Shown here: positions 1 to 64,000 of the stretch, one piece after another | Layout of the letters: every line of letters begins with the position of its first letter | Numbering within the stretch: position 1 is the stretch's first letter | Assembly: GCF_000270245.1 (NCBI RefSeq) | Contig: NC_015635.1 | Coordinates: 2,790,001 to 2,854,000, forward strand | DNA length: 64,000 bases | From: Microlunatus phosphovorus NM-1 | Lineage (GTDB): Bacteria > Actinomycetota > Actinomycetes > Propionibacteriales > Propionibacteriaceae | Direction of reading: 5' to 3' | Made by a program: the position numbers and the translations under genes | Notes under the pieces: model-generated | Told to the model about the DNA's origin: nothing | The model's input: the letters and a program-made list of their open reading frames with translations, nothing else | Database searches by the model: none

Positions 1-150
1 CGGATTCGACGCGTTCGCCTTCAGCACGGGCAGGGGCACGTGGAAGCCCAAACGGGCGAAGACCCCGGCGATCGTGCTGGTCCCGCTTCGGCCAGCGCCG
101 GTGACCAGGATCAATCGCTTCGTACTGGTGTTGCTCGTCGCCGCAGACAT
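1..150 (-). CDS. Sulfotransferase family protein, N-terminal 50 residues (cut by window edge)
   Basis: Only the first 50 codons are present; the frame runs open off the left edge. The visible part has a P-loop-like strand-loop-helix, ILVTGAGRSGTSTIAG at about residues 13-28, followed by ARLGFHVP and LKANASNP. This is the 5'-phosphosulfate-binding loop arrangement of PAPS-dependent sulfotransferases, which transfer sulfate to hydroxyl or amine acceptors; the acceptor cannot be predicted. Start is ATG at 150-148 with a GAAGGG ribosome-binding site. It lies 34 bp behind sulP on the same strand, so arsR-sulP-sulfotransferase may be one transcript linking anion uptake to sulfonation (inference). 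Confidence 0.72.
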   Translation of the reverse strand, partial: MSAATSNTSTKRLILVTGAGRSGTSTIAGVFARLGFHVPLPVLKANASNP

Positions 151-184
151 GGAGCCCTTCAACGTGGCCGGACGGAGGACACGA

Positions 185-1903
185 TCAAACTAGCCCATTG
201 CCGACCTGAGGCCGGCTACTGGGCGGCCCGTGTCGAGCGGCACGATGGACATGCACGCGGGCGTGCTCGACAGCGGCCGGAAGGTCGTCGTACAGATGCT
301 TCTCGTGCGCCAGCGCCTCAAGTGCCCCCGTGCGGCTCACCAACGTCAGGTGCTGCGGACGGACACCCTTCAGCAGCACCGTGATGCCCCGCCGTTCCAA
401 CGTCCGTACCACGTCGCCGATCACCCGAGCTCCGGTGGCGTCCATGATCTGGATCTGGGACAGTCGCAGGATCACCACCTCGACGTGATCGATGGCGAGC
501 ACGCGGTCGAGCAGCCGTTCGGCCACCCCGAAGAACAGCGCCCCGTCCAGTCGGAAGACGGCGATCCGTGCGTCCGCGGGGTCGGCGGGTCCGGCGATCT
601 CCTCGCGGTGAACGCCGCTGGATCGAGCCAGCGTCCGGAGCGCGAAGAGGGCAGCGACGCCGATGCCGATGCCGACCGCCACGATCAGGTCGAACGAGAC
701 CGTGATCACGGCGGTGAGCACGAAGGTCGCAGCCCCGGATCGGCTGGAGGACAGCACGCTGCGGACCGCTTCGCCGGGCACCATCCGGGTGGCAGTCACC
801 ATCAGCACGCCCGCGAGCGCGGACAACGGGATCTGCGAGACCACCCCCGTGCCGACATAGACCACGGCCAGCAACACCAAGCCGTGCGTGACGGCCGCCA
901 GCCTGCTGCGGCCGCCGGACTTCAGGTTGACCGCGGTCCGAGCGATCGCACCAGTGGCCGGCATGCCACCGAAGAGCCCGGCAGCGACCGAGGCCAGTCC
1001 CTGGCCGACCAGCTCACGGTCGGCGTCGTACGGGCCGGTGTCGGAGATCGAGGCGGCGACCCGCGCCGACAGCAGCGACTCGATCGCCGCGAGGGCGGCC
1101 ACCGTCAGGGCCGCACCCGACAGGTTCATGACCAGCACTGGATCCACCGGTGGCATCGACGGTGCCGGCAAGGAGTCCGGAAGCGTGCCGATTCGCGCGA
1201 TCGGGGCATGCACCAGCGTGGCGGCCACCGTGACGATGACGATGGCGATCATCGAGCCGGGCAGCTTCGGATGCAGTCGCGGTGCACCGACCATGATCAG
1301 GGCAATCAGCAACACCGCGCCGATGGTCCAGAACACCTCCGGCGTCGAAGCCTGTCCGATCGACTTGATCGCCGCCACCACGGCGTTCTCGCCATGTGGA
1401 GACGGCACACCGACCGCGGCAGGCACCTGCTGCAGAAAGATGATCACAGCGATGCCAAGGGTGAAGCCCTCGATCACCGGCCAGGGAATGTAGCTGACCG
1501 TGCGACCGAGTTTGAGCACTCCGAGGAGCAGGACGAGTATCCCGGCCATGATCGACACCAAGGCGATCGCACCGGCTCCGTGAGTGGCGACGATCGGTCC
1601 GAGGACGACCACCATCGCTCCGGTCGGACCCGAGACCTGAATGTGGGAACCGCCGAAGACCGCGGCCACGATGCCGGCCACAACGGCCGTGACCAGGCCG
1701 GCCTCGGCGCCGGCACCGCTGCTGATCCCGAAGGCCAGCGCGAGCGGCAGTGCAACGATTCCGACGGTGACGCCGGCGAGCAGATCACCACGCCAGGTGT
1801 GCGGCAGGCGGCGATAGTCGCGCCGTCCGGGCAACAGCGGCATCAGATAGGACCGAACGCTCGCCACCGCGTTCGCTGGTCTCATCGCGTTCACCACGTT
1901 CAC
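185..1903 (-). CDS. SulP family inorganic anion transporter with STAS domain
   Basis: A 572-residue membrane transporter of the SulP/SLC26 family, which moves sulfate, bicarbonate or related anions. Residues about 30-425 are a series of hydrophobic helices containing the conserved region DLLAGVTVGIVALPLALAFGI and SGPTGAM; residues about 446-545 form a cytoplasmic STAS domain (LRLSQIQIMDATGARVIGDV). The GTG start overlaps the arsR stop by 4 bases (GTGA), so translation is coupled to arsR. The substrate is not visible: sulfate is favoured by the sulfotransferase behind it, but SulP proteins paired with ArsR regulators elsewhere are often bicarbonate or sulfate carriers. Confidence 0.9.
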   Translation of the reverse strand: MNVVNAMRPANAVASVRSYLMPLLPGRRDYRRLPHTWRGDLLAGVTVGIVALPLALAFGISSGAGAEAGLVTAVVAGIVAAVFGGSHIQVSGPTGAMVVVLGPIVATHGAGAIALVSIMAGILVLLLGVLKLGRTVSYIPWPVIEGFTLGIAVIIFLQQVPAAVGVPSPHGENAVVAAIKSIGQASTPEVFWTIGAVLLIALIMVGAPRLHPKLPGSMIAIVIVTVAATLVHAPIARIGTLPDSLPAPSMPPVDPVLVMNLSGAALTVAALAAIESLLSARVAASISDTGPYDADRELVGQGLASVAAGLFGGMPATGAIARTAVNLKSGGRSRLAAVTHGLVLLAVVYVGTGVVSQIPLSALAGVLMVTATRMVPGEAVRSVLSSSRSGAATFVLTAVITVSFDLIVAVGIGIGVAALFALRTLARSSGVHREEIAGPADPADARIAVFRLDGALFFGVAERLLDRVLAIDHVEVVILRLSQIQIMDATGARVIGDVVRTLERRGITVLLKGVRPQHLTLVSRTGALEALAHEKHLYDDLPAAVEHARVHVHRAARHGPPSSRPQVGNGLV

Positions 1904-2286
1904 CGGCGAGCTCCGGCTGCGGTGGTCGGAAGCGCTTCGGCCAGCGCCAGTTGGGCGGTATTGGTCACCAAGATCTGACCGAGCAACTCCCGCGCAGTGA
2001 CGAGCAGGTCGGCGACCTGCGGGTAGGCGAGCCGGTAGTACACCTGGCTTCCCCGCCGCTCGGCGACGACGAGATGGTTGCGTCGCAGCACACCCAGGTG
2101 CTGGGACAGGTGCGAGGGCTCCAAACCGGTCTCCGCCAACAGCGTCGTCACGGCCACCTCGTCAGCGTCTGCTGCCAACACCTCGAGCACTCTGATCCGC
2201 AGCGGATGGGCCAGCCCCTTGAAGAGATTGGCCTTCACCTCGTACAGGGGCCGCTCCCCTACCCAATCGCCCGGCACGGCCAGCAC
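1900..2286 (-). CDS. ArsR-family winged-helix regulator without cysteines
   Basis: A 128-residue ArsR/SmtB-type repressor: HPLRIRVLEVL, then the recognition helix region EPSHLSQHLGVLRRNHLVVAERRGSQVYYRL. There is no cysteine anywhere and the usual metal motif ELCVCDL is replaced by VTTLLAETG, so it is not a classical thiol metal sensor. It is the first gene of an operon with sulP. The GTG at 2286 directly abuts a GGGGA; the GTG at 2277 (codon 4) has the better spacing of about 9 bases and may be the true start. A perfect inverted repeat 12 bp upstream is its likely operator, suggesting autoregulation. Confidence 0.88.
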   Translation of the reverse strand: MLAVPGDWVGERPLYEVKANLFKGLAHPLRIRVLEVLAADADEVAVTTLLAETGLEPSHLSQHLGVLRRNHLVVAERRGSQVYYRLAYPQVADLLVTARELLGQILVTNTAQLALAEALPTTAAGARR

Positions 2287-2297
2287 TCCCCACTGCT

Positions 2298-2319
2298 TGA
2301 TGATTTGATGGAATCATCA
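2298..2319 (-). promoter_or_regulatory. Inverted repeat, probable ArsR operator
   Basis: TGATGATT at 2298-2305 and AATCATCA at 2312-2319 form a perfect 8-bp inverted repeat with a 6-base spacer, 12 bp before the arsR GTG. This AT-rich palindrome in GC-rich DNA has the size and position expected of an ArsR-family operator overlapping the promoter of arsR-sulP. Confidence 0.6.
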
Positions 2320-2475
2320 TATCGTCGCGAGCGCGGGTGAGCGACCGCGACTCCATCAGAAATCGACCGCACCCGAAGCCGACGATAGCTGCCACACATC
2401 AAGACGATCTGACCACCGGTGCATTCCTACCGTGCCCAACTGGAGGCCGAGAGCGAAGCACGTCTTCGACGTACC

Positions 2476-2511
2476 GTCGCGAGCGGCCGCTGGAGCGCAG
2501 TGAGTGATGAC
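2476..2511 (-). repeat. Shortened copy of the 131-bp hairpin element
   Basis: On the minus strand this 36-bp segment begins GTCATCACTCACTGCGCTCC and ends GGCCGCTCGCGAC, matching both ends of the 131-bp element (compare 6948-7078) with the middle deleted. It lies 8 bp past the stop codon of the aldo/keto reductase, and the arsR promoter follows it. Confidence 0.6.
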
Positions 2512-2518
2512 GCGGTCG

Positions 2519-3355
2519 TCAAAACTCTTCGTGGGTGGCGGGATCCAGGCCGAAGAGGCGACCGTCGGGACGACCGAGAGCGGTGATCTCGGTCATCTCG
2601 TCGTCGGTCAGATCGAAGCCGAACAGGTCGAGGTTCTCATATTGCCGCTCCGGCGAGGACGACTTCGGGATCGGCACGACGCCGAGCTGCAGGTGCCAGC
2701 GCAGGATCACCTGAGCGCGCGACACTCCGTACCGCTCGCCGATCGCACCGAGCAAGGGGTGAGACAACAGATCCCCGGCTCGGCCGATCGGGCACCACGC
2801 CTGCGTCACGATGCCCCGGTCGGCGTTGTAGGCACGCTGCTCGGCCTGGGGAAAGAATGGATGCAGTTCGACCTGGTTGACCGCGGGTGACACACCCGTC
2901 TCCTCGATCAGCCGGTCGATGTGGGAAGACAGGAAGTTGCTGACCCCGATGGCCCGGACGAGGCCGCGATCGCGCGCGGTGATCAGCGCCTGCCAGGCTT
3001 CGACGTAGCGATCCAGGCGCGGCAGCGGCCAGTGGATCAGGTAGAGATCCAGATAGTCCAGTCCGGTCCGGAACAGACTCTCCTCGATCGTGGCCAGCGC
3101 CTCATCGTAGGCATGATGTCGGCCCGGCAGCTTCGAGGTGACAATGATCTCCTCACGCGGCACCGAGGACCGACGTACGGCCCGCCCGACCGTGCCCTCG
3201 TTCTCGTAGTTCACCGCCGAGTCGATCAGTCGGTAGCCCAGCTCGAACGCCTGGATCAAAGCCTCGACGCCGGCATAGCCCTGGATCCCGCCAGTGCCGA
3301 AGCCGATCGCCGGCAGCGTGATCTCGGCACCAAACACCATCGGCACCTGCGACAT
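2519..3355 (-). CDS. Aldo/keto reductase (AKR5-like)
   Basis: A 278-residue NADPH-dependent aldo/keto reductase, the normal length for the prokaryotic 2,5-diketo-gluconate reductase-like group. The catalytic tetrad is visible: Asp45 and Tyr50 in LIDSAVNYENEG, Lys75 in VTSKLPG and His108 in LIHWP; IPKSSSPERQYENL near the C-terminus is the cofactor phosphate-binding segment. The open frame extends further upstream, but the ATG at 3355 has a strong GAGGAGG site and starts where family homology begins. Substrate unknown. It is divergent from the carboxylesterase, with about 100-150 bp between them. Confidence 0.92.
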   Translation of the reverse strand: MSQVPMVFGAEITLPAIGFGTGGIQGYAGVEALIQAFELGYRLIDSAVNYENEGTVGRAVRRSSVPREEIIVTSKLPGRHHAYDEALATIEESLFRTGLDYLDLYLIHWPLPRLDRYVEAWQALITARDRGLVRAIGVSNFLSSHIDRLIEETGVSPAVNQVELHPFFPQAEQRAYNADRGIVTQAWCPIGRAGDLLSHPLLGAIGERYGVSRAQVILRWHLQLGVVPIPKSSSPERQYENLDLFGFDLTDDEMTEITALGRPDGRLFGLDPATHEEF

Positions 3356-3512
3356 GGAAGACCTCCTCGGAGCAGTGACAAGATCATCTTCGCCCACCCC
3401 GGGAGCGGATCGCGGCGGCGTCCACCGTCGGAGAGCTCGCCCGGCGGATGATTCGATGTGCTGCCAAGGGGCGCGTGATGAGGTCGCAGAAGCACCTGGC
3501 ACGATCAGCCAG

Positions 3513-5009
3513 GTGAGTGATGAACCGTCCGTCCGTTGCGCCCAGGGGGAGGCACGGGGGGTCTGGCGGGACACCCACGGTCATCCACATCCGCGCTCGG
3601 CCGCATTCCTGGGCCTGCCGTTCGCCGAACCCCCGATCGGTGCACATCGATTCGGCGCGCCGGTCCCGGCTGGGCCCTGGCAGGGCGTGCGGGACGCCAC
3701 CTCGTACGGCCCGACACCGCAACGGCGTGACTTCGGTCTGGTGACCGCCATCCCCGAACCCTCCATTCCCGGCGACTCCACCTTGAACGTCAACGTGTTC
3801 ACCCCGGCACCGGGGCAGCCGTCGGCTCGGCTGCCGGTGCTGGTCTGGATTCACGGCGGCGGCTTCGAGGCCGGATCACCAGCCAGTCCTTGGTATGACG
3901 GCCGCGCCTTCAACCGGGACGGCGTTGTCACGGTCACCCTCTCCTACCGACTGGGATTCGACGGTTTCGGCTGGATCCCCGATGCACCGCACAATCGCGG
4001 TCTGCTCGACCAGATCGAGGCGCTGCGCTGGGTGCGGCGCAACATCACCGAGTTCGGCGGTGACCCCGACAACGTCTGCATCGCGGGTCAGTCCGCCGGC
4101 GGCGGCTCGGTCTGGGCCCTGCTCGTCACCGAGCAGGCTCGAGGCTTGTTCGGTGCGGCGATCAGCCAGTCCGGGCCGCTGGAGGTCCAGTCCACCGAGA
4201 CCGCGGCCGCCCATGGTCGAGCACTGGCCGAGCTCGCGGGTGTGCCGTGGACCAAGGCTGGGCTCGCAGCCCTCAGCGAGGACCAGATCCTCGATCTGCA
4301 GGCCAGGATCGGGCACCGACCCCCACCGCGCAACCTGGCCGATGCTCTCCAGGGCATTGCCCAAGGCGGCATAGAGGGCACGCTCGCCTACCAGCCATAC
4401 CTGGACGGCGACCTGATTCCGCACCACATCACCGCGGCACTGGCGGCGGGCACCAGTTCTGACATTCCGCTGATCGCCGGGGCCACCAGCCACGAGTTCA
4501 CTGCCCTCGGCCAGCAGTACGCACCGCTGTTGGCCGATCACGACCTCAAACCACTGCTGCGGACGTCGCCGTACGGTTCGCTGGTGGAGACCGTGGCAGC
4601 CGGCTGCGGTGAGTTGCCAGGCGGTCCCGCGGCTCTCGTCGGGCAGACGCTGACCGAGCTCGTCTTTCGCGTCCCGCTGGTCAGGTGGGCGGAACTGCGC
4701 GGGTCAGCACCGACCTGGCTCTACGACTTCCGCCTCCGCCATCCCGAGACCGGGCTGGCCAGTCACTGCGCGGAGCTGCCGTATGTCTGGGATCTGCTCG
4801 ATGCACCTCGGGTCGGGCAGACCTGCGGAGTGGATCCGCCCCAGGAGCTTGCCGATCTGATGCATCGATCCTGGGTGAGCTTCGTCCATGATCATCAGGC
4901 GCCCTGGCCGGCTTGGCGGCCCGAACGGCTCGCGGCCATCGCCGACCGCGTGCCGAGCCTCGGCCCGGCCTACCAGCTGGAATACGACATCATGAGACTG
5001 CTCCCGTGA
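3513..5009 (+). CDS. Carboxylesterase, type B family
   Basis: A 498-residue alpha/beta hydrolase of the carboxylesterase type B family, hydrolysing carboxylic esters. Typical family segments are present: FLGLPFAEPP near the N-terminus, the oxyanion hole IHGGGFEAGS, the nucleophile elbow GQSAGGGS with Ser194, a candidate acidic residue Glu328 in TSHEF and His418 in SHCAELPYVWD. No signal peptide, so cytoplasmic. The start is uncertain: GTG 3513 puts seven residues before the conserved VRCAQGEARG; ATG 3456 is an in-frame alternative. A GH3 glycosidase follows 67 bp downstream in the same direction. Confidence 0.88.
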   Translation: MSDEPSVRCAQGEARGVWRDTHGHPHPRSAAFLGLPFAEPPIGAHRFGAPVPAGPWQGVRDATSYGPTPQRRDFGLVTAIPEPSIPGDSTLNVNVFTPAPGQPSARLPVLVWIHGGGFEAGSPASPWYDGRAFNRDGVVTVTLSYRLGFDGFGWIPDAPHNRGLLDQIEALRWVRRNITEFGGDPDNVCIAGQSAGGGSVWALLVTEQARGLFGAAISQSGPLEVQSTETAAAHGRALAELAGVPWTKAGLAALSEDQILDLQARIGHRPPPRNLADALQGIAQGGIEGTLAYQPYLDGDLIPHHITAALAAGTSSDIPLIAGATSHEFTALGQQYAPLLADHDLKPLLRTSPYGSLVETVAAGCGELPGGPAALVGQTLTELVFRVPLVRWAELRGSAPTWLYDFRLRHPETGLASHCAELPYVWDLLDAPRVGQTCGVDPPQELADLMHRSWVSFVHDHQAPWPAWRPERLAAIADRVPSLGPAYQLEYDIMRLLP

Positions 5010-5076
5010 TCGGGCCATCGGCCCCGGCCGGAACCCCACCACCAGTCCAGCATCACTGACAGTTAAGGACGATGAC

Positions 5077-6933
5077 GTGCCCAAGCCGCAGCTGCAGACC
5101 TTGACCGCGCCAGACGGGACGGTCTTCCGAGATCTCGACCATGATCAGCAGATGGCGCCGTTCGAGGATCCTCGGCGCTCCCCCGCCGAACGCGCCGATG
5201 ACCTCGTCGGTCGGCTCTCGGTCGAGGAGAAGGTCGGGCTGTTCTTCCACGACATCATCGAGGTGGGACCCGGCGGCACGCTGATGGAGGGCGACGGCGC
5301 AATGGCTCGCTCCTCCACTCGCGAGGTCGTGATCGACAAGCTGATCAACCACGTCAATGTGCACGCCATGCCGTCGCCGCGGGAGTCAGCACAGTGGTCG
5401 AACGCGCTGCAACAGCTGGCGGCCACCACGCCGCACTCGATCCCGGTGACCGTCAGCAGCGACCCCCGCCATTCCTTCTCCGAGAACCGCGGTGCCGCGT
5501 TCGCCGCCGGCGCCATGTCGGCCTGGCCGGAGCCGCTCGGCCTCGCCGCGCTGCGGGATCCCGAGCGCGTACGAGAGTTCGCCGACATCGCCCGCCAGGA
5601 GTATGTGGCCGTCGGTATCCGCTCCAGCCTGCACCCGCAGATCGATCTCGGCACCGAGCCCCGCTGGGGACGCCAGTTCCACACCTTCGGCAACGACAGC
5701 AGCTTCGTCGCCGAGGTGGCGGCCGCCTACATCGAGGGCTTCCAGCTGGACCGCGAACTCGGTCCGACCTCGGTCGCCACGATGACCAAGCACTTCCCCG
5801 ACGGTGGTCCGCAGCTCGATGGCGAGGACCCGCACTTCCCGTACGGGCGCGAGCAGGTCTACCCCGGCGGACGGTTCGAGGAGCATCTGGTGCCGTTCCG
5901 GCGCGCCATCGAGGTCGGCACCTCGGCCCTGATGCCCTACTACGGCATGCCGATCGGGCTGGAGCTGGACGGCGAGCCGATCGAGGAAGTCGGGTTCGGC
6001 TTCAACCGGCAGATCCTCACCGGTCTGCTGCGCGAGCAGCTGGGCTATACCGGGGTCATCTGCACCGACTGGGGTCTGGTGACCCGGCTGGTGGCCATGG
6101 GCAAGCCCCTGCCCGCCCGGGCCTGGGGCGTCGAGCACCTGTCGCCGCTGGAGCGGGTGGCCAAGGCGGTCAACGCCGGCGCCGACCAGTTCGGTGGCGA
6201 GGCGCTCACCGGGCTGCTGACCCAGGCCGTGCAGCAAGGCCTGGTCAGCGAGCAGCGGCTCGATGAGTCGGTACGTCGGCTGCTGCTGGTGAAACTCCAG
6301 CTCGGGCTGTTCGACGACCCCTTCGTCGACGAGGACGCGGCTGGGGAGATCGTCGGCCGCGAGGACTTCCGCGCTGCCGGTCACCGGGCGCAGGCGGAAT
6401 GTCTGGTGCTGCTGCGCAACGAGCCGATCGGCGATGCGCCGGCACTGCCACTGCGGTCGGGGCTGAAGGTGTACGTCGAGGGCGTCGCGGACGAGGAGGC
6501 GGCCCGGCTCGGTGAGGTCGTCGCCGACCCGGCTGAGGCCGATGTCGCGGTGGTCCGACTGCCGGCCCCGTTCTCCCCGCGCGACGATCTGTTCCTGGAG
6601 GAGTTCTTCCACCAGGGCACGCTGGACTACCGGCCCGGGCGGCTCGCCTTGCTGCGCGAGATCGCAGCGGTGACCCCGTTGATCATCGACGCCAACCTGG
6701 AGCGGCCGGCCATCCTGACCCCGTTCACCGAGTTCGCCACGGCGATCCTCACCAGCGTCGGTGCCAGCGACGCAGCGCTGGCCGACGTGCTGACCGGGGC
6801 GGTCCCGCCGCAGGGCAGCCTGCCCTTCGAAGTGCCCCGATCCGCCGCTGCCGTCCGCGCATCCCAGTCCGACGTGCCCAACGACACCGAGGATCCGGTG
6901 TTCGAGCACGGTGCCGGGCTGCGCTATGGCTGA
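5077..6933 (+). CDS. Glycoside hydrolase family 3 protein (beta-glucosidase-like)
   Basis: A 618-residue GH3 enzyme, without signal peptide. The TIM-barrel domain (about residues 35-400) contains KHFPDGGP at 238-245, the family substrate-binding motif, and the nucleophile Asp331 in VICTDWG. A second alpha/beta sandwich domain (about 440-600) is recognisable from VLLRNE, VVRLPAPFSPRDD and LPFEVPRS. GTG start 5077 with AAGGAC six bases upstream. KHFPxGGP-type GH3 proteins are usually exo-acting beta-glucosidases or xylosidases; the exact sugar cannot be read. It is followed by the convergent P450 gene, with a hairpin element between their ends. Confidence 0.9.
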   Translation: MPKPQLQTLTAPDGTVFRDLDHDQQMAPFEDPRRSPAERADDLVGRLSVEEKVGLFFHDIIEVGPGGTLMEGDGAMARSSTREVVIDKLINHVNVHAMPSPRESAQWSNALQQLAATTPHSIPVTVSSDPRHSFSENRGAAFAAGAMSAWPEPLGLAALRDPERVREFADIARQEYVAVGIRSSLHPQIDLGTEPRWGRQFHTFGNDSSFVAEVAAAYIEGFQLDRELGPTSVATMTKHFPDGGPQLDGEDPHFPYGREQVYPGGRFEEHLVPFRRAIEVGTSALMPYYGMPIGLELDGEPIEEVGFGFNRQILTGLLREQLGYTGVICTDWGLVTRLVAMGKPLPARAWGVEHLSPLERVAKAVNAGADQFGGEALTGLLTQAVQQGLVSEQRLDESVRRLLLVKLQLGLFDDPFVDEDAAGEIVGREDFRAAGHRAQAECLVLLRNEPIGDAPALPLRSGLKVYVEGVADEEAARLGEVVADPAEADVAVVRLPAPFSPRDDLFLEEFFHQGTLDYRPGRLALLREIAAVTPLIIDANLERPAILTPFTEFATAILTSVGASDAALADVLTGAVPPQGSLPFEVPRSAAAVRASQSDVPNDTEDPVFEHGAGLRYG

Positions 6934-6947
6934 GTTGGGCTGTGTTG

Positions 6948-7078
6948 GTCGTCACTCACTGTGCGGCTGCGCTCCCAGGACTCCGTCTTCCCTTCTCGCT
7001 CGCAAGACGAAGAACATGTCTTGCTCCCTCGTCGGTCCAGACGGAGCCCTCGCTCCGCCTCACGGCCGCTCGCGACGG
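6948..7078 (+). repeat. 131-bp hairpin element, single diverged copy
   Basis: This unit matches the three tandem units at 21887-22279 along its whole 131 bp, including CTCCGTCT paired with AGACGGAG and the ends GTCGTCACTC and GGCCGCTCGCGACGG. The central stem here is GCAAGAC/GTCTTGC, whereas the tandem copies have GCAAAC/GTTTGC, so pairing is kept while the bases change. It separates the convergent GH3 and P450 genes and supplies the last codons and the stop of the P450. Confidence 0.85.
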
Positions 7079-8259
7079 AAGCGGATCGGGAAACGGATCG
7101 GTCCGGTGTTGCCCGAGACCGGCAGCCACTCCCCCGGTCCGTCCGGTTCGGCGTCCGGCATCCGGCGGGCCAGCAACGGCAAAGCGACCGACATGTCGGT
7201 ACGGGCGACGAAGTGGCCGAGGCAGTGGTGCATCCCGCCGCCGAAGCCGGAGTGCACAGGGCGGTTCTCGGCCAGCAGGTCGATATCGGGAGCATTGCCG
7301 GCCATCGCCGGATCCGTGCCGACAGCGTGCGAGAGCACCTGGACGATCCCGCCCCTGGGAATGTGCAGGCCGTTCAGGTCGACGTCCTCCACCGCCTCGC
7401 GGGTGACCCAGGTGACCGTCGGGTTCACCCGCATGATCTCCTCGACCGCCCGTGATCCGAGCTCGGGACGGGCGGCGAGGAGCGCCCACTGGTCCGGCTG
7501 GGCAAGCAGGCTCTGCAGCGCGAGACCGAGCTGATTGCGGGTCGTCTCCATCCCGGCGAAGGCCAGGAAGACCAGGGCGACACTGAGCTCGCGCCGCGTG
7601 AGCGCGTCGTCGTCCGCATGGGCTCGGATGAGGGTCGTCACCAAATCCTCGCGGGGATGCTCGGCACGGTCCGCGATGACCTGGTCGATGTAACCGGTGA
7701 GCCCCTCGAGCGCGGCCTCGATGCGTGGCAGATCGTGCCGTACGTTGATGCCGAACGACTTCCCGAGATCGTCGGCCCAGTGAGCGACCTGCGACCACTC
7801 GGCGTCTGGCAGGCCCAGCAGCAGACACAGGATGCGTGCTGCGTACGGCTCGGCGAACTCGGAGACGAACTCGACTCGTCCGCGAGCGGCGAAGCCGTCG
7901 ATCAGCGTGTTCGCGAGCGCTTGGAACTGCGGCCGCATCGCCTCGATCGTCCTGCTGCGGAAGGCCGGCCCGAGCAGTTTCCGCAGTCTCAGGTGATCGG
8001 TGCCCTCCAGGCTCAGCAAGGTCTCGCCCCACCACTGTTGCCACGGCCCGTCGTGGATCCCGTTTTGCTCGGGCCAGCGGGCGGTGCCCTGCTGGAAACG
8101 TCGGTCCTTCAGCAGCGCGGTGCCCTGGTCGTAGCGCAGCACGGCCCACCCGTAGGGAGTCTCGGCGAACCAGTCCCGCCCGCGGGCGTCGTGCACGACA
8201 TCGGAGTTGACGTCGAAGGTCGGGTCGGCGAGATCGAGGAAAGGCGCAGTCCCGCTCAC
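7060..8259 (-). CDS. Cytochrome P450
   Basis: A 399-residue soluble bacterial P450 monooxygenase. The heme-binding loop FGGGMHHCLGH carries the axial Cys346, the I-helix has the oxygen-activation motif AFAGMETTRNQ, and EEIMRVNPTVTWVTRE contains the ExxR-region helix. Redox partners (ferredoxin, reductase) are not encoded nearby and the substrate is unknown. The GTG start is preceded at the right distance by TAGACT, so the mRNA is probably leaderless. The final residues RRERP and the stop codon are encoded by the hairpin element. A tandem-domain Lrp regulator is divergent and may control it. Confidence 0.93.
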   Translation of the reverse strand: MSGTAPFLDLADPTFDVNSDVVHDARGRDWFAETPYGWAVLRYDQGTALLKDRRFQQGTARWPEQNGIHDGPWQQWWGETLLSLEGTDHLRLRKLLGPAFRSRTIEAMRPQFQALANTLIDGFAARGRVEFVSEFAEPYAARILCLLLGLPDAEWSQVAHWADDLGKSFGINVRHDLPRIEAALEGLTGYIDQVIADRAEHPREDLVTTLIRAHADDDALTRRELSVALVFLAFAGMETTRNQLGLALQSLLAQPDQWALLAARPELGSRAVEEIMRVNPTVTWVTREAVEDVDLNGLHIPRGGIVQVLSHAVGTDPAMAGNAPDIDLLAENRPVHSGFGGGMHHCLGHFVARTDMSVALPLLARRMPDAEPDGPGEWLPVSGNTGPIRFPIRFRRERP

Positions 8260-8266
8260 ACGGGTG

Positions 8267-8272
8267 AGTCTA
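8267..8272 (-). promoter_or_regulatory. -10 element for leaderless P450 mRNA
   Basis: On the minus strand TAGACT is followed after 7 bases by the GTG start of the P450 gene. The spacing would place the transcription start at or next to the start codon. Confidence 0.5.
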
Positions 8273-8476
8273 TGACGTTCGGATCGACGGCTCTCCCACG
8301 ACGGGGGTCGTCGGCAGCCATCAGACCCGATGCAACAGAAGTGACTTCCAAACTATTAAGATGAGGTCAATCGACCCGGTTCCGACACAGATTCTCGTTA
8401 CTCTTGGCGGCATTCCTGCACATTTGAGGGTCGCTCGGTTGGCACAACGACCCGCGGCCCGACCCGGTGGAGTCAC

Positions 8477-9373
8477 ATGGATGACCTGAACGAGCGCATC
8501 ATCGCGATGCTGCGACAGAACGGCAGGACCACGTTCACGCAGATCGCCGCCAAGGTCGGTGCGAGTCGCGAGGTGGTCACAGACCGAGTACGGATGCTCA
8601 CCGACAGCGGGCGGCTTCGTATCGTCGCCGGGGTCCATCCACTGGTCGTCGGGCTGTCCATCTCGGCGCATCTGTCGGTGTGGGTCACCGGTCCCGCACG
8701 TCCGGTGATCGAACAACTGGAGCAGTTCGACTCGTTGAGCTTCATCTCCGAGACCACCGGAGCCTTCCAGATCTCGGCGGAGACCTGGTTGCGTGACAGC
8801 AGGGAACTGAGAGATCAGGTGATCTCCATTCGGGCGATCCCCGGCGTGGTGGATGTCCAGGTGCTCGTCTTCGACCGGATCCTCTGCAGCTTCTTCGGGG
8901 ACATGACTCCCGACACCGAGAAGCTCGCGCTGGATCGCATCGATCTGCAACTGCTCGATGTGCTGCAGAAGGATGGACGGGCTCCGCTCAGCGAGCTCGC
9001 GGCCCGGGTACAGCTCTCGCCGAGTGCCTGCCGACTCCGCGTCCTGAAGCTCATCGAGTCGGGCGTGATGAAGATCGGCGCGATCGATCAGCACACCGGC
9101 TCACCGGTCGATCTGCTGTTCGGGTTCGGCATCAAGGTCCTGGACGACGTACGCGCGACGAACGAGATCCTGAGCTCGGGTGTGGGTGTGGAGTTCCTCG
9201 CGCAGACGCTCGGCCGCTACGACCTCAAGGCAACCATCAGCTTCAGCGCGGTGAATCGCTTCCACCGGCTGATGCACCGGCTGCGCGAGGACCGGGCCAT
9301 CGCGACCTCGGCGACCTGGCTGCATACCCGCATCGTGCGCGAACGCTACGAGCGGGAACTCATCGTCCCGTGA
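8477..9373 (+). CDS. Lrp/AsnC-family regulator with two fused AsnC units
   Basis: A 298-residue protein, about twice the usual Lrp length. Residues 1-145 contain one AsnC-type helix-turn-helix (LNERIIAMLRQNGRTTFTQIAAKVGASREVV) plus a RAM-like ligand domain; residues about 152-298 contain a second (LDRIDLQLLDVLQKDGRAPLSELAARVQLSPSACRLRV) plus another RAM-like domain. Tandem-AsnC proteins of this kind act as transcription factors responding to amino acids or small metabolites. ATG 8477 has GGTGGAG at good distance. It is divergent from the P450, separated by 217 bp of shared promoter DNA, so the P450 is the obvious candidate target (inference). Confidence 0.9.
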   Translation: MDDLNERIIAMLRQNGRTTFTQIAAKVGASREVVTDRVRMLTDSGRLRIVAGVHPLVVGLSISAHLSVWVTGPARPVIEQLEQFDSLSFISETTGAFQISAETWLRDSRELRDQVISIRAIPGVVDVQVLVFDRILCSFFGDMTPDTEKLALDRIDLQLLDVLQKDGRAPLSELAARVQLSPSACRLRVLKLIESGVMKIGAIDQHTGSPVDLLFGFGIKVLDDVRATNEILSSGVGVEFLAQTLGRYDLKATISFSAVNRFHRLMHRLREDRAIATSATWLHTRIVRERYERELIVP

Positions 9374-9441
9374 CCTGATGCAGGCTTTGCCGGCGCCTGA
9401 TCACGAGACGATGGCGCGTCGTGCTGAGTTCCCAGACTGCG

Positions 9442-10749
9442 CTAACTGGTCGCCGGGGTCACGTCCGTGTACTGCGGAGCGAACCGCACGCCGATCCAGG
9501 CGGAGAGGGTCAAGACACCGAAGAACCCGACGACCGACCAGAAGTTGCCGCCGGTCACGATCAGCAGGGTCGAAGCGATCGCCGGCGAGAGGCCACCCCA
9601 CACTGCGGCGCCGACGCCGTACGAGAGCGACATCGAGGTGTAGCGCGACTGTGGGCGGAACATCTGCGCCATCAGAGTCGACAGCGGTGCCCAGGCACCA
9701 CTCAGGGTCACCCGGATCAGGATGACGAACAACCAGATCAGGGCGACGTTCTTCGCCTGGATCGAGAGCACGAGCGGAATGATGACGACGAACGACGAGA
9801 TCGTGCCGATGTACATCACCAGTTTCACGCCGATCTTGTCGCCGAGGTACGCGATCGGCAGGGTGACGATGGCCTCGACCAGGGAGGCGATCGTCATGGC
9901 GCCGAGGATGATGGCGGGATCGAGGCCGATCTCCGGGGTGTCGGCGTAGTTCTGGACGAATGTCGTGGCGATCACGTACCCGCCTGAGGACATCGCGATG
10001 ATGCAGAAGCCGAGCAGGATCGGACCCAGGTTGTTCTTCAGCGCGAACAGCAGCGGCGCGGACTGCTCGTGTCCTTCGACGTTCTCCTCGAACACCGGAG
10101 TCTCTTCGACCCGGTAGCGGATCCAGAAGCCGACGCCGATCAGCACGATGCTGAAGAGGAAGGGAATCCGCCAGCCCCAGGACAGCAGCACGTCCTCGCC
10201 CATCGAGGCGAGGATCCAGAACATGCCGGAAGCCAGCAGTGCGCCGAGCGGGTTGCCGAGCTGGGTGAAGCCGCCGTAGAAGGTCTTCCACTTGGGCGGT
10301 GCGCTCTCGACCGCCATCAGGCTCGCGCCACCCCATTCGCCGCCGACGGCCAGGCCCTGCACGATGCGACACAGGATCAACAGGACGGGACCCCACATGC
10401 CGATAGTCGCGTACCCGGGGAGAATGCCGACGAGGGTGGTGGCGACGCCCATCATCAGAAGGGTGATGGTCAGGGCGGGCTTACGTCCGAGCTTGTCGCC
10501 GATATGTCCGAAGATGATCCCGCCGAGCGGGCGCATGAAGAACGCCACTGCGTACGTGCCGAACGAGGCCAGCGTGGCGAGCTTCGGATCCAGATCCGCG
10601 GGGAAGAACACGTGCGGGAACACGATCGCCGCGGCGGTGGCGTAGACGTAGAAGTCGTACCACTCGATCGAGGTGCCCACGAGGGCGGCGAATCCGCCCC
10701 TCAGAGCCCGGCGGTGGGAAGTTGGTGCGGCGGGTGCTGCGGCAGACAT
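9442..10749 (-). CDS. MFS transporter, metabolite:proton symporter (MHS) type
   Basis: A 435-residue twelve-helix transporter of the MHS subfamily (relatives: ProP, ShiA, KgtP). Diagnostic parts are GTSIEWYDFYVYATAAA in the first helix, FFMRPLGGIIFGHIGDKLGRK in the loop between helices 2 and 3, and CRIVQGLAVGGEWGGA in helix 5. ATG 10749 has a GAGGAG site and replaces a longer frame. These carriers import organic acids, shikimate or compatible solutes with protons; the substrate is not predictable. It is convergent with the Lrp gene. Confidence 0.92.
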   Translation of the reverse strand: MSAAAPAAPTSHRRALRGGFAALVGTSIEWYDFYVYATAAAIVFPHVFFPADLDPKLATLASFGTYAVAFFMRPLGGIIFGHIGDKLGRKPALTITLLMMGVATTLVGILPGYATIGMWGPVLLILCRIVQGLAVGGEWGGASLMAVESAPPKWKTFYGGFTQLGNPLGALLASGMFWILASMGEDVLLSWGWRIPFLFSIVLIGVGFWIRYRVEETPVFEENVEGHEQSAPLLFALKNNLGPILLGFCIIAMSSGGYVIATTFVQNYADTPEIGLDPAIILGAMTIASLVEAIVTLPIAYLGDKIGVKLVMYIGTISSFVVIIPLVLSIQAKNVALIWLFVILIRVTLSGAWAPLSTLMAQMFRPQSRYTSMSLSYGVGAAVWGGLSPAIASTLLIVTGGNFWSVVGFFGVLTLSAWIGVRFAPQYTDVTPATS

Positions 10750-11052
10750 GAAAGCTCCTCTACTCAAGGAAGGCACGACTGTCCACGAGAGTCGTTGGGC
10801 TGAACCTTAGAGCAGGATGAGAGGGAGCAAGCCGCAGCGACGCGCCGGTCGGCCCTCGCCTGGCTGACGACTTGTGCCTTTCTGACACGATTCTGCAGCG
10901 GATCAGGCCAACCTCGGGTGCTGCACGACTCTCTTGCGAGCGCTCGGCCGCTGACGACGCGACTTAAGGAATCTCACAGCCTAAGCGCGTGGCAGGTTGC
11001 TCAAGGTTCTCGTCGGCGTCGACCCGTTCGACTGGCTCGATACGCTGGGTAG
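10750..11052. other. 303-bp intergenic region, no gene seen
   Basis: The region between the start of the MHS transporter and the small HhH gene contains no open frame with a ribosome-binding site or family match. It must contain the promoter for the transporter on the minus strand. At its right end TACGCT (11041-11046) sits 6 bases before the HhH start codon. Confidence 0.4.
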
Positions 11053-11238
11053 GTGATCGATCGTGGCCCTGACTTCGATGGAGTCCGGATCGGACGCCCG
11101 GCAACCGGCGCGCTGATCGACGCCGGCTACCGCACGATCGGCGACCTGCCCAAGGACCTCACCGAGCTACGGCATCTCCACGGTGTCGGGCCAAGCGCGA
11201 TCAGACGACTTACCGAGGCGCGCAGCCAGCAGTCATAG
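11053..11238 (+). CDS. Small helix-hairpin-helix protein
   Basis: A 61-residue protein consisting almost only of a helix-hairpin-helix unit: RPATGALIDAGYRTIGDLPKDLTELRHLHGVGPSAIRRLTEA. This is the fold of the RNA polymerase alpha C-terminal domain and of many non-specific DNA-binding proteins; similar stand-alone proteins are common in actinobacteria with no fixed function. GTG 11053 has no ribosome-binding site, but TACGCT six bases upstream fits a leaderless transcript. Confidence 0.75.
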   Translation: MIDRGPDFDGVRIGRPATGALIDAGYRTIGDLPKDLTELRHLHGVGPSAIRRLTEARSQQS

Positions 11239-11270
11239 CGGATCGGTGCCGATCCCCGGTCGCTATCTGA

Positions 11271-11409
11271 CTACTGCGCGATGAAGGCCAGAATGTCGGC
11301 ACGATCTGGTCGTCGTCGCCGTGAGCGATCAGGATCGGCACCTCCAGCGACCGGAGGTCGTCGGTCTGTAGTAGAGCTCGATTTCCTCGGACGTGGTGAA
11401 GTACGGCAT
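11271..11409 (-). pseudogene. Remnant of an alpha/beta hydrolase with large internal deletion
   Basis: An ATG at 11409 with a good GAGGAAG site starts MPYFTTSEEIELYYR, the typical N-terminus of chloroperoxidase-like alpha/beta hydrolases (strand beta-1, ending in ELYY). Directly after it, in other frames, come LRSLEVPILIAHGDDDQIVP, the strand and aspartate loop near the end of such enzymes, and DILAFIAQ-stop, a typical last helix. About 180 to 200 residues including the catalytic serine region are missing. The nearby complete hydrolase at 11441-12301 belongs to the same superfamily but has a different N-terminus. Confidence 0.65.
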
Positions 11410-11440
11410 CTCTTCCTCGCTCTCGAGCTGGGCGGGCGGG

Positions 11441-12301
11441 TCAGGACACGAACCGCTGGACGAAGGCGAGCGCCGTTTCGGCGACCTCTTGCCAGCCGTG
11501 GTCGATCGTCAGCGAGTGCCCGCGGCCGGGAACCTCGACGATCTCGGTGATGCCCGGGTTCTTGGACTGTTGCTTGTACGTGGCGCGGGTGATGGCCAGC
11601 GGGACGGTGTTGTCCTCTGCGCCGGCGATGACCAGCAGCGGACCTCGGTTCGGGTTCTTGACATCGACCGTGACCTCGTTGTGGAACGGGTTGAAGTTCG
11701 CGACCGCGGCCTGGAACAGCGGTACGCCGGAGGCCGGAACATGATGCTCGTCGTACAGTCGGCGTGCCTCGTCCTCCTCGAGGTTGTTGGCCCAGCCATA
11801 GGCGAACTGCGCGAACGTCAGCGCGATCGCCTTGCCTAAGTTCGTCGGGTTGCCCAGCACCGGCGCCGCAGACTTCAGCGACGACGCCGGAAGCGGCAGA
11901 ACGCCACGGAAGGGCGCGTTGTCGATCGTCACCGTCGCAGCCGAGGCACCTTCGCCGGCGATCTTCTGCGCGATCAGGCCGCCGAACGAGTGGCCGATGA
12001 CGGCGGGCTTGGTGACCAACTCCGAGATCGCGGCCAGGTAGTGATCGGTCACCTGCTGCACCATCTTGTGGGCAAAGACGTCCGGGTCCTCGCGAGCCGC
12101 CTCTACTGTTGGCGGGTCGTCCGGCCAGCCGGGCGCGATGGTGGCGTACCCAGCCTGCTCGAACAGCGAGCGCCAGGGTGCCCAACTGCTCGACAGCAAC
12201 CACAGACCGTGGACGAAGACGACGACTGGACGTCCGCCGGCATTCGCCGCTTCGATCTCCGACTTTTCCCACTCTGCGATCTCGGACGCGATCTCGGACA
12301 C
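11441..12301 (-). CDS. Alpha/beta hydrolase
   Basis: A 286-residue alpha/beta hydrolase. The oxyanion strand is VVVFVHGLWLLSSSW, the nucleophile elbow VIGHSFGGLIAQ, the acid loop VIAGAEDNTVPL and the catalytic histidine GRGHSLTIDHGW. This composition is seen in lipase/esterase-like and dehalogenase-like members; substrate unknown. The GTG at 12301 has GGAGGGAG at good distance and begins VSEIASEIAEWEKSEIEAAN; a longer frame upstream overlaps the AraC gene and is not used. It lies 46 bp behind the AraC gene on the same strand, so the AraC protein may regulate it. Confidence 0.85.
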   Translation of the reverse strand: MSEIASEIAEWEKSEIEAANAGGRPVVVFVHGLWLLSSSWAPWRSLFEQAGYATIAPGWPDDPPTVEAAREDPDVFAHKMVQQVTDHYLAAISELVTKPAVIGHSFGGLIAQKIAGEGASAATVTIDNAPFRGVLPLPASSLKSAAPVLGNPTNLGKAIALTFAQFAYGWANNLEEDEARRLYDEHHVPASGVPLFQAAVANFNPFHNEVTVDVKNPNRGPLLVIAGAEDNTVPLAITRATYKQQSKNPGITEIVEVPGRGHSLTIDHGWQEVAETALAFVQRFVS

Positions 12302-12347
12302 GAGCGCTCTCCCTCCGGGCGATTGCACCTTGTGGCACGTCTCGACG

Positions 12348-13361
12348 CTACGCGGAGCCCTTCGGCGCCGTCGTCGGCAGATTGCGCACAGAATCGCGTG
12401 AACCGCGCACCCTGTCCTGCGCAGCCAACTCGCGGAACTCGCGCGGGGAGTTGCCACAGACGGATCGGAAGACGCGGGCAAAGGACGAATAGTCCGAGAA
12501 GCCGCTGCGTTGGGCTACTTCGGCCAGCGTCATTCCCGGTCGCTGCGCGCTGATCAGCCCGCGGGCGTGGGCAATTCGACCAGCCCGGATGTAGTCCCCC
12601 AAGCTCACGCTCTGTTGCCGGAGAAGCACATAGAGATAACGCAGCGAGATCGCATGCGCTCGCGCGATCATCGAAGCAGTCAGTTCGGGATCAAGAAGAT
12701 GAAGGTCGATGAAGAGCACGACCCGCTCCCCCAGGGTCAGCGCCAGCGCCGGCCGCAACCTCGTCTCGTCCGCCGACACCGTTGCGATGAGAACGCGCAT
12801 CATCTCGATCACCACGGGCCGCAGCGCCGAGAGCCCCTGATCCTCGGACAACGCACGGTTCGCGATCTCGGAGAAGAAGCGGGAGATCGGGCCGAAGACC
12901 GGATCGTCCGCGTCGAGCACGATCGCGGTGGCGCGTTCCACGGCTGACGGCGAGAAGCCGAGCTCGTTGGCATCAATGCTGATCGTGCGCTGAAGCGAGA
13001 CCCAGTCCTGCTGTGTGGTGAACCGCGACCTGGTGCTGCTCAACACCGCGTCGCCCGGACGCGGTTCAGCGAAGCGCCCGTCCTGCCCCAGCACCACGTG
13101 CGCACCCCGTTCGAGATGCAGCGTCACCAGTTCCGGCACCGCACTGTCTGTCACCGGCCCCCGCCGGACGACCCCCGACGCTCCTTCCACATGAAACCCC
13201 TCCACGGTGCCGAACGGTGTGTCCGAACGATCGAAGTCGGCTCGCAGCCGCCCGGCCCGCGTCAGCTCCAATGCCAGTGGGAAGGGATATTGCGCGAATG
13301 CCCCGGTCAGCGTTGCCGCCCGATCCCGCTCCTGCACCCCATCGAGGCTGAAGGTCCGCAT
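12348..13361 (-). CDS. AraC-family transcriptional regulator
   Basis: A 337-residue regulator. The first ~200 residues form a cupin-like sensor region of the AraC_binding_2 kind (VTLHLERGAHVVLGQDGRFAEPRPGDAVL); the last ~110 contain the double helix-turn-helix (LSLRYLYVLL..., SLGDYIRAGRIAHARGLIS, MTLAEVAQRSGFSDYSSFARVFRSVCGNSPREFR). The ATG at 13361 has an AGGAGGG site. The following hydrolase is its closest neighbour. The C-terminal 20 residues after REL are basic and variable. Confidence 0.9.
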   Translation of the reverse strand: MRTFSLDGVQERDRAATLTGAFAQYPFPLALELTRAGRLRADFDRSDTPFGTVEGFHVEGASGVVRRGPVTDSAVPELVTLHLERGAHVVLGQDGRFAEPRPGDAVLSSTRSRFTTQQDWVSLQRTISIDANELGFSPSAVERATAIVLDADDPVFGPISRFFSEIANRALSEDQGLSALRPVVIEMMRVLIATVSADETRLRPALALTLGERVVLFIDLHLLDPELTASMIARAHAISLRYLYVLLRQQSVSLGDYIRAGRIAHARGLISAQRPGMTLAEVAQRSGFSDYSSFARVFRSVCGNSPREFRELAAQDRVRGSRDSVRNLPTTAPKGSA

Positions 13362-13596
13362 CCGCCCTCCTGGAAACGCCCAAGCACCCCGTGAACCCCT
13401 CTTAGGAGAGCATCCCGCGGTCCCACGCGCAAGAGGCTCTCTCCGGTGCCTGATCGGATCAGATCCAAACAGGTCAGGATTCGAGAAGCGAGACGTCCTG
13501 GCTCGAAACTAGAGTCCGACCCATCGGCGAAAACGTCTCGCAGGGTGCCAGCCGAAGGACGGCGGCGGCCTGCACTCCCCATCCGAAGAGGTCTCG

Positions 13597-14124
13597 ATGA
13601 ACACCCGAACAGATGCACCCGCCATCCCTGCCGACGCCAGCGACGGCGACGGCGACGGGCAGCCGTACACGGTGGACTTCACCGACGTCGCCATTACCGG
13701 TCTGGAGTCGTCGCCATTCGCGGCCGCACTCGCCGGCCTGCGGGCGAATGAGGCCCGCTATTTCAAGAACAAGTACGACCATGTCTTCACCGTGCTGCCC
13801 GCGACCCAGGGCAAGGCCACCCTCGACTGGGTGAACGCGATCCTCAAGGAAGAACGCGGCATCACCATCTCTTCGCGGCCGCTCGAGACGACCGACTTCC
13901 AGGTCGAGAACATCCGGATCGCGTACGTCTTCTACGAAAGCGGTCTGTCGATCAACGTCATGTACACGATGGACAATCTCGGCAAGCGGGCTGTCGGCTT
14001 CAAGCTCTCAGAAGGAATGGATGTGCCCGAGGAGCTTGCGTCCCGGTTCAAGTTCGCCAGGCAGAAATCGAAGCTCGCCGGAGTGATCCGCGGCTCCTAC
14101 TTCGCCTTCAAGAACGATCACTGA
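13597..14124 (+). CDS. Hypothetical protein, 175 residues
   Basis: No family was recognised. The protein starts with an acidic, low-complexity segment (PADASDGDGDGQ), then a mixed alpha/beta region rich in aromatic residues (NEARYFKNKYDHVFTVLPATQGKATLDWVNAILKEE; IRIAYVFYESGLSINVMYTMDN) and a basic C-terminus (KFARQKSKLAGVIRGSYFAFKNDH). No signal peptide, membrane segment or obvious metal site. ATG 13597 has GAAGAGG upstream. Coding is supported by codon position bias and by the clean start, in an otherwise accessory region; the 235 bp upstream contains TAGAGT at 13510-13515 as a possible -10. Confidence 0.6.
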   Translation: MNTRTDAPAIPADASDGDGDGQPYTVDFTDVAITGLESSPFAAALAGLRANEARYFKNKYDHVFTVLPATQGKATLDWVNAILKEERGITISSRPLETTDFQVENIRIAYVFYESGLSINVMYTMDNLGKRAVGFKLSEGMDVPEELASRFKFARQKSKLAGVIRGSYFAFKNDH

Positions 14125-14247
14125 AAACCGCCCGACGCCGTCGATGAGTATGTGTGTCAGGCGCGTTCGGAGCACAGCACCCGTGGTTCAGTGCAGTCGG
14201 CTGCCCGGCGCGCTGTTCGGCGTGGCAGATCTCGGCTCCCTGCCCAC

Positions 14248-14565
14248 TCAATAGGTGTCGAATGCGACATCGACCGATGACGCGCCGCGCAACGGGGCGA
14301 TCTGCTCAGCCTCGCCCTTCAGCGACTTCCTTTTCGCGGCCGGCAGCGAGTCGAAGGTCTTGATGCTGATGGTCAGGCTGCGCCCGCTCTTTCGTGGACG
14401 CCAAGTGCCGGCAATCTGTCCGTCCACGAGAATCGTGCCGGGGTCGCCAACCGGCCTCCATACGTCTCGGTGATATCTCTTGTCGACCAACGTCTCTCGG
14501 TCATGCAACTGCGGCAGCTCGGCCGGCTTCAGCTCGACCAGGAGCAGCACGTCCAGCGCCAGCAC
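14248..14565 (-). pseudogene. 3' fragment of a winged-helix DNA-binding domain protein (HTH_42 family)
   Basis: The last ~95 residues match the C-terminus of the HTH_42 family (AlkZ/YcaQ-like, normally about 350-400 residues): DRETLVDKR, PGTILVDGQIAGTWRPRKSG, FDSLPAAKRKSLKGEAEQIAPLRG. The N-terminal three quarters, including the winged helices and the QxQ-type catalytic region, are gone; the frame instead runs into the end of the DUF6907 gene 17 bp upstream. No ribosome-binding site precedes a start. It appears to have been cut by the insertion or rearrangement that brought in DUF6907. Confidence 0.7.
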
Positions 14566-14582
14566 GCCCGGCGCGGGATGCG

Positions 14583-14921
14583 CTAGTTGCTGGCCGCTAT
14601 CTCACGGACACGCTTGGCAGCAGCAGAGAGCAGCTTCGCCATCTCGTCGGCCAGGTCTGCGGTCACGTCTTCAAGGTAACCGGACATGGTTACAAGTGGT
14701 GTCAGAGTCTGGGGCAAGCTCTCGGCCAGTTCCTCTAGCGCACCGATCTCAACTTTGATGCCGGAGACTTCGCCGACGATGCTGCGGTGAATCCGAACCG
14801 GATTCCCGGCGCCGATTATTTCGTACTCGTGGCTTTGGTCGTCAGGTGTGCTGCTGCACCACGTCGGGCAGGGCCAGAGCTGGCTGAGCGTGTCGTCTGC
14901 GTCAGTGTGTCGCGCGGTCAT
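14583..14921 (-). CDS. DUF6907 domain protein
   Basis: A 112-residue protein with CPTWC at residues 18-22 and His31, the CPxWC...H signature of DUF6907 proteins, which are found mainly in actinomycetes and often on plasmids or integrated elements; the cysteines and histidine could bind zinc. The second half (SGIKVEIGALEELAESLPQTLTPLVTMSGYLEDVTADLADEMAKLLSAAAKRVREIA) is helical. ATG 14921 has AAAGGAA upstream; a GTG-rich extension to 14975 is less likely. It lies 93 bp from tRNA-Pro. Confidence 0.7.
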   Translation of the reverse strand: MTARHTDADDTLSQLWPCPTWCSSTPDDQSHEYEIIGAGNPVRIHRSIVGEVSGIKVEIGALEELAESLPQTLTPLVTMSGYLEDVTADLADEMAKLLSAAAKRVREIAASN

Positions 14922-14946
14922 CGGTCGGGTGTTCCTTTCAGGACTA

Positions 14947-14963
14947 GTGCACGTGTGGTGCAC
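14947..14963 (-). promoter_or_regulatory. Two GTGCAC palindromes one helical turn apart
   Basis: GTGCAC occurs at 14947-14952 and 14958-14963, eleven base pairs centre to centre, 26 bp upstream of the DUF6907 start. Identical 6-bp palindromes on the same face of the helix could be an operator; no function is known. Confidence 0.3.
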
Positions 14964-15014
14964 GTTCGTCACCATCTCCGAACCGAAACCGTCTCTGACT
15001 AGGCTAAAGACTAG

Positions 15015-15088
15015 TCGGGCTGACAGGATTTGAACCTGCGACCCCTACACCCCCAGTGTAGTGCGCTACCAAGCTGCGCCACAGCCCG
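15015..15088 (-). tRNA. tRNA-Pro(GGG)
   Basis: A 74-base cloverleaf on the minus strand: acceptor CGGGCTG/CAGCCCG with discriminator A, D-arm GCGC...GCGC, anticodon stem CTACA/TGTAG with loop CTGGGGG (anticodon GGG), five-base variable loop, and T-arm with TTTGAAT. CCA is not encoded. The 3' end is followed by a small hairpin GACTAG...CTAGTC. TAGAGT at 15130-15125 is a plausible -10. All genes to the left are accessory and all to the right conserved, so it may be an integration boundary. Confidence 0.95.
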
Positions 15089-15187
15089 CTGCGGTCGTCC
15101 GTCCTGACCCGACCACGACGGGGAACTCTACTATGCCGATGCTCCGAGGGCGGAATTCAGCCACACCGTGGGCTCGCCCCCAGAGAT

Positions 15188-15229
15188 CGTGTGAACAAAG
15201 GCGGCGACTACGACGCACAGATTCACACG
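15188..15229 (-). terminator. Stem-loop behind the gene at 15238
   Basis: CGTGTGAA (15188-15195) pairs perfectly with TTCACACG (15222-15229), with a 26-base loop, just past the stop codon of the preceding minus-strand gene. There is no U-tract, so termination is inferred only from position. Confidence 0.35.
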
Positions 15230-15237
15230 TTGTTCGG

Positions 15238-16776
15238 TTAGCGACGCGCCGCACCCATCAGCGCGGCCAGGCCCAGCACGCTGCGCGGCGCGTACGGGAG
15301 CCGCCAGAGTCCACCATGCACGGCGGCGTACGCCTCGTCCTGCCAGGGCTCTGGGTGCCGGGGTCCCCCGCCGGTGTGCAGGTCGTGGACCAGCAGGGCG
15401 GCCATCAACACGTTGGAGGTCGATGGCTCGAAGACCTCGACGCCGAACCGGTGCGCCCCGGCGTACGCGGCGGCCAGCGCGCGGTTCTTCACCACCGAGC
15501 GGGTGCGGGTCGGTGGTGCGACGTTCATCGAGACCAGCACACCGTCGCGCCGCGCGACGGTCGCGCGCCACCGCTGCAGCCGCTTGGCCAGCGCATAGTT
15601 GGGACCCTGCTGCGCGACCAGGCTGTCGCTGATCCCCGGGTCAGCTCCCGGCACGTACGCCCGTCGCAGCAGGCGCCCGCCGCTCAGGGTCCGCAGCGGT
15701 CGCCCCAGGATCTTGGCCGTCTTCGAGCGCTGCTCGTAAGCCGCCGTCGACTGCCGTACGGCATCGCCGGGCACCGCGAACACATCGGTCGGCGTGGCCA
15801 GGAACCCCAGCGCCGTGTCCGGTCGCTCCGCTACCAGCCGTGTGCTCAAGACATCGACGGCGGTCGATACCCGGACGTTCACGGCGCCGTCGGCATACAC
15901 GTAGTTGCCCACGACCAGTTGGTCGTGGCCTGCGACGTCGGCCAGCCATGCGGCGACCGTCGGCGCGTCGGCCAGCAGGTCCGCGCCCGCTGACTCCGAG
16001 TCGGCTTCCGCCTTCGCCGACGGCAGCACCAGCTGACCGGCAGACTTCCGAGCCGCGCCGAGCACTCGGCTCCAGATCGCCGGCCGCGGCAGATCCACCG
16101 CGGCCACTCGCGCACCCCAGCGCAGCAAGGGGATCAGCGGCCCCATTTCCGCACCGGCGCCGAGCACCGCCACCGTCCGGCCTTCGAGCCGCAGCCACTC
16201 AGGATGGTCGAGCACCGCTCCCACAGCCTCGGCGACTGTCGGCTCTGCCACCCCAGCCTCGACCCAACGATCGACCTGTCTGCGCAGTTCGTCACCCCTC
16301 AGACGCGCGCCCCGATACGGAACCGACAGCTCGGTCTCCGGCTCAGCGCTCCCCCGCACCTGGGCAATCTCGGGCAGCCGCGACGCCTCCCAATCCGCCA
16401 GTGGAACCTCGCCGTCGACGGACTTCACCATCAACTGCCCACGAAGGGCGTCCAGCCCGGCGCGAGCCATCCCGACCGCGGCATCCGGCGAGCCGACACC
16501 GGCCTCGACCAACCGCCGGAAGTGCAGCAGATAGTTGCTCCGCCAGCCCGGCTCCTGCCGCGCGGCGCGCGCTCCCGCCGGATCGACATTCTGCAGTGCC
16601 GCCGCTACGACCGCTCGTCCGACGGCCGTCGTGCTGCGCCGTCCGTCCGTGCCACGCGGAAACACCACGCCATGACCTGGATGGGACACCGCCGTCTCCC
16701 CCGAGCCGGTGCCGTCCCCCGCGCCGCCAGCGGCGCCGGCCGGTTCATCCGCAGGCTCAGCGTGACTGCTTGCCAC
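15238..16776 (-). CDS. Conserved hypothetical protein with Rossmann-like segment
   Basis: A 512-residue protein I cannot assign. Residues about 165-200 read [34 protein letters not shown], a Rossmann-type dinucleotide or SAM-binding turn; later parts have [41 protein letters not shown], which resembles a cofactor-binding or methyltransferase-like core. The first 40 residues are Gly/Ala/Pro/Ser-rich and probably disordered. GTG 16776 lies inside the last 7 codons of der (20-bp overlap), with GGGAG just upstream, so translation is coupled to der. It ends the tyrA-cmk-der operon. Confidence 0.7.
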
Positions 16777-18118
16777 GCTTCTCCCGCGCCCGGACCTGCA
16801 GATGCACCGGCGTACCCGTGAAGTCGAACTCCTCCCGCAACCGACGCTCGACGAAGCGCAGATAGCCGTCCTCGATCTGGCCGGAAGTGAACAGGATGAA
16901 GGTCGGCGGTCCGGCGTGCGCCTGGGTGCCGAACAGGATCCGCGGCTGCTTGCCGCCTCGCACCGGATGCGGGTGGGCAGCAACGATCCGGCCGAGGAAC
17001 GCGTTGAGCTTCCCGGTCGAGATGCGCTTCTCCCAGTTGCCGAGCGCCTCGTCGATCACCGGTCGCAGCCGGTCGACGTGCCGACCGGTCTGGGCCGAGA
17101 GGTTGACCCGCGCCGCCCAAGCGAATTGGACCAGATCTCGCTCGATCTCGCGGGTCAGATAGCGACGGCGCTCGTCGTCGGTGAGATCCCACTTGTTGAA
17201 CGCGATCACCAGTGCCCGGCCGGCCTCCTCGACGGAGCTGAGAATCCGCAGGTCCTGCTCAGTGACCGGCTCACTCGCGTCGATCACCACGACGCACACC
17301 TCGGCGCGCTCGATGGCGCCGTGGGTACGCAGGCTGGCGTAGTACTCGTGCCCGGACGCCTCCTTGACCCGGCGCCGGATCCCGGCCGTATCGATGAACC
17401 GATAGACGGTGCCCCCGACCTCGACCAGTTCGTCCACCGGATCGACCGTGGTGCCGGCGGCATTGTCGACCACGACCCGCTGCCGCCCGGCGAGGGTGTT
17501 CAGCAAGCTCGACTTGCCCACATTGGGCTTGCCGACGATCGCCACCCGCCGCGGTCCGCCGATCTCGTCATCCCGCTCCCTCGGCGCGTTCGGCAAGGCA
17601 TCCAGGATCGCGTCGAGCAGATCGCCACTGCCTCGGCCGTGCAACGCCGAGACCGCGTACGGCTCCCCCAGGCCCAGATTCCACATCGCGGCAGCCTCGG
17701 CCTCGGTCCGTGGATCGTCGACCTTGTTCGCCGCCAGTACGACCGGCTTCTTGCTGCGCCGGAGCACCCTGACCACGGCCTCGTCCTCGTCGAGGATCCC
17801 GACGGTGGCATCGACGACGAACAGCACCGCATCGGCGGTCTCGATAGCCATCTCGGCCTGCTCGGCGATCTGGGCGGCCATCCCGACCGCGTCGGAGACC
17901 CAGCCCCCGGTGTCGACCACCGTGAACTGGCGGCCGTTCCACAGCGCGTCATAGCTCACCCGGTCCCGGGTCACCCCAGGGATGTCCTGGACGACGGCTT
18001 CGCGGCGCCCGATGATCCGGTTCACCAGGGTGGACTTGCCGACATTGGGTCGCCCGACTACTGCGACGACCGGCCAGGTCTCGCGCGGATCCTCGTCGGC
18101 GAATCGGGAGACGGTCAT
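16757..18118 (-). CDS. der: Ribosome biogenesis GTPase Der (EngA)
   Basis: A 453-residue GTPase with the two tandem G domains unique to Der: [16 protein letters not shown] at about residues 24-39 and [16 protein letters not shown] at about 200-215, each with DTGGW or DTAGI and NKVD or NKWD motifs, then the KH-like domain ([33 protein letters not shown]). It acts in late assembly of the 50S subunit. Its ATG overlaps the cmk stop by four bases (ATGA), the standard actinobacterial cmk-der arrangement. Confidence 0.97.
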
Positions 18119-18858
18119 CGCGGTGCGACCGCCGGGATATGCCCCACCGACACTCGACGGGCCAGGCCGACGATCACGTCGATCACCTCGGGCAGGCTCA
18201 GGTGGGTGGAGTCGACCACGACCACGCCGTCCGCAGCCTCGGTGAACGCGGCGACCGTTGAATCGTCCCGGTCGCGGCGGATCACCTGGTCGGTCACCTC
18301 GGCGCTGGTCGCTTTCTCCCCCAGCTCGGCCTGCCGACGGGCCACCCGGGCCGCCGGATCCGCGACCAGCAACACCCGGACCGGTGCCTCCGGGGCGACC
18401 ACCGTGGTGATGTCCCGACCCTCCGCGACGATTCCTTTCCGGGTCCCGCCGATGATGGCTCGCTGCCGGGCGATGAGGTTTGCCCGGACCGCCAGATTGG
18501 TGGCGACCGAGCTGACCGCCGCCGAGACCGCTGGCTCTCGGATCGCCTCGGTGACATCGGTGCCGTTGATGGCGATTGCCGGATCCGACGGCTCCAGAGT
18601 GCTGGCGATGTCGGCGGCTTCGATCAGGGCGGCGACCGCGTCGGCGTCGCCGGTATCGACACCGGAGTCGAGCACCAGCCTGGTGGCCGCGCGATACATC
18701 GCACCGGTGTCCAGGTAGGCCAGCCCGAGCTTCTTCGCAACCCCACGAGCGGTGCTCGACTTGCCCGACCCACTGGGTCCGTCGATGGCGATCACCAACC
18801 GCTCGGCCTCAGGTGCGGGGCGGCGAGGCGCCTTTGCGGGCTCAATCTCGTCAGACAC
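18115..18858 (-). CDS. cmk: Cytidylate kinase
   Basis: A 247-residue (d)CMP kinase using ATP. P-loop GPSGSGKSS at about 27-35, then [10 protein letters not shown], the CMP-binding FAMILY segment, and [29 protein letters not shown]. The first ~20 residues are a variable extension. GTG 18858 is preceded by TAGTCT and a 6-base gap, indicating its own leaderless promoter even though tyrA lies just upstream on the same strand; a shortened hairpin element separates the two. Confidence 0.95.
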
Positions 18859-18864
18859 CCGGTC

Positions 18865-18870
18865 AGACTA
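18865..18870 (-). promoter_or_regulatory. -10 element for leaderless cmk-der mRNA
   Basis: Minus-strand TAGTCT ends 6 bases before the cmk GTG. It lies 8 bp downstream (in transcription direction) of the short hairpin element at 18879-18916, so this element divides the tyrA end from a new promoter. Confidence 0.5.
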
Positions 18871-18878
18871 CTGTGTTT

Positions 18879-18916
18879 GTCGTCACTCGCTCTGCAGCGG
18901 AGCCGCTCGCGACGGG
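18879..18916 (+). repeat. Shortened copy of the 131-bp hairpin element
   Basis: GTCGTCACTCGC at the left and CCGCTCGCGACGGG at the right are the two ends of the 131-bp element with about 95 bp of middle removed. It lies 23 bp past the tyrA stop and just before the cmk promoter. Confidence 0.6.
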
Positions 18917-18939
18917 AGCCGACGGAAGGGCATGGACGG

Positions 18940-20049
18940 TCAGGGCTGGACGAACCAGCCGCGACCTGCCATCCGTGCCGCCAGTCCGGCCGCTGCGTCG
19001 GGAGCGACCGCCAACGCCAGATAGCCGACCTGCCGGTTCTGGTCGTGGTCGATCGACACGTCCTCGACGTTGACGCCGAGCTCGTCCACGTCGGCGAAGA
19101 GCTTCGCCAACGCGCCCGGCGTGTCGGGGATCTCGACCACCACCTGTTGGTACGCGACCGCAGGCGCACCGTGCTTGCCCGGGATCCGGCGGGTGCCGGT
19201 GACCGCACGGGCCAGTCGATCGCGCAGCGCTCGAGTATCGCGGTGCCCGTCGGACCGGATGGCCGCACCATCCTCGATCGCACCGATCAGCTGACCGAGA
19301 TCGTCTCGAACCTGCCGAAGCTCGGACAGCACAGCCGCTGAGTTGGCCGTCAGAATCTGCTCCCACAGTCCCGGGTCGCTGCCGGCGACCCGGGTCACAT
19401 CGCGTAAACCGGGACCGGCCAATGCCAGATCCTGCTCACCCATGGTGGTCAGATGACCAGCGGTCAACACCGACATCAGATGCGGCAGGTGCGAGACCCG
19501 GGCCACCGCGGCGTCATGCTCGTCCACGTCCATGATCACCGTCCGCGCATCGCACGCTCGCGCGAGCCGGGTGACCGCGTCGATCGCCGCCGGGTCTGAG
19601 CGTCGATGCGGCGTGATCACCCAGGTGCGGTCGGCGAAAAGGTCGGCCCGCGCCGCGGTGGGTCCGGAGTGCTGGGTGCCGGCCATCGGGTGCGAGCCGA
19701 CATAGCGATGCAGCTCACGGTGTCCCCACAGGGTGTCGAGCACCTCCGCCTTGACCGACCCGACATCGGTGACGGTGGCGTACGGATAGGTCTCCAGCGC
19801 GGTACGCACCACGCCGGCCAACGCTCGGGGCGGCACCGCCACGACCACCAGTTCCACGGCCGACGCAGACGGAGTCTCCACCGATCCGGCACCCAGCGTC
19901 TCGGCGACCCGGGCATGGCTGACCTTGGCATCACGCAGGTGGACCGCCCAGCCCTGCTGGGTGAGCGCGGATCCGATCGAGGCTCCGATCAACCCGACCC
20001 CGATCACCACCACCCGCGAACGCTCCTCCGCAGACTGGTTGGCGTTCAC
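18940..20049 (-). CDS. tyrA: Prephenate dehydrogenase with ACT domain
   Basis: A 369-residue NAD-dependent prephenate dehydrogenase, making 4-hydroxyphenylpyruvate for tyrosine. The Rossmann motif [13 protein letters not shown] starts near residue 17, the substrate-site region has [14 protein letters not shown] with the catalytic histidine, and residues about 288-360 are an ACT domain ([35 protein letters not shown]), probably for tyrosine feedback. Its ATG overlaps the prcA stop by four bases, so an amino-acid gene is translationally coupled to the proteasome operon. Confidence 0.95.
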
Positions 20050-20807
20050 CCGCCGTCGGGCCCGGGCTCGGCCTCAGGCTCAGCGATGCCGACCAACTCA
20101 GGTGCCGCGGTCAACAGCTCGGTCAGCCAGGCCCCCTTCACCCGGCGGAATTTGCGGGGCAGCGGCCGGGTCCGATCCAGGATCGCGACCTCCAACGCCC
20201 CTGCGCCCAGCTCTCGTGGGGTCGCGTTGGGCCCGCCGTCGCTGGACAGCGCCCGTACCGCCAGCTGGACGGCGGCGGCGAGATCCAGGTCCCGCCGGTA
20301 GCCGCGTCGCACCGCCTCGGTGATCGCCTCGGCCGACCCGCCCATCACGGCGTACGCGTCCTCATCGGCGACCGAACCGTCGTAGGTGAGCCGGTAGATC
20401 TGGTCGAGTTCCGGCGTCGCCCCCAGCTCGGCGACCACGATCTCCACCTCGTACGGCTTCTCCCCACCGGAGGAGAAGATCGTGCCCAGCAGTTGTGCGT
20501 ACGCGTTCGCCAGGCCGCGTCCGGTGACATCGGTGCGGTCATAGCTGTAGCCGCGCAGATCGGCGTAGCGGATGCCGGCGGTCCGCAAGTTCTCGAACTC
20601 GTTGTAACGTCCGACCGCCGCGAAGCCGATCCGGTCGTAGATCTCGCTGACCTTATGCAACGCCTGGGAGCGGTTCTCCGCGACGAACACGATGCCGTCG
20701 GCATAGCGCAGCACCACCACCGAACGGCCCCGGGCGATTCCCTTGCGGGCGAAGTCCGCCCGATCCTTCATCTGCTGCTCAGGAGCAACGTAGAACGGCA
20801 TGCTCAC
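20046..20807 (-). CDS. prcA: Proteasome subunit alpha
   Basis: A 253-residue alpha-type subunit of the actinobacterial 20S proteasome. It starts with the N-terminal helix segment [27 protein letters not shown] that gates the pore, and contains the alpha-ring core [58 protein letters not shown]. No catalytic threonine, as expected. GTG 20807 overlaps the prcB stop (GTGA); ATG two codons later is an alternative. The pafA gene that often follows is replaced here by tyrA. Confidence 0.97.
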
Positions 20808-21643
20808 AGCAGCGGCGCTCCTGGTCCGTCGGGCCGCCGCATCCGGGCGGCGATGACCTGATCCACGATCGCTGCGACCGCGTCGTCGCTCGCCCGGGTC
20901 ACCCCGTCTGCGGTCGCGGTCATCACGATCGGGAAGATCCGCCGGGTGAGATCGGGGCCGCCCGTGGCCGAGTCGTCATCGGAGGCGTCGTACAGCGCCT
21001 GGATCACGGCGGTGGCGGCCTCGGTCGCCGTCAGATCGGGCCGATAGAGCTTCTTCAGCGAGCCGCGAGCGAACACCGAGCCGGAGCCCACCGAGAAGAA
21101 GGCCTGCTCCTCGTAGCGTCCGCCGGTGGCGTCGTAGGAGAAGATCCGGCCTTCCTGCCGCGCCAGATCCCAGCCGGCGAACAGCGGCACCACGACGAAG
21201 CCCTGCAAGGCCATGCCCAGGTTCTGCCGGATCATGGTGGCAAGCCGATTCGCCTTGCCGACCAGCGACAGCGGGGCACCTTCGATCTTCTCGTAGTGCT
21301 CGAGTTCCAGCTGGAACAGCCGCACCATCTCCACGGCCAGACCGGCCGAGCCGGCGATCCCGATGATCGAGTACTCGTCGGCCGGGTAGACCTTCTCGAT
21401 ATCGCGCTGGGCGATCATGTTGCCCATCGTGGCTCGCCGGTCGCCGGCGACGACCACACCGCCGGGAAAGGTCGCGGCGACGATCGTCGTGCCGTGCGGC
21501 GCCAGATCAGCCACCGAGGCACCAGGGCTCTCGGCGCGGGCCCCGGGCAGCACGTTCGGCGCGACGGCCGCAGCGAAGTCGGTGAAGGAGGACGTGCCGG
21601 CCTGCAGGAAGGCCGGCGGCAGCGCGGTCAGTCGTTCGGTCAC
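20804..21643 (-). CDS. prcB: Proteasome subunit beta (catalytic)
   Basis: A 279-residue precursor of the catalytic beta subunit. A 51-residue propeptide ends in APHG, and cleavage exposes Thr52 of [27 protein letters not shown], the N-terminal nucleophile; Asp and Lys partners are in AGDRR and the following strand. It degrades pupylated proteins inside the 20S chamber capped by ARC/Mpa. GTG start overlaps the pup stop by four bases. Confidence 0.97.
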
Positions 21644-21834
21644 TGCCCGCCCTTCTGCACGAACGACCGCACGAACTCCTCGGCGTTGTTCTCCAGCACC
21701 GAGTCGATCTCGTCCAGCAGCGAGTCGACGTCTGCGTCGAGCTCGGCCTTGTGGGCGCTGTCGGCCGGTGCCAGTTCCTCGGCGGCCTCGGTCTCTGTGT
21801 GCCGGGACCTGCTCTTGTGTTCTGACTCAGGCAT
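21640..21834 (-). CDS. pup: Prokaryotic ubiquitin-like protein Pup
   Basis: A 64-residue, highly acidic, disordered protein. The C-terminal half [25 protein letters not shown] is the Pup signature; it ends in GGQ, so Dop must deamidate the final Gln to Glu before conjugation to lysines. The start was set at ATG 21834, which has a strong AGGAGG site and gives the standard Pup length; the frame is open 20 codons further up but without support. A TAGGCT -10 lies 38 bp upstream, just after the hairpin array, so pup-prcBA can be transcribed without dop. Confidence 0.97.
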
Positions 21835-21871
21835 CTGTGCACCTCCTACACCTTGGGCTGATGTCATGACC

Positions 21872-21877
21872 AGCCTA
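21872..21877 (-). promoter_or_regulatory. -10 element for pup-prcB-prcA
   Basis: Minus-strand TAGGCT lies between the three hairpin copies and pup, leaving a leader of about 30 bases that contains the AGGAGG site. It would give the pup-prcBA group its own promoter separate from dop. Confidence 0.45.
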
Positions 21878-21886
21878 TCCGTGTCA

Positions 21887-22279
21887 GTCGTCACTCGCGG
21901 TGAGGCCGCGCTCCCAAGACTCCGTCTTCGCTCCTCGTTCGCAAACGGAAGAACGTGTTTGCTCTCTCGTCGCTCCAGACGGAGCCCTCGCTCCGCCTCA
22001 CGGCCGCTCGCGGTGTGGTCGTCGCTCGCGGTGAGGCCGCGCTCCCAAGACTCCGTCTTCGCTCCTCGTTCGCAAACGGAAGAACGTGTTTGCTCTCTCG
22101 TCGCTCCAGACGGAGCCGTCGCTCCGCCTCACGGCCGCTCGCGGTGTGGTCGTCGCTCGCTGTGAGGCCGCGCTCCCAAGACTCCGTCTTCGCTCCTCGT
22201 TCGCAAACGGAAGAACGTGTTTGCTCTCTCGTCGCTCCAGACGGAGCCCTCGCTCCGCCTCACGGCCGCTCGCGACGGG
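21887..22279 (+). repeat. Three tandem 131-bp hairpin elements between dop and pup
   Basis: Three nearly identical units begin at 21887, 22018 and 22149, a period of exactly 131 bp. Each contains nested inverted repeats: GTGAGGC/GCCTCAC, CTCCGTCT/AGACGGAG and a central GCAAAC/GTTTGC around a ten-base loop. Unit 3 ends GCTCGCGACGGG; units 1 and 2 end GCTCGCGGTGTG. The last 20 bases of unit 3 encode the end of dop. No protein is convincingly encoded. The array lies between the dop stop and the pup promoter. Confidence 0.92.
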
Positions 22280-23822
22280 GCTCCAGGTTCTCGAACAGCG
22301 CCACGACATCATCGCTGGCGTCGATCACCGGGCCGACCTGGGCTTTGGTGCCCTTCAACGGATCCAGCAAGGGCAACCTCTGCAGGGCGGGTTTGCCGGG
22401 CACATCGAAGATCACCGAGTCCCAGGACGCGGCGACCACCGCAGGACCGTACTTCTCCATCACCCGCCCCCGGAAATAGGCCCTGGTGTCGGTGGGCGGC
22501 GCCAGCCGGGCCTGCTCGATCTCCTCGCCGGTGAGCAGCTGACGCATCCGACCCTTGCGGACCAGGGCAGCGAACAGGCTGCGCTGGGGATCCACGTCGC
22601 AATACTGCAGGTCGATCAGCGCCAGCTTCGGCGATGCCCAGCCGAGCCCGTCCCGATTGCGGTACGACTCCATCAGCTGCAGCTTCGCCACCCAGTCGAG
22701 CTGATCGGCCAGCTCCGTCGGGTCGCGGCGCAGTGTGTCGAGGACCTCCTGCCAGCGGGTGAAGATGTCCTTCGCCTCGATCCGGGCTGACTCCCCCAGC
22801 TCGCCCGCGTGCCGCTCATAGCAGGCCCGGGCCGCGTCCAGATAGACCTCTTGCAGGTCCATCGCCGTCACCCGACGGCCGTCGACCAACCGCAGCAGCT
22901 GCCGGCAGGTCGGGTCATGGCTGACGGCTCGCATGGTCATCACCGGCTGGTCGACCCGTACGGTGGGCGGCACGAGCCCGGCCTCGATCGCCCGGAGCAC
23001 CCAGGACGCCGTGCCGACCTTCAGGTAGGTGGAGATCTCCGACAGGTTCGCGTCACCGGTGATCACGTGCAGCCGTCGGTGCAAGGTGGCGTCGGCGTGC
23101 GGCTCGTCGCGGGTATTGATGATCGGCCGGTTGAGCGTAGTCTCCAGCCCCACCTCGGCCTCGAAGAAGTCGGCCCGCTGGCTGATCTGGAACCCGGGTC
23201 GCTGGCTCGCCTGGCCCAGACCGACCCGGCCGGCACCGGTGAACACCTGCCGGGAGACCAGGAAGCCGGTGAACTGGGTCACCACCCGGTCGAACGGGGT
23301 GCTGCGCTCCAGCAGATAGTTCTCGTGAGTGCCGTAGGAGGCGCCCTTGCCGTCGGTGTTGTTCTTGTAGAGGCGCACCGAGCAGCCGAGGTTGCGACTG
23401 GCCTGGGCGGCAGCGATCGCCATCACCACATCACCGGCCTTGTCGTAGCGCACCGCGTCGAGCGCGCTGGTCACCTCCGGGCCGGAATACTCCGGGTGGG
23501 CATGGTCCACATAGAGCCGGGCTCCGTTGGTCAAGATCAGATTGGCCATGCCGAGGTCGTCGTCGGTCAACTGGTCGGGGTGCGCCTGAGCGCGGTTGAT
23601 CTCGTAGCCGCGGATATCGCGCAGCGGTGTCTCGGTCTCGTAGTCCCAGCCGGCCTGCCGGGTGGTGGTCGTCCAGCCGTAGCCCTTGACGACATGGTTC
23701 GACAACTGCATCGGGTGCAGCTCTTCACCCACCGGCTGCCCGAGCGCCGAGATCCCGTACTCCGTCTCGATCCCCATCACCCGGAGGGCTGGGGGGAGTT
23801 CTGGGGACGCGAGCTGACTCAT
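22260..23822 (-). CDS. dop: Depupylase/deamidase Dop
   Basis: A 520-residue member of the Dop/PafA family of glutamine-synthetase-like enzymes. Dop rather than PafA is indicated by MGIETEYGISALGQPVGEELHPMQLSNHVV and by the region NLILTNGARLYVDHAHPEYSGPEV. It deamidates Pup and removes Pup from targets. ATG 23822 is preceded by TAGGCT and a six-base gap, pointing to a leaderless mRNA. Its last residues EPRRERP and stop codon lie in the third hairpin copy, so the original C-terminus may have been replaced. Confidence 0.95.
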   Translation of the reverse strand: MSQLASPELPPALRVMGIETEYGISALGQPVGEELHPMQLSNHVVKGYGWTTTTRQAGWDYETETPLRDIRGYEINRAQAHPDQLTDDDLGMANLILTNGARLYVDHAHPEYSGPEVTSALDAVRYDKAGDVVMAIAAAQASRNLGCSVRLYKNNTDGKGASYGTHENYLLERSTPFDRVVTQFTGFLVSRQVFTGAGRVGLGQASQRPGFQISQRADFFEAEVGLETTLNRPIINTRDEPHADATLHRRLHVITGDANLSEISTYLKVGTASWVLRAIEAGLVPPTVRVDQPVMTMRAVSHDPTCRQLLRLVDGRRVTAMDLQEVYLDAARACYERHAGELGESARIEAKDIFTRWQEVLDTLRRDPTELADQLDWVAKLQLMESYRNRDGLGWASPKLALIDLQYCDVDPQRSLFAALVRKGRMRQLLTGEEIEQARLAPPTDTRAYFRGRVMEKYGPAVVAASWDSVIFDVPGKPALQRLPLLDPLKGTKAQVGPVIDASDDVVALFENLEPRRERP

Positions 23823-23828
23823 GAGGTC

Positions 23829-23834
23829 AGCCTA
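23829..23834 (-). promoter_or_regulatory. -10 element for leaderless dop mRNA
   Basis: Minus-strand TAGGCT, 6 bases before the dop ATG, the same hexamer as in front of pup. Confidence 0.5.
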
Positions 23835-23861
23835 ATGGTGGCCGCTGACCCGCGGATCGGG

Positions 23862-23875
23862 GTGAACCGGTTCAC
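23862..23875. promoter_or_regulatory. 14-bp perfect palindrome between divergent dop and DUF3054 genes
   Basis: GTGAACCGGTTCAC is a perfect palindrome centred about 46 bp before the predicted dop transcription start and about 41 bp before that of the DUF3054 gene. Such a position suits a regulator acting on both promoters; the protein is unknown. Confidence 0.5.
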
Positions 23876-23909
23876 TCCCGCCGCTGGGCCCGCAGTAGTG
23901 TTCTGCGAC

Positions 23910-24287
23910 GTGAGGTACCTGCCCGCGCTCGTGGTCGACGTGGTGGCGATCATCGCGTTCGCCATTCTCGGTCGGCGCAGCCACGACGAGGCCGGGAATC
24001 TGCTCGGGGTGCTGGGCACCGCCTGGCCGTTCCTTGCCGGTGCGCTGATCGGACACGCCGTCTGTTGGGGCGTCGTCGCGCTGCGCGGCGATCAGGCCGG
24101 CTGGCGTCCTGGGGTCGTCGTCTGGGCCAGCACGCTGGTGCTCGGCATGCTGCTGCGACTGGCTTCCGGGTCGGGCGCCGCCTGGCCGTTCGTCCTGGTC
24201 GCCGGCATCGTGCTCGCCGCCCTCCTGCTCGGCTGGCGTGGGGTCTTCCGGCTGGTGCAGCGTGCCCGCACGAATGCAACGGTGTAG
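23910..24287 (+). CDS. DUF3054 family membrane protein
   Basis: A 125-residue protein with four predicted membrane helices. Family features: VDVVAIIAFAILGRRSHDEAGN, then GTAWPFLAGALIGH and a C-terminal GWRGVFRLVQRAR. DUF3054 proteins are common in actinobacteria and have no known function. The start is uncertain; GTG 23910 is preceded by TAGTGT (23896-23901), giving a leaderless mRNA, and GTG 23898 is an alternative. It is divergent from dop and convergent with the repeat-protein operon. Confidence 0.8.
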   Translation: MRYLPALVVDVVAIIAFAILGRRSHDEAGNLLGVLGTAWPFLAGALIGHAVCWGVVALRGDQAGWRPGVVVWASTLVLGMLLRLASGSGAAWPFVLVAGIVLAALLLGWRGVFRLVQRARTNATV

Positions 24288-24299
24288 GGCGCCCGCCGG

Positions 24300-24611
24300 T
24301 CAGCCAAGCGGAAGCAGGAGCAGTGCTGCGCCGCCCGCCTGCTGAATTGTTGCGCCCGCGCCGACTTCTCCTACCTTGCTCCAGGAAGAGTTCCGCACAG
24401 TGCCGGACGAATCGACTTCGCCCACCTTCGACCACGACGAATTGCGAATTGTTCCGGAGGTATCGACTTCTCCTACCTTGCTCCACGAAGAGTTCCGCAC
24501 GGTGCCGGACGAATCAACCTCGCCCACCTTTGACCAGGAAGAGTTCCGCACCGTGCCGGACGAATCAACTTCGCCCACTTTGCTCCAGGAGGAGTCCCGG
24601 ACGTCGGCCAT
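24300..24611 (-). CDS. Tandem 17-residue-repeat protein
   Basis: A 103-residue protein built of four complete and one partial copies of SSWSKVGEVDSSGTVRN (residues 7-84), ending in GAGATIQQAGGAALLLLPLG. Copies differ at only a few conservative positions (Ser/Thr, Val/Ile), while the DNA differs much more, mostly at silent sites, which indicates selection on the protein. The alternating small-hydrophobic pattern suggests a beta-solenoid or beta-flower-like stack (inference). ATG 24611 has AGGAG; it lies 11 bp behind the membrane protein gene, so they form an operon. Function unknown. Confidence 0.75.
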   Translation of the reverse strand: MADVRDSSWSKVGEVDSSGTVRNSSWSKVGEVDSSGTVRNSSWSKVGEVDTSGTIRNSSWSKVGEVDSSGTVRNSSWSKVGEVGAGATIQQAGGAALLLLPLG

Positions 24612-24622
24612 GGCAATAGCTC

Positions 24623-24976
24623 CTAACTTCCGCTGACGGCGCGACGGATCTTCGACACCTTGCCCTTGTACGCGAGCACCTGGAATCCGTTCGCGGAAAT
24701 GAAATTGTATTGGCTGAGCCAGACGTGGAGATTGCTCCCAGTACCCACTGGTTCCAAGGCAACCGACAAGATCCCGCCGTTGAAGGGGATGCTCAGATCA
24801 CCGGCGGCATCGAACAGGGCCACACCGCCGCCGATTGCTCGGGAGATGTTCGAGGCCGCTGCGTCCGGCGGTAGCGGGCTCTCGAGGTCGTACTGTTTGC
24901 GAATCTGTAGCTGCACCACTACGAGAATGACGACGATAATCGCCACAATGAGGCCGATGACCAGCTTGTAGTCCAC
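24623..24976 (-). CDS. Single-helix membrane protein, unknown
   Basis: A 117-residue protein with one membrane helix at residues 5-22 (LVIGLIVAIIVVILVVVQL) and a ~90-residue, glycine- and beta-rich soluble domain (IGGGVALFDAAGDLSIPFNGGILSVALEPVGTGSNLHVWLSQYNF). Charged residues RK directly after the helix favour a cytoplasmic domain, but topology is uncertain. GTG 24976, AGGAG upstream. It is the first gene of the operon with the repeat protein and lies 231 bp after arc. No family recognised. Confidence 0.7.
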   Translation of the reverse strand: MDYKLVIGLIVAIIVVILVVVQLQIRKQYDLESPLPPDAAASNISRAIGGGVALFDAAGDLSIPFNGGILSVALEPVGTGSNLHVWLSQYNFISANGFQVLAYKGKVSKIRRAVSGS

Positions 24977-25207
24977 GGGACTTCTTTACTCCTAGGTTCG
25001 TACGACAACGCCCACGCTGGAACTCCAGGTCGTCGAGCAGACGGATTGGACAGTTCGTCCCGATCGTTACGCTGCGGGCAACGAATCGAGCCGATTCCGT
25101 ACAAGTACGGTAGCCGTAAGAGTTGTCGTCGGCAAAACTCTGTCAACTGTTCAGGGGACAAGTCCAAGAGCCCGCGGCAGGCCGCAAAAAGCTTCCCGCA
25201 CCTACTG

Positions 25208-26944
25208 TTACAGATACTGACCGGTGTTGCTGACCGTGTCGATGGAACGCCCGGGCTGGGTGCCCTTCTTCGAACTGATCAGGGTCCGGATGAAGACGAT
25301 CCGTTCCCCCTTTTTGCCGCTGATCTTGGCCCAGTCGTCGGGGTTGGTGGTGTTCGGCAGGTCCTCGTTCTCCCCGAACTCATCCAGGCAGGCCTGCATC
25401 AGATGGCCGATCCGCACACCTTTCACGCCAGTGTCGAGATAGTCCTTGATCGCGGACTTCTTTGCCCGATCGACGATGTTTTGGATCATCGCTCCGGAGT
25501 TGAAGTCCTTGAAGTAGAGGATCTCCTTGTCGCCGCCGGCGTAGGTGACCTCGAGGAACTGGTTCTCGTCGGTCTCCTCATACATCCGCTCGACGGTGCG
25601 CTCGATCATGCCGCGCACGGTGGCGGCGCTGTCGCCGGCGAACTCGTCCAGGTCCTCGGGATGGATCGGCAGCTCTGCGGTCAGGTACTTGCTGAAGATC
25701 TCCCGGGCCGCCTCGGCATCCGGCCGCTCGATCTTGATCTTGACGTCCAGCCGGCCGGGTCGCAGGATCGCCGGATCGATCATGTCCTCCCGGTTGGAGG
25801 CGCCGATCACGATCACGTTGTCCAGGCCCTCGACGCCGTCGATCTCGCTCAGCAGCTGCGGCACGATGGTGTTCTCCACGTCAGAGGACACCCCGGAGCC
25901 ACGGACCCGGAACAGCGAGTCCATCTCGTCGAAGAAGACGATCACCGGCATCCCGTCGGTCGCCTTCTCCCGAGCCCGCTGGAACACAAGCCGGATGTGC
26001 CGCTCGGTCTCGCCGACGTACTTGTTCAGCAGCTCGGGGCCTTTGATGTTGAGGAAGAAGCTGCGTCCCTCCCGGCCTGTCCGCTCGCTGACCTTCTGCG
26101 CCAGTGAGTTGGCCACGGCCTTGGCGATCAGCGTCTTGCCGCAGCCGGGCGGACCGTAGAGCAGGATGCCCTTGGGCGGCTTGAGTTGGTGCTCGGCAAA
26201 CAGCTCCTTGTGCAGGAACGGCAGCTCCACCGCGTCGCGGATCGCCTCGATCTGGGGGCCCAGCCCGCCGATCACCGAATAGTCGAGGTCAGGCACCTCT
26301 TCCAGCACCAGCTCCTCGACGTCCAGCTTGGGCACCCGTTCGAATGCGAACCCGACCCGGCGGTCGACGAGCAAAGAGTCACCGGAACGGATCGGCCGGT
26401 CACCACCACGCAGCTGGGCCGCGAGCCGGACCACCTGCTCCTCGTCGCCGTGTCCGATCACCAGCGCCCGCTCGCCGTCCTCGAGGACTTCCTTGAGCAG
26501 CACGATCTCGCCGACGTCGGTGAACTCCTGCACCCCGACGACGTTGAGCGCCTCGTTGATGACCAACTCACGACCCGGTTCGAGGCCGCTCAGATCAACG
26601 TCGGGGCTGACACTGACCCGCATCTTGCGGCCTGAGGTGTAGATGTCGGCAGTGCCGTCGGGACCCTCCGCCACGAAGACGCCGAAGCTGGCGGGCGGCT
26701 GGGCGAGCCGGTCGACCTCCGCCTTCAAGGCGATGATCTGTTCCCTGGCGTCGCGCAGCGTCGCGGCGAGCCGTTCGTTGTTCGCAGCTGTGGTCCGTGC
26801 CTCGGAACGGGCATCGGCCAGGCGTCGCTCCAGGACAGCAATGTCGTGTGGATAGCTGGCTGCACGGTCACGCATCCGGTCGAGCTCCTCGCGCAGGATC
26901 GCCAGGGTCGACTCACGGTCATCGGGACGGTCGGTCGATGTCAT
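25208..26944 (-). CDS. arc: Proteasome-associated AAA ATPase ARC/Mpa
   Basis: A 578-residue AAA ATPase that unfolds pupylated proteins for the proteasome. An N-terminal coiled coil (about 10-75) binds Pup, followed by tandem OB domains (about 85-225), and the AAA module with Walker A GPPGCGKT near 265, Walker [13 protein letters not shown] and arginine finger region [16 protein letters not shown]. The C-terminus is GQYL; the conserved penultimate Tyr docks into the 20S alpha ring. ATG 26944 has AGGAGG; the open frame beyond it overlaps trmI and is not used. Confidence 0.97.
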
Positions 26945-26969
26945 CTGAACACCTCCTAGGTCTTCGACC

Positions 26970-27881
26970 CTACCCGCGGTCACCTCGTGGACCGGTGTAA
27001 TCGTCGCCATACGCGCCGGGCGCCGGTCGTCTTCTGCGTGCCGGGGCGACCACCCCGGGCGCCAGCCGGCGGGCGATCACCAGGAATCCGGTGTGTCCGA
27101 CCATCGCGTGCTGCGGCCGTACGGCCAGTCCTTCGGCGTGCCAGCCGCGCACCAGGGACTCTGTCGCCTCGGGCTCGGTGAAGCCGGTGTGCACTCGGAT
27201 CGTCTCCACCATCCGCGCCAGCTGGGTGGTGGTGGCGACGTACGCGCACAGCACCCCGCCCGGCACCAACGCCTCGGCTGCGACCTCGACGCACTCCCAG
27301 GGGGCGAGCATGTCGAGGACGATCCGGTCGATGTCGCCCGGCGGGTCGGACTGGAGGCCCTCGACCAGATCCTGGACGCGCAGGTCCCAGCCCGGATGCG
27401 GTCGCCCGAGGAAGTTCTCCACGTTCTTGCGCGCGATGGCCGCAAAGTCGGCGCGTCTCTCGTAGGAGATCAGCCGGCCGGTCGGCCCGATCGCCCGCAA
27501 CAGCGACAGAGTCAGCGCCCCCGAGCCGACGCCGGCCTCGATCACCCGGGCGCCGGGAAAGATGTCCGCCCCGCCGACGATCTGTGCCGCGTCCTTCGGA
27601 TAGACCACCGCCGCACCCCGGGGCATGGTGACGGTCCATTCGGCCAGCAGCGGCCGCAGCGCCAAGTAGGGCGTGCCGCCCGCGGAGTGCACCACCACCC
27701 CGTCCGGTCCGCCGATCAGGTCATCGTGGGCGATCCCGCCCTTGGTGGTGTGGAAGGCACCGCCGACCACCAGCAGGATCGAGTGTCGCCGTCCCTTGGC
27801 ATCGGAAAGGGTGACCCGTTCCCCCGCCCGCAGGGGCCCGGTGCCGACACCCGCGTAATTCCGTGGATCCAGCTCAGACAC
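26970..27881 (-). CDS. trmI: tRNA (adenine(58)-N1)-methyltransferase TrmI
   Basis: A 303-residue SAM-dependent enzyme that makes m1A58 in the T-loop of tRNA. An N-terminal beta barrel ([38 protein letters not shown]) precedes the Rossmann domain with [16 protein letters not shown] near residue 110 and [12 protein letters not shown] near 185. The C-terminal 25 residues are Arg/Pro/Gly rich. GTG 27881 overlaps the end of the lipoprotein gene by 8 bases. The pair trmI-arc is conserved in actinobacteria. Confidence 0.94.
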
Positions 27882-29382
27882 GGGCGAGCCCCCATACGCC
27901 CAGCTGCCAGCCAGGGCCGAAGGAGTTGGCCGGCGCCTCCACTCCCGGGGCTGCGAACAGATGCTCGTCGGACTGGCTCATCGGCAACAGCACACGGTCG
28001 CCGGCCGCCTGGCGTTGCAGGCTGGCCATGCCGTGTGCCTGGTCCGCTTCGCCGCTGCTCGCCTGATAGGTGCGTTCGAGGTTCGCGACCGTGCCGGCGC
28101 TGGCCGGCGGCGGAGCATCGAGGTAGGGCTGCAGCCAGGCCAGCCCCGTCGAGGTCCAGGCCTTCCGATCGAGCACGATCAGATCGGCGCCGGGGTCAGT
28201 GGTCGAGTCGACGGTGCGGAGCCGGACACTGAGCCCTCCGGTGTCCTCCAGCCGAGTCCGGATCTGGGTGGCGATGTCGCGGCCATCGGGCATGGTGGCG
28301 TCGTAGCCGAGGGTCAGCTGAATGCGGTTCGACCAGGTGACCTTCGGCTTTGCGCTGCCGCCGACCGGAAAGGCGCTGATGTGGTTCGGAATCCCGTTCG
28401 GCACCACCGAGTCCAGGGTGCGATCGCCCTGCAGAGCGACGGCGACCGCACTGCGCAAGGCGGGAGTGCGCCGATGCCGCGAGGTCGGCGACCAGGCGAG
28501 CATCAGCACCCGTGTGCCCGTCTGGGTCTGCATCCGATAGCCGTCTTCGGTCGTGTTCTGCTCGTTGGCGGCGGCCTGGCGGCTGTAGCGGGTGATGGCG
28601 GCCGAACTGAGCCCGCGCCAGACCACGTCCGCGGTGCGCTTCTTCATCGCATCCTCGAGCGCAGCGGAGTCGGCGACGGTGCGATAGAGAACGGCATCCG
28701 AGCGCGGCGGCGTACGGCCGACATAGGTCTGGTTCCGCTCCAGCAGCAGCTCGTTGTCGGCGAAACTGGCGACCGCGAACGCTCCCGAGCCGACGATCGG
28801 CTGGTCGTTGGCTCGCACCTCATCGGCGTTGTAGACCTGCTCGTCGACGATGGAGGCAGCCGGGGAAGCCAGGCCCCAGGCGAACTGGTTGTCCACCTGG
28901 CTCAAGACGAAGCGAACCGTGAGTGGGTCGGGGGTCTCGATCCGCCGCAGCGTGGACAGCAACGACGCCGAGGATCCGCGGACATCCAGCCGCAGCGCGC
29001 GCTGGATGCTGAACTTCACGTCGCTGGAGGTCAGCTCGTGACCGTTGTGGAACCGCAGATTCTGATTCAGCGTGCAGGTCATCACGGTCGGCGCGGTCCA
29101 TGCACAGTCCTTGGCCGCGTCCGGCTTGAGCGCCCACTGGCCTGGCTCGGTGGTCATCAGCCGCTGGAAGACATTGAGCGAGAGCACGACCGAGGCAGGA
29201 TCGGTGACCGCGGCCGGATCGGCTTGGCGGATCGGGTCGGTCGACAACACCATCAGCGGTCGGCTGGTCGGTGAACTCTGCGACGGTCCCGGCTCCGGGT
29301 TGTCGTTGGTGCAGCCGGCCGCCAGGGCCAGCACTGCGACGGTGAGGGCAGCCAGCCCGGCCCGCAGTCGGCTACCGAGCAC
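27874..29382 (-). CDS. Peptide/nickel-type ABC substrate-binding lipoprotein
   Basis: A 502-residue extracellular lipoprotein of the SBP_bac_5 family. Signal peptide with lipobox LAAGC (Cys at about 24), a Ser/Pro linker, then two-lobe binding fold with VVLSLNVFQRLMTTEPG, FHNGHELTSSDVKFSIQRAL and YVGRTPPRSDAVLYRTV. It would present oligopeptides or similar ligands to an ABC importer, but no permease or ATPase genes are nearby, so it is an orphan. GTG start overlaps the HAD gene end by 11 bases. Confidence 0.9.
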   Translation of the reverse strand: MLGSRLRAGLAALTVAVLALAAGCTNDNPEPGPSQSSPTSRPLMVLSTDPIRQADPAAVTDPASVVLSLNVFQRLMTTEPGQWALKPDAAKDCAWTAPTVMTCTLNQNLRFHNGHELTSSDVKFSIQRALRLDVRGSSASLLSTLRRIETPDPLTVRFVLSQVDNQFAWGLASPAASIVDEQVYNADEVRANDQPIVGSGAFAVASFADNELLLERNQTYVGRTPPRSDAVLYRTVADSAALEDAMKKRTADVVWRGLSSAAITRYSRQAAANEQNTTEDGYRMQTQTGTRVLMLAWSPTSRHRRTPALRSAVAVALQGDRTLDSVVPNGIPNHISAFPVGGSAKPKVTWSNRIQLTLGYDATMPDGRDIATQIRTRLEDTGGLSVRLRTVDSTTDPGADLIVLDRKAWTSTGLAWLQPYLDAPPPASAGTVANLERTYQASSGEADQAHGMASLQRQAAGDRVLLPMSQSDEHLFAAPGVEAPANSFGPGWQLGVWGLARV

Positions 29383-30103
29383 GGGTCACCGTCGCGTAGA
29401 TCGTGGTCAGTGAGGCAAGATCGAGGCCGACCAGCGAAGGCACGATGACGCGATCGGGCGCCGGCGGAATGTCGACGATGTTCGGGATGCCGACCACCAC
29501 CGACCCCGCGGCGTTGCCGGCCCGGGCACCGGTGATCGAGTCCTCCAGCACCACGCAGTCCTCGGGCTCGACACCCAGCAGAGCGCAGGCCCGCTGGTAG
29601 GGCTCCGGGTGCGGCTTGCCCCTGGTCACCTCGTCGCCACCCACCGAGACAGCGAACGTACCGGCCGGCAGCCGTTCGAGCACGGCATCCAGCAGCACAC
29701 GATAGGAAGCCGAGACCAGAGCGCAGGGCATGCCCGTTGCGCGGAGTTCCGCCAGCAGTTCCAGTGCGCCGGGCCGCCAGGCCAACTCGTCACTGCTCGT
29801 GACAGCTGCCACCACGCGATCCAGGATCCGACTCACCATCCAGGCTGGCTCCAGATCCGTCCGGCCGATGGTCTCGAGCATGTAGATCGCGGCCTCGATC
29901 AGATCACTGCCGACCAATCGCTCGGCATGCTCCATCGACCAGGGCGCGCCCAGTTCGCCTTCGATGACCGCGAACTCGGCAGCGATCCACAGCGGCTCGG
30001 TGTCTGCCAGGGTGCCGTCGAAGTCCCAGAGCACCGCCTGCGGGGCAAGGGCAGGCTCGGCGAGACCGGTTTCTGGGGTGAGCGTCGGGGTGGCGTCGTT
30101 CAT
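29372..30103 (-). CDS. HAD family hydrolase (beta-phosphoglucomutase/phosphatase-like)
   Basis: A 243-residue HAD subfamily IA phosphatase. Motif I is LWDFDGTLADTEP with nucleophile Asp, motif II ALVSAS, motif III the Lys in RGKPHPEPY, motif IV CVVLEDSITGARAGNAAG. A helical cap lies between motifs I and II. Substrate probably a small phosphorylated sugar or nucleotide, not identified. ATG 30103 is preferred over an upstream frame because it starts just before the low-complexity leader and the fold; no clear ribosome-binding site is visible. Confidence 0.88.
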   Translation of the reverse strand: MNDATPTLTPETGLAEPALAPQAVLWDFDGTLADTEPLWIAAEFAVIEGELGAPWSMEHAERLVGSDLIEAAIYMLETIGRTDLEPAWMVSRILDRVVAAVTSSDELAWRPGALELLAELRATGMPCALVSASYRVLLDAVLERLPAGTFAVSVGGDEVTRGKPHPEPYQRACALLGVEPEDCVVLEDSITGARAGNAAGSVVVGIPNIVDIPPAPDRVIVPSLVGLDLASLTTIYATVTRAR

Positions 30104-30182
30104 GGCCCGGCTATTCTCGCAGCCCCGAGCAACCCGCCACGCCACCTCGGACGTTCACCTCCTTGAGCTTTGAGTTAGTTCA

Positions 30183-30373
30183 TGACGGGAATTTGACTGT
30201 CAACGTGGAGATCTCGGCGTGTCGCGGGGGTTCGAGCCCGATGAGCGGCCGATTTCCGTCGTGGTTCCGTTGTCCACAGGCTGACCCGCACCCCAGGGAG
30301 CGTCATCCACAGATCTCAACTCACCCCGGACGAAACAGGCCCGACATCAACGGTGAGAGTCAAATTCCCATCA
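30183..30373. repeat. 191-bp segment bounded by a 16-bp inverted repeat
   Basis: TGACGGGAATTTGACT at 30183-30198 and AGTCAAATTCCCATCA at 30358-30373 are inverted copies matching at 15 of 16 positions, with weaker pairing further in. The enclosed DNA has no gene but includes TTGTCCACA at 30270-30278 and TCATCCACA at 30303-30311, DnaA-box-like sequences. The shape is that of a MITE or a large stem-loop. It lies between metH and the HAD gene. Confidence 0.55.
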
Positions 30374-30415
30374 CAAACAAATCTCTCTGGGTGCAGGGTC
30401 GCCCCCGCGCTCGGG

Positions 30416-33400
30416 TCAGTCCTCCGGCTCATACCCCAGATTCGGCGCCAGCCACTTCTCCGCCTGCCGCAGGCTCCATCCCTTGCGAGCCGCATAGTCC
30501 TCGACCTGGTCGCGCCCGAGCCGGCCGACCACGAAGTACTGCGACTGCGGATGCGAGAAGTACCAACCGCTGACCGACGCACCCGGCCACATGGCCATCG
30601 ACTCGGTCAGTTCGATGCCGGTCTGCGTCTCCACGTCCAGCAGGTCCCAGATCGCCTGCTTCTCGGTGTGATCCGGGCATGCGGGGTATCCGGGAGCCGG
30701 CCGGATACCGCGGTAAGCCTCGGCGATCAGCTCGTCGTTGGTGAGCTGCTCGTCCGCGGCGTAACCCCACAGGTCGTGCCGGACCACCGCATGCATCCGC
30801 TCCGCGAAGGCCTCTGCCAAGCGATCGGCGACCGACTCCAGCAGAATCGCGGAGTAGTCGTCGAGTTCGGCCTTGAACTGCATGATCTTCTCTGCGGCGC
30901 CGATCCCGGCGGTCACTGCGAATCCCCCGATGTAGTCGGGCAGTCCGGTCTCTTTCGGTGCGATGAAATCAGCCAGTGACTTGTTAGGGATACCGTGGCG
31001 ATGTTGCCCCTGCTGTCGTAGGTGGTGCAGCACGGTCCGGATCTCGTGGCGGTGCTCGTCGGTGTAGATCTCGATGTCGTCACCGACGGCATTGGCCGGG
31101 AAGAGGCCGACCACACCCTGCGGTCGCAACCACCCCTGATCGATGATCCGGTCCAGCATCGTGTTCGCGTCCTCGAACAGTCTCCGCGCGGCCTCCCCGC
31201 TCGCCGGGTTGTGCAGGATGTCCGGGAAGCTTCCCTTCATCTCCCAGGCGTTGAAGAACGGCTGCCAGTCGATGTACTCGCGCAACACCTCCACCGGATA
31301 GTCGCGGAACGTGCGAGTGTACGAACGGGCGTGTCCGCCGCAATGCGGCTCCGTGCACACGTCCTTGGCCTGCTGCAGCAGGAATTCCTTGGCCTGCTGC
31401 AGCAGGAATCTCGGCCGCGGCGGCTGATAGCCCCCCCAGTCGATCGGAGTCCGGGCATCGAGCGCCTGCTGATAGGTCAGCAGCGGACGGTCGTTCTTCT
31501 TGGCCGCATGACGTCTGCGGATCGCCTCGTAGTCCGCCGCCACCTCGGCGAGCAATTGCTCCCGGCGTTCGCCGTCCGACAGCAGCGCCGCCGCCGTGGG
31601 CACCGAGCGGGAGGCGTCCTTCACCCACACCACCGGGTGGGAGTATTTCGGCTCCACCTTCACCGCGGTATGTGCGCGCGAGGTGGTCGCGCCGCCCAAC
31701 AGCAGCGGGATGGTGAAGCCTTGGCGCTCCATCTCGGAGGCCACACTGACCATCTCGTCCAGCGACGGAGTGATCAGCCCGGACAGGCCGATGATGTCGG
31801 CACCGACCTCGCGAGCGGTGTCCAGGATCTTCTGGCCGGGCACCATCACTCCGAGGTCGATCACCTCGTAGTTGTTGCACTGCAGCACCACTCCGACGAT
31901 GTTCTTGCCGATGTCGTGCACATCGCCCTTGACCGTGGCCATCACGATCCTGCCGTTCGAGGTCGCCGCGTCGCCGGGCTTCCTCTCCGCCTCGATGAAC
32001 GGGATCAGGTGTGCGACCGCCTTCTTCATCACCCGGGCCGACTTCACCACCTGAGGAAGGAACATCTTGCCGGCGCCGAAGAGATCGCCGACCACGCCCA
32101 TGCCGTCCATCAGCGGGCCCTCGATCACCTCCAGCGGACGCTTGCCCTCGGCGGCGAGTTCGACCCGCATCTGTTCGGTGTCGTCGACGATGAAGTCGTC
32201 GATCCCCTTCACCAGGGCGTGCGTGATCCGCTCTCGTACCGGTGCGTCTCGCCACGCCAGGGCCGCGGCGTCGTCGACCTTCTCCGAGGCCCGGTTGTGT
32301 GCCTCGGCGATCTCCAACAGCCGTTCGGTGGCATCCGCGCGGCGGTTCAGGATCACGTCCTCGATCCGGTCACGCAGCTCCGGCTCGATCTCGTCGTAGA
32401 CCACCAGCGCCCCGGCGTTCACGATTCCCATGTCCATGCCCGCGGCGATCGCGTGGTAGAGGAAGACCGAATGGATCGCCTCCCGCACCGGGTTGTTGCC
32501 GCGGAAGCTGAAGGACACGTTCGAGACACCGCCGGAGACCAGCGCGCCCGGCAGGTTCTGCTTGATCCAGCGAGTCGCCTCGATGAAGTCGACGCCGTAG
32601 TTCGCGTGCTCCTCGATCCCGGTCGCGACGGCGAAGATGTTCGGGTCGAAGATGATGTCCTCGGCCGGGAAGCCCACCTCGTCGATCAGGATCCGGTAGG
32701 CACGCTCGCAGATCTGCTTGCGACGTTCCAGGTTGTCCGCCTGGCCGTCCTCGTCGAAGGCCATCACCACGATCGCCGCGCCGTACTTGCGGCACAGCCG
32801 CGCATGTTCGACGAAGGACTCCACCCCCTCCTTCATCGAGATCGAATTGACGATCGGCTTGCCCTGTACGCAACGCAACCCGGCCTCGATCACCTCCCAC
32901 TTGGAGGAGTCGATCATCATCGGGACCCGACAGATGTCCGGCTCGGAGGCGATCAGCTTGGTGAAGCGATCCATCGCGGCGATGCCGTCGATCATCCCCT
33001 CGTCCATGTTGACGTCGATGACCTGCGCGCCCACCTCGACCTGCTGCCGGGCCACGGCCAGCGCGGTCGGATAGTCACCGGCCTTGATCAGCTTGCGAAA
33101 GCGCGCCGACCCGGTGATGTTGGTCCGCTCCCCCACATTCACGAAGAGCGACTGATCGGTGATGTTCACCGGTTCCAGCCCGGACAGGCGCAGCGCCGGT
33201 GCGACCTCGATCGGCTCGCGGGGCGCCAGCCCGGCCACCTGCCGTTCGAGTTCGGCGATGTGCTCCGGGGTGGTGCCACAGCAGCCGCCCGCCACATTGA
33301 TCAGCTTGTCGTGTGCGAAGGCGCCGACGACGGCACCCATCTGTTCGGGGGTCTCGTCGTACTCGCCGAAGGCGTTCGGCAGGCCCGCGTTCGGGTAGCA

Positions 33401-34264
33401 GAAGGTGAAGCAGTCCGCGACCCGGGCCAGCTCGGCGACATAGGGGCGCATGTCGGCGGCACCGAGCGCGCAGTTGAAGCCCACAGCGAGCGGCCGGGCG
33501 TGCCGGATGCTGTTCCAGAAGGCCTCGGTGACCTGACCGGACAGGGTGCGCCCGGAGGCATCGGTGATGGTCCCCGAGATGAACACCGGCCAGCGGCGCC
33601 CGCGCTCCTCGAAGAGCGTCTCCAGGGCGAAGATCGCGGCCTTGGCGTTCAGGGTGTCAAAGATGGTCTCCACCAGCAACAGGTCGCTGCCGCCGTCGAC
33701 CAGCCCGCGGGCCTGCTCCAGATAGGCCTCCACCAGCTCCTGGTAGTCGATGTTCCGGGCCCCTGGATCATTCACGTCCGGCGAGATCGACGCGGTGCGA
33801 TTGGTCGGGCCGAGTGCGCCGGCCACGAACCGCGGATGCCCCGGAGTCGCATAGGCGTCGCAGGCTGCGCGGGCCAGTTGCGCCGAGACGAGGTTCAACT
33901 CGTAGCTCAGCTCCTCCATCCCGTAGTCGGCCATCGAGATGCGCTGGGCGCTGAAGGTGTTCGTCTCGATGATGTCGGCGCCGGCCTCCAGATAGGAGTC
34001 GTGGATGGAGCGGATCACCTCTGGCTGGGTGATCGAGAGCAGGTCGTTGTTGCCGGTCAGATCCTGCGGCCAGTCCGCGAACCGCTCGCCGCGGAATTCC
34101 GCCTCGGACAGACCCTTGCGCTGGATGTAGACACCCATCGAGCCGTCCAGCAGCAACACTCGCCGGCGCATCAGCGCAGTGAGCTCATCGGTGGCGTCGG
34201 GGCGGGCCGGGAACGTCGGTCGGTCGACCGGGGCGGCTGCCCCCTCCTCACGCAGGTCGGACAC
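30416..34264 (-). CDS. metH: Methionine synthase, cobalamin-dependent
   Basis: A 1282-residue B12-dependent methionine synthase transferring methyl from 5-methyl-THF to homocysteine. Modules: homocysteine domain with zinc cysteines in GFNCALG (~264) and GGCCGTT (~327); pterin domain ([10 protein letters not shown]...); B12 cap and Rossmann domain with DVHDIGKNI near 781 (His is the cobalt ligand); activation domain with [15 protein letters not shown] near 1191. Residues ~951-978 are an unusual insert with duplicated LLQQAK and a [10 protein letters not shown] segment. GTG 34264 is preceded by TATCCT plus six bases, giving a leaderless start; ATG 34345 is the longer alternative. Confidence 0.95.
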
Positions 34265-34270
34265 CTGGCG

Positions 34271-34276
34271 AGGATA
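34271..34276 (-). promoter_or_regulatory. -10 element for leaderless metH mRNA
   Basis: Minus-strand TATCCT, 6 bases before the preferred metH GTG start. With so short a leader there is no room for a cobalamin riboswitch in this transcript. Confidence 0.4.
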
Positions 34277-34377
34277 GTCCTCACCCCCGGCGTGGAAGCC
34301 GGATTCTCGACCGGTGGCGCCGTCTACAGTGTCAGATATGGGCAAGCAGGGTCCGATATCGACAAGCAGGGTCAGGC

Positions 34378-35226
34378 ATGAGCGAACAGTTGAGCGCTAG
34401 TCTGCGCGAGCTGCGGGATCCGGTGGTCGTGGCCGCGTTCAGCGGCTGGAACGACGCCGGCAACGCCGCCAGCGCGGCCATCGAGCACCTGTCCGACGCC
34501 TATCAGGCGGAGCTGGTGATCGAGCTCGACCCCGACGACTTCTACGACTACCAGGTGAACCGGCCGGAGACCTCGATCACCGAGGACGGCGAGCGGGTGA
34601 TCACCTGGCCCACTACCCGGATCAAGATCGCGCAACTCGCCGGCGGCCGGGACCTGATCCTGGTGGACGGGATCGAGCCGAACCTGCGGTGGCGGCAGTT
34701 CTGCGCACTGCTCACCTCCGCGCTGCGCTCGGCGAACCCCTCCATGGTGATCCTGCTGGGTGCGCTGCTGGCCGACACGCCGCACACTCGGCCGGTGCCG
34801 GTGACCTGTACGACCCGCGACCCGGAGCTGATGGACAGGTACGGGATCACCGAGTCCAGCTACGAAGGCCCGACCGGCATCGTGGGGGTGCTGTCGGACC
34901 TGCTGCCCAAGGCCGGGCTGTCGACTTTGTCGGTGTGGGCGGCGATCCCGCACTACGTGGCGCATCCACCCTGCCCGAAGGCGACGCTGGCCATCTTGTC
35001 GCAGCTGGAGCGAGTGCTCGATGTTCCGCTGGATCTCGGGGAGCTGCCAGAGTTGGCGCGCGCCTGGGAGCGGGGCGTGGACGAGTTGGCCGCCGACGAC
35101 TCCGAGGTCGCGGAGTACGTGTCACAGCTCGAGGAGCAGACCGACGCCGCCGAGCTGCCCGAGGCCAGCGGCGACGCCATCGCCGCCGAGTTCGAGCGCT
35201 ATCTCAAGCGCCGCCAGGGGAACTAG
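34378..35226 (+). CDS. PAC2 family protein
   Basis: A 282-residue PAC2 (proteasome assembly chaperone-like) protein, common near actinobacterial proteasome genes; the bacterial role is not established. Features: [23 protein letters not shown] near the N-terminus, [44 protein letters not shown] and [23 protein letters not shown], all of the family core, and a helical C-terminal ~80 residues. It is divergent from metH and convergent with rpe. Two direct copies of CAAGCAGGGTC lie just upstream. Confidence 0.92.
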
Positions 35227-35234
35227 GGGGACTA

Positions 35235-35356
35235 GGACGCGAGCGGGAAGACGACGGGCCCGGCGTGCGGAGGAGCGATGAGTGAAGCCGACGTTCTTTC
35301 AGGCTTCACGAAGAGTGACGACGTAGCCGGTGAATGCCCGTCGTCGTCGCGAGCGG
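35235..35356 (-). repeat. Diverged relatives of the hairpin element between PAC2 and rpe ends
   Basis: GCGAGCGG at 35239-35246 and GAGTGACGAC at 35313-35322 correspond to the two ends of the 131-bp element on its reverse strand. Between them GTGAAGCC (35282-35289) and GGCTTCAC (35302-35309) form a perfect stem around GACGTTCTTTCA, the same loop core (ACGTTCTT) as in the other copies but with different stem bases. A further lone end GTCGCGAGCGG is at 35346-35356, two bases from the rpe stop codon. Confidence 0.65.
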
Positions 35357-35358
35357 AC

Positions 35359-36018
35359 TCATGAACTTGCGTCCGCCATCTGACGCAGGGCGTTGACCAT
35401 GGCATCGGGATCGTCGGCGCCGAAGACCGCCGAGCCGGCCACGAAGGAGTCCGCCCCGGCGGCCGCGCAGCGCTCGATGGTCTCCACCGACACACCGCCG
35501 TCGACCTGCAGCCAGATGTCGCCGCCGGTAGCGTCAAGCAGCGCCCGCGTGCGCTCGATCTTGGGCAGGCACAGATCGAGAAAGCGCTGGCCGCCGAAAC
35601 CGGGCTCGACCGTCATGATCAGCACCATGTCCAGCTCGGGCAGCAGCTCGGCGTACGGCTCGATCGGGGTCGCCGGCTTGAGCGCCATCCCGGCCCGCGC
35701 TCCCCTGGCCCGCAGCTCCCGCGCCAGCCGGATCGGGGCATGAGCCGCCTCCACGTGAAAGGTCACCGACTCCGCGCCCTGCTCGGCGTACGTGGGTGCC
35801 CACCGATCGGGATCTTCGATCATGAGATGGAGATCGAGCAGCTTGTCGGTGATCTTGCGGAGCGACTCCAGCACCGGCAGGCCGATGGTCAGGTTCGGGA
35901 CGAAGTGATAGTCCATCACGTCCACATGCAGGGCATCCGCACTCGGGATGGTCTCGATCGAGGTCTGCAGGTTGGCGAAGTCTGCCGACAGCAGACTGGG
36001 CATGATCCGGTTGGGCAC
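35359..36018 (-). CDS. rpe: Ribulose-phosphate 3-epimerase
   Basis: A 219-residue TIM-barrel epimerase of the pentose phosphate pathway interconverting ribulose 5-phosphate and xylulose 5-phosphate. Motifs: [32 protein letters not shown] with metal-binding His and Asp, [22 protein letters not shown] and VDGGVS. GTG 36018 is preceded by TACCCT and seven bases, so leaderless. Convergent with PAC2; the hairpin-element end begins two bases after its stop. Confidence 0.96.
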
Positions 36019-36025
36019 GACAGTG

Positions 36026-36031
36026 AGGGTA
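36026..36031 (-). promoter_or_regulatory. -10 element for leaderless rpe mRNA
   Basis: Minus-strand TACCCT, 7 bases before the rpe GTG. Confidence 0.45.
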
Positions 36032-36064
36032 GTGGTCAGCGGCTCCCATAGTGACGTCGGGCGA

Positions 36065-37231
36065 TCACGAGTCCTCGCTCAGGTGGCTGATCAAGGCGAC
36101 GATGAAGCGCTCGCATTCTTCGATCTGAGCGAGTTCGACGTATTCGTCAGGGGCGTGCGCCTGGGCGATGTCGCCCGGCCCACACACCACGGTGTCCACC
36201 CCGATGGAGGCGAACTGCCCGGCCTCGGTGCCATAGGTGACCTTGTCGTCGCTCGCTTCCGCGCCAAGCCGGCCCGCGAGCGCCGCAGCCTCCGAGTCCG
36301 GGCCGTTCTCCAGACCGGGAACCGCCGCGGCGACGCTGACCTCGACCTTGGCCGAAGGTTGCTCGGCCTGCATCGCGACCTCGATCTCGGCTGCCTTCGC
36401 CCGGATCTGCGCGAGCACGTCCTTGGGGTCGACGGCCGCGATGGTCCGATAGTCCAGTTGCAGTTGGCACAGCGACGGCACAGTATTGCTGGCGATCCCA
36501 CCATGGATCACGTTCACGCCCGCGGTGGTGTACGGGACCAGGTAGCCCTCGTCATACGGGCCTTCGGCGCGCCATTGCTCGGCGAGGCCGTGCATGAAGG
36601 TGATCAGCGTGGCCGCATGGTGGATGGCGTTGCAGCCCTGCGGCGTCAGCGAGGAGTGCGCCGCCACGCCGTGGAAGGCGACGTCGATGACGTTCGACGA
36701 TTTGTGCGCGCGGATCACCCGCATGCTGGTCGGCTCACCGACGAAGCACAGCCGCGGCGCGATCCCGAGCTCGGTGATCTCGCGGACGATCGCATCACCG
36801 CCCAGACAGCCCAACTCCTCGTCGTAGGTCAAAGCGATATGGACCGGCTGGCTCAGCCGGGCGGCGACCAGCTGCGGGAGCTGATCGATCACCACGGCGA
36901 TGAAGGACTTCATGTCGGCGGTGCCGCGGCCGTAGAGCCGACCGTCGCGGATCTCGGGGACGAACGGGTCACTGGACCAGGGCTGACCGTCGACCGGTAC
37001 GACGTCGGTATGGCCGGAGAGCACCACCCCGCCGGTCCGGGTGCCGTCGGCGGCCGGGACCGTCGCGACCAGATTGGCCTTCTGCCCGTCCGGGGTGGGG
37101 AAGATCGAGGGCTCGATCCCATGGCGGCGCAGCTCGTCGGCCACAACCTCGATCAGCGTCAGATTCGAGTCCCGACTTGTCGTGTCAAGACAGACCAGAC
37201 GTTCGATCCAGGGCAACGATGCGGGAGTCAC
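36065..37231 (-). CDS. Acetylornithine deacetylase-like M20 peptidase
   Basis: A 388-residue M20 metallohydrolase closest in motifs to ArgE: zinc site GHTDVVPV, bridging aspartate in [10 protein letters not shown], catalytic Glu-Glu in [17 protein letters not shown] and the last zinc histidine in [12 protein letters not shown]. The lid domain (about 180-290) is present. ArgE removes the N-acetyl group from acetylornithine for arginine synthesis; no other arg genes are near, so the substrate is inferred only from motifs. GTG start at 37231 without a clear ribosome-binding site. Confidence 0.85.
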
Positions 37232-37295
37232 GGCTTATCTTGACACGCCGACAATGCCGCTCAGCGATGTGCGGACGACACGCCCAGCACCGTGG

Positions 37296-38684
37296 TCACC
37301 GGGTGCGGCGCAGATAGGCGGCGAACATCGCGTCTGTGCCATGCCGATGCGGCCACAGCTGCAGGAAGGGACCGGTGAAGGCGTCCTCACCGAGCTCGGG
37401 TAGCAAGGTCGCCGCCGGGATCACCTCGAGATCGGCGCGCTCGGCCATCACCTCGGCGACCACATCGGTGGTCTCTCGGCGGTGCGGCGAACAGGTCACG
37501 TACGCAACAGCTCCCCCAGGCGCCACGGAGTCCACCGCCGTTTGCAGCAGTCGGATCTGCAGCCGATGCAGTTCCTCGACATCGGCGGGTTGGCGGCGCC
37601 AGCGTGACTCCGGCCGCCGCCGAAGCGCCCCGAGACCACTGCACGGCACATCGGCCAGCACCCGGTCGAACGCTGCGGGCCGCCAGGCGGGGCGGATCCC
37701 GTCGGCCACCAGCACGGCCGGTGGACTCGGATAGGCGCGCATTCCCTGCGCTACCAGGCGGGCCCGATGGGGTGCGAGTTCGGCCGCCGCCAGCCGTGCC
37801 GGTTGCTCGCCCGCCAGGCCTGCGAGCAACGCGGCCTTGCCGCCGGGTCCGGCGCACAGATCCAGCCACCAGCCGGTCGGTGCCGTGGTCAGTGGTGCTC
37901 TCGCCAACCCCCAGGCGGCCAGCTGCGAGCCTTCGTCCTGGACACCTGCGGTGCCGTCTCGGACCTGGCTGAGCTCCGCCGGGTTGCCGGACCAACGAGC
38001 CGCGTACGGACTCCAGCGGCCCGGTTCGGCACCCACATCGATCAGTTCCCCGACGCTCGCCAGACCCGGCCGGACCACCAGGGTCACCGGCGCGGAGATG
38101 TTGTTGGCCTGCAACGCCGGCTCCAACTCGTCGGCGGGCAGCAGGTCGGCATAGGCGGCCACGATCCACGGTGGGTGGGCCGTGCGCAGGGCAAGCGCGT
38201 CGGGCTCCTCGAGGCCGGCGGCCAGCGCGGAGAGCCATTGGTGGTAGCTCTGGCCGGCGATCTTGCGCAGCACCGCATTGACCAGGCCGGTGACCCGTTC
38301 ACCGACGGTCGCGGCCGCCAACTCGACCGTGGCGGCCACCGCCGCGTGCGACGGAACTCGCATGTTCAGCAGCTGATGGGTGCCCAGCCGCAGCAGGTCG
38401 CGGACCGCAGGCTGCAGTGTGCCGAGCGGCCGGGCAGCCGCCGCCTCGATGATCGTGTCGTACGTTCTCTCCAGTCGGCAGGCACCGGCCAGCAACTCGG
38501 TGGCGAAGGCCGCGTCCCGACCGATGAGCTGGCGTTGGGCGAGCAGCGGCGGGAGGACCAGGTTGGCGTACGCATCCTCGCCATGCACCTTGCGCAGCGC
38601 GTCGAAAGCCGCGCGCCGGGCCGGGTCGGGGCTACGACGGGACCTGGACCGGGGGCGCGGTCGGGGATGTCGGCGGTCGGGCAC
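37296..38684 (-). CDS. rsmB: 16S rRNA (cytosine(967)-C5)-methyltransferase
   Basis: A 462-residue RsmB/Fmu-type enzyme. An N-terminal NusB-like helical domain (about 20-150, RRAAFDALRKVHGEDAYANLVLPPLL) precedes the SAM domain with DLCAGPGGKAALLAGL, DVPCSGLGALRRRPESRW and TCSPHRRETTDVV; the cysteine in TCSP is the catalytic nucleophile. The first 20 residues are Arg/Pro rich. GTG 38684 lies 3 bp from the fmt stop, so fmt and rsmB are coupled. Confidence 0.94.
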   Translation of the reverse strand: MPDRRHPRPRPRSRSRRSPDPARRAAFDALRKVHGEDAYANLVLPPLLAQRQLIGRDAAFATELLAGACRLERTYDTIIEAAAARPLGTLQPAVRDLLRLGTHQLLNMRVPSHAAVAATVELAAATVGERVTGLVNAVLRKIAGQSYHQWLSALAAGLEEPDALALRTAHPPWIVAAYADLLPADELEPALQANNISAPVTLVVRPGLASVGELIDVGAEPGRWSPYAARWSGNPAELSQVRDGTAGVQDEGSQLAAWGLARAPLTTAPTGWWLDLCAGPGGKAALLAGLAGEQPARLAAAELAPHRARLVAQGMRAYPSPPAVLVADGIRPAWRPAAFDRVLADVPCSGLGALRRRPESRWRRQPADVEELHRLQIRLLQTAVDSVAPGGAVAYVTCSPHRRETTDVVAEVMAERADLEVIPAATLLPELGEDAFTGPFLQLWPHRHGTDAMFAAYLRRTR

Positions 38685-38687
38685 TGC

Positions 38688-39617
38688 TCAGCCGCCGAGT
38701 GCTTCGCCGGGCACGAAGGCCACGCCGCGGGCCCAGTCGGCGGCATTCATCGGCTTCTTGCCGGGCGGCTGAACCTCGCCGAGCAGCAGCCCGGTGCCGT
38801 CGGCGGCAGTCACCGTGACCGACCGCTTGGTGATCGTCAGTTCCCCCGGCGCGCCACGCTGACCGTCGATCGGCGTGCCGGAGTTGATCTTCAACCGATC
38901 CCCGCGGAAGGTGGTCCAGGCGCCAGGCGCGGGCGTGCAGCCCCGTACGACACGATCGATCTCCGCCGCGGACCGGCTCCAGTGAATCCGCGCATCATCG
39001 ACAGTGATCTTGGGCGCGAGGGTGATGCCCTCGGTCGGCTGCTCGACGGCGGTCAGAGTGTGGTCGGCGATTCCGTCGAGAGTGCGCACCAGCAGATCGG
39101 CACCGCTGACCGACAGCCGGGCCAGCAACTCTCCGGAGGTGTCTGTCGGCGCGATCGGCTCGGTCATCTGCAGGAAGGTCGGCCCGGCGTCCAGGGCGGC
39201 GACGATCCGGAAGGTGGTCGCGCCGGTCACCTCGTTCCCCGCCAGCACGGCATGCTGGACCGGCGCCGCTCCGCGCCACGCCGGAAGCAGCGAGAAGTGC
39301 AGGTTCACGAAGCCGTACGGCACCAGGTCCAGCAGGCTCTGCGGCAGCAGCGCTCCGTACGCCACCACCGGGCAGCAGTCCGGTGCGATCTCCCGGAATC
39401 GCGCCAGAAAGTCCGGGTCGCTTGGCTTGACCGGCTTGAGAGTCTCGATGCCCAGCTCCGCGGCCCGCGCCGCGACCGGGCTCGGCGCCAGCTGCTTGCC
39501 TCGACCGCTGGGCGCATCCGGCCGAGTCAGGACAGCCACCACCTCGTGGTCGGACGCCAGCAATGCCTCCAAGCTCGGCAGGGCTACCTCGGGGGTACCG
39601 GCGAAGACGATGCGCAC
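38688..39617 (-). CDS. fmt: Methionyl-tRNA formyltransferase
   Basis: A 309-residue enzyme formylating initiator Met-tRNA. N-terminal domain: [19 protein letters not shown], then [25 protein letters not shown] with the catalytic Asn and His, and DAGPTFLQ with the Asp; C-terminal OB-like domain from about 205. GTG 39617 is preceded by TACACT and seven bases, indicating a separate leaderless promoter in the 47-bp gap after priA. Confidence 0.96.
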
Positions 39618-39624
39618 CGGCCGG

Positions 39625-39630
39625 AGTGTA
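39625..39630 (-). promoter_or_regulatory. -10 element for leaderless fmt-rsmB mRNA
   Basis: Minus-strand TACACT, 7 bases before the fmt GTG. Confidence 0.45.
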
Positions 39631-39664
39631 GTCGCGAGCCGGCTGAGCAGCTGCCGTTCGGTCC

Positions 39665-41686
39665 CTACAACGCCGTCGGGTCGACCCGGATCCGCAAGGC
39701 GCCCTCGCTCTTGCGCGCGCTGCGCACTCCGCTGGCCTGTTTGACGGCGGTCACCAAGGCGGCTCCGGTCCGCAGCGGCGTACGCAGGGTCAGCCGCTCG
39801 ATCGGCTCATCTGCCTCGGCTCCGTTCCGCCCTCCGGCGCCGCCCGAAACATTGACCGGAACCGGCCCGAGGACCTCGTACGGCTCCGGCGGACGCAGCA
39901 GGTCCAGCATCTCGGTGAGCGGAGCCGTCGCGCCCTCGACGGTGACCACCTTCGCGGCCGGCGGAAAATGAGCCTCGGCCCGCTCCGCCAGCTCGCGGGC
40001 GGCGAATCCGCCTGGATCGAGTCGGACCAACGCCTGTAGCGCCCGGGCCGAGCTGTCGCCCGCCGCGATCACAGACCCTCCGTCCACGCCGGGACGTACC
40101 AGTGCCACTACGGCGAGCCAGCGCCGCAATGCCTCCTCCGACGCCCGTAGATCTGCCCGCAGCAAGAGCAGCGCCGTGTCCAACAGCACCGCCCCGGCAT
40201 ATCCGCCTTCCGCTCTCGGCTCGGCACCGGGTGTGGCCACCACCAGCGCTGGGGTCCCAGGCACATCGGCAAGCACATGTTGCCCGCTCGACTGTCGGAT
40301 CACCGTGTTGGGGAAGGCCCGGCCGAGCTCTTCAGCCGTGCGTTCCGAGCCGACCACGGGCGCGCGCAGCGATCGGCTGCCGCAGATCGTGCACTCCCAA
40401 TCAGGGTGCAGCAGCCCGCACCACGAGCAGGCGAGATCACCTCCGTGCTGGTGCCCTGACGGACCCTGAAGCCACAGCGGACCGTGGCAGCGGCCACAGC
40501 GAGCAGGCTCGCGACACTCCTGACAGACCAGCGCCACCAGGTATCCCGCCCGTGGCACCTGCACCAGCACAGGCCCCTGCGGCAGAGTCCCCCGGATCAG
40601 CTCGAACACCTCGTGCGGCAGCCTGGCGCTCCGGGCCGCGGGATCACGAGCCAGTGCTCGATCGGTGTCGACCGCCACTCGGACTCGCGGCGCGGTATGT
40701 CGGGTCTGCGTCCGATCGGCACCGAGGACCCGCAGCCAGCCCTGCTGGGCCCACTGCTCGGTCTCGCAGCTGCGGGCATAGCCCGCGAACAGGACGGCGC
40801 TGCGCTGCTGGGCAGCACGCAATGCCAACACGGTCCGGGTATGCGGATAGGGCGCTCGCGGCTCCGCCAGCAGATCGTCGCCGTCGTCCCACAGCGCCAC
40901 CAGCCCCAGATCGCGCACCGGTGCGTACGCCGCAGCCCGGTTCCCGATCACCACCCGTACGTCCCCGCGCAGCGCCGCAAGGAACGCTCGATAGCGGGCG
41001 GCTGGACCGGCTTCGGAGGTCAGCACCACGAACCCCGTTCGGCCCAGCCAGCGGGTGCACGCGGCCCGCAGCCGGGTGAGGTCGCGCTGATCCGGCACCA
41101 CGAGCACCGCACTTCGTCCGCCATCGGCCACCGCCCGGGCCGCGGCTGCGAACCCGTCAGCCCAATCCCCGCTGTGGTCAGCGGCTGGAATCACCTGCCA
41201 GTACGCCCGTGGCCGGCTCCCGGTCCGCAGCACAGCCAGCAACTCGAGCCCCGTCGGATAGCACCGCAAGGCGCTGGCCATCTCCTCGCTCAGCTCCGGC
41301 AACGGAGGCCTGACGACCGGGTCCGCCTTCTCCGTTGCCGCGTGCCGGGGCGGCACCGCCAACCGCACGACGTCGGCGAAGCAGCCGGCATAGTGATCGG
41401 CCACGGTGCGGATCAGCGCCGCGATCTCCGGGGTCAGCACCGGCTCGGGCGAGATCACCTTGGAGATCGGGCTCAGCTCGCGGTCACTGTCGCTGCTTGC
41501 CAGCCGCTCCAGCACGAACCCGTCTCGTAGTCGGCCAGCGAACCGCACCCGCACCCGGGCTCCGGGCACGGCCACGTCGTCGTCGGCCGGCGCCACCCGA
41601 TAGTCGAACGGCCGATCCAGGTGCGCCAAGGACACGTCGACAGCGACCCGCGCCACAGGGAGGGTCGGAGTCGAGGTCTCGGGCAC
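39665..41686 (-). CDS. priA: Primosomal protein N' (PriA), actinobacterial degenerate type
   Basis: A 673-residue PriA. The N-terminal DNA-binding domain ([23 protein letters not shown]...[12 protein letters not shown]) and the zinc-binding cysteines ([34 protein letters not shown]) are intact. The helicase motor is degenerate: no Walker A lysine where expected ([11 protein letters not shown]) and the DEAH box is replaced by LWDDGDD. Loss of the ATPase motifs is known for actinobacterial PriA, which probably acts as a replication-restart loader without helicase activity. GTG 41686 begins at the conserved domain. Confidence 0.92.
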
Positions 41687-41716
41687 CTGCCGATGATCGC
41701 AGCCGGCGCCGACAAT

Positions 41717-41794
41717 CCCCACTTCGCACCAACTGGTGCTACTGCGCACCAGGTGGGCGGGGTGCGAAGTTGCATCAGCTGGTGCGCAGTGGGG
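41717..41794 (+). repeat. 78-bp palindromic element, copy A
   Basis: Two 34-bp arms (41717-41750 and 41761-41794) pair at 28 of 34 positions around the loop AGGTGGGCGG. Each arm itself contains CGCACCA twice. The same element occurs in inverted orientation at 42244-42325. Confidence 0.85.
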
Positions 41795-41880
41795 ATTGGG
41801 GTGGTGTGACCTGCGGTCGCCGGTCCGGCTGGCGCCGCCGGGTCAGAGATGTACGCGGCTCTGACGGGATGCTGAGTCGG

Positions 41881-42075
41881 TTTGCGCCGCGGGGCCACCG
41901 ACGACCACCAGTTGCGCGTGCACGGCGTACGTTTCGCGCCGCCGGGCCACGGACGGTCGCTGAGCGGGCGTGTGCGGCGTACGTTTCGCGCCGCCGGGCC
42001 ACAAACGGCCGTCGACCAGGCGCGCACGGCGTACCTCTCGCGTCGCGGGACCACAGATCAGCGCCGGGAGCGGCG
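41881..42075 (+). repeat. 52-bp tandem repeat array, about 3.7 copies
   Basis: Units start at 41881 (51 bp), 41932, 41984 and 42036 (partial). The most constant core is GGCGTACGTTTCGCGCCGCC followed by GGGCCAC. A period of 52 is not a multiple of three, so the array is not a coding repeat; frames through it give unrelated Arg/Ala-rich strings. Confidence 0.8.
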
Positions 42076-42106
42076 ACTTCTGGCTCTGTCCGGTGGGATC
42101 GCTGAT

Positions 42107-42163
42107 CGAGAAGGAGGCAAGGCACCTGTTCACGGCCGAATCAGGTGCCAAACCTCCTTCTCG
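42107..42163. other. 57-nt strong stem-loop
   Basis: CGAGAAGGAGG (42107-42117) pairs perfectly with CCTCCTTCTCG (42153-42163); inside, after a 3x3 internal loop, GGCACCTG (42121-42128) pairs with CAGGTGCC (42142-42149), leaving a 13-base loop. Nineteen base pairs in all. Not a normal terminator (no U-tract) and no gene starts within 250 bp. Confidence 0.75.
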
Positions 42164-42243
42164 CGAGGACCTGCGTGCGCCGAGCGGGCAGGCCGAACGG
42201 GACTTGCCTGCACCCGCCTCCACCAACGACCGCCGAGATCCCG

Positions 42244-42325
42244 CATCGACTCCGCACCAATCTGGTGCTACTCCGCACCCCGCCCGCCTGGTGCGCAGTA
42301 GCACCTGTTGGTGCGAAGTCGGATG
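42244..42325 (-). repeat. Palindromic element, copy B (inverted)
   Basis: Arms 42244-42279 and 42290-42325 pair with few mismatches around CCGCCCGCCT, the complement of the copy A loop with one change. Read on the minus strand it matches copy A over almost its whole length. Behind it lie TGAGAGGGCGCGCTG twice in tandem (42324-42353) and a second GTGCGAAGTCGG-containing 28-bp direct repeat (42311-42338 and 42370-42397). Confidence 0.8.
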
Positions 42326-42419
42326 AGAGGGCGCGCTGTGAGAGGGCGCGCTGTGACTCACACCGAAATGTGCGAAGTCGGGATGAGAGGGGCGCTGAGG
42401 ATGTGATGCGATAGCGGGC

Positions 42420-43667
42420 GTGTCGAAAGCGACGGATGGTGCGGAGGCGTACGAGCATGCCGAAGCCGGTGAGGACCGCCTGCTGCTCATCACATTGGCA
42501 GCTGCGATGGTGTCAACCGGGCAACCGACGTACGAGGTGGAGGAAGATCTCATGGCCGTCGGCCGACATCTCGGGTATCCCCAGGTGCAGCCGGCGGTGG
42601 CGCCGACCGGCATCACCTTGGCGCTCGGCCCCGGGAGATCCGCCACGGTCGAGACCGTGAGCGGTCCGCTACGGCTCGATCAGTCGGCGGAGGCCCGCTG
42701 GATCCGGCAGCAACTGCTCAACGACGAGATCGACCGCGGCCAAGCGCTGAGCCGCCTCGGCGCGCTGCGGGGCCGCCCCGAGCGATATCCGAACTGGCTA
42801 TCAGCCCCGGCCTGGGTGGTCGCCTCGATCGGGATCGGTCTCATCCTGCAACCTGGGGTGGCCAACATCATCGTGACCGCCATCGGGTCACTGGTCGTTC
42901 TCGGCCTCAGTAGGCTGAGCGGTCGCAGCCGCGCCCTCGCGACGCTGCTGCCGAGCGTCGCAGCCTTCGCCGTCGGCTGTCTGGTCTTCGGCGCGGCATC
43001 CGCCGGGCTGCTGGAGGGAGCACTTCGTACGCTGCTGCCACCGCTGGCCATCCTGCTGCCCGGCGCGACCCTGGTGACCGGACTGTCCGAGATCGCCGCC
43101 GGCGCGATGGTGGCCGGCGTGTCTCGGGTCGGTCACGGTGTGGTCCAGTTGTTGCTCTTCGCCCTGGGCATCCTGGCGGCGGCCGCTGCCTGGCAGGCGC
43201 CAGAGTCGGCGCTGAGCAACATCAGGGTGGATGAGCTCGGCTGGTGGGCGACGCCGCTGGGGCTGCTGTTGGTCTGTGTCGGAGTGTGCCTGACCGAAAG
43301 CGTCCGGATGGCATATGTGCCCTGGGTGCTGCTGGTGGTGGTCACCGCCTTCGGTGCCCAGCTGCTCGGCCAGCAGGTCTCCGGAGCGGCCCTCGGCGGC
43401 TTCCTCGGCGGCCTGGCAGCCAGCTTTGCGGCCACTGTCGTCGAGTTGCTGCGCCCGCAGCTGCCGCGGCTGGTGCTCTTCCTGCCGGCGTTCTGGATGC
43501 TGGTGCCCGGCAGCCTCGGTCTGCTCTCGGTGACCGAGCTGGCCTTCGGCCCGACCGGCTCGCCATCGGCCGGCTTCGGGGTCGTCGAACTGGTCGCAGC
43601 GATCGCCCTCGGCCTGCTGGTCGGCTCGGTGCTCGCCCGATCGCTGCGTACCGCGATCCACCGCTGA
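42420..43667 (+). CDS. Threonine/serine exporter family protein (ThrE-like), copy 1
   Basis: A 415-residue member of the ThrE family, exporters of threonine and serine driven by proton motive force. The N-terminal soluble half (about 20-125, DUF1212: LITLAAAMVSTGQPTYEVEEDLMAVGRHLG) is followed by ten predicted helices in two groups (from about 130), with LPGATLVTGLSEIAAGAMVAG and PAFWMLVPGSLGLLSV. GTG 42420 has no clear ribosome-binding site. A second paralogue follows 92 bp later. Confidence 0.88.
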   Translation: MSKATDGAEAYEHAEAGEDRLLLITLAAAMVSTGQPTYEVEEDLMAVGRHLGYPQVQPAVAPTGITLALGPGRSATVETVSGPLRLDQSAEARWIRQQLLNDEIDRGQALSRLGALRGRPERYPNWLSAPAWVVASIGIGLILQPGVANIIVTAIGSLVVLGLSRLSGRSRALATLLPSVAAFAVGCLVFGAASAGLLEGALRTLLPPLAILLPGATLVTGLSEIAAGAMVAGVSRVGHGVVQLLLFALGILAAAAAWQAPESALSNIRVDELGWWATPLGLLLVCVGVCLTESVRMAYVPWVLLVVVTAFGAQLLGQQVSGAALGGFLGGLAASFAATVVELLRPQLPRLVLFLPAFWMLVPGSLGLLSVTELAFGPTGSPSAGFGVVELVAAIALGLLVGSVLARSLRTAIHR

Positions 43668-43705
43668 TCCGAGGGCCCAGATCCACCGCTGATCCGAGGA
43701 CCCAG
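43656..43705 (+). repeat. 25-bp tandem duplication over the stop codon of thrE copy 1
   Basis: 43656-43680 and 43681-43705 are identical at 24 of 25 positions; both contain CACCGCTGA, the last codons and stop of the gene. Confidence 0.85.
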
Positions 43706-43747
43706 AGCGACCAGGTGCGGTAGCTGTTCTGTGTCAGTGTCAGGCCG

Positions 43748-43753
43748 TAGCCT
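43748..43753 (+). promoter_or_regulatory. -10 element for leaderless thrE copy 2
   Basis: TAGCCT, 6 bases before the GTG at 43760. Confidence 0.4.
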
Positions 43754-43759
43754 CGTCTG

Positions 43760-45211
43760 GTGAGCAAGTCTTCACCCGATCCCGACGGCCTGATTCTGCC
43801 GGTCAAAGCCCTGCGCGACCTCGCTGCCTCCGCGGTGCGGAACACCGATCCGGAGACCCTGACATTTGCGCTGCCCGGGCAGGACGATCAGGTCAGCCAG
43901 CGGCACGCTCGGACGGCGATCGACCTCGCTCTTCGAGTCGGCGAGGCACTGCTGGTCATGGGCGCGTCCGCCGCGGATGTGACCGCGTCCACGCTGCGGC
44001 TGCTGACCGCCTACGGAGTGACCTCGGCTCACGTCGACATCACCTTCACCTCGATCACGGTCTCGGTGCACCGGGGTCTCAACGAGGACCCGTTGACCGT
44101 CCTGCGCGTCATCCGGCAGCGCGGCATGGATCATTCGCGGCTGCAGAATGTCCAGCAGCTGGTGGACCGAGTCACCCGAGCGCCCGCCGAGAGGCGGCCA
44201 TCAGTCGATCAGGCCCGCGAGGAGCTGGTCGGGGTGCTGCGCGCGCCTCAGCCCTATCACGATTGGGTCGGAGTAATGGGTGGCTCGTTGCTGGCTGTCG
44301 GCATCGTCATCTCCCTCGGCGGCAGTCTGGCGACCATGGTGCTGGCCGCCATCTCGGCGGCCGTGGTCGCCGGAGCCGCGGGAGCTCTCGGCAGAGCAGG
44401 CTTTCCCACGTTCTTCGTCCAGGTGATCAGCGCAGCCATCCCCACCTTGCTCGCTCTCGGGGTCGCCTGGCTTCAGTCCCAGGGGATGGCCGACTGGGTT
44501 GACACACCCTCGCTCGTCGTCGTTTCGGGGATCGTGGTGCTGCTGGCGGGAATGACCGTCGTCGGCGCCGCCCAAGACGCTTTGGACGGCTATTACGTCA
44601 CTGCCTCAGCACGAGGACTGGAGGTCGTCGTGGTCACCATGGGGATCGCCGTCGGCATCGGCCTGATCCTCACCGTCGCTTCGCTGGCAGGGCTTCCGCT
44701 GACCATTTCGACCCAGGTCACGACATTCACCGCGGTCGGCTTCAGTGCACTCGCCGCGCTGCTTGCCGGTGTGGGCTTCTCACTCTCGGCCCGTGCCAGC
44801 CCCAGGACTGTGCTGGTGGCAGCTGTCGTCACTCCCGTTGTCTACCTGGCATATCTGCCGATCATGCTGCTCGAGTTGCCGGTCGGCTTCGCTGTTGCCG
44901 GCCCGGCCGTCCTTGCCGGGGTGCTCGGCTACGTCGCGCAGCGGCTGCTTCGAGTCCCGGAACAAGCCGTGACGACAGCAGCGATCGTGATGCTGCTGCC
45001 CGGCCTGGCGGTCTTCCGCGGTGTCGACTCGTTGATCTCTCTCGGTGTCGGAGGCACTGGTCTGGCCGACCTGCTGAGTGCGGTGGGCACCGGTCTGGGC
45101 TTGGCGGCCGGAGCGTCCGTCGGGGGTTTCGTCGCCCGGAAGGTAGCCGGTCTCGACCGGGTGTCTCGCCGGGTGTTCCAGGGTCGGCAGCGCACCGACC
45201 GCGTCGAATAG
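43760..45211 (+). CDS. Threonine/serine exporter family protein (ThrE-like), copy 2
   Basis: A 483-residue ThrE-type exporter, longer than copy 1 by an N-terminal ~60 residues. DUF1212 part: RTAIDLALRVGEALLVMGASAADVTASTLRLLTAYGVTSAHVDITFTSITVSVHRG with the conserved polar motifs, then ten helices, including LPGLAVFRGVDSLISLGVGGTGLADLL. This is the more canonical copy. The GTG is placed for a leaderless transcript. The pair could form separate exporters or have diverged for different amino acids. Confidence 0.9.
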   Translation: MSKSSPDPDGLILPVKALRDLAASAVRNTDPETLTFALPGQDDQVSQRHARTAIDLALRVGEALLVMGASAADVTASTLRLLTAYGVTSAHVDITFTSITVSVHRGLNEDPLTVLRVIRQRGMDHSRLQNVQQLVDRVTRAPAERRPSVDQAREELVGVLRAPQPYHDWVGVMGGSLLAVGIVISLGGSLATMVLAAISAAVVAGAAGALGRAGFPTFFVQVISAAIPTLLALGVAWLQSQGMADWVDTPSLVVVSGIVVLLAGMTVVGAAQDALDGYYVTASARGLEVVVVTMGIAVGIGLILTVASLAGLPLTISTQVTTFTAVGFSALAALLAGVGFSLSARASPRTVLVAAVVTPVVYLAYLPIMLLELPVGFAVAGPAVLAGVLGYVAQRLLRVPEQAVTTAAIVMLLPGLAVFRGVDSLISLGVGGTGLADLLSAVGTGLGLAAGASVGGFVARKVAGLDRVSRRVFQGRQRTDRVE

Positions 45212-45229
45212 TGATTGCGGCCGATTTGC

Positions 45230-46423
45230 TCAGCCGCGAACCGCAGCCGCCAAGGCCGATGCCCGGTCGGTCTTCTCCCAGGTGATCTCCGGCAGCTCAC
45301 GGCCGAAATGCCCGTACGCCGCGGTCTGGGCGTAGATCGGCCGCTTCAGGTCCAGATCGGCGATGATCGCGGCCGGTCGCAAGTCGAAGACCGACAGCAC
45401 CGCGTCCTGGATCTGGCTGACGGGCACCTGCTCACTGCCGAAGCACTCCACATAGAAGCCCACCGGATGGGCCTTCCCGATCGCGTACGCGACCTGCACC
45501 TCGCAGCGACGCGCCAAACCGGCGGCGACCACATTCTTGGCGACCCAGCGCATCGCGTACGCCGCAGAGCGGTCCACCTTGGACGGGTCCTTGCCGGAGA
45601 ACGCGCCGCCACCGTGCCGGGCCATCCCGCCGTAGGTGTCGACGATGATCTTGCGGCCGGTCAGCCCAGCGTCGCCCATCGGCCCGCCGATCTCGAACCG
45701 GCCGGTCGGATTCACCAGCAGTTGGTGGCCGCGGGCGTCGATGTCGAAGCGGTCGAGAACCGGCTGCACCACGTGCTTGCAGATGTCCGGCGTGAGCAGG
45801 GTGTCCAGATCGATGTCGGCGGCGTGCTGGGTGGACAACACGACGGTGTCCAGCCGCGCCGGACGCTCTCCGTCGTACTCGATCGTGACCTGGGTCTTGC
45901 CGTCCGGCCGCAGATAGGGGATGACACCCTCCTTGCGCACCGCCGCGAGCTGCTCGGCCAGTCGGTGGGCGAGGTCGATCGGGAGCGGCATCAAGGAGTC
46001 GGTCTCGGTGCAGGCATAGCCGAACATCAGGCCTTGGTCGCCGGCACCCTGGTGGTCCCGCTCGTCGCTCGATTCCCCGGTCCGGGTCTCGAACGCCTCG
46101 TCCACGCCCTGGGCGATGTCCGGCGACTGCTGGCCGATCGCGACCGAGACACCGCAGGACGCCCCGTCGAAGCCCTTGGTGGACGAGTCGTAGCCGATGT
46201 CGAGAATCCGCCGGCGCACGATCGAGGGGATCTCGGCGTATGCCTCGGTGGTCACCTCACCGGCGACCACGACCAAGCCGGTGGTCACCAAGGTCTCGAC
46301 CGCGACCCGGCTGCTCGGATCCTGCCGCAGCAGCTCGTCCAGGACGGAGTCGCTGATCTGATCGGCGATCTTGTCCGGGTGGCCCTCGGTCACCGACTCG
46401 GAGGTGAAAAGACGTGCTGCCAT
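45230..46423 (-). CDS. metK: S-adenosylmethionine synthetase
   Basis: A 397-residue MAT making SAM from methionine and ATP. Signature segments: [26 protein letters not shown] at the N-terminus, [36 protein letters not shown]-loop and [10 protein letters not shown]-like end ([21 protein letters not shown]). ATG 46423 has GAGGGG and is chosen over a longer frame. Upstream there is only 63 bp to coaBC, holding a TAAGGT -10 (46489-46484) and a short hairpin. Confidence 0.97.
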
Positions 46424-46458
46424 GGTTGTGCCCCTCAAAAACACTCGGGTATCTGGCC

Positions 46459-46475
46459 GCCGGTGCGACACCGGC
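46459..46475 (-). promoter_or_regulatory. Hairpin in the metK leader
   Basis: GCCGGTG and CACCGGC form a perfect 7-bp stem with a 3-base loop, starting just after the predicted metK transcription start. On the minus strand a run of five T follows 18 bases later. It could terminate coaBC readthrough or stabilise the metK leader; it does not match a known SAM riboswitch by eye. Confidence 0.45.
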
Positions 46476-46486
46476 TCAGGGCAACC

Positions 46487-47710
46487 TTACCTGCGGGAGC
46501 GTTGCCCTAGGGCACAGTCCCAAATGAGGTGCGCCAGATAGTCCTTGCTGCCCGCCCAGGGCCCGTCGGCACCTGCACCGGTCAGCAGCACGATCTCGTT
46601 GTCCGGGCGACCGAACGCCTTGTGCTCCCCCACCTCGTTCAGCACCAGGACGTCACACCCCTTGCGAGCCAGCTTCGCCCGCCCCAGGTCCAGCAGCGAG
46701 CTGTCAGCGGTGGGCGTCTCGGCTGCGAAGCCGATCAGCACCTGAGCCGGATCGGTCCGGGCGCGGACCAGGCTCGCGAGCACATCGGTGGTCTGGACGA
46801 GATCCAGGCGGAGACCACCGTCTCCGTCCTTCTTGATCTTGGTATCGCTCCGGGCGCTCGGCGTGAAGTCAGCAGGCGCCGCCGCCATCACGACCAGGTC
46901 CGCGGCTGCCGCCTGCTCGGTCATCGCCGCCGCCAGGTCCGCCGTGGAGACCACTCGGTGCACCGTGACGCCCGGTGGCGCGGGCAGTGTGACGTTGGCG
47001 GCCACCAAGTCCACCTGCGCACCTCGGAGCGTGGCCGCTCGCGCGAGCGCCCAGCCCATCAAACCCGAGGAGCGATTGCCGAGGAAGCGGACCGGGTCGA
47101 GGTGCTCCCGGGTTCCGCCGGCACTGACCACCACCCGCAGACCGGCCAGATCCCGCTCGGCACCCCGGCCGACGATCGAGGGATCGATCAGGACTGCCTC
47201 GGCGACGGCCTCCAGCTCGGCCGGATCCGGCAATCGACCCGGTCCAGAGTCCGGCCCGGTGAGTCGGCCGTTGTCCGGGTCGATGACCAGACAGCCTCGC
47301 GACCGCAAGGTCGCGACATTGGCCTGGGTCGCCGGATGCAGCCACATCTCGGTGTGCATGGCCGGCGCGAAGACCACCGGGCAGTGCGCGGTCAACAGCG
47401 TGGAGGTGAGCAGATCATCAGCACGGCCGGTCGCAGCGCGGGCCAGCAGGTCCGCGGTCGCCGGGGCGACGAAGACCAGATCGGCCTGTTGGCCGAGCCG
47501 GACGTGCGGCACCTGATGCACGTCGTCGAAGACCGAGGTGTGCACCGGCTTGCCGGACAGGGCCGCCCAGGTACCAAGGCCCACGAACTCCAGCGCCGCC
47601 GCAGTTGGGATGACGGTGACGTCATGTCCCTCGGCCTGCAGCCGCCGCAGCAGCTCGCAAGCCTTGTAGGCAGCGATGCCGCCGGCGACGCCGAGGACGA
47701 CGCGACTCAT
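46487..47710 (-). CDS. coaBC: Bifunctional phosphopantothenoylcysteine decarboxylase/synthetase CoaBC
   Basis: A 407-residue fusion. The CoaC half (1-185) has [38 protein letters not shown] and PAMHTEMW, the FMN decarboxylase signature in actinobacterial form; the CoaB half (190-407) has [51 protein letters not shown] and TDVLASLV. It converts phosphopantothenate to phosphopantetheine. It lies 26 bp behind rpoZ. Confidence 0.96.
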
Positions 47711-47736
47711 CTGGTTGCGCGGGCTCTGGCTGAGGA

Positions 47737-48048
47737 TCAGGCCGGGTTGTCGTACGACGTGGTGTCCACCTCGGCCGCCGCGGCCTCGTCGGCGTCACCC
47801 TCGATGCAGGTCAGTACTCCGGCGTTCACCTCACGCAGCGCGATGGACAACGGCTTCTCCTGCACGCCGGTCTCCACCAGCGGGCCGACGTGATCGAGCA
47901 GGCCCTCGCCGAGCTGGGAGTAGTACGCGTTGATCTGACGAGCCCGCTTGGCGGCGAACAGCACCAGCCGGTACTTGGAGTCGGAGTGGGTGAGAAGCTC
48001 GTCGATCGGGGGGTTGGTGATCCCCTCGGCAACCACGTTTCCAGACAA
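47737..48048 (-). CDS. rpoZ: DNA-directed RNA polymerase subunit omega
   Basis: A 103-residue omega subunit: [67 protein letters not shown] is typical of actinobacteria. The start is TTG 48048, giving [10 protein letters not shown] as in relatives, with GAAGG eight bases upstream; another TTG at 48078 is less likely. The acidic C-terminus ([21 protein letters not shown]) is variable. It lies 75 bp behind gmk. Confidence 0.95.
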
Positions 48049-48123
48049 GAGCAAACCTTCGATTCCGATTGTGCACAATGCGCTGCCGGCCCTTGGTGGG
48101 CACGGCGCAGCCGTCCGTACGAA

Positions 48124-48693
48124 CTACAGACCCAGTAATACTACCAACTCCGCCACCGCACCGGTGACGTCGTGATTGACGATCGTGGTGTCGAACTCCG
48201 ATTCGGCGGCCAGTTCCTCGGTGGCGGTCCGCAGCCGTCGCTCCCGCTCTTCGGCGGTCTCGGTCCCCCGGTCCACCAACCGGCGGACCAGTTCCGCCCA
48301 CGACGGCGGGGCCAAGAACACCAGATGCGCCTCCGGCCAGCGCTCCCGGACCTGCCTCGCACCTTGCAGGTCGATCTCCAGCACCGCCTCGTGGCCCGCG
48401 GCAATGGCAGCCGTCACCGGTCCGCGCGGCGTGCCGTAGCGATGCCGGCCGTGCACGACCGCCCACTCCAGCAGGTCGTCGTCGGCCACCAGCCGGTCGA
48501 ACTCGGCCTCGGAGATGAACAGGTAGTGCACTCCGTCGATCTCGCCGGGGCGCGGCGGCCGGGTCGTCACCGAGACCGAGACGAACACCTCGGGATGCTG
48601 ACGCCGCAACTCGGCGACCACGGTGCCCTTGCCGACGGCAGTCGGGCCGGACACCACGGTGAGGCCAGGGTGTCGTCTGCGGTCGCGACTCAC
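48124..48693 (-). CDS. gmk: Guanylate kinase
   Basis: A 189-residue GMP kinase: P-loop [15 protein letters not shown]-binding [34 protein letters not shown], and the lid region [24 protein letters not shown] 48693 overlaps the mihF stop by four bases, the standard mihF-gmk coupling. Confidence 0.96.
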
Positions 48694-49013
48694 TTGGTCC
48701 GCGGCGCGAACTCGGCCACCAAGGCCGCGGCCTGGTGACGGCCGAGGCCCCGCAACCGCCGGTTCGGGGCGATGTCGAATTTGTCCATCGCCCGATCGGC
48801 ACGCACCGCGCCGACTCGCGGGAGCGCCTTGAGGATGTCGACGACCTTGGCGTGCGCGATCACGTCGTCGGTCTCGGCTGTGGCGAGCACCTCGGCCAGG
48901 GTCAGCTCACCGGTCCGCAGGGCCTGCTTCACGGCTGCGCGCCGCCGCCGGGCCTCCGTGGCCGCATACCGGGCCTGCTGCCGCTGCTCGTCACTCAGCG
49001 GGGGAATCGTCAC
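48690..49013 (-). CDS. mihF: Integration host factor, actinobacterial type (mIHF)
   Basis: A 107-residue nucleoid protein: [41 protein letters not shown], then [40 protein letters not shown], the S13-like DNA-binding part with GxG hairpin. It is unrelated to proteobacterial IHF. GTG 49013 has AAGGA upstream. It sits in the fixed order pyrF-mihF-gmk-rpoZ. Confidence 0.94.
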
Positions 49014-49087
49014 ACTAGGTCCTTCGAAAAGCCAGCCAGCAGGGTAGCCACGGGTGCAGCTGCGAATCCGTGGTTGAACCAGTGAAC

Positions 49088-49921
49088 TTACCCCACCGGC
49101 ACTGTCGTCATCATCTGGGTCAGCATCTGTTCGGCCTTCGCCCGGATCGCGGCCGGGTCCGGGCCGGCAGCCATCAGCTCGCGGCTTGCCGCGGGCAGCA
49201 CATAGCGCAGGGCGTCGCCGAAGACCTCGGCCAGGTCCCTGGCGCCCGCGCCCTGGGCGCCGATGCCCGGGGAGAGCAACGAGCCGTGCACCTGCGACAG
49301 ATCCACTCCGGTCCGGCCGATGGTGGCGCCGACGACGAGTCCGACGTTGCCGTACTCCTTCCCGGCGTTGGCCGACGCGGCAGCGTCGACGATCTCCTCC
49401 GCGACCAGCAGGCCCGAGGCCGCCCGGGCATGCTGGACCTGGCGCCCTTCCGGGTTGGAGGTGAGCGCCAGCACGTACACCCCGCGGTCGGAGGCCTCGG
49501 CCAGTTCGATGGTCCCGGACAGTGATCCGAAGCCCAGGTAGGGGCTGACGGTGATCGCGTCCGCGGCCAGCGGTGCGCCGTCGGCCAGATAGGCGGCTGC
49601 GTACGCATCCATGGTCGAGCCGATGTCGCCACGCTTGACGTCCAGCAGGGACAGCGCACCGGCGTCGCGCAGGTCGGCGAGCACCCGCTCCAGGACGGCG
49701 ATGCCGGCCGCGCCGTGCAGCTCGAAGAACGCCGACTGCGGTTTGAACACCGGCACCAGATCGCCGAGCGCGGCCACCATGGTCCGGGCGCACCGTTCCA
49801 GGCCGGACGCGTCGACCGGCAGGCCCCACGCGCTCAACAGCGACGGGTGCGGGTCGATCCCGGCGCACAGCGGCCCTCGCTCGGCCACCAGGCTGGCCAG
49901 ACGTTCTCCATAACCGGTCAC
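49088..49921 (-). CDS. pyrF: Orotidine-5'-phosphate decarboxylase (type 2)
   Basis: A 277-residue type 2 OMP decarboxylase, last step to UMP. Catalytic Lys-Asp pair in [29 protein letters not shown] at the start and [31 protein letters not shown] near the end are typical of the actinobacterial form. GTG 49921 overlaps the pyrD stop by four bases. Confidence 0.96.
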
Positions 49922-51027
49922 AGTGGACCCCTTTCCAGCCGAGTTGGCTCGTGTGCGGCGAAGCGGGCATTGAGGCCGGTGACCAGCCCGGGCCCGCCAT
50001 AGATGAAGCCGGTATAGACCTGGATCAGCCGTGCCCCGGCGTCCAGCAGCGCCAGACCGTCGTCCGGGGTCAGCACCCCGCCGACGCCGATGATCGGCAG
50101 CTCCGTGCGCGCTGCCAGGAAGCCGACGACCTCGCGCGCTCGGCTGGTCAACGGTGCCCCGGACAGGCCCCCGGCCTCGGCGGCGCGTGCGGCATCGGTC
50201 GGATCGATCCCGGCCCGCGACAGGGTGGTGTTGGTGGCGATCAGGCCTGCGGCGCCGGAGCCCTCCACCACCTCGACGGCCTCCTCCAACGCCTCGTTGG
50301 TGAGGTCGGGGGCCAGTTTCACGAACACCGGCACCGGGATTCGATCCGCGTCCGGCGTATCGCTCGGCCCGGCCAGCACCCGGGCCTCGGCGGTCAGCGC
50401 GCCCAGCAACTCGGCAAGACTGTCCGCGTCCTGCAAGGCGCGCAGCCCGGGCGTGTTCGGGCTGGACACGTTCACCGCGACATAATCGGCGTACGGGGCG
50501 AGCAGCCGCAGCGAGGCCAGATAGTCCGCGGTCGCGGACTCCAGCGGAGTGACCTTGGTCTTGCCGATCGAGATCCCCAACGGGATGCCGACCCGGCCGT
50601 TCCCGCGACGTACGCCGAGCCCGTCGAGACGCTGCGCGAGGGCCTGGGCGCCGTCGTTGTTGAAGCCCATCCGATTGATGATCGCCCGGCTGTTCGGCAG
50701 CCGGAAAAGTCGCGGCCGGTCGTTGCCCGGCTGGGCCTGAGCGGTCACCGTGCCCAACTCGGCGAACCCGAAGCCGAGCGCCGACCAGGCCCGGACCGCG
50801 AGGCCGTTCTTGTCGAGGCCGGCGGCCACCCCCACCGGTGAGGCAAAGTCGATGCCCGCCACGGTGACGCCTTGCTGCTGCCGAGCCAGCCCGGCACGCA
50901 GACCGGCCCGCAGCGGGGTCAGCCGGCCCATCGCCGCCAGCGCCCGCAGGGTCTGCTCGTGCACCCGCTCGGCATCGCCGCCGTACGCCCGGAACAGCAC
51001 CGGGCGGACGAGTCGGGAGTAGAGCAC
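49918..51027 (-). CDS. pyrD: Dihydroorotate dehydrogenase (quinone), class 2
   Basis: A 369-residue membrane-associated class 2 enzyme with an N-terminal helical extension ([26 protein letters not shown]). FMN barrel: [34 protein letters not shown] with the catalytic Ser, and [32 protein letters not shown]. Electrons go to quinone. GTG start three bases after the carB stop. Confidence 0.96.
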
Positions 51028-51030
51028 GGT

Positions 51031-54000
51031 TCAGTTGCCCGGCTGAGTCAGATCAGGAGCGGTCAGATCGGTGTCGAGGTCGGTGGTCCAGGACTGCAGC
51101 GATCGGACCCTGACGTGGCCCGAGCGGATCGCCTCGATGCCCTGCACCGCGGCCGCCAGTCCTTGCACGGTCGTCATGCAGGGGACGTTGCGCAGCACGG
51201 CGGCGGTGCGGATCTCGTACCCGTCGAAGCGGGGTCGACCGTCCGGACTGAGCCCGTGCGGGGTGTTGAAGATCAGATCGACCTCGCCGTCCAGGATCGC
51301 CTGCACGATCGTCTTCTCGCCATCCGGACCCGGTCCGGCACTGTGCTTGCGCACCGTGCGGACCTTCATCCCGTGCCGACGCAGCATCGAGGCGGTGCCC
51401 GTCGTCGCAAGGATCTCGAAGCCCAGGTCGGCCAGTCGCTTCACCGGGAAGATCACGAACCGCTTGTCCCGGTTGGCGACCGAGACGAACACCGTCCCCC
51501 GGCTGGGCAGCGGCCCGAAGGCTGCTACCTGGCTCTTGGCGAACGCCGTGCCGAAGCCGACGTCGAGTCCCATCACCTCTCCGGTGGACTTCATCTCCGG
51601 GCCGAGCACCGTGTCGACCGAGATCCCCTCGACGGTACGGAACCGGTTGAAGGGCATCACCGCCTCCTTGACCGCGATCGGTCCGGTGTGGGTCTCGGTG
51701 GCGCCGTCCCCGGTACGCCGCAGCAGCCCTTCCATGCGCAACTCGGCGATGCCGGCGCCCAGCATCAGCCGGGAGGCCGCCTTGGCCAGTGGTGTGGCGG
51801 TCGCCTTCGACACGAACGGAACCGTACGGGAGGCGCGCGGATTGGCCTCCAGCACGTACAGGGTGTCTCCGGCGAGCGCGAACTGGATGTTGATCAGGCC
51901 CCGGACGCCCACCCCGTCGGCAATGGCCCGGGTGGAGTGCCGGATCCGGTCGATCACCTCGGCGCCGAGCGTGATCGGCGGCAGGGCGCAGGCGGAGTCG
52001 CCGGAGTGGATCCCGGCCTCTTCGATGTGCTCCATCACCCCGCCCAGATAGAGCTCGGAGCCGTCGTAGAGGGCGTCGACGTCGATCTCCACGGTGTCGT
52101 CGAGGAACTGGTCGACCAGCACCGGATGCTCCGGCGACACCTGGGTGGCCCGGTCGATGTAGGAGGCCAGCGTGGCCTCGTCGTAGACGATCTCCATGCC
52201 GCGACCGCCGAGGACGTACGACGGCCGTACCAGCACCGGGTAGCCGATCTGCAGCGCGATCTCTCGGGCCTCGACGAAGGAGCGCGCCAGACCGTGCTTG
52301 GGCGCCGGCAGATTCGCCTCCCGAAGCACCTGGCCGAACGCACCCCGTTCCTCGGCCAGGTGGATCGCCTCGGGGCTGGTGCCGACGATCGGCACTCCCG
52401 CGTCCTTGAGCGCCTGCGCCAACCGCAGCGGGGTCTGACCGCCGAGCTGCACGATGACCCCGGCCACCGGCCCGGCGGCCAGCTCGGCGTGATAGATCTC
52501 GAGCACGTCCTCCAGCGTCAGCGGCTCGAAATAGAGCCGGTCGGCGGTGTCGTAGTCGGTCGAGACGGTCTCGGGGTTGCAGTTGACCATGATCGTCTCG
52601 TAGCCCGCGCCGTTGTTGTCCGGAGCAGTCGACAAGGCCATCGCCGCATGAACGCAGGAGTAGTCGAACTCGATCCCCTGCCCGATCCGGTTCGGCCCGC
52701 TGCCCAGGATCAGCACCGCCGGCCGGGTCCGCGGCTCGACCTCGGTCTCGTCGTCGTAGGAGCTGTAGTGGTACGGCGTCTTGGCGGCGAACTCCGCGGC
52801 GCAGGTGTCGACGGTCTTGTACACCGGCCGGATCCCCAGGGCATGTCGGACACCGCGAACCACGTCCTCGCGCAGATTGCGCAGGGCCGCGAGCTGAGCG
52901 TCGGAGAAGCCGTGCCGCTTGGCGGTGCGGATCAGCATCGGGGTCAGCTCCGCGGCCCCCCTGATCTGTTCGGCGATCTCGGTGAGCAGCACCAGCTGGT
53001 CGACGAACCACGGGTCGATCTTCGTCGCCTCGTGCACCTGTGCGGGGGTGGCCCCGGCGCGCAGCGCCTGCAGGACGACCTGTAGTCGACCGTCATGCGG
53101 TCTGCTGGCCCGGGCCAGCAGTCCCTCGACGTCGGCCGGCGACACTGGGCCGGTCCACTCGAACGGAGCCTTGGGATCCTCCAGGCTGCGCAGCGCCTTG
53201 CCCAGCGCCTCGGTGAAGTTGCGGCCGATGCCCATCGCCTCGCCCACGCTCTTCATGTGCGTGGTCAAGGTGTCTTCGGCAGTGGGGAACTTCTCGAACG
53301 CGAACCGCGGCACCTTGACGATCACGTAGTCCAGCGTCGGCTCGAAGCTGGCCGGTGTCTCTTGGGTGATGTCGTTGGGGATCTCGTCCAATGTGTAGCC
53401 GATCGCCACCTTGGCGGCGATCTTGGCGATCGGAAAGCCGGTCGCCTTGGACGCCAGCGCGGAGCTGCGGGAGACGCGCGGGTTCATCTCGATCACGATC
53501 ATCCGCCCGTTTGCTGGATCGATCGCGAACTGGATGTTGCAGCCACCGGTGTCCACCCCGACGGCGCGGATGATGCCGATGGCGACGTCGCGCATCCGCT
53601 GGTATTCGCGATCGGTCAGCGTCATCGCCGGCGCGACGGTGATCGAGTCGCCGGTGTGCACCCCCATCGGGTCGAAGTTCTCGATCGAGCAGACGATGAC
53701 CACATTGTCCGCGCGGTCGCGCATCACCTCGAGTTCGTACTCCTTCCAGCCGAGGATCGACTCCTCGATCAGCACCTCGGTGGTCGGGCTCGCCGCGAGA
53801 CCCGCTCCGGCGATCCGCCGTAGCCCGTCCTCGTCGTGGGCGAAGCCGGAGCCGACGCCGCCCATGGTGAAGCTGGGACGGACGACGAGTGGATAGCCGA
53901 GCTCGTCGGCCGCGGCCAGCACGTCGTCCATCGAGTGGCAGATGATGCTGCGAGCCACCCCGACGTCGGGTGTGGTCGGATCCTCCGACAGCTCCAGGCC

Positions 54001-54411
54001 CTCCACGATCGCCTTGAACTGCTCGCGGTTCTCGCCGCGCTGGATGGCCTCGATCGAGGCGCCGATCAGCTCGACGCCGTATTTCTCCAGGATCCCGTTC
54101 TCGTGCAGGGCGACCGCGGCATTGAGCGCGGTCTGGCCGCCCAGGGTGGCCAGCAGCGCGTCCGGGCGCTCCTTGGCGATCACCTGCTCGACGAACTCGG
54201 GGGTGATCGGCTCGATGTAGGTGGCGTCGGCAAACTCCGGATCGGTCATGATCGTCGCCGGGTTGGAGTTGACCAGGATCACCCGGAACCCCTCGGCCCG
54301 CAGCACCCGGCAGGCCTGGGTGCCGGAATAGTCGAACTCACAGGCCTGGCCGATCACGATCGGGCCCGAGCCGATCACCAGGATGGACTCGATGTCGGTC
54401 CGCTTCGGCAT
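51031..54411 (-). CDS. carB: Carbamoyl-phosphate synthase large chain
   Basis: A 1126-residue ATP-grasp synthetase with two homologous halves: [29 protein letters not shown] at the start and [29 protein letters not shown] near residue 570, each followed by ATP-grasp motifs ([34 protein letters not shown]). The C-terminal MGS-like domain ([17 protein letters not shown]) is the allosteric site. Its ATG overlaps the carA stop (TGATG). Confidence 0.98.
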
Positions 54412-55595
54412 CAGGCCTCCCCTCCTTCGCCGTGGCTCGTTCGTTGTGACATCAGCTCGACGAAGCGGTCGAACAGGTAGCTGGCGTCGTGCGGGCCAGC
54501 GGCGGCCTCTGGGTGGTATTGCACCGAGAACGCCTTCAGCCGGCCGTCCGGCTCGCGCAGCTCCAGACCCTCGACCACGTCGTCGTTGAGTCCGACGTGG
54601 GAGACGGTGGCGATCCCGTACGGCGTGTCGGTCGGCTTGCCGAGCGGAGCGTCCACGGCGAAGCCGTGGTTGTGCGCGGTGATTTCGACCCGGCGGGTGG
54701 TCAGGTCCATCACCGGCTGATTGATGCCGCGATGCCCGTACGTCAGCTTGTAGGTGCCGAACCCGAGCGCGCGACCGAACAGCTGGTTGCCGAAGCAGAT
54801 GCCGAAGTAGGGCAGATCGTTGGCCAACACCTCGCGCAACACCTCGACCGGGCCGTGGGCGGCCTCAGGGTCACCCGGGCCGTTGGAGAAGAACACGCCG
54901 TCCGGGTTGCGGGCGGCGATGTCGTCGTAGGTTGCCGTGGCGGGCAGCACGTGCGTCTCGATCCCCCGTTCTGCCATCCGGTACGGCGTCATCGACTTGA
55001 TGCCGAGATCGACAGCGACCACGGTCAGCCGCTTGTCGCCCCTGGCCTCAATCACGTACGGGTCGACGGTGGTGACCTCGTCCGCCAGGTGGGCGCCGAG
55101 CATCGGTGGCTGCTCGAGCACCCGGGCCAGCAGCGCATCGGGATCGGTCTCGACGCTGGACACCCCGACCCGCATCGCGCCGCGCTCCCTCAGGTGGCGG
55201 GTCAACGCGCGAGTGTCGACGTCGCACATCCCGACGATCCCCTGCGCGGCGAGTTCGTCGGCCAGGCTGCGGCGGGAGCGCCAGTTGGACGGGATCCGGG
55301 CGGCGTCGCGGATCACGTAACCGGCGACCCAGATCCGGCCCGACTCGTCGTCCTCGTCGTTCCAGCCGGTGTTGCCGATGTGTGGTGCGGTCGCGACCAC
55401 CACCTGGCGGGCGTAGCTGGGATCGGTGAGCGTCTCCTGGTAGCCCGACATGGCGGTGGCGAACACCGCCTCGCCGAAGGTCTCGCCGATCGCGCCGAAA
55501 GCGTGGCCACGGAACGTCCTCCCGTCTTCGAGAACAAGAATCGCTGGAGAGACTTGTCGGCTGTTCGATGGCACGGGAGAGCCCACTGAGTGCAT
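54411..55595 (-). CDS. carA: Carbamoyl-phosphate synthase small chain
   Basis: A 394-residue glutamine amidotransferase subunit. The triad is in [17 protein letters not shown] (nucleophile Cys) and [13 protein letters not shown] (His and Glu); the N-terminal domain has [15 protein letters not shown] and [28 protein letters not shown] 55595 has AAAGGA seven bases upstream, which lies inside a PyrR-type RNA element; expression is therefore likely controlled at translation by UMP-bound PyrR. The gene is the first of carA-carB-pyrD-pyrF and is divergent from the exporter gene. Confidence 0.97.
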
Positions 55596-55600
55596 GACCG

Positions 55601-55631
55601 TCCTTTCCTGCCTCACGGGACAGGTCTTAAA
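55601..55631 (-). promoter_or_regulatory. PyrR-binding RNA element in the carA leader
   Basis: On the minus strand the leader reads TTTAA, then CCTGTCCCGTGAGGCAGG and AAAGGA. This fits the PyrR recognition pattern known from bacilli and mycobacteria (TTTAA...GTCC.GwGAGGC..., purine-rich end): a short stem CCTGTC/GGCAGG with the GTGAGG loop. The ribosome-binding site AAAGGA directly follows, so bound PyrR would block translation of carA. Confidence 0.75.
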
Positions 55632-55653
55632 GGGCAGGGTTTGACCGCAAACG

Positions 55654-55662
55654 AGACTATCA
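55654..55662 (-). promoter_or_regulatory. Extended -10 promoter of carA
   Basis: Minus-strand TGATAGTCT, an extended -10 (TGn then TAGTCT), gives a leader of about 50 bases that begins just before the PyrR element. No good -35 is visible, as usual with an extended -10. Confidence 0.5.
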
Positions 55663-55723
55663 GCCCCGGAACACCTTCCCTCGCCGATCACCGGAACACG
55701 TGACAACGATCACCCATATTTAG

Positions 55724-55752
55724 TTGCGCTATGCATTGCATTGCTCTAATGT
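55724..55752 (+). promoter_or_regulatory. Promoter of the DHA2 exporter
   Basis: TTGCGC (55724-55729) and TAATGT (55747-55752) are separated by exactly 17 bp. The spacer contains ATGCATTGCAT, an 11-bp palindrome (55731-55741) that could be an operator. A 60-base AT-richer leader follows. Confidence 0.6.
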
Positions 55753-55811
55753 TTGTATGACGCAAGCAAAGAGGCTGCCGTCGATCCCTGCTGCTTGCGT
55801 AGGAGACATAC

Positions 55812-57368
55812 GTGACTGCCACTGTCGATCCCGCTCGGTCCGCTGAGCCCGGGGCCATGACGCATCGCCAGATCCTCGAGGCCATGACCGGCCTGCTGGC
55901 CGCCCTCTTCACCGCCCTGCTGTCCTCCACCATCGTGGCGGTCGCACTGCCGACGATCATCGGAGAGCTGCACGGCACTCAGCGCCAGTACACCTGGGTG
56001 ATCACCGCGGCGTTGCTGGCCACCACCGTGTCCACCCCGATCTGGGGCAAGCTGGCCGACCTGTTCGACAAAAAGCTGCTGGTGCAGATCTCGATCGTGA
56101 TCTTCGTCGCCGGCTCGGTGGCGGCCGGCCTGGCACCCAACGTGCCGTTCCTGCTCGCGATGCGCGTCGTGCAGGGCCTGGGCATGGGCGGACTCACCGC
56201 CTTGGTCCAGGCGATCATGGGCTCGATCATCGCGCCGCGTGAGCGGGGCCGGTACGCCGGCTACATGGGTTCGGTGATGGCGGTCAGCACGGTCTCCGGA
56301 CCACTCCTGGGCGGGCTGCTGGTCGACACCGCCCTCGGCTGGCGCTCCACCTTCTTCGTCTGCGTTCCGCTGGCGGTGGTCGCCCTGATCGTGATCCAGC
56401 GCACCTTGCGAGTTCCCGACATCCGCCGTCAGCCCCGGATCGACTACCTCGGCGCCATCCTGCTGGCCGCAGCGACCAGCCTGCCGATGCTGTGGGTGAC
56501 CTTCGCCGGTGCCGACTATGCCTGGTGGAGCTGGCAGACTGCAGCCCTCCTCGGCGCCACCGCGGTGCTCGTCGTGCTGACGGTCGTCTGGGAGCTGAGA
56601 GCCCCGGAACCACTGGTCCCATTGCGGCTGCTGGCGCACCGCACCGCGATCTTGGCGATCGTGGCCAGCGTCGCTGTCGGCATCGCGTTGTTCGGCGGGA
56701 CGACCTTTCTGGGCCAGTACTTCCAGTTCGCCCGCGGTTACAGCCCCACTCACGCAGGTCTGCTGACCATCCCGCTGATGGCGTTCATGCTGCTCTCCTC
56801 GACCGTGATCGGCCAGATCGTCAGCCGGACCGGCCGTTGGAAGGTGTTCCTGGTCAGCGGAGCCGCGGTGCTGGTCGCCGGACTGGTGCTGCTGGGCACG
56901 ATCGACCACGCCACCCCGTTGTGGCTGCTCGGCATCGCCATGTCACTGATGGGCCTGGGGGTCGGCGCCATGATGCAGAATCTGGTGCTCGCCGTGCAGA
57001 ACACCGTCGACATCCGTGACATCGGCGCCACGTCGGCCAGCGTCGCGTTCTTCCGCTCGCTCGGCGGCGCCCTCGGAGTCGCCGTGCTCGGCGCGATGCT
57101 GGCCGACCGGGTGGAGACCCTGATCGTGCAGGGGCTGGCAGCACTCGGCATCGATGGAGGCCAAGCCGGTGGGCTTGGTGATCTGGACCTGTCGAAGCTG
57201 CCCGGCCCGGTGCTGCAGGTCGTTCGGGCCGCCTACGGCGATGCCACCGGACTGATCTTCCTGATCGCCGCGGGTGCCGCAGTCGTCTCGCTGCTCGCGA
57301 CGATCTTCATTCGCGAGGTGCCCCTGCGGATGACGGTGACCTTGCGGACCGAGAGCCCGAAGTCCTGA
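55812..57368 (+). CDS. MFS drug exporter, DHA2 family (14 helices)
   Basis: A 518-residue EmrB/QacA-type transporter. Motif A is GKLADLFDKK, motif B RVVQGLGMGGLTALVQAIMG in helix 4, motif C SGPLLGGLLVD in helix 5, and 14 helices are predictable. It exports lipophilic drugs or antibiotics in exchange for protons. GTG 55812 has AGGAG at ideal spacing and its own promoter. No regulator gene is adjacent. It sits on the opposite strand between nusB and carA, in the place normally held by pyrR-pyrB-pyrC. Confidence 0.93.
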   Translation: MTATVDPARSAEPGAMTHRQILEAMTGLLAALFTALLSSTIVAVALPTIIGELHGTQRQYTWVITAALLATTVSTPIWGKLADLFDKKLLVQISIVIFVAGSVAAGLAPNVPFLLAMRVVQGLGMGGLTALVQAIMGSIIAPRERGRYAGYMGSVMAVSTVSGPLLGGLLVDTALGWRSTFFVCVPLAVVALIVIQRTLRVPDIRRQPRIDYLGAILLAAATSLPMLWVTFAGADYAWWSWQTAALLGATAVLVVLTVVWELRAPEPLVPLRLLAHRTAILAIVASVAVGIALFGGTTFLGQYFQFARGYSPTHAGLLTIPLMAFMLLSSTVIGQIVSRTGRWKVFLVSGAAVLVAGLVLLGTIDHATPLWLLGIAMSLMGLGVGAMMQNLVLAVQNTVDIRDIGATSASVAFFRSLGGALGVAVLGAMLADRVETLIVQGLAALGIDGGQAGGLGDLDLSKLPGPVLQVVRAAYGDATGLIFLIAAGAAVVSLLATIFIREVPLRMTVTLRTESPKS

Positions 57369-57404
57369 TCGCCCGGAGTCCTGATCGCCCCGAAGCCCTG
57401 ATCG
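57356..57404 (+). repeat. Three 16-bp tandem repeats over the exporter stop codon
   Basis: CCCGAAGTCCTGATCG, CCCGGAGTCCTGATCG and CCCGAAGCCCTGATCG start at 57356, 57372 and 57389. The first contains the stop TGA; the other two repeat a TGA outside the gene. Confidence 0.85.
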
Positions 57405-57427
57405 TCAGTGGGGCTCCCGCCTGGGGC

Positions 57428-57964
57428 TCAGCTCGATGATTTGGTGGCGACGACCGTGCCGAGCACACCGTTGAGGAATGCCGGTGAGTCATCGGTCGAC
57501 AGCTGCGCCACCAGACCGACCGCCTCGGAGACCGCTACCGCGTCCGGCACGGTGGTGTGGTCGATCTCATAGACCGCGATCCGCATCAGATTGCGGTCGA
57601 CGCGCGGCAGCCGTGCCAGCGACCAACCGGCAGCCAGCGCCTCGGCGATCCGCCCGTCGATCGTGTCCTGGTGTGAGTTCACTCCGCGCACCAGCTCCCG
57701 GGTGTAGTCCCGAACCGGTGGCTCGGCGTCGGCGGCGCGCTCGGCCAGCGTGACCAACGGGTCCGTCTCGCGTAGCTCAGCCTCGAACAAGACGTCGAGA
57801 GCTCGCTTGCGGGCCTTGGTCTGGGTGCTGCTGTTTCTGACTCCTCCCGCCGCCCCGCCGTTCTTCATCTTTCCCGCCGCCCCGCCGTTCTTGACTTTTC
57901 CCGCCGTCCCGCCGTTCTTGACTTTTCCCGCCGCCCCGCCCGGGGGGGTCGTGCGCGCGGTCAT
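57428..57964 (-). CDS. nusB: Transcription antitermination factor NusB with repeat extension
   Basis: A 178-residue NusB; normal length is about 135-145. The core starts at about residue 47 (TKARKRALDVLFEAELRETDP) and continues with VRDYTRELVRGVNSHQDTIDGRIAEALAAGWSLARLPRVDRNLMRIAVYEI and SEAVGLVAQLSTDDSPAFLNGVLGTV. Residues 9-44 are four copies of a nine-residue unit (GGAAGKVKN, GGTAGKVKN, GGAAGKMKN, GGAAGGVRN). The ATG at 57964 overlaps the efp stop (TGATG); internal ATG in copy 3 could be an alternative. NusB with NusE promotes rRNA antitermination. Confidence 0.93.
   Translation of the reverse strand: MTARTTPPGGAAGKVKNGGTAGKVKNGGAAGKMKNGGAAGGVRNSSTQTKARKRALDVLFEAELRETDPLVTLAERAADAEPPVRDYTRELVRGVNSHQDTIDGRIAEALAAGWSLARLPRVDRNLMRIAVYEIDHTTVPDAVAVSEAVGLVAQLSTDDSPAFLNGVLGTVVATKSSS
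57833..57940 (-). repeat. 27-bp tandem repeats, four copies, in nusB
   Basis: Four in-frame 27-bp units encoding the nine-residue Gly/Ala/Lys repeat at the N-terminus of NusB. The first three are near identical in DNA, suggesting recent expansion; the fourth has diverged. Confidence 0.85.
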
Positions 57965-58527
57965 CAGGCGCCGACGCGGCCGAGGTACTCGCCGGTGCGG
58001 GTGTCGACCTTGACCTTCTCGCCGGTGGTCAGGAACAGCGGGACCTGGATCTGCAGTCCGGTCTCCACGGTGGCGGGCTTGGTGCCACCGGTGCTCCGAT
58101 CGCCCTGCAGCCCGGGCTCGGTGTAGGTGACCTCCAGCTCCACGGAGGCCGGGAGATCGAGGTAGAGCGGGTTCTCCTCGTGCAGCGCGACCGTTGCGGT
58201 CTGCCCCTCGAGGAGGTAGTTCTTCGCGTCGCCCACGGTCTCGTCGGCGATGCTCAGCTGGTCGTAGGTGGTGACATCCATGAAGACGAAGCCGGAACCG
58301 TCGTGGTAGAGGTACTGCATCTCGCGGCGGTCCACGTTGGCGGTGTCGACCTTGGTGTCGGAGTTGAAGGTCTTGTCGACGACCTTGCCCGAGAGCACGT
58401 GCTTGAGCTTGGTCCGCACGACAGTGTTGCCCTTGCCCGGCTTGTGGTGCTGGAACCAGACCACCGACCACAGCTGGCCGTCCAGGTCCAGCACCATCCC
58501 GTTCTTCAGATCATTCGTCGACGCCAC
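57964..58527 (-). CDS. efp: Elongation factor P
   Basis: A 187-residue EF-P that rescues ribosomes stalled at proline runs. Three beta-barrel domains; the tip loop reads [14 protein letters not shown], with the modifiable lysine position. The order aroB-efp-nusB is typical for actinobacteria. GTG 58527 has GAAGGG at good distance. Confidence 0.97.
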
Positions 58528-58592
58528 GTCGTGCCCTTCGCATTTGCTCTCGTCCGTGCGGCCTGACCAGGCCAGCGCAAGAGTCTAGTCGC

Positions 58593-59126
58593 TCAGGGCC
58601 ACAGGTGCGCGACGATCGCGCTGGCGCCGAAGGCGATCGCCAAGAACAGCACCGAACGGCCGACCAGCACCGTCACCGTATAGACCCAGGTCGGCATCTT
58701 GGTAGCCGGCACGATGAACTGCACGGCCAGCAGGGGTGGCAGCCCGGTGGCCGACGACAAGAAGACGATCAGCGGTCCCCAGCGACTATGCCCGATGAGT
58801 TCCAGCAGCCGGTTGGACCAACGCTGGTAGGCCAGCCGGATCCGCCCGGGATGCTTCCCGTGCGCCTTCCTGGCTGCCCGCTCCCGGCTTCGCTCCAGCT
58901 GGCGTTGCAGGAATGGCAGCTTCGTCCCGTGCCGGAGTACGAACAGCAGCACCACCTTGCCGATCGTCTGGCCGACGGCTGCACCGATGGCCGCCGTCAC
59001 CTCCGCGGTGACCCCGAGCGCCTGGGTCGCGAGCAGATAGACCTCGGAGTTGAACACCGGCACGATCGAGGAGAGCACGCCATACCCGAGCGAGGCGAAG
59101 AACTCTGTCACCAGCCGCCAGTTCAT
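58593..59126 (-). CDS. VTT-domain (YqaA/DedA-like) membrane protein
   Basis: A 177-residue membrane protein of the SNARE-associated/VTT group: FASLGYGVLSSIVPVFNSEVYLLATQALGV, AAIGAAVGQTIGKVVLLFVLR, then a basic cytoplasmic linker (QRQLERSRERAARKAHGKHPGRIRL) and WGPLIVFLSSATGLPPLLAVQFIVPA. These proteins are lipid-transport-related in other bacteria; function here unknown. It is inserted between aroB and efp, which are usually adjacent. Its ATG is reached by two overlapping five-codon mini-frames, with no clear ribosome-binding site. Confidence 0.82.
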   Translation of the reverse strand: MNWRLVTEFFASLGYGVLSSIVPVFNSEVYLLATQALGVTAEVTAAIGAAVGQTIGKVVLLFVLRHGTKLPFLQRQLERSRERAARKAHGKHPGRIRLAYQRWSNRLLELIGHSRWGPLIVFLSSATGLPPLLAVQFIVPATKMPTWVYTVTVLVGRSVLFLAIAFGASAIVAHLWP

Positions 59127-59154
59127 GCGAGCTCGCTCATGACGGCTCGCTCAT
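59123..59154 (-). other. Two overlapping five-codon micro-ORFs before the VTT gene
   Basis: From the aroB stop, after 6 bases, ATG at 59154 reads M-S-E-P-S-stop; its ATGA overlap starts M-S-E-L-A-stop at 59140; its ATGA overlap is the start (59126) of the VTT-domain protein. The chain is formed by a 14-bp tandem duplication (GCTCGCTCATGxCG on the plus strand). Stepwise re-initiation could carry ribosomes from aroB to the next gene. Confidence 0.6.
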
Positions 59155-59160
59155 GCCGGC

Positions 59161-60255
59161 TCAGCAGATGTCTGCGTAGGCCGCCTCCAGCAGTTCCGGG
59201 GCCGGCCCGGCCAGGATCGCCGGACGAGCCAGTCCATGGAGCACGACGAACCTCAAGGTCGTGCCCCGCGACTTCTTGTCCACTGCCATCAACGCTCGGA
59301 GTGCCTCGAAGGTGCCTGCTCGGTAGCTCGTCGGCAGTTGCAGAGACGCCAGGATGGAGCGGTGCCGCTCAGCCAGGGCGTCGTCGATCAGGCCGGCGTG
59401 TCGGGCCAGCTCGGCGACGAAGACCATCCCCGTGCTGATGGCCTCGCCGTGGCGCCAGCGATAGCGCTCGTGCTGTTCGATGGCATGTCCGAAGGTGTGC
59501 CCATAGTTGAGTGCCTCCCGACCGATCCTGGTGCCCACCGAAGTAGCCTCACGCAGATCGGCTGAGACGACGCCGGCCTTCACCTGGACAGCTCGGCGGA
59601 CCAGCTCCGCGATGACCTCGCCGGCCGGGTCCGGCGCCACCGCCGGGTCGGCTTCGATCAGCGAGAGGATCTCGGGATCGGCGATGAATCCACACTTGAC
59701 CACCTCGGCCAGACCGGACCGCAGTTCGGGCAGCGGCAGGCTGGTCAGCGTGTCGAGGTCACACAGGACCCCGGCGGGCTCGTGGAAGGCGCCGACCAGG
59801 TTCTTGCCCTCAGGAGTGTTGATACCGGTCTTGCCACCGACGGCCGCGTCGACCATGGCGAGCAGGGAGGTCGGCACGGCGACATACCGCACGCCGCGCA
59901 GCCAGGTCGCCGCGACGAAGCCGGCCAGGTCGGTGGTCGCCCCGCCACCCAAGCCGACGATCGCGTCGGACCGGGTGAATCCGGCGGTGCCGAGCACCGA
60001 CCAGCAGCGCGCCGCAACCTGGGCGGTCTTGGCCGCCTCGCCGTCGGGGACGTCGATGCGCACCGGTTCGATCCCGGACACGTCCAAGGCGTGCACGATC
60101 CGCTCTGCCGCCTCGATCATGGTCGGCGGGTGCAGCACGGCGGCCCGGCGCGCGTCCTCGCCCACCAAACCAGGGATCCGGTCGTGCAGTCGGTGGCCGA
60201 TGATGACCTGGTACGGGCGTTCGGCCGCGACCTCGACAACCTGATCCCGACTCAT
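59161..60255 (-). CDS. aroB: 3-dehydroquinate synthase
   Basis: A 364-residue NAD- and metal-dependent enzyme, step two of the shikimate pathway. Motifs: [44 protein letters not shown], and the metal site [24 protein letters not shown] and [12 protein letters not shown] overlaps the aroK stop by four bases. Confidence 0.97.
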
Positions 60256-60776
60256 CCGCCCAGCCTTTCCAAGATCCTGCCGACGACCTCGTCCGCAGTG
60301 TGGTCATCAGTGGCGACCGAGCTGGTGGCGACCTCCGCGTAGAGCGGGGCGCGCAGGTTCAGGAGTTGGATCAGCCGGCCTCGGACATTCCCGAAGCCCA
60401 CGGGTCGCGCGGCAGTCAGCCCGACCCGTTCGGCGGCCGTCCCCGCGGACACCTGCAGCCAGAACACCTGCCGTCCCCGCAGTGCCGCGCGAACCGATTC
60501 CGAGAGCACTGCCCCGCTGCCGAGGGACAGGACCGCGGGGCGCTCGAGCAACTCGATCGTGGTGCTCTCCTCGATGGCCCGGAAGGCGGCCTCACCATCG
60601 TCGATGAAGATGTCCGGGACCGACTTTCCGGCGCGCTGGGCGATCACGGCGTCCACATCGAGGTGCTCGCGGCCCAACTCGGCCGCCAACAGCCGGCCGA
60701 CCGTCGACGTACCGGAGCCGGATGCGCCCACCAGCACGATCGCCTGATCTTCGATTGCGCGCGCGGTGTCGGTCAA
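60252..60776 (-). CDS. aroK: Shikimate kinase with degenerate P-loop
   Basis: A 174-residue member of the shikimate kinase family in the normal place between aroC and aroB. The Walker A loop is GASGSGTST: the invariant Lys is Thr (codon ACG instead of AAG). Other differences from active enzymes: GSGAV for GGGAV, and fewer arginines after RAPLY. Shikimate-binding residues survive (LDVDAVI; Arg in [11 protein letters not shown] in TAARPVG). Activity is doubtful unless another residue replaces the lysine. The start appears to be TTG, overlapping the aroC stop (TTGA). Confidence 0.88.
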
Positions 60777-61972
60777 CGCCCCACCTGCAGGCCGCGGGCG
60801 GCGACGTCGGCCAGGTAAGCCTCGAAGTTGCGGCGGGTCTCGGCCACCGAGTCGCCACCGAACTTCTCGATCGCGGCGTCGGCCAGCACCAGGGCGACCA
60901 TCGCCTCGGCCACCACACCCGCCGCCGGGACGGCGCAGACGTCGGAGCGCTGATGGTGCGCCACGGCCGCCTCGCCGGTGGCCGTGTCGATGGTGCGCAA
61001 CGCCCGAGGCACGGTCGCGATCGGCTTCATCGCCGCCCGGACCCGCAGCACTGCCCCGGTGCTCATGCCGCCCTCGGTGCCTCCGGCGCGGTGCGACGCC
61101 CGTTCGATGCCGTCGTCGCCGTGCACGATCTCGTCATGCGCCAGGCTGCCCCTGGTGCGGGCCAACTCGAAGCCGTCGCCGACCTCGACTCCCTTGATCG
61201 CCTGGATGCCCATCAGCGCCCCGGCCAGCCGCGCGTCCAGCCGACGGTCCCAGTGCACGTGCGAGCCGAGTCCGGGCGGCAGTCCCCAGACCACGACCTC
61301 GACCACCCCGCCGAGGGTGTCGCCCTCGGACTGGGCGGCCTCGACCTCGGCGTACATCTGCGCGGAGACATCCCGGTCGAAGCAACGCAGCGGATCCCCG
61401 TCGATGATCGCCAGGTCGTCCAACCTCGGCAGCACCCCGCCGGCCGGGGCGGCGACCGAGCCGAGTTCGACGACGTGGCTGAGCAGCGTGACCCCGTACG
61501 CCTGCTGCAGGAAGCCGGTGGCGACCCGGCCGAGCGCAACCCGAGCCGCGGTCTCCCGCGCGCTGGCCCGCTCCAGGATCGGCCGAGCCTCGTCGAAGTC
61601 GTACTTCTGCATGCCCGCCAGATCAGCGTGCCCCGGACGCGGCCGGGTGAGCGGAGCGTTGCGGGCTCGGCCCTCGAGCAGCGCCGGATCCACCGGATCG
61701 GCCGACATCACGGTCTCCCACTTGGGCCACTCGGTGTTCCCGACCTGGATGGCTACTGGTCCACCCTGCGTCTCCCCATGGCGTACGCCGCCGAGGATGG
61801 TCACCTGATCTGCCTCGAACTTCATCCGCGCACCGCGTCCGAAACCGAGCCGACGGCGCGCAAGCGCGTCTGCAATGTCGCCGCTGGTCACCTGTACGTG
61901 CGCGGGCAATCCCTCCAGGATCGCGACCAGCGCCGGACCGTGCGACTCACCTGCCGTCAGCCATCTGAGCAT
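60773..61972 (-). CDS. aroC: Chorismate synthase
   Basis: A 399-residue FMN-dependent enzyme converting EPSP to chorismate. Signature 1 [17 protein letters not shown] at the start, [56 protein letters not shown], and [24 protein letters not shown] 61972 begins at the family start [12 protein letters not shown]; the frame further up has no support. Confidence 0.97.
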
Positions 61973-62028
61973 GCGGGCCAGTTTTCCACGCACGCGCTCA
62001 GCCCGCCGCAACCGTCCACCCCACCCAC

Positions 62029-62098
62029 GGATCTGCTCGGGTTTGTCGGCTTCGCTCTATCTGCAGATCGAGCAGATCCCACAAGATCGAGCAGATCC
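62029..62098. terminator. Intercistronic hairpin between aroE and aroC
   Basis: GGATCTGCTCG (62029-62039) pairs perfectly with CGAGCAGATCC (62069-62079); a second copy of the right arm follows at 62088-62098 as a 19-bp tandem duplication, so two alternative stems are possible. No U-tract; it may reduce readthrough or protect the upstream mRNA. Confidence 0.4.
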
Positions 62099-62114
62099 CG
62101 GGGTTAGGCGGGAG

Positions 62115-62957
62115 TCAGGCCGGGGAGTTGGCAGCGAGGGCGGTGCGGCCTGCGTCGTACAGCACCTCGGCGGGGACGGTGGAGCCGGTCATCAGCTCGA
62201 CCTGCAGGACAGCTTGATGCACCAGCAGATCCAGCCCGCTCAGCACGATCCGATCCTGCGCGGCACCCGCCTGGGCGAGCACGGTAGGCCACGGGTCATA
62301 GATCACGTCGAACACCGCGGCATTGACGGCGACCCACTCCGGAGCCCGGTCGTCGACGGCGCCTGCGGCCGCGGTCGAGATCAGCAGATCGCTGGCCACC
62401 GCCGGATCTGTCCAGGGCTGCACGGTCAGCTGCACCCCCAAGTAATCGGCCAACGAGATCAGCGGCAGGGCCTTGGCCGGGGTGCGGGCCACCACGGTGA
62501 TCCGGCGGACCCCGAGCCGAGCGAGCGATACGACGGTCGACCGTGCCGTCGCTCCGGTGCCCAGGATCACTGCGCTCTGCACGCCGTGCAGACCGGCCGC
62601 GGTCAACGCGTTCACCAGTCCGCCGACGTCTGTGTTGTAGACCCGTCGCGCCCCGTCGTCCTCGAACACCAGCGTGTTGGCGGCCATCGCGAGTCGGGCG
62701 ATCTCGTCCACCTCACCGAGCTCGAGCGCAGCCTCCTTCAACGGCATGGTCATCGACAATCCACGCCAGCTGGGGTCACAGCCGGCCACGAATCCGGCAA
62801 GCTGATCGGCCACCAGCTCATGCCGCCCGTACTCCCAGTCAAGTCCGAGATGCGCGTACGCCGCGTGATGCAGAGCCGGCGAGAGCGAATGGGCGATCGG
62901 CGAGCCGGCAACCGCGCAGCGTCGCTGTGCTCCCGCTGGGACACCGTCAACTGTCAC
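62115..62957 (-). CDS. aroE: Shikimate dehydrogenase
   Basis: A 280-residue NADP-dependent enzyme reducing 3-dehydroshikimate. Shikimate site: AVAGSPIAHSLSPALHHAAY; the usual catalytic Lys is in SMTMPLKEAAL; NTDVGGLVNAL with the Asp; Rossmann motif VILGTGATARSTV. GTG 62957 overlaps the end of mltG by 11 bases. Confidence 0.95.
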   Translation of the reverse strand: MTVDGVPAGAQRRCAVAGSPIAHSLSPALHHAAYAHLGLDWEYGRHELVADQLAGFVAGCDPSWRGLSMTMPLKEAALELGEVDEIARLAMAANTLVFEDDGARRVYNTDVGGLVNALTAAGLHGVQSAVILGTGATARSTVVSLARLGVRRITVVARTPAKALPLISLADYLGVQLTVQPWTDPAVASDLLISTAAAGAVDDRAPEWVAVNAAVFDVIYDPWPTVLAQAGAAQDRIVLSGLDLLVHQAVLQVELMTGSTVPAEVLYDAGRTALAANSPA

Positions 62958-64000
62958 AACGGCCCTGCTTCGCCTGGCACCACGCCTGGAACTCCTTCAC
63001 GTATTTGTTGTGCTCGGCCAGCGTCTTGGCGAATTTGGTCTCGCCGGTGTCGTAGTTCACCGTGACCCAGTACATCCAGTCGCCATCGGCCGGGTTCGCT
63101 GCCGACTCCAAGGCCGCCTTGCCGGGCGCGTTGATCGGCCCCGGCGGCAGGCCCTTCACCTTGTAGGTGTTGTACGGCGAGTTGCTCGCCCGATCTTTCG
63201 GCGTGGTGGTGTTGGTCTTCAGGTTCTCGGCATAGATGACCGTCGAGTCCAAGCCGAGCGGCTCGCCCTTGTCGAGGCGGTTGTAGATGACTCGGGCCGC
63301 CTTCGCCCGGTCGCCCTCACCGCGCACCTCCGCCTCCAAGATGGAGGCCACGATCACCAGATCCCGGGGCGAACGTTTCAGCTTCTTCGCCTGGCTGGTG
63401 AGCTTGACCTCCTTGGCGACATCCTTGAAACGCCCGGACATCTGCTTCAGCACCGAGGCCGCGGTCGCCTGCTCGGTGAGCTCATAGGTGTCGGGGAACA
63501 GGAAACCCTCGGGCTTGTTCTTCGCGTACGACGGCAGGCCCAGCTTCTTCGGATTGGCGAGCGCCTTCTCGTACGACGCTCGCTTGATCTTGGTGGTCTT
63601 GACCAGCGTGTCGACTTGGGCGGTCAGCCGCAGCCCCTCCGGCACCGTGAACTGGGACCGGATCCGGGACTCCCCCGGGTTGATGAGCAGGGTGAGGGCG
63701 TCGATCGCCGACATCTCGGTCTGCATCAAGTACTTGCCCGGCTGGATGCTGGTCGAGCGCTCTTCGGTCTTGACCGCCTGGTCCCAGGCTGCGGCGGACT
63801 GGATCACCTTGTTGTCGACCAGGATGCCGCCGATCTGGTTGACCGTGGCGCCCTCGGGAATGGTGACGGTGATCTGATCCTTGCCCGGACCGGGGTAGTC
63901 GGCGACCTCGCCCCAGCTCGCGAGGAAGCCGCTGGCTCGGTCGTAGACGAAGTAGCCGCCGAAGGCCAGCACGGCAACCGCGATGAGAACGGCTAGGCAG
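62947..64000 (-). CDS. mltG: Endolytic transglycosylase MltG (5' end beyond window)
   Basis: The C-terminal 350 residues of MltG, which cuts nascent glycan strands outside the membrane. The frame is open to the right edge, where the membrane helix (CLAVLIAVAVLAFGGYFVYDRAS) is visible, so the cytoplasmic N-terminus is missing. LysM-like part: VTIPEGATVNQIGGILVDNKVIQS; the catalytic glutamate is in VASILEAEVRGEGDRAKAARVIYNRL; then LGLDSTVIYAEN and SPYNTYKVKGLPPGPINAPG. It precedes aroE as usual in actinobacteria. Confidence 0.95.
   Translation of the reverse strand, partial: CLAVLIAVAVLAFGGYFVYDRASGFLASWGEVADYPGPGKDQITVTIPEGATVNQIGGILVDNKVIQSAAAWDQAVKTEERSTSIQPGKYLMQTEMSAIDALTLLINPGESRIRSQFTVPEGLRLTAQVDTLVKTTKIKRASYEKALANPKKLGLPSYAKNKPEGFLFPDTYELTEQATAASVLKQMSGRFKDVAKEVKLTSQAKKLKRSPRDLVIVASILEAEVRGEGDRAKAARVIYNRLDKGEPLGLDSTVIYAENLKTNTTTPKDRASNSPYNTYKVKGLPPGPINAPGKAALESAANPADGDWMYWVTVNYDTGETKFAKTLAEHNKYVKEFQAWCQAKQGRCDS

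What the first reader, a model, noticed from the sequence alone, without database searches (positions are those of the whole stretch)
21887..22279. A dispersed 131-bp hairpin element, tripled between dop and pup
Seen directly: three units with a period of exactly 131 bp (21887, 22018, 22149), a fourth full-length but diverged unit at 6948-7078, end-only derivatives at 2476-2511 and 18879-18916, and relatives at 35235-35356. Every case lies within a few bases behind a stop codon (AKR, GH3/P450, tyrA, dop, PAC2/rpe), and at dop-pup and tyrA-cmk a promoter follows immediately. This repeated placement suggests a mobile or spreading palindrome used as a transcription boundary or 3' end protector. 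I know of no described family with this sequence.
Basis: partly seen in the sequence, partly recalled or inferred. Interest (0 to 1): 0.78.

Follow-up and report, generated by a model that had tools for sequence, protein, structure and literature searches.

The report
Mobile hairpin repeat with G·A helix
This actinobacterium carries about 90 copies of an apparently undescribed 131-base hairpin sequence that has spread between genes, whose purine-rich strand pairs through conserved G·A steps, and which often sits exactly beside gene ends or DNA-damage-type promoters.

Summary
The repeat is real and much larger than reported. The genome (5,683,123 bp; size recalled as Microlunatus phosphovorus NM-1) gives 88 covariance-model matches. 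Relatives occur in 10 of 19 other genomes of the genus and, with a broader model, in 6 genomes of another family of the order. No Rfam match was found. Stems covary strongly (22 of 24 pairs among foreign Microlunatus copies). The stretches between stems are not plain loops: on the purine-rich strand they align as tandem 5'-GA-3'/3'-AG-5' steps that coevolve between the two arms. Copies avoid genes, favour convergent gaps and 3' ends (37 of 55 strong clusters within 40 bp), and in 9 of 59 clusters the left end lies 5-7 bp from a PafBC/RecA-NDp-like promoter motif. Absence at orthologous sites shows gain or loss; no target duplication and no Y1 transposase were found. Best reading: a non-autonomous mobile element whose single-strand fold serves its own spread, placed by left-end target choice plus tolerance at gene ends. 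A transcription-boundary role is possible but untested. 'Always behind a stop codon' is only partly true.

The parts
21887..22017 (+). unit 1 of the dop-pup array (131 bp; left end nearest pup)
   Evidence: 98% to the reference unit over 126 bp; CM match 137.6 bits
22018..22148 (+). unit 2 of the dop-pup array
   Evidence: 98% over 126 bp; CM 136.6 bits
22149..22279 (+). unit 3 of the dop-pup array; its right end supplies the last codons and the stop of dop
   Evidence: reference unit; CM 151.2 bits; dop ends ...NLEPRRERP* against ...FANLDQ* in G005
22260..22262 (-). stop codon of dop (Pup_ligase family), inside the element
   Evidence: ORF 22260..23822 -; Pfam PF03136
6948..7078 (+). single full copy between convergent GH3 and P450 genes; the P450 stop at 7060 lies inside it
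   Evidence: 89%; CM 144.5 bits; genes by Pfam
18879..18916 (+). end-only derivative between tyrA and cmk (both ends, middle missing)
   Evidence: CM E 0.005; sequence
2476..2511 (-). probable end-only derivative by the AKR gene
   Evidence: by eye only; no model match
21865..21886 (-). pup promoter region (TAGGCT, probable -10) abutting the left end of the array
   Evidence: similar hexamer upstream of pup in relatives, read by eye

Best explanation
It is a non-autonomous mobile intergenic repeat (about 131 bp, single or in tandem arrays of up to 4), so far found only in Propionibacteriales. Shown by sequence: (1) it is dispersed in about 90 copies; (2) copies are present at one species' site and absent from the orthologous place of another; (3) nested stems covary; (4) the segments between them align as coevolving tandem 5'-GA-3'/3'-AG-5' steps on the purine-rich (GAGCGA) strand only, so that strand can form an almost continuous long hairpin; (5) the left end is often placed precisely: within 15 bp of a stop codon, or 5-7 bp from a DNA-damage-type promoter motif. 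Inferred: the hairpin of the purine strand, as single-stranded DNA or RNA, is what an unidentified trans-acting machinery recognises; the left end chooses the target; copies survive where they do least harm (gene 3' ends, convergent gaps); tandem arrays arise by recombination between units. A host benefit is not needed to explain the data.
For: 88 CM matches in the genome; 55 strong clusters holding 78 near-full units and 10 partial ones, 15 of them with two or more near-full units. Covariation: own copies 9 of 24 pairs with double changes, score 0.153 against 0.089 shuffled; other Microlunatus 22 of 24, 0.456 against 0.126 shuffled and at most 0.109 when slid; second family 17 of 24, 0.432 against 0.138. 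G.A arms: own 9.33 against 6.99 swapped and -0.79 letter-shuffled, reversed order -0.86. RNA folding z is stronger on the purine strand in 5 of 5 copies. Absence at orthologous places and one shared site; the dop-pup array and the uvrA copy are present in 1 of 20 genus genomes each. Only 2 of 55 clusters overlap a called gene by more than 25 bp although 87% of the held sequence is coding.
Against: No mobilising enzyme was identified (only the Y1 family was searched); no target-site duplication (29 clusters). The terminal inverted repeat is only about 4 bp (GTCG/CGAC). One site is shared with G005 although each species has its own sequence type there, so some copies are old and may be kept for a reason. 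With DNA parameters neither strand folds consistently better. In own copies the number of further pair types is no higher than in shuffles (17 against 16.9). In co-directional gaps the purine strand is transcribed in 21 of 28 (p 0.013), which a purely selfish DNA element need not show; in 20 foreign loci the same split is 6 to 5. Single-pair wobble evidence on strand is mixed.
Confidence: 0.55

Rival explanations
1. Host-functional transcription boundary: the transcribed hairpin ends or protects mRNA 3' ends and insulates the next promoter.
For: Convergent gaps 18 of 55 against 29 of 246 control gaps (Fisher p 0.0003); co-directional copies nearer the 3' end in 20 of 28; purine strand transcribed in 21 of 28 co-directional cases; left end 0-15 bp behind a stop also in 11 of 12 such foreign loci; RNA z stronger on the purine strand in 5 of 5 copies.
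Against: No U-tract (one region only); 9 of 55 lie between divergent genes; the distances are equally well explained by tolerance of insertion at gene ends; of the three foreign loci aligned to their own counterpart (L111, L113, L122) one copy is shared; no expression data.
Confidence: 0.2
2. Structured RNA gene or cis-regulatory RNA multiplied in the genome.
For: Covariation and better RNA folding of the purine strand; conserved core TCTTCC...GTCCAGA across two families.
Against: No Rfam match; no fixed neighbour gene among the window's copies or the nine promoter-side genes; tandem arrays of near-identical units; both strands would be transcribed in convergent gaps.
Confidence: 0.1
3. REP/BIME-type element moved by a RAYT (Y1) transposase, or an IS200/IS605 derivative.
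For: Palindromic, intergenic, dispersed; genomes of the second family carry inverted pairs, as REPINs do (recalled).
Against: Y1_Tnp (PF01797) is not found in the own genome or in any of 20 genus genomes (some of them drafts), while the control rings in 5 of 14; the unit is far longer than a REP.
Confidence: 0.05
4. Local trigger of the PafBC DNA-damage response: the purine strand folds tightly while the pyrimidine strand, left with T.C mismatches, stays open as single-stranded DNA beside PafBC-type promoters.
For: 9 of 59 left ends lie 5-7 bp from a TGTCRG-N10-YANNNT motif and none at any other distance within 120 bp; the genes behind it include an exonuclease III-like nuclease, uvrA and rmuC; PafBC is activated by ssDNA, dT best, and its authors argue that genome-bound ssDNA sources would have to be local (PMC11804915, passages).
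Against: 50 of 59 clusters have no such motif there; uvrA keeps the motif in 20 of 20 genus genomes although a copy is found upstream in only 1 of 20; cruciform extrusion is not shown.
Confidence: 0.06

Closest known systems
REP / BIME / REPIN elements (RAYT-mobilised; features recalled)
   Same: dispersed extragenic palindromes, arrays and inverted pairs, many at gene 3' ends
   Different: 131 bp unit, tandem G.A helix, no Y1 transposase found in the genus, precise left end
RU-1 (127 bp), RU-2, RU-3: MITE-like enterobacterial repeats (PMC2759123, listing and start of abstract; RU-1 = ERIC is recalled)
   Same: similar length, intergenic, multiple copies; can contribute coding sequence to neighbours
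   Different: no sequence comparison made; here no target duplication, frequent tandem arrays, G.A pairing
Mycobacterial interspersed repetitive units (MIRU; recalled)
   Same: actinobacterial, intergenic, tandem arrays next to stop codons
   Different: as I recall not long covarying hairpins; no sequence comparison made
AGCGA-quadruplex-forming DNA (PMC5442326, listing and start of abstract)
   Same: AGCGA-rich strand
   Different: here antiparallel hairpin arms coevolve; four-stranded folding untested

Membership tests
REP/RAYT | cognate Y1 transposase (PF01797) in the genome or lineage | tested here: not met
   0 in the own genome, 0 of 20 genus genomes; control positive in 5 of 14
REP/RAYT | dispersed extragenic imperfect palindrome | tested here: met
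MITE | target-site duplication | tested here: not met
   longest shared word of the two flanks 4.14 against 4.11 swapped; 29 of 55 strong clusters, those with element-like sequence in the right flank set aside
MITE | terminal inverted repeats | tested here: inconclusive
   only GTCG/CGAC, 95.9% of cells paired (helix 1)
Mobile non-autonomous element in general | presence/absence at orthologous sites | tested here: met
   own 5036871 absent in G005; copies of G005 (L111) and G019 (L122) absent from the own place; dop-pup array and uvrA copy each in 1 of 20 genus genomes
Intrinsic terminator | hairpin followed by a T run | tested here: not met
   0 found in window 21500-22600; not scanned elsewhere
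Known Rfam family | covariance-model match at the gathering score | tested here: not met
   window at gathering: only a tRNA; 3 loci at E 0.5: nothing over a gathering score
MIRU | MIRU sequence | not tested
   recalled only

The most novel reading that the evidence does not exclude
The element is an asymmetric cruciform. Its purine strand folds into a G.A-zippered hairpin and thereby leaves the pyrimidine strand as local single-stranded DNA. At the promoters that it abuts, this primes the ssDNA-sensing activator PafBC, so that a mobile repeat has been recruited (or targets itself) to wire genes such as uvrA and rmuC to DNA stress.
Probability: 0.06. Interest if true: 0.92.

Novelty: new variant of a known kind. 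Interest (0 to 1): 0.7.

Why it matters
Dispersed bacterial palindromes are a known kind, but this is a structured repeat family across two families of Propionibacteriales in which non-canonical tandem G·A steps, not only Watson-Crick pairs, show pairwise coevolution. That marks which strand folds, something rarely readable from sequence. Its repeated, base-exact abutment to DNA-damage-type promoters makes a question directly testable: does the insertion machinery read that promoter, or does the promoter use the hairpin?

Tried and rejected
REP/RAYT and IS200/IS605 origin: rejected for a resident enzyme. Target duplication: none. Rfam family: none. Strand bias with replication: 14 plus and 12 minus in one half of the chromosome, 11 plus and 18 minus in the other, no clear bias; the origin was not located. 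Wobble-pair test for the folded strand: mixed (column pair 36/107 favours the minus strand in 36 of 48 copies, 14/128 favours the plus strand in 46 of 48). Folding of a 161-nt stretch with flanks was not better than shuffles (z 0.00 and -0.84); of ten unit-only RNA folds (5 copies, both strands) eight have z -1.9 or lower, and both strands of L037 are weaker (-0.04 and -1.63). DNA-parameter folds gave no consistent strand preference (purine strand stronger in 3 of 6 copies). In the foreign arms the reversed-order G·A score also beats swapping (-0.12 against -1.24), which comes from its standard pairs; its level is no better than letter shuffles (-0.39). Pattern hits outside Propionibacteriales (16 of 41 stretches: Mesorhizobium 11, five others) were taken as chance: of the 7 given to the model none matched, against 19 of 19 Propionibacteriaceae loci given. 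Paper searches showed no description of this repeat; only their listings were seen. One promoter-side gene (L094) that I read as a DNA glycosylase had no Pfam match at 1e-5.

Limits: genes come from my own hexamer-based caller trained on the fetched stretches, so gene edges are approximate, and the control gaps come from the same stretches. Copy numbers are lower bounds: 150 of 6043 first-look candidates were scored in the own genome, 59 or 11 per genome elsewhere. No genome outside the order was searched with the models, apart from the 7 pattern loci. Alignments A2, A3 and A4 were fitted to the model. My regular expression had the wrong spacing and reported nothing; the uvrA motifs were read by eye. 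The genome-wide motif count of 149 used a slightly stricter pattern.

Full report
The observation. The three units at dop-pup (21887, 22018, 22149) and the copy at 6948-7078 are there, with a period of exactly 131 bp. The window lies at 2,790,001-2,854,000 of a single-contig genome of 5,683,123 bp, a size I recall as that of Microlunatus phosphovorus NM-1. A DNA search found 72 matches; a covariance model built from 48 copies (A1) found 88 at E 0.01 or better, 150 candidates being scored. Fetched stretches round them hold 94 profile hits in 59 clusters. The 55 clusters with E below 1e-9 hold 88 hits: 78 near-full units and 10 partial ones; 15 clusters have two or more near-full units. The end-only piece at 18879-18916 is a weak match; 2476-2511 was seen only by eye; 35235-35356 was not matched.

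Structure. On own copies 9 of 24 pairs show changes on both sides, and the covariation score is 0.153 against 0.089 for shuffles; the number of further pair types is not raised (17 against 16.9). On 46 matches (41 distinct rows) from other genomes of the genus it is 22 of 24 pairs and 0.456, against 0.126 for shuffles and at most 0.109 when slid. On 20 copies from six genomes of another family it is 17 of 24 pairs and 0.432 against 0.138. The last two alignments were fitted to the model, which favours the structure; the slid controls and the many GC-to-CG exchanges argue that it is real.

The segments between the core stem and the apical stem look like internal loops, but on the minus (purine-rich, GAGCGA) strand they align as a helix of tandem 5'-GA-3'/3'-AG-5' steps separated by one or two, mostly standard or wobble, pairs. 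With a score that rewards this step, each copy's two arms fit each other (mean 9.33, 36 distinct arm pairs from 48 copies) better than arms swapped between copies (6.99, 0 of 2000 swaps as good) and far better than letter-shuffled arms (-0.79). The reverse step 5'-AG-3' gives -0.86. The 38 distinct foreign arm pairs give 9.30, against 6.36 swapped and -0.46 shuffled. So the positions of the G·A steps move between subfamilies, but both arms move together. The opposite strand has T·C mismatches there. With RNA parameters the purine strand has the stronger z-score in 5 of 5 copies (-3.28/-1.90, -3.38/-2.02, -7.65/-5.26, -5.12/-2.75, -1.63/-0.04). With DNA parameters it is stronger in 3 of 6. Whether RNA or single-stranded DNA folds in the cell is therefore open. 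Wobble counts at single pairs disagree.

Spread. With a broader model, 15 of 293 genomes of the order have matches: 9 of the genus (own included) and 6 of another family, which I infer to be Nocardioidaceae. These share the core TCTTCC...GTCCAGA, and several carry the element as inverted pairs about 40 bp apart. A core pattern over the species collection gave 41 stretches, 25 of them from Microlunatus flavus, Propionibacteriaceae bins or Friedmanniella. The model confirmed 19 of 19 of those given to it and 0 of 7 of the others.

Placement. In 55 strong clusters, oriented by the element: 21 co-directional with the purine strand transcribed, 7 co-directional the other way, 18 convergent, 9 divergent. 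Control gaps of 30 bp or more in the same stretches: 156 co-directional, 29 convergent, 61 divergent. Convergent gaps are enriched (p 0.0003); the lack of divergent gaps is not significant by count (p 0.22). Of the 55, 37 lie within 40 bp of a gene 3' end and 16 within 40 bp of a 5' end; 2 overlap a called gene by more than 25 bp, although 87% of the held sequence is coding. Of 25 clusters with a gene running into the left end, 19 have its stop between -1 and 15 bp, seven of them at -1, where the element's first G completes a TAG. In foreign loci 11 of 12 such genes stop within 0-15 bp (20 loci looked at). At four right ends a called gene ends 19-20 bp inside the element; for dop and the P450 gene this stop was checked in the sequence.

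Insertion. In G005, the closest relative (dop 85% identical), dop ends ...FANLDQ* and the dop-pup gap is 95 bp; here dop ends ...NLEPRRERP*, the tail coming from the element. The model finds the array at dop-pup in the own genome only, 1 of 20 (one weak match in G019's dop locus lies beyond pup). Own copy 5036871 is absent from the orthologous gene end in G005, and copies of G005 (L111) and G019 (L122) are absent from the own place; the intergenic flanks align poorly, so exact junctions are not fixed. One site, own 2279030, is shared with G005 (L113), including a truncated second unit, yet each species has its own sequence type in both units. That points to concerted change or to repeated events. 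Flanks show no target duplication (29 clusters). No Y1 transposase was found in the own genome or in 20 genomes of the genus; other recombinases were not searched for.

Promoters. At 9 of 59 left ends, reading outward, the motif TGTC(A/G)G-N10-(C/T)ANNNT begins 5-7 bp away, and at no other distance within 120 bp; at right ends it occurs once, 57 bp away. From the 36 motif sites in the held 502,598 bp about 0.006 would be expected there; from the 149 genome-wide matches of a stricter pattern, 0.002. One of the nine is a weak partial element (2282014). The motif agrees with the RecA-NDp/PafBC promoter as I recall it; that PafBC binds a motif like RecA-NDp was read in passages of PMC8223512, which do not give the letters. 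The genes behind it: an endonuclease/exonuclease family protein (exonuclease III-like), a zinc alcohol dehydrogenase-type protein, two glyoxalase-fold proteins, CorA, UvrA, an ATP-cone protein (NrdR-like), RmuC, and one protein without a Pfam match that I read as a DNA glycosylase. The uvrA motif is present in 20 of 20 genomes of the genus (by eye) and a copy of the element upstream of uvrA in 1 of 20, so the promoter is older than the insertion. The own genome has two adjacent WYL domains at 1,890,853-1,892,090, likely pafBC.

Interpretation. Dispersal, absence at orthologous places, arrays, end-only derivatives and a precise left end point to a mobile repeat. Pairwise selection on one strand's fold points to a single-stranded intermediate or product that something recognises. 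Preference for gene ends may come from tolerance alone. The base-exact abutment to damage-type promoters is the strongest unexplained feature: target choice is the simpler reading, a regulatory use the bolder one. A transcription-boundary function remains possible and is directly testable.

Noticed in passing
own genome 1,886,862-1,892,090: By my gene calls a copy at 1888113-1888241 lies 3 bp behind the end of a gene matching the Dop query (probably pafA) and upstream of two adjacent WYL domains (probably pafBC), so both Pup-related loci carry the element.
   Followed up: partly
window 22260-22290: The Dop protein of this species has a C-terminal tail (EPRRERP) that comes from the inserted element and is not seen in the 19 relatives looked at.
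   Followed up: partly
L223, L224, L226, L227, L228: In the second family the elements occur as inverted pairs about 40 bp apart, which could form one giant palindrome.
   Followed up: no
L113 2085 and own 2279030: At a shared site both the full unit and the truncated second unit are of the species' own type in each species, which suggests concerted change within arrays.
   Followed up: no
apex of second-family copies (e.g. L221 1501-1641): The apex often holds TCGCTGCGCTCG, on the other strand CGAGCGCAGCGA, which resembles very stable GNA-triloop mini-hairpins of DNA (recalled).
   Followed up: no
L115 3732 (G005): One of five G005 copies also abuts a TGTCGG-N10-TANNNT motif at its left end (read by eye from the flank).
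   Followed up: partly
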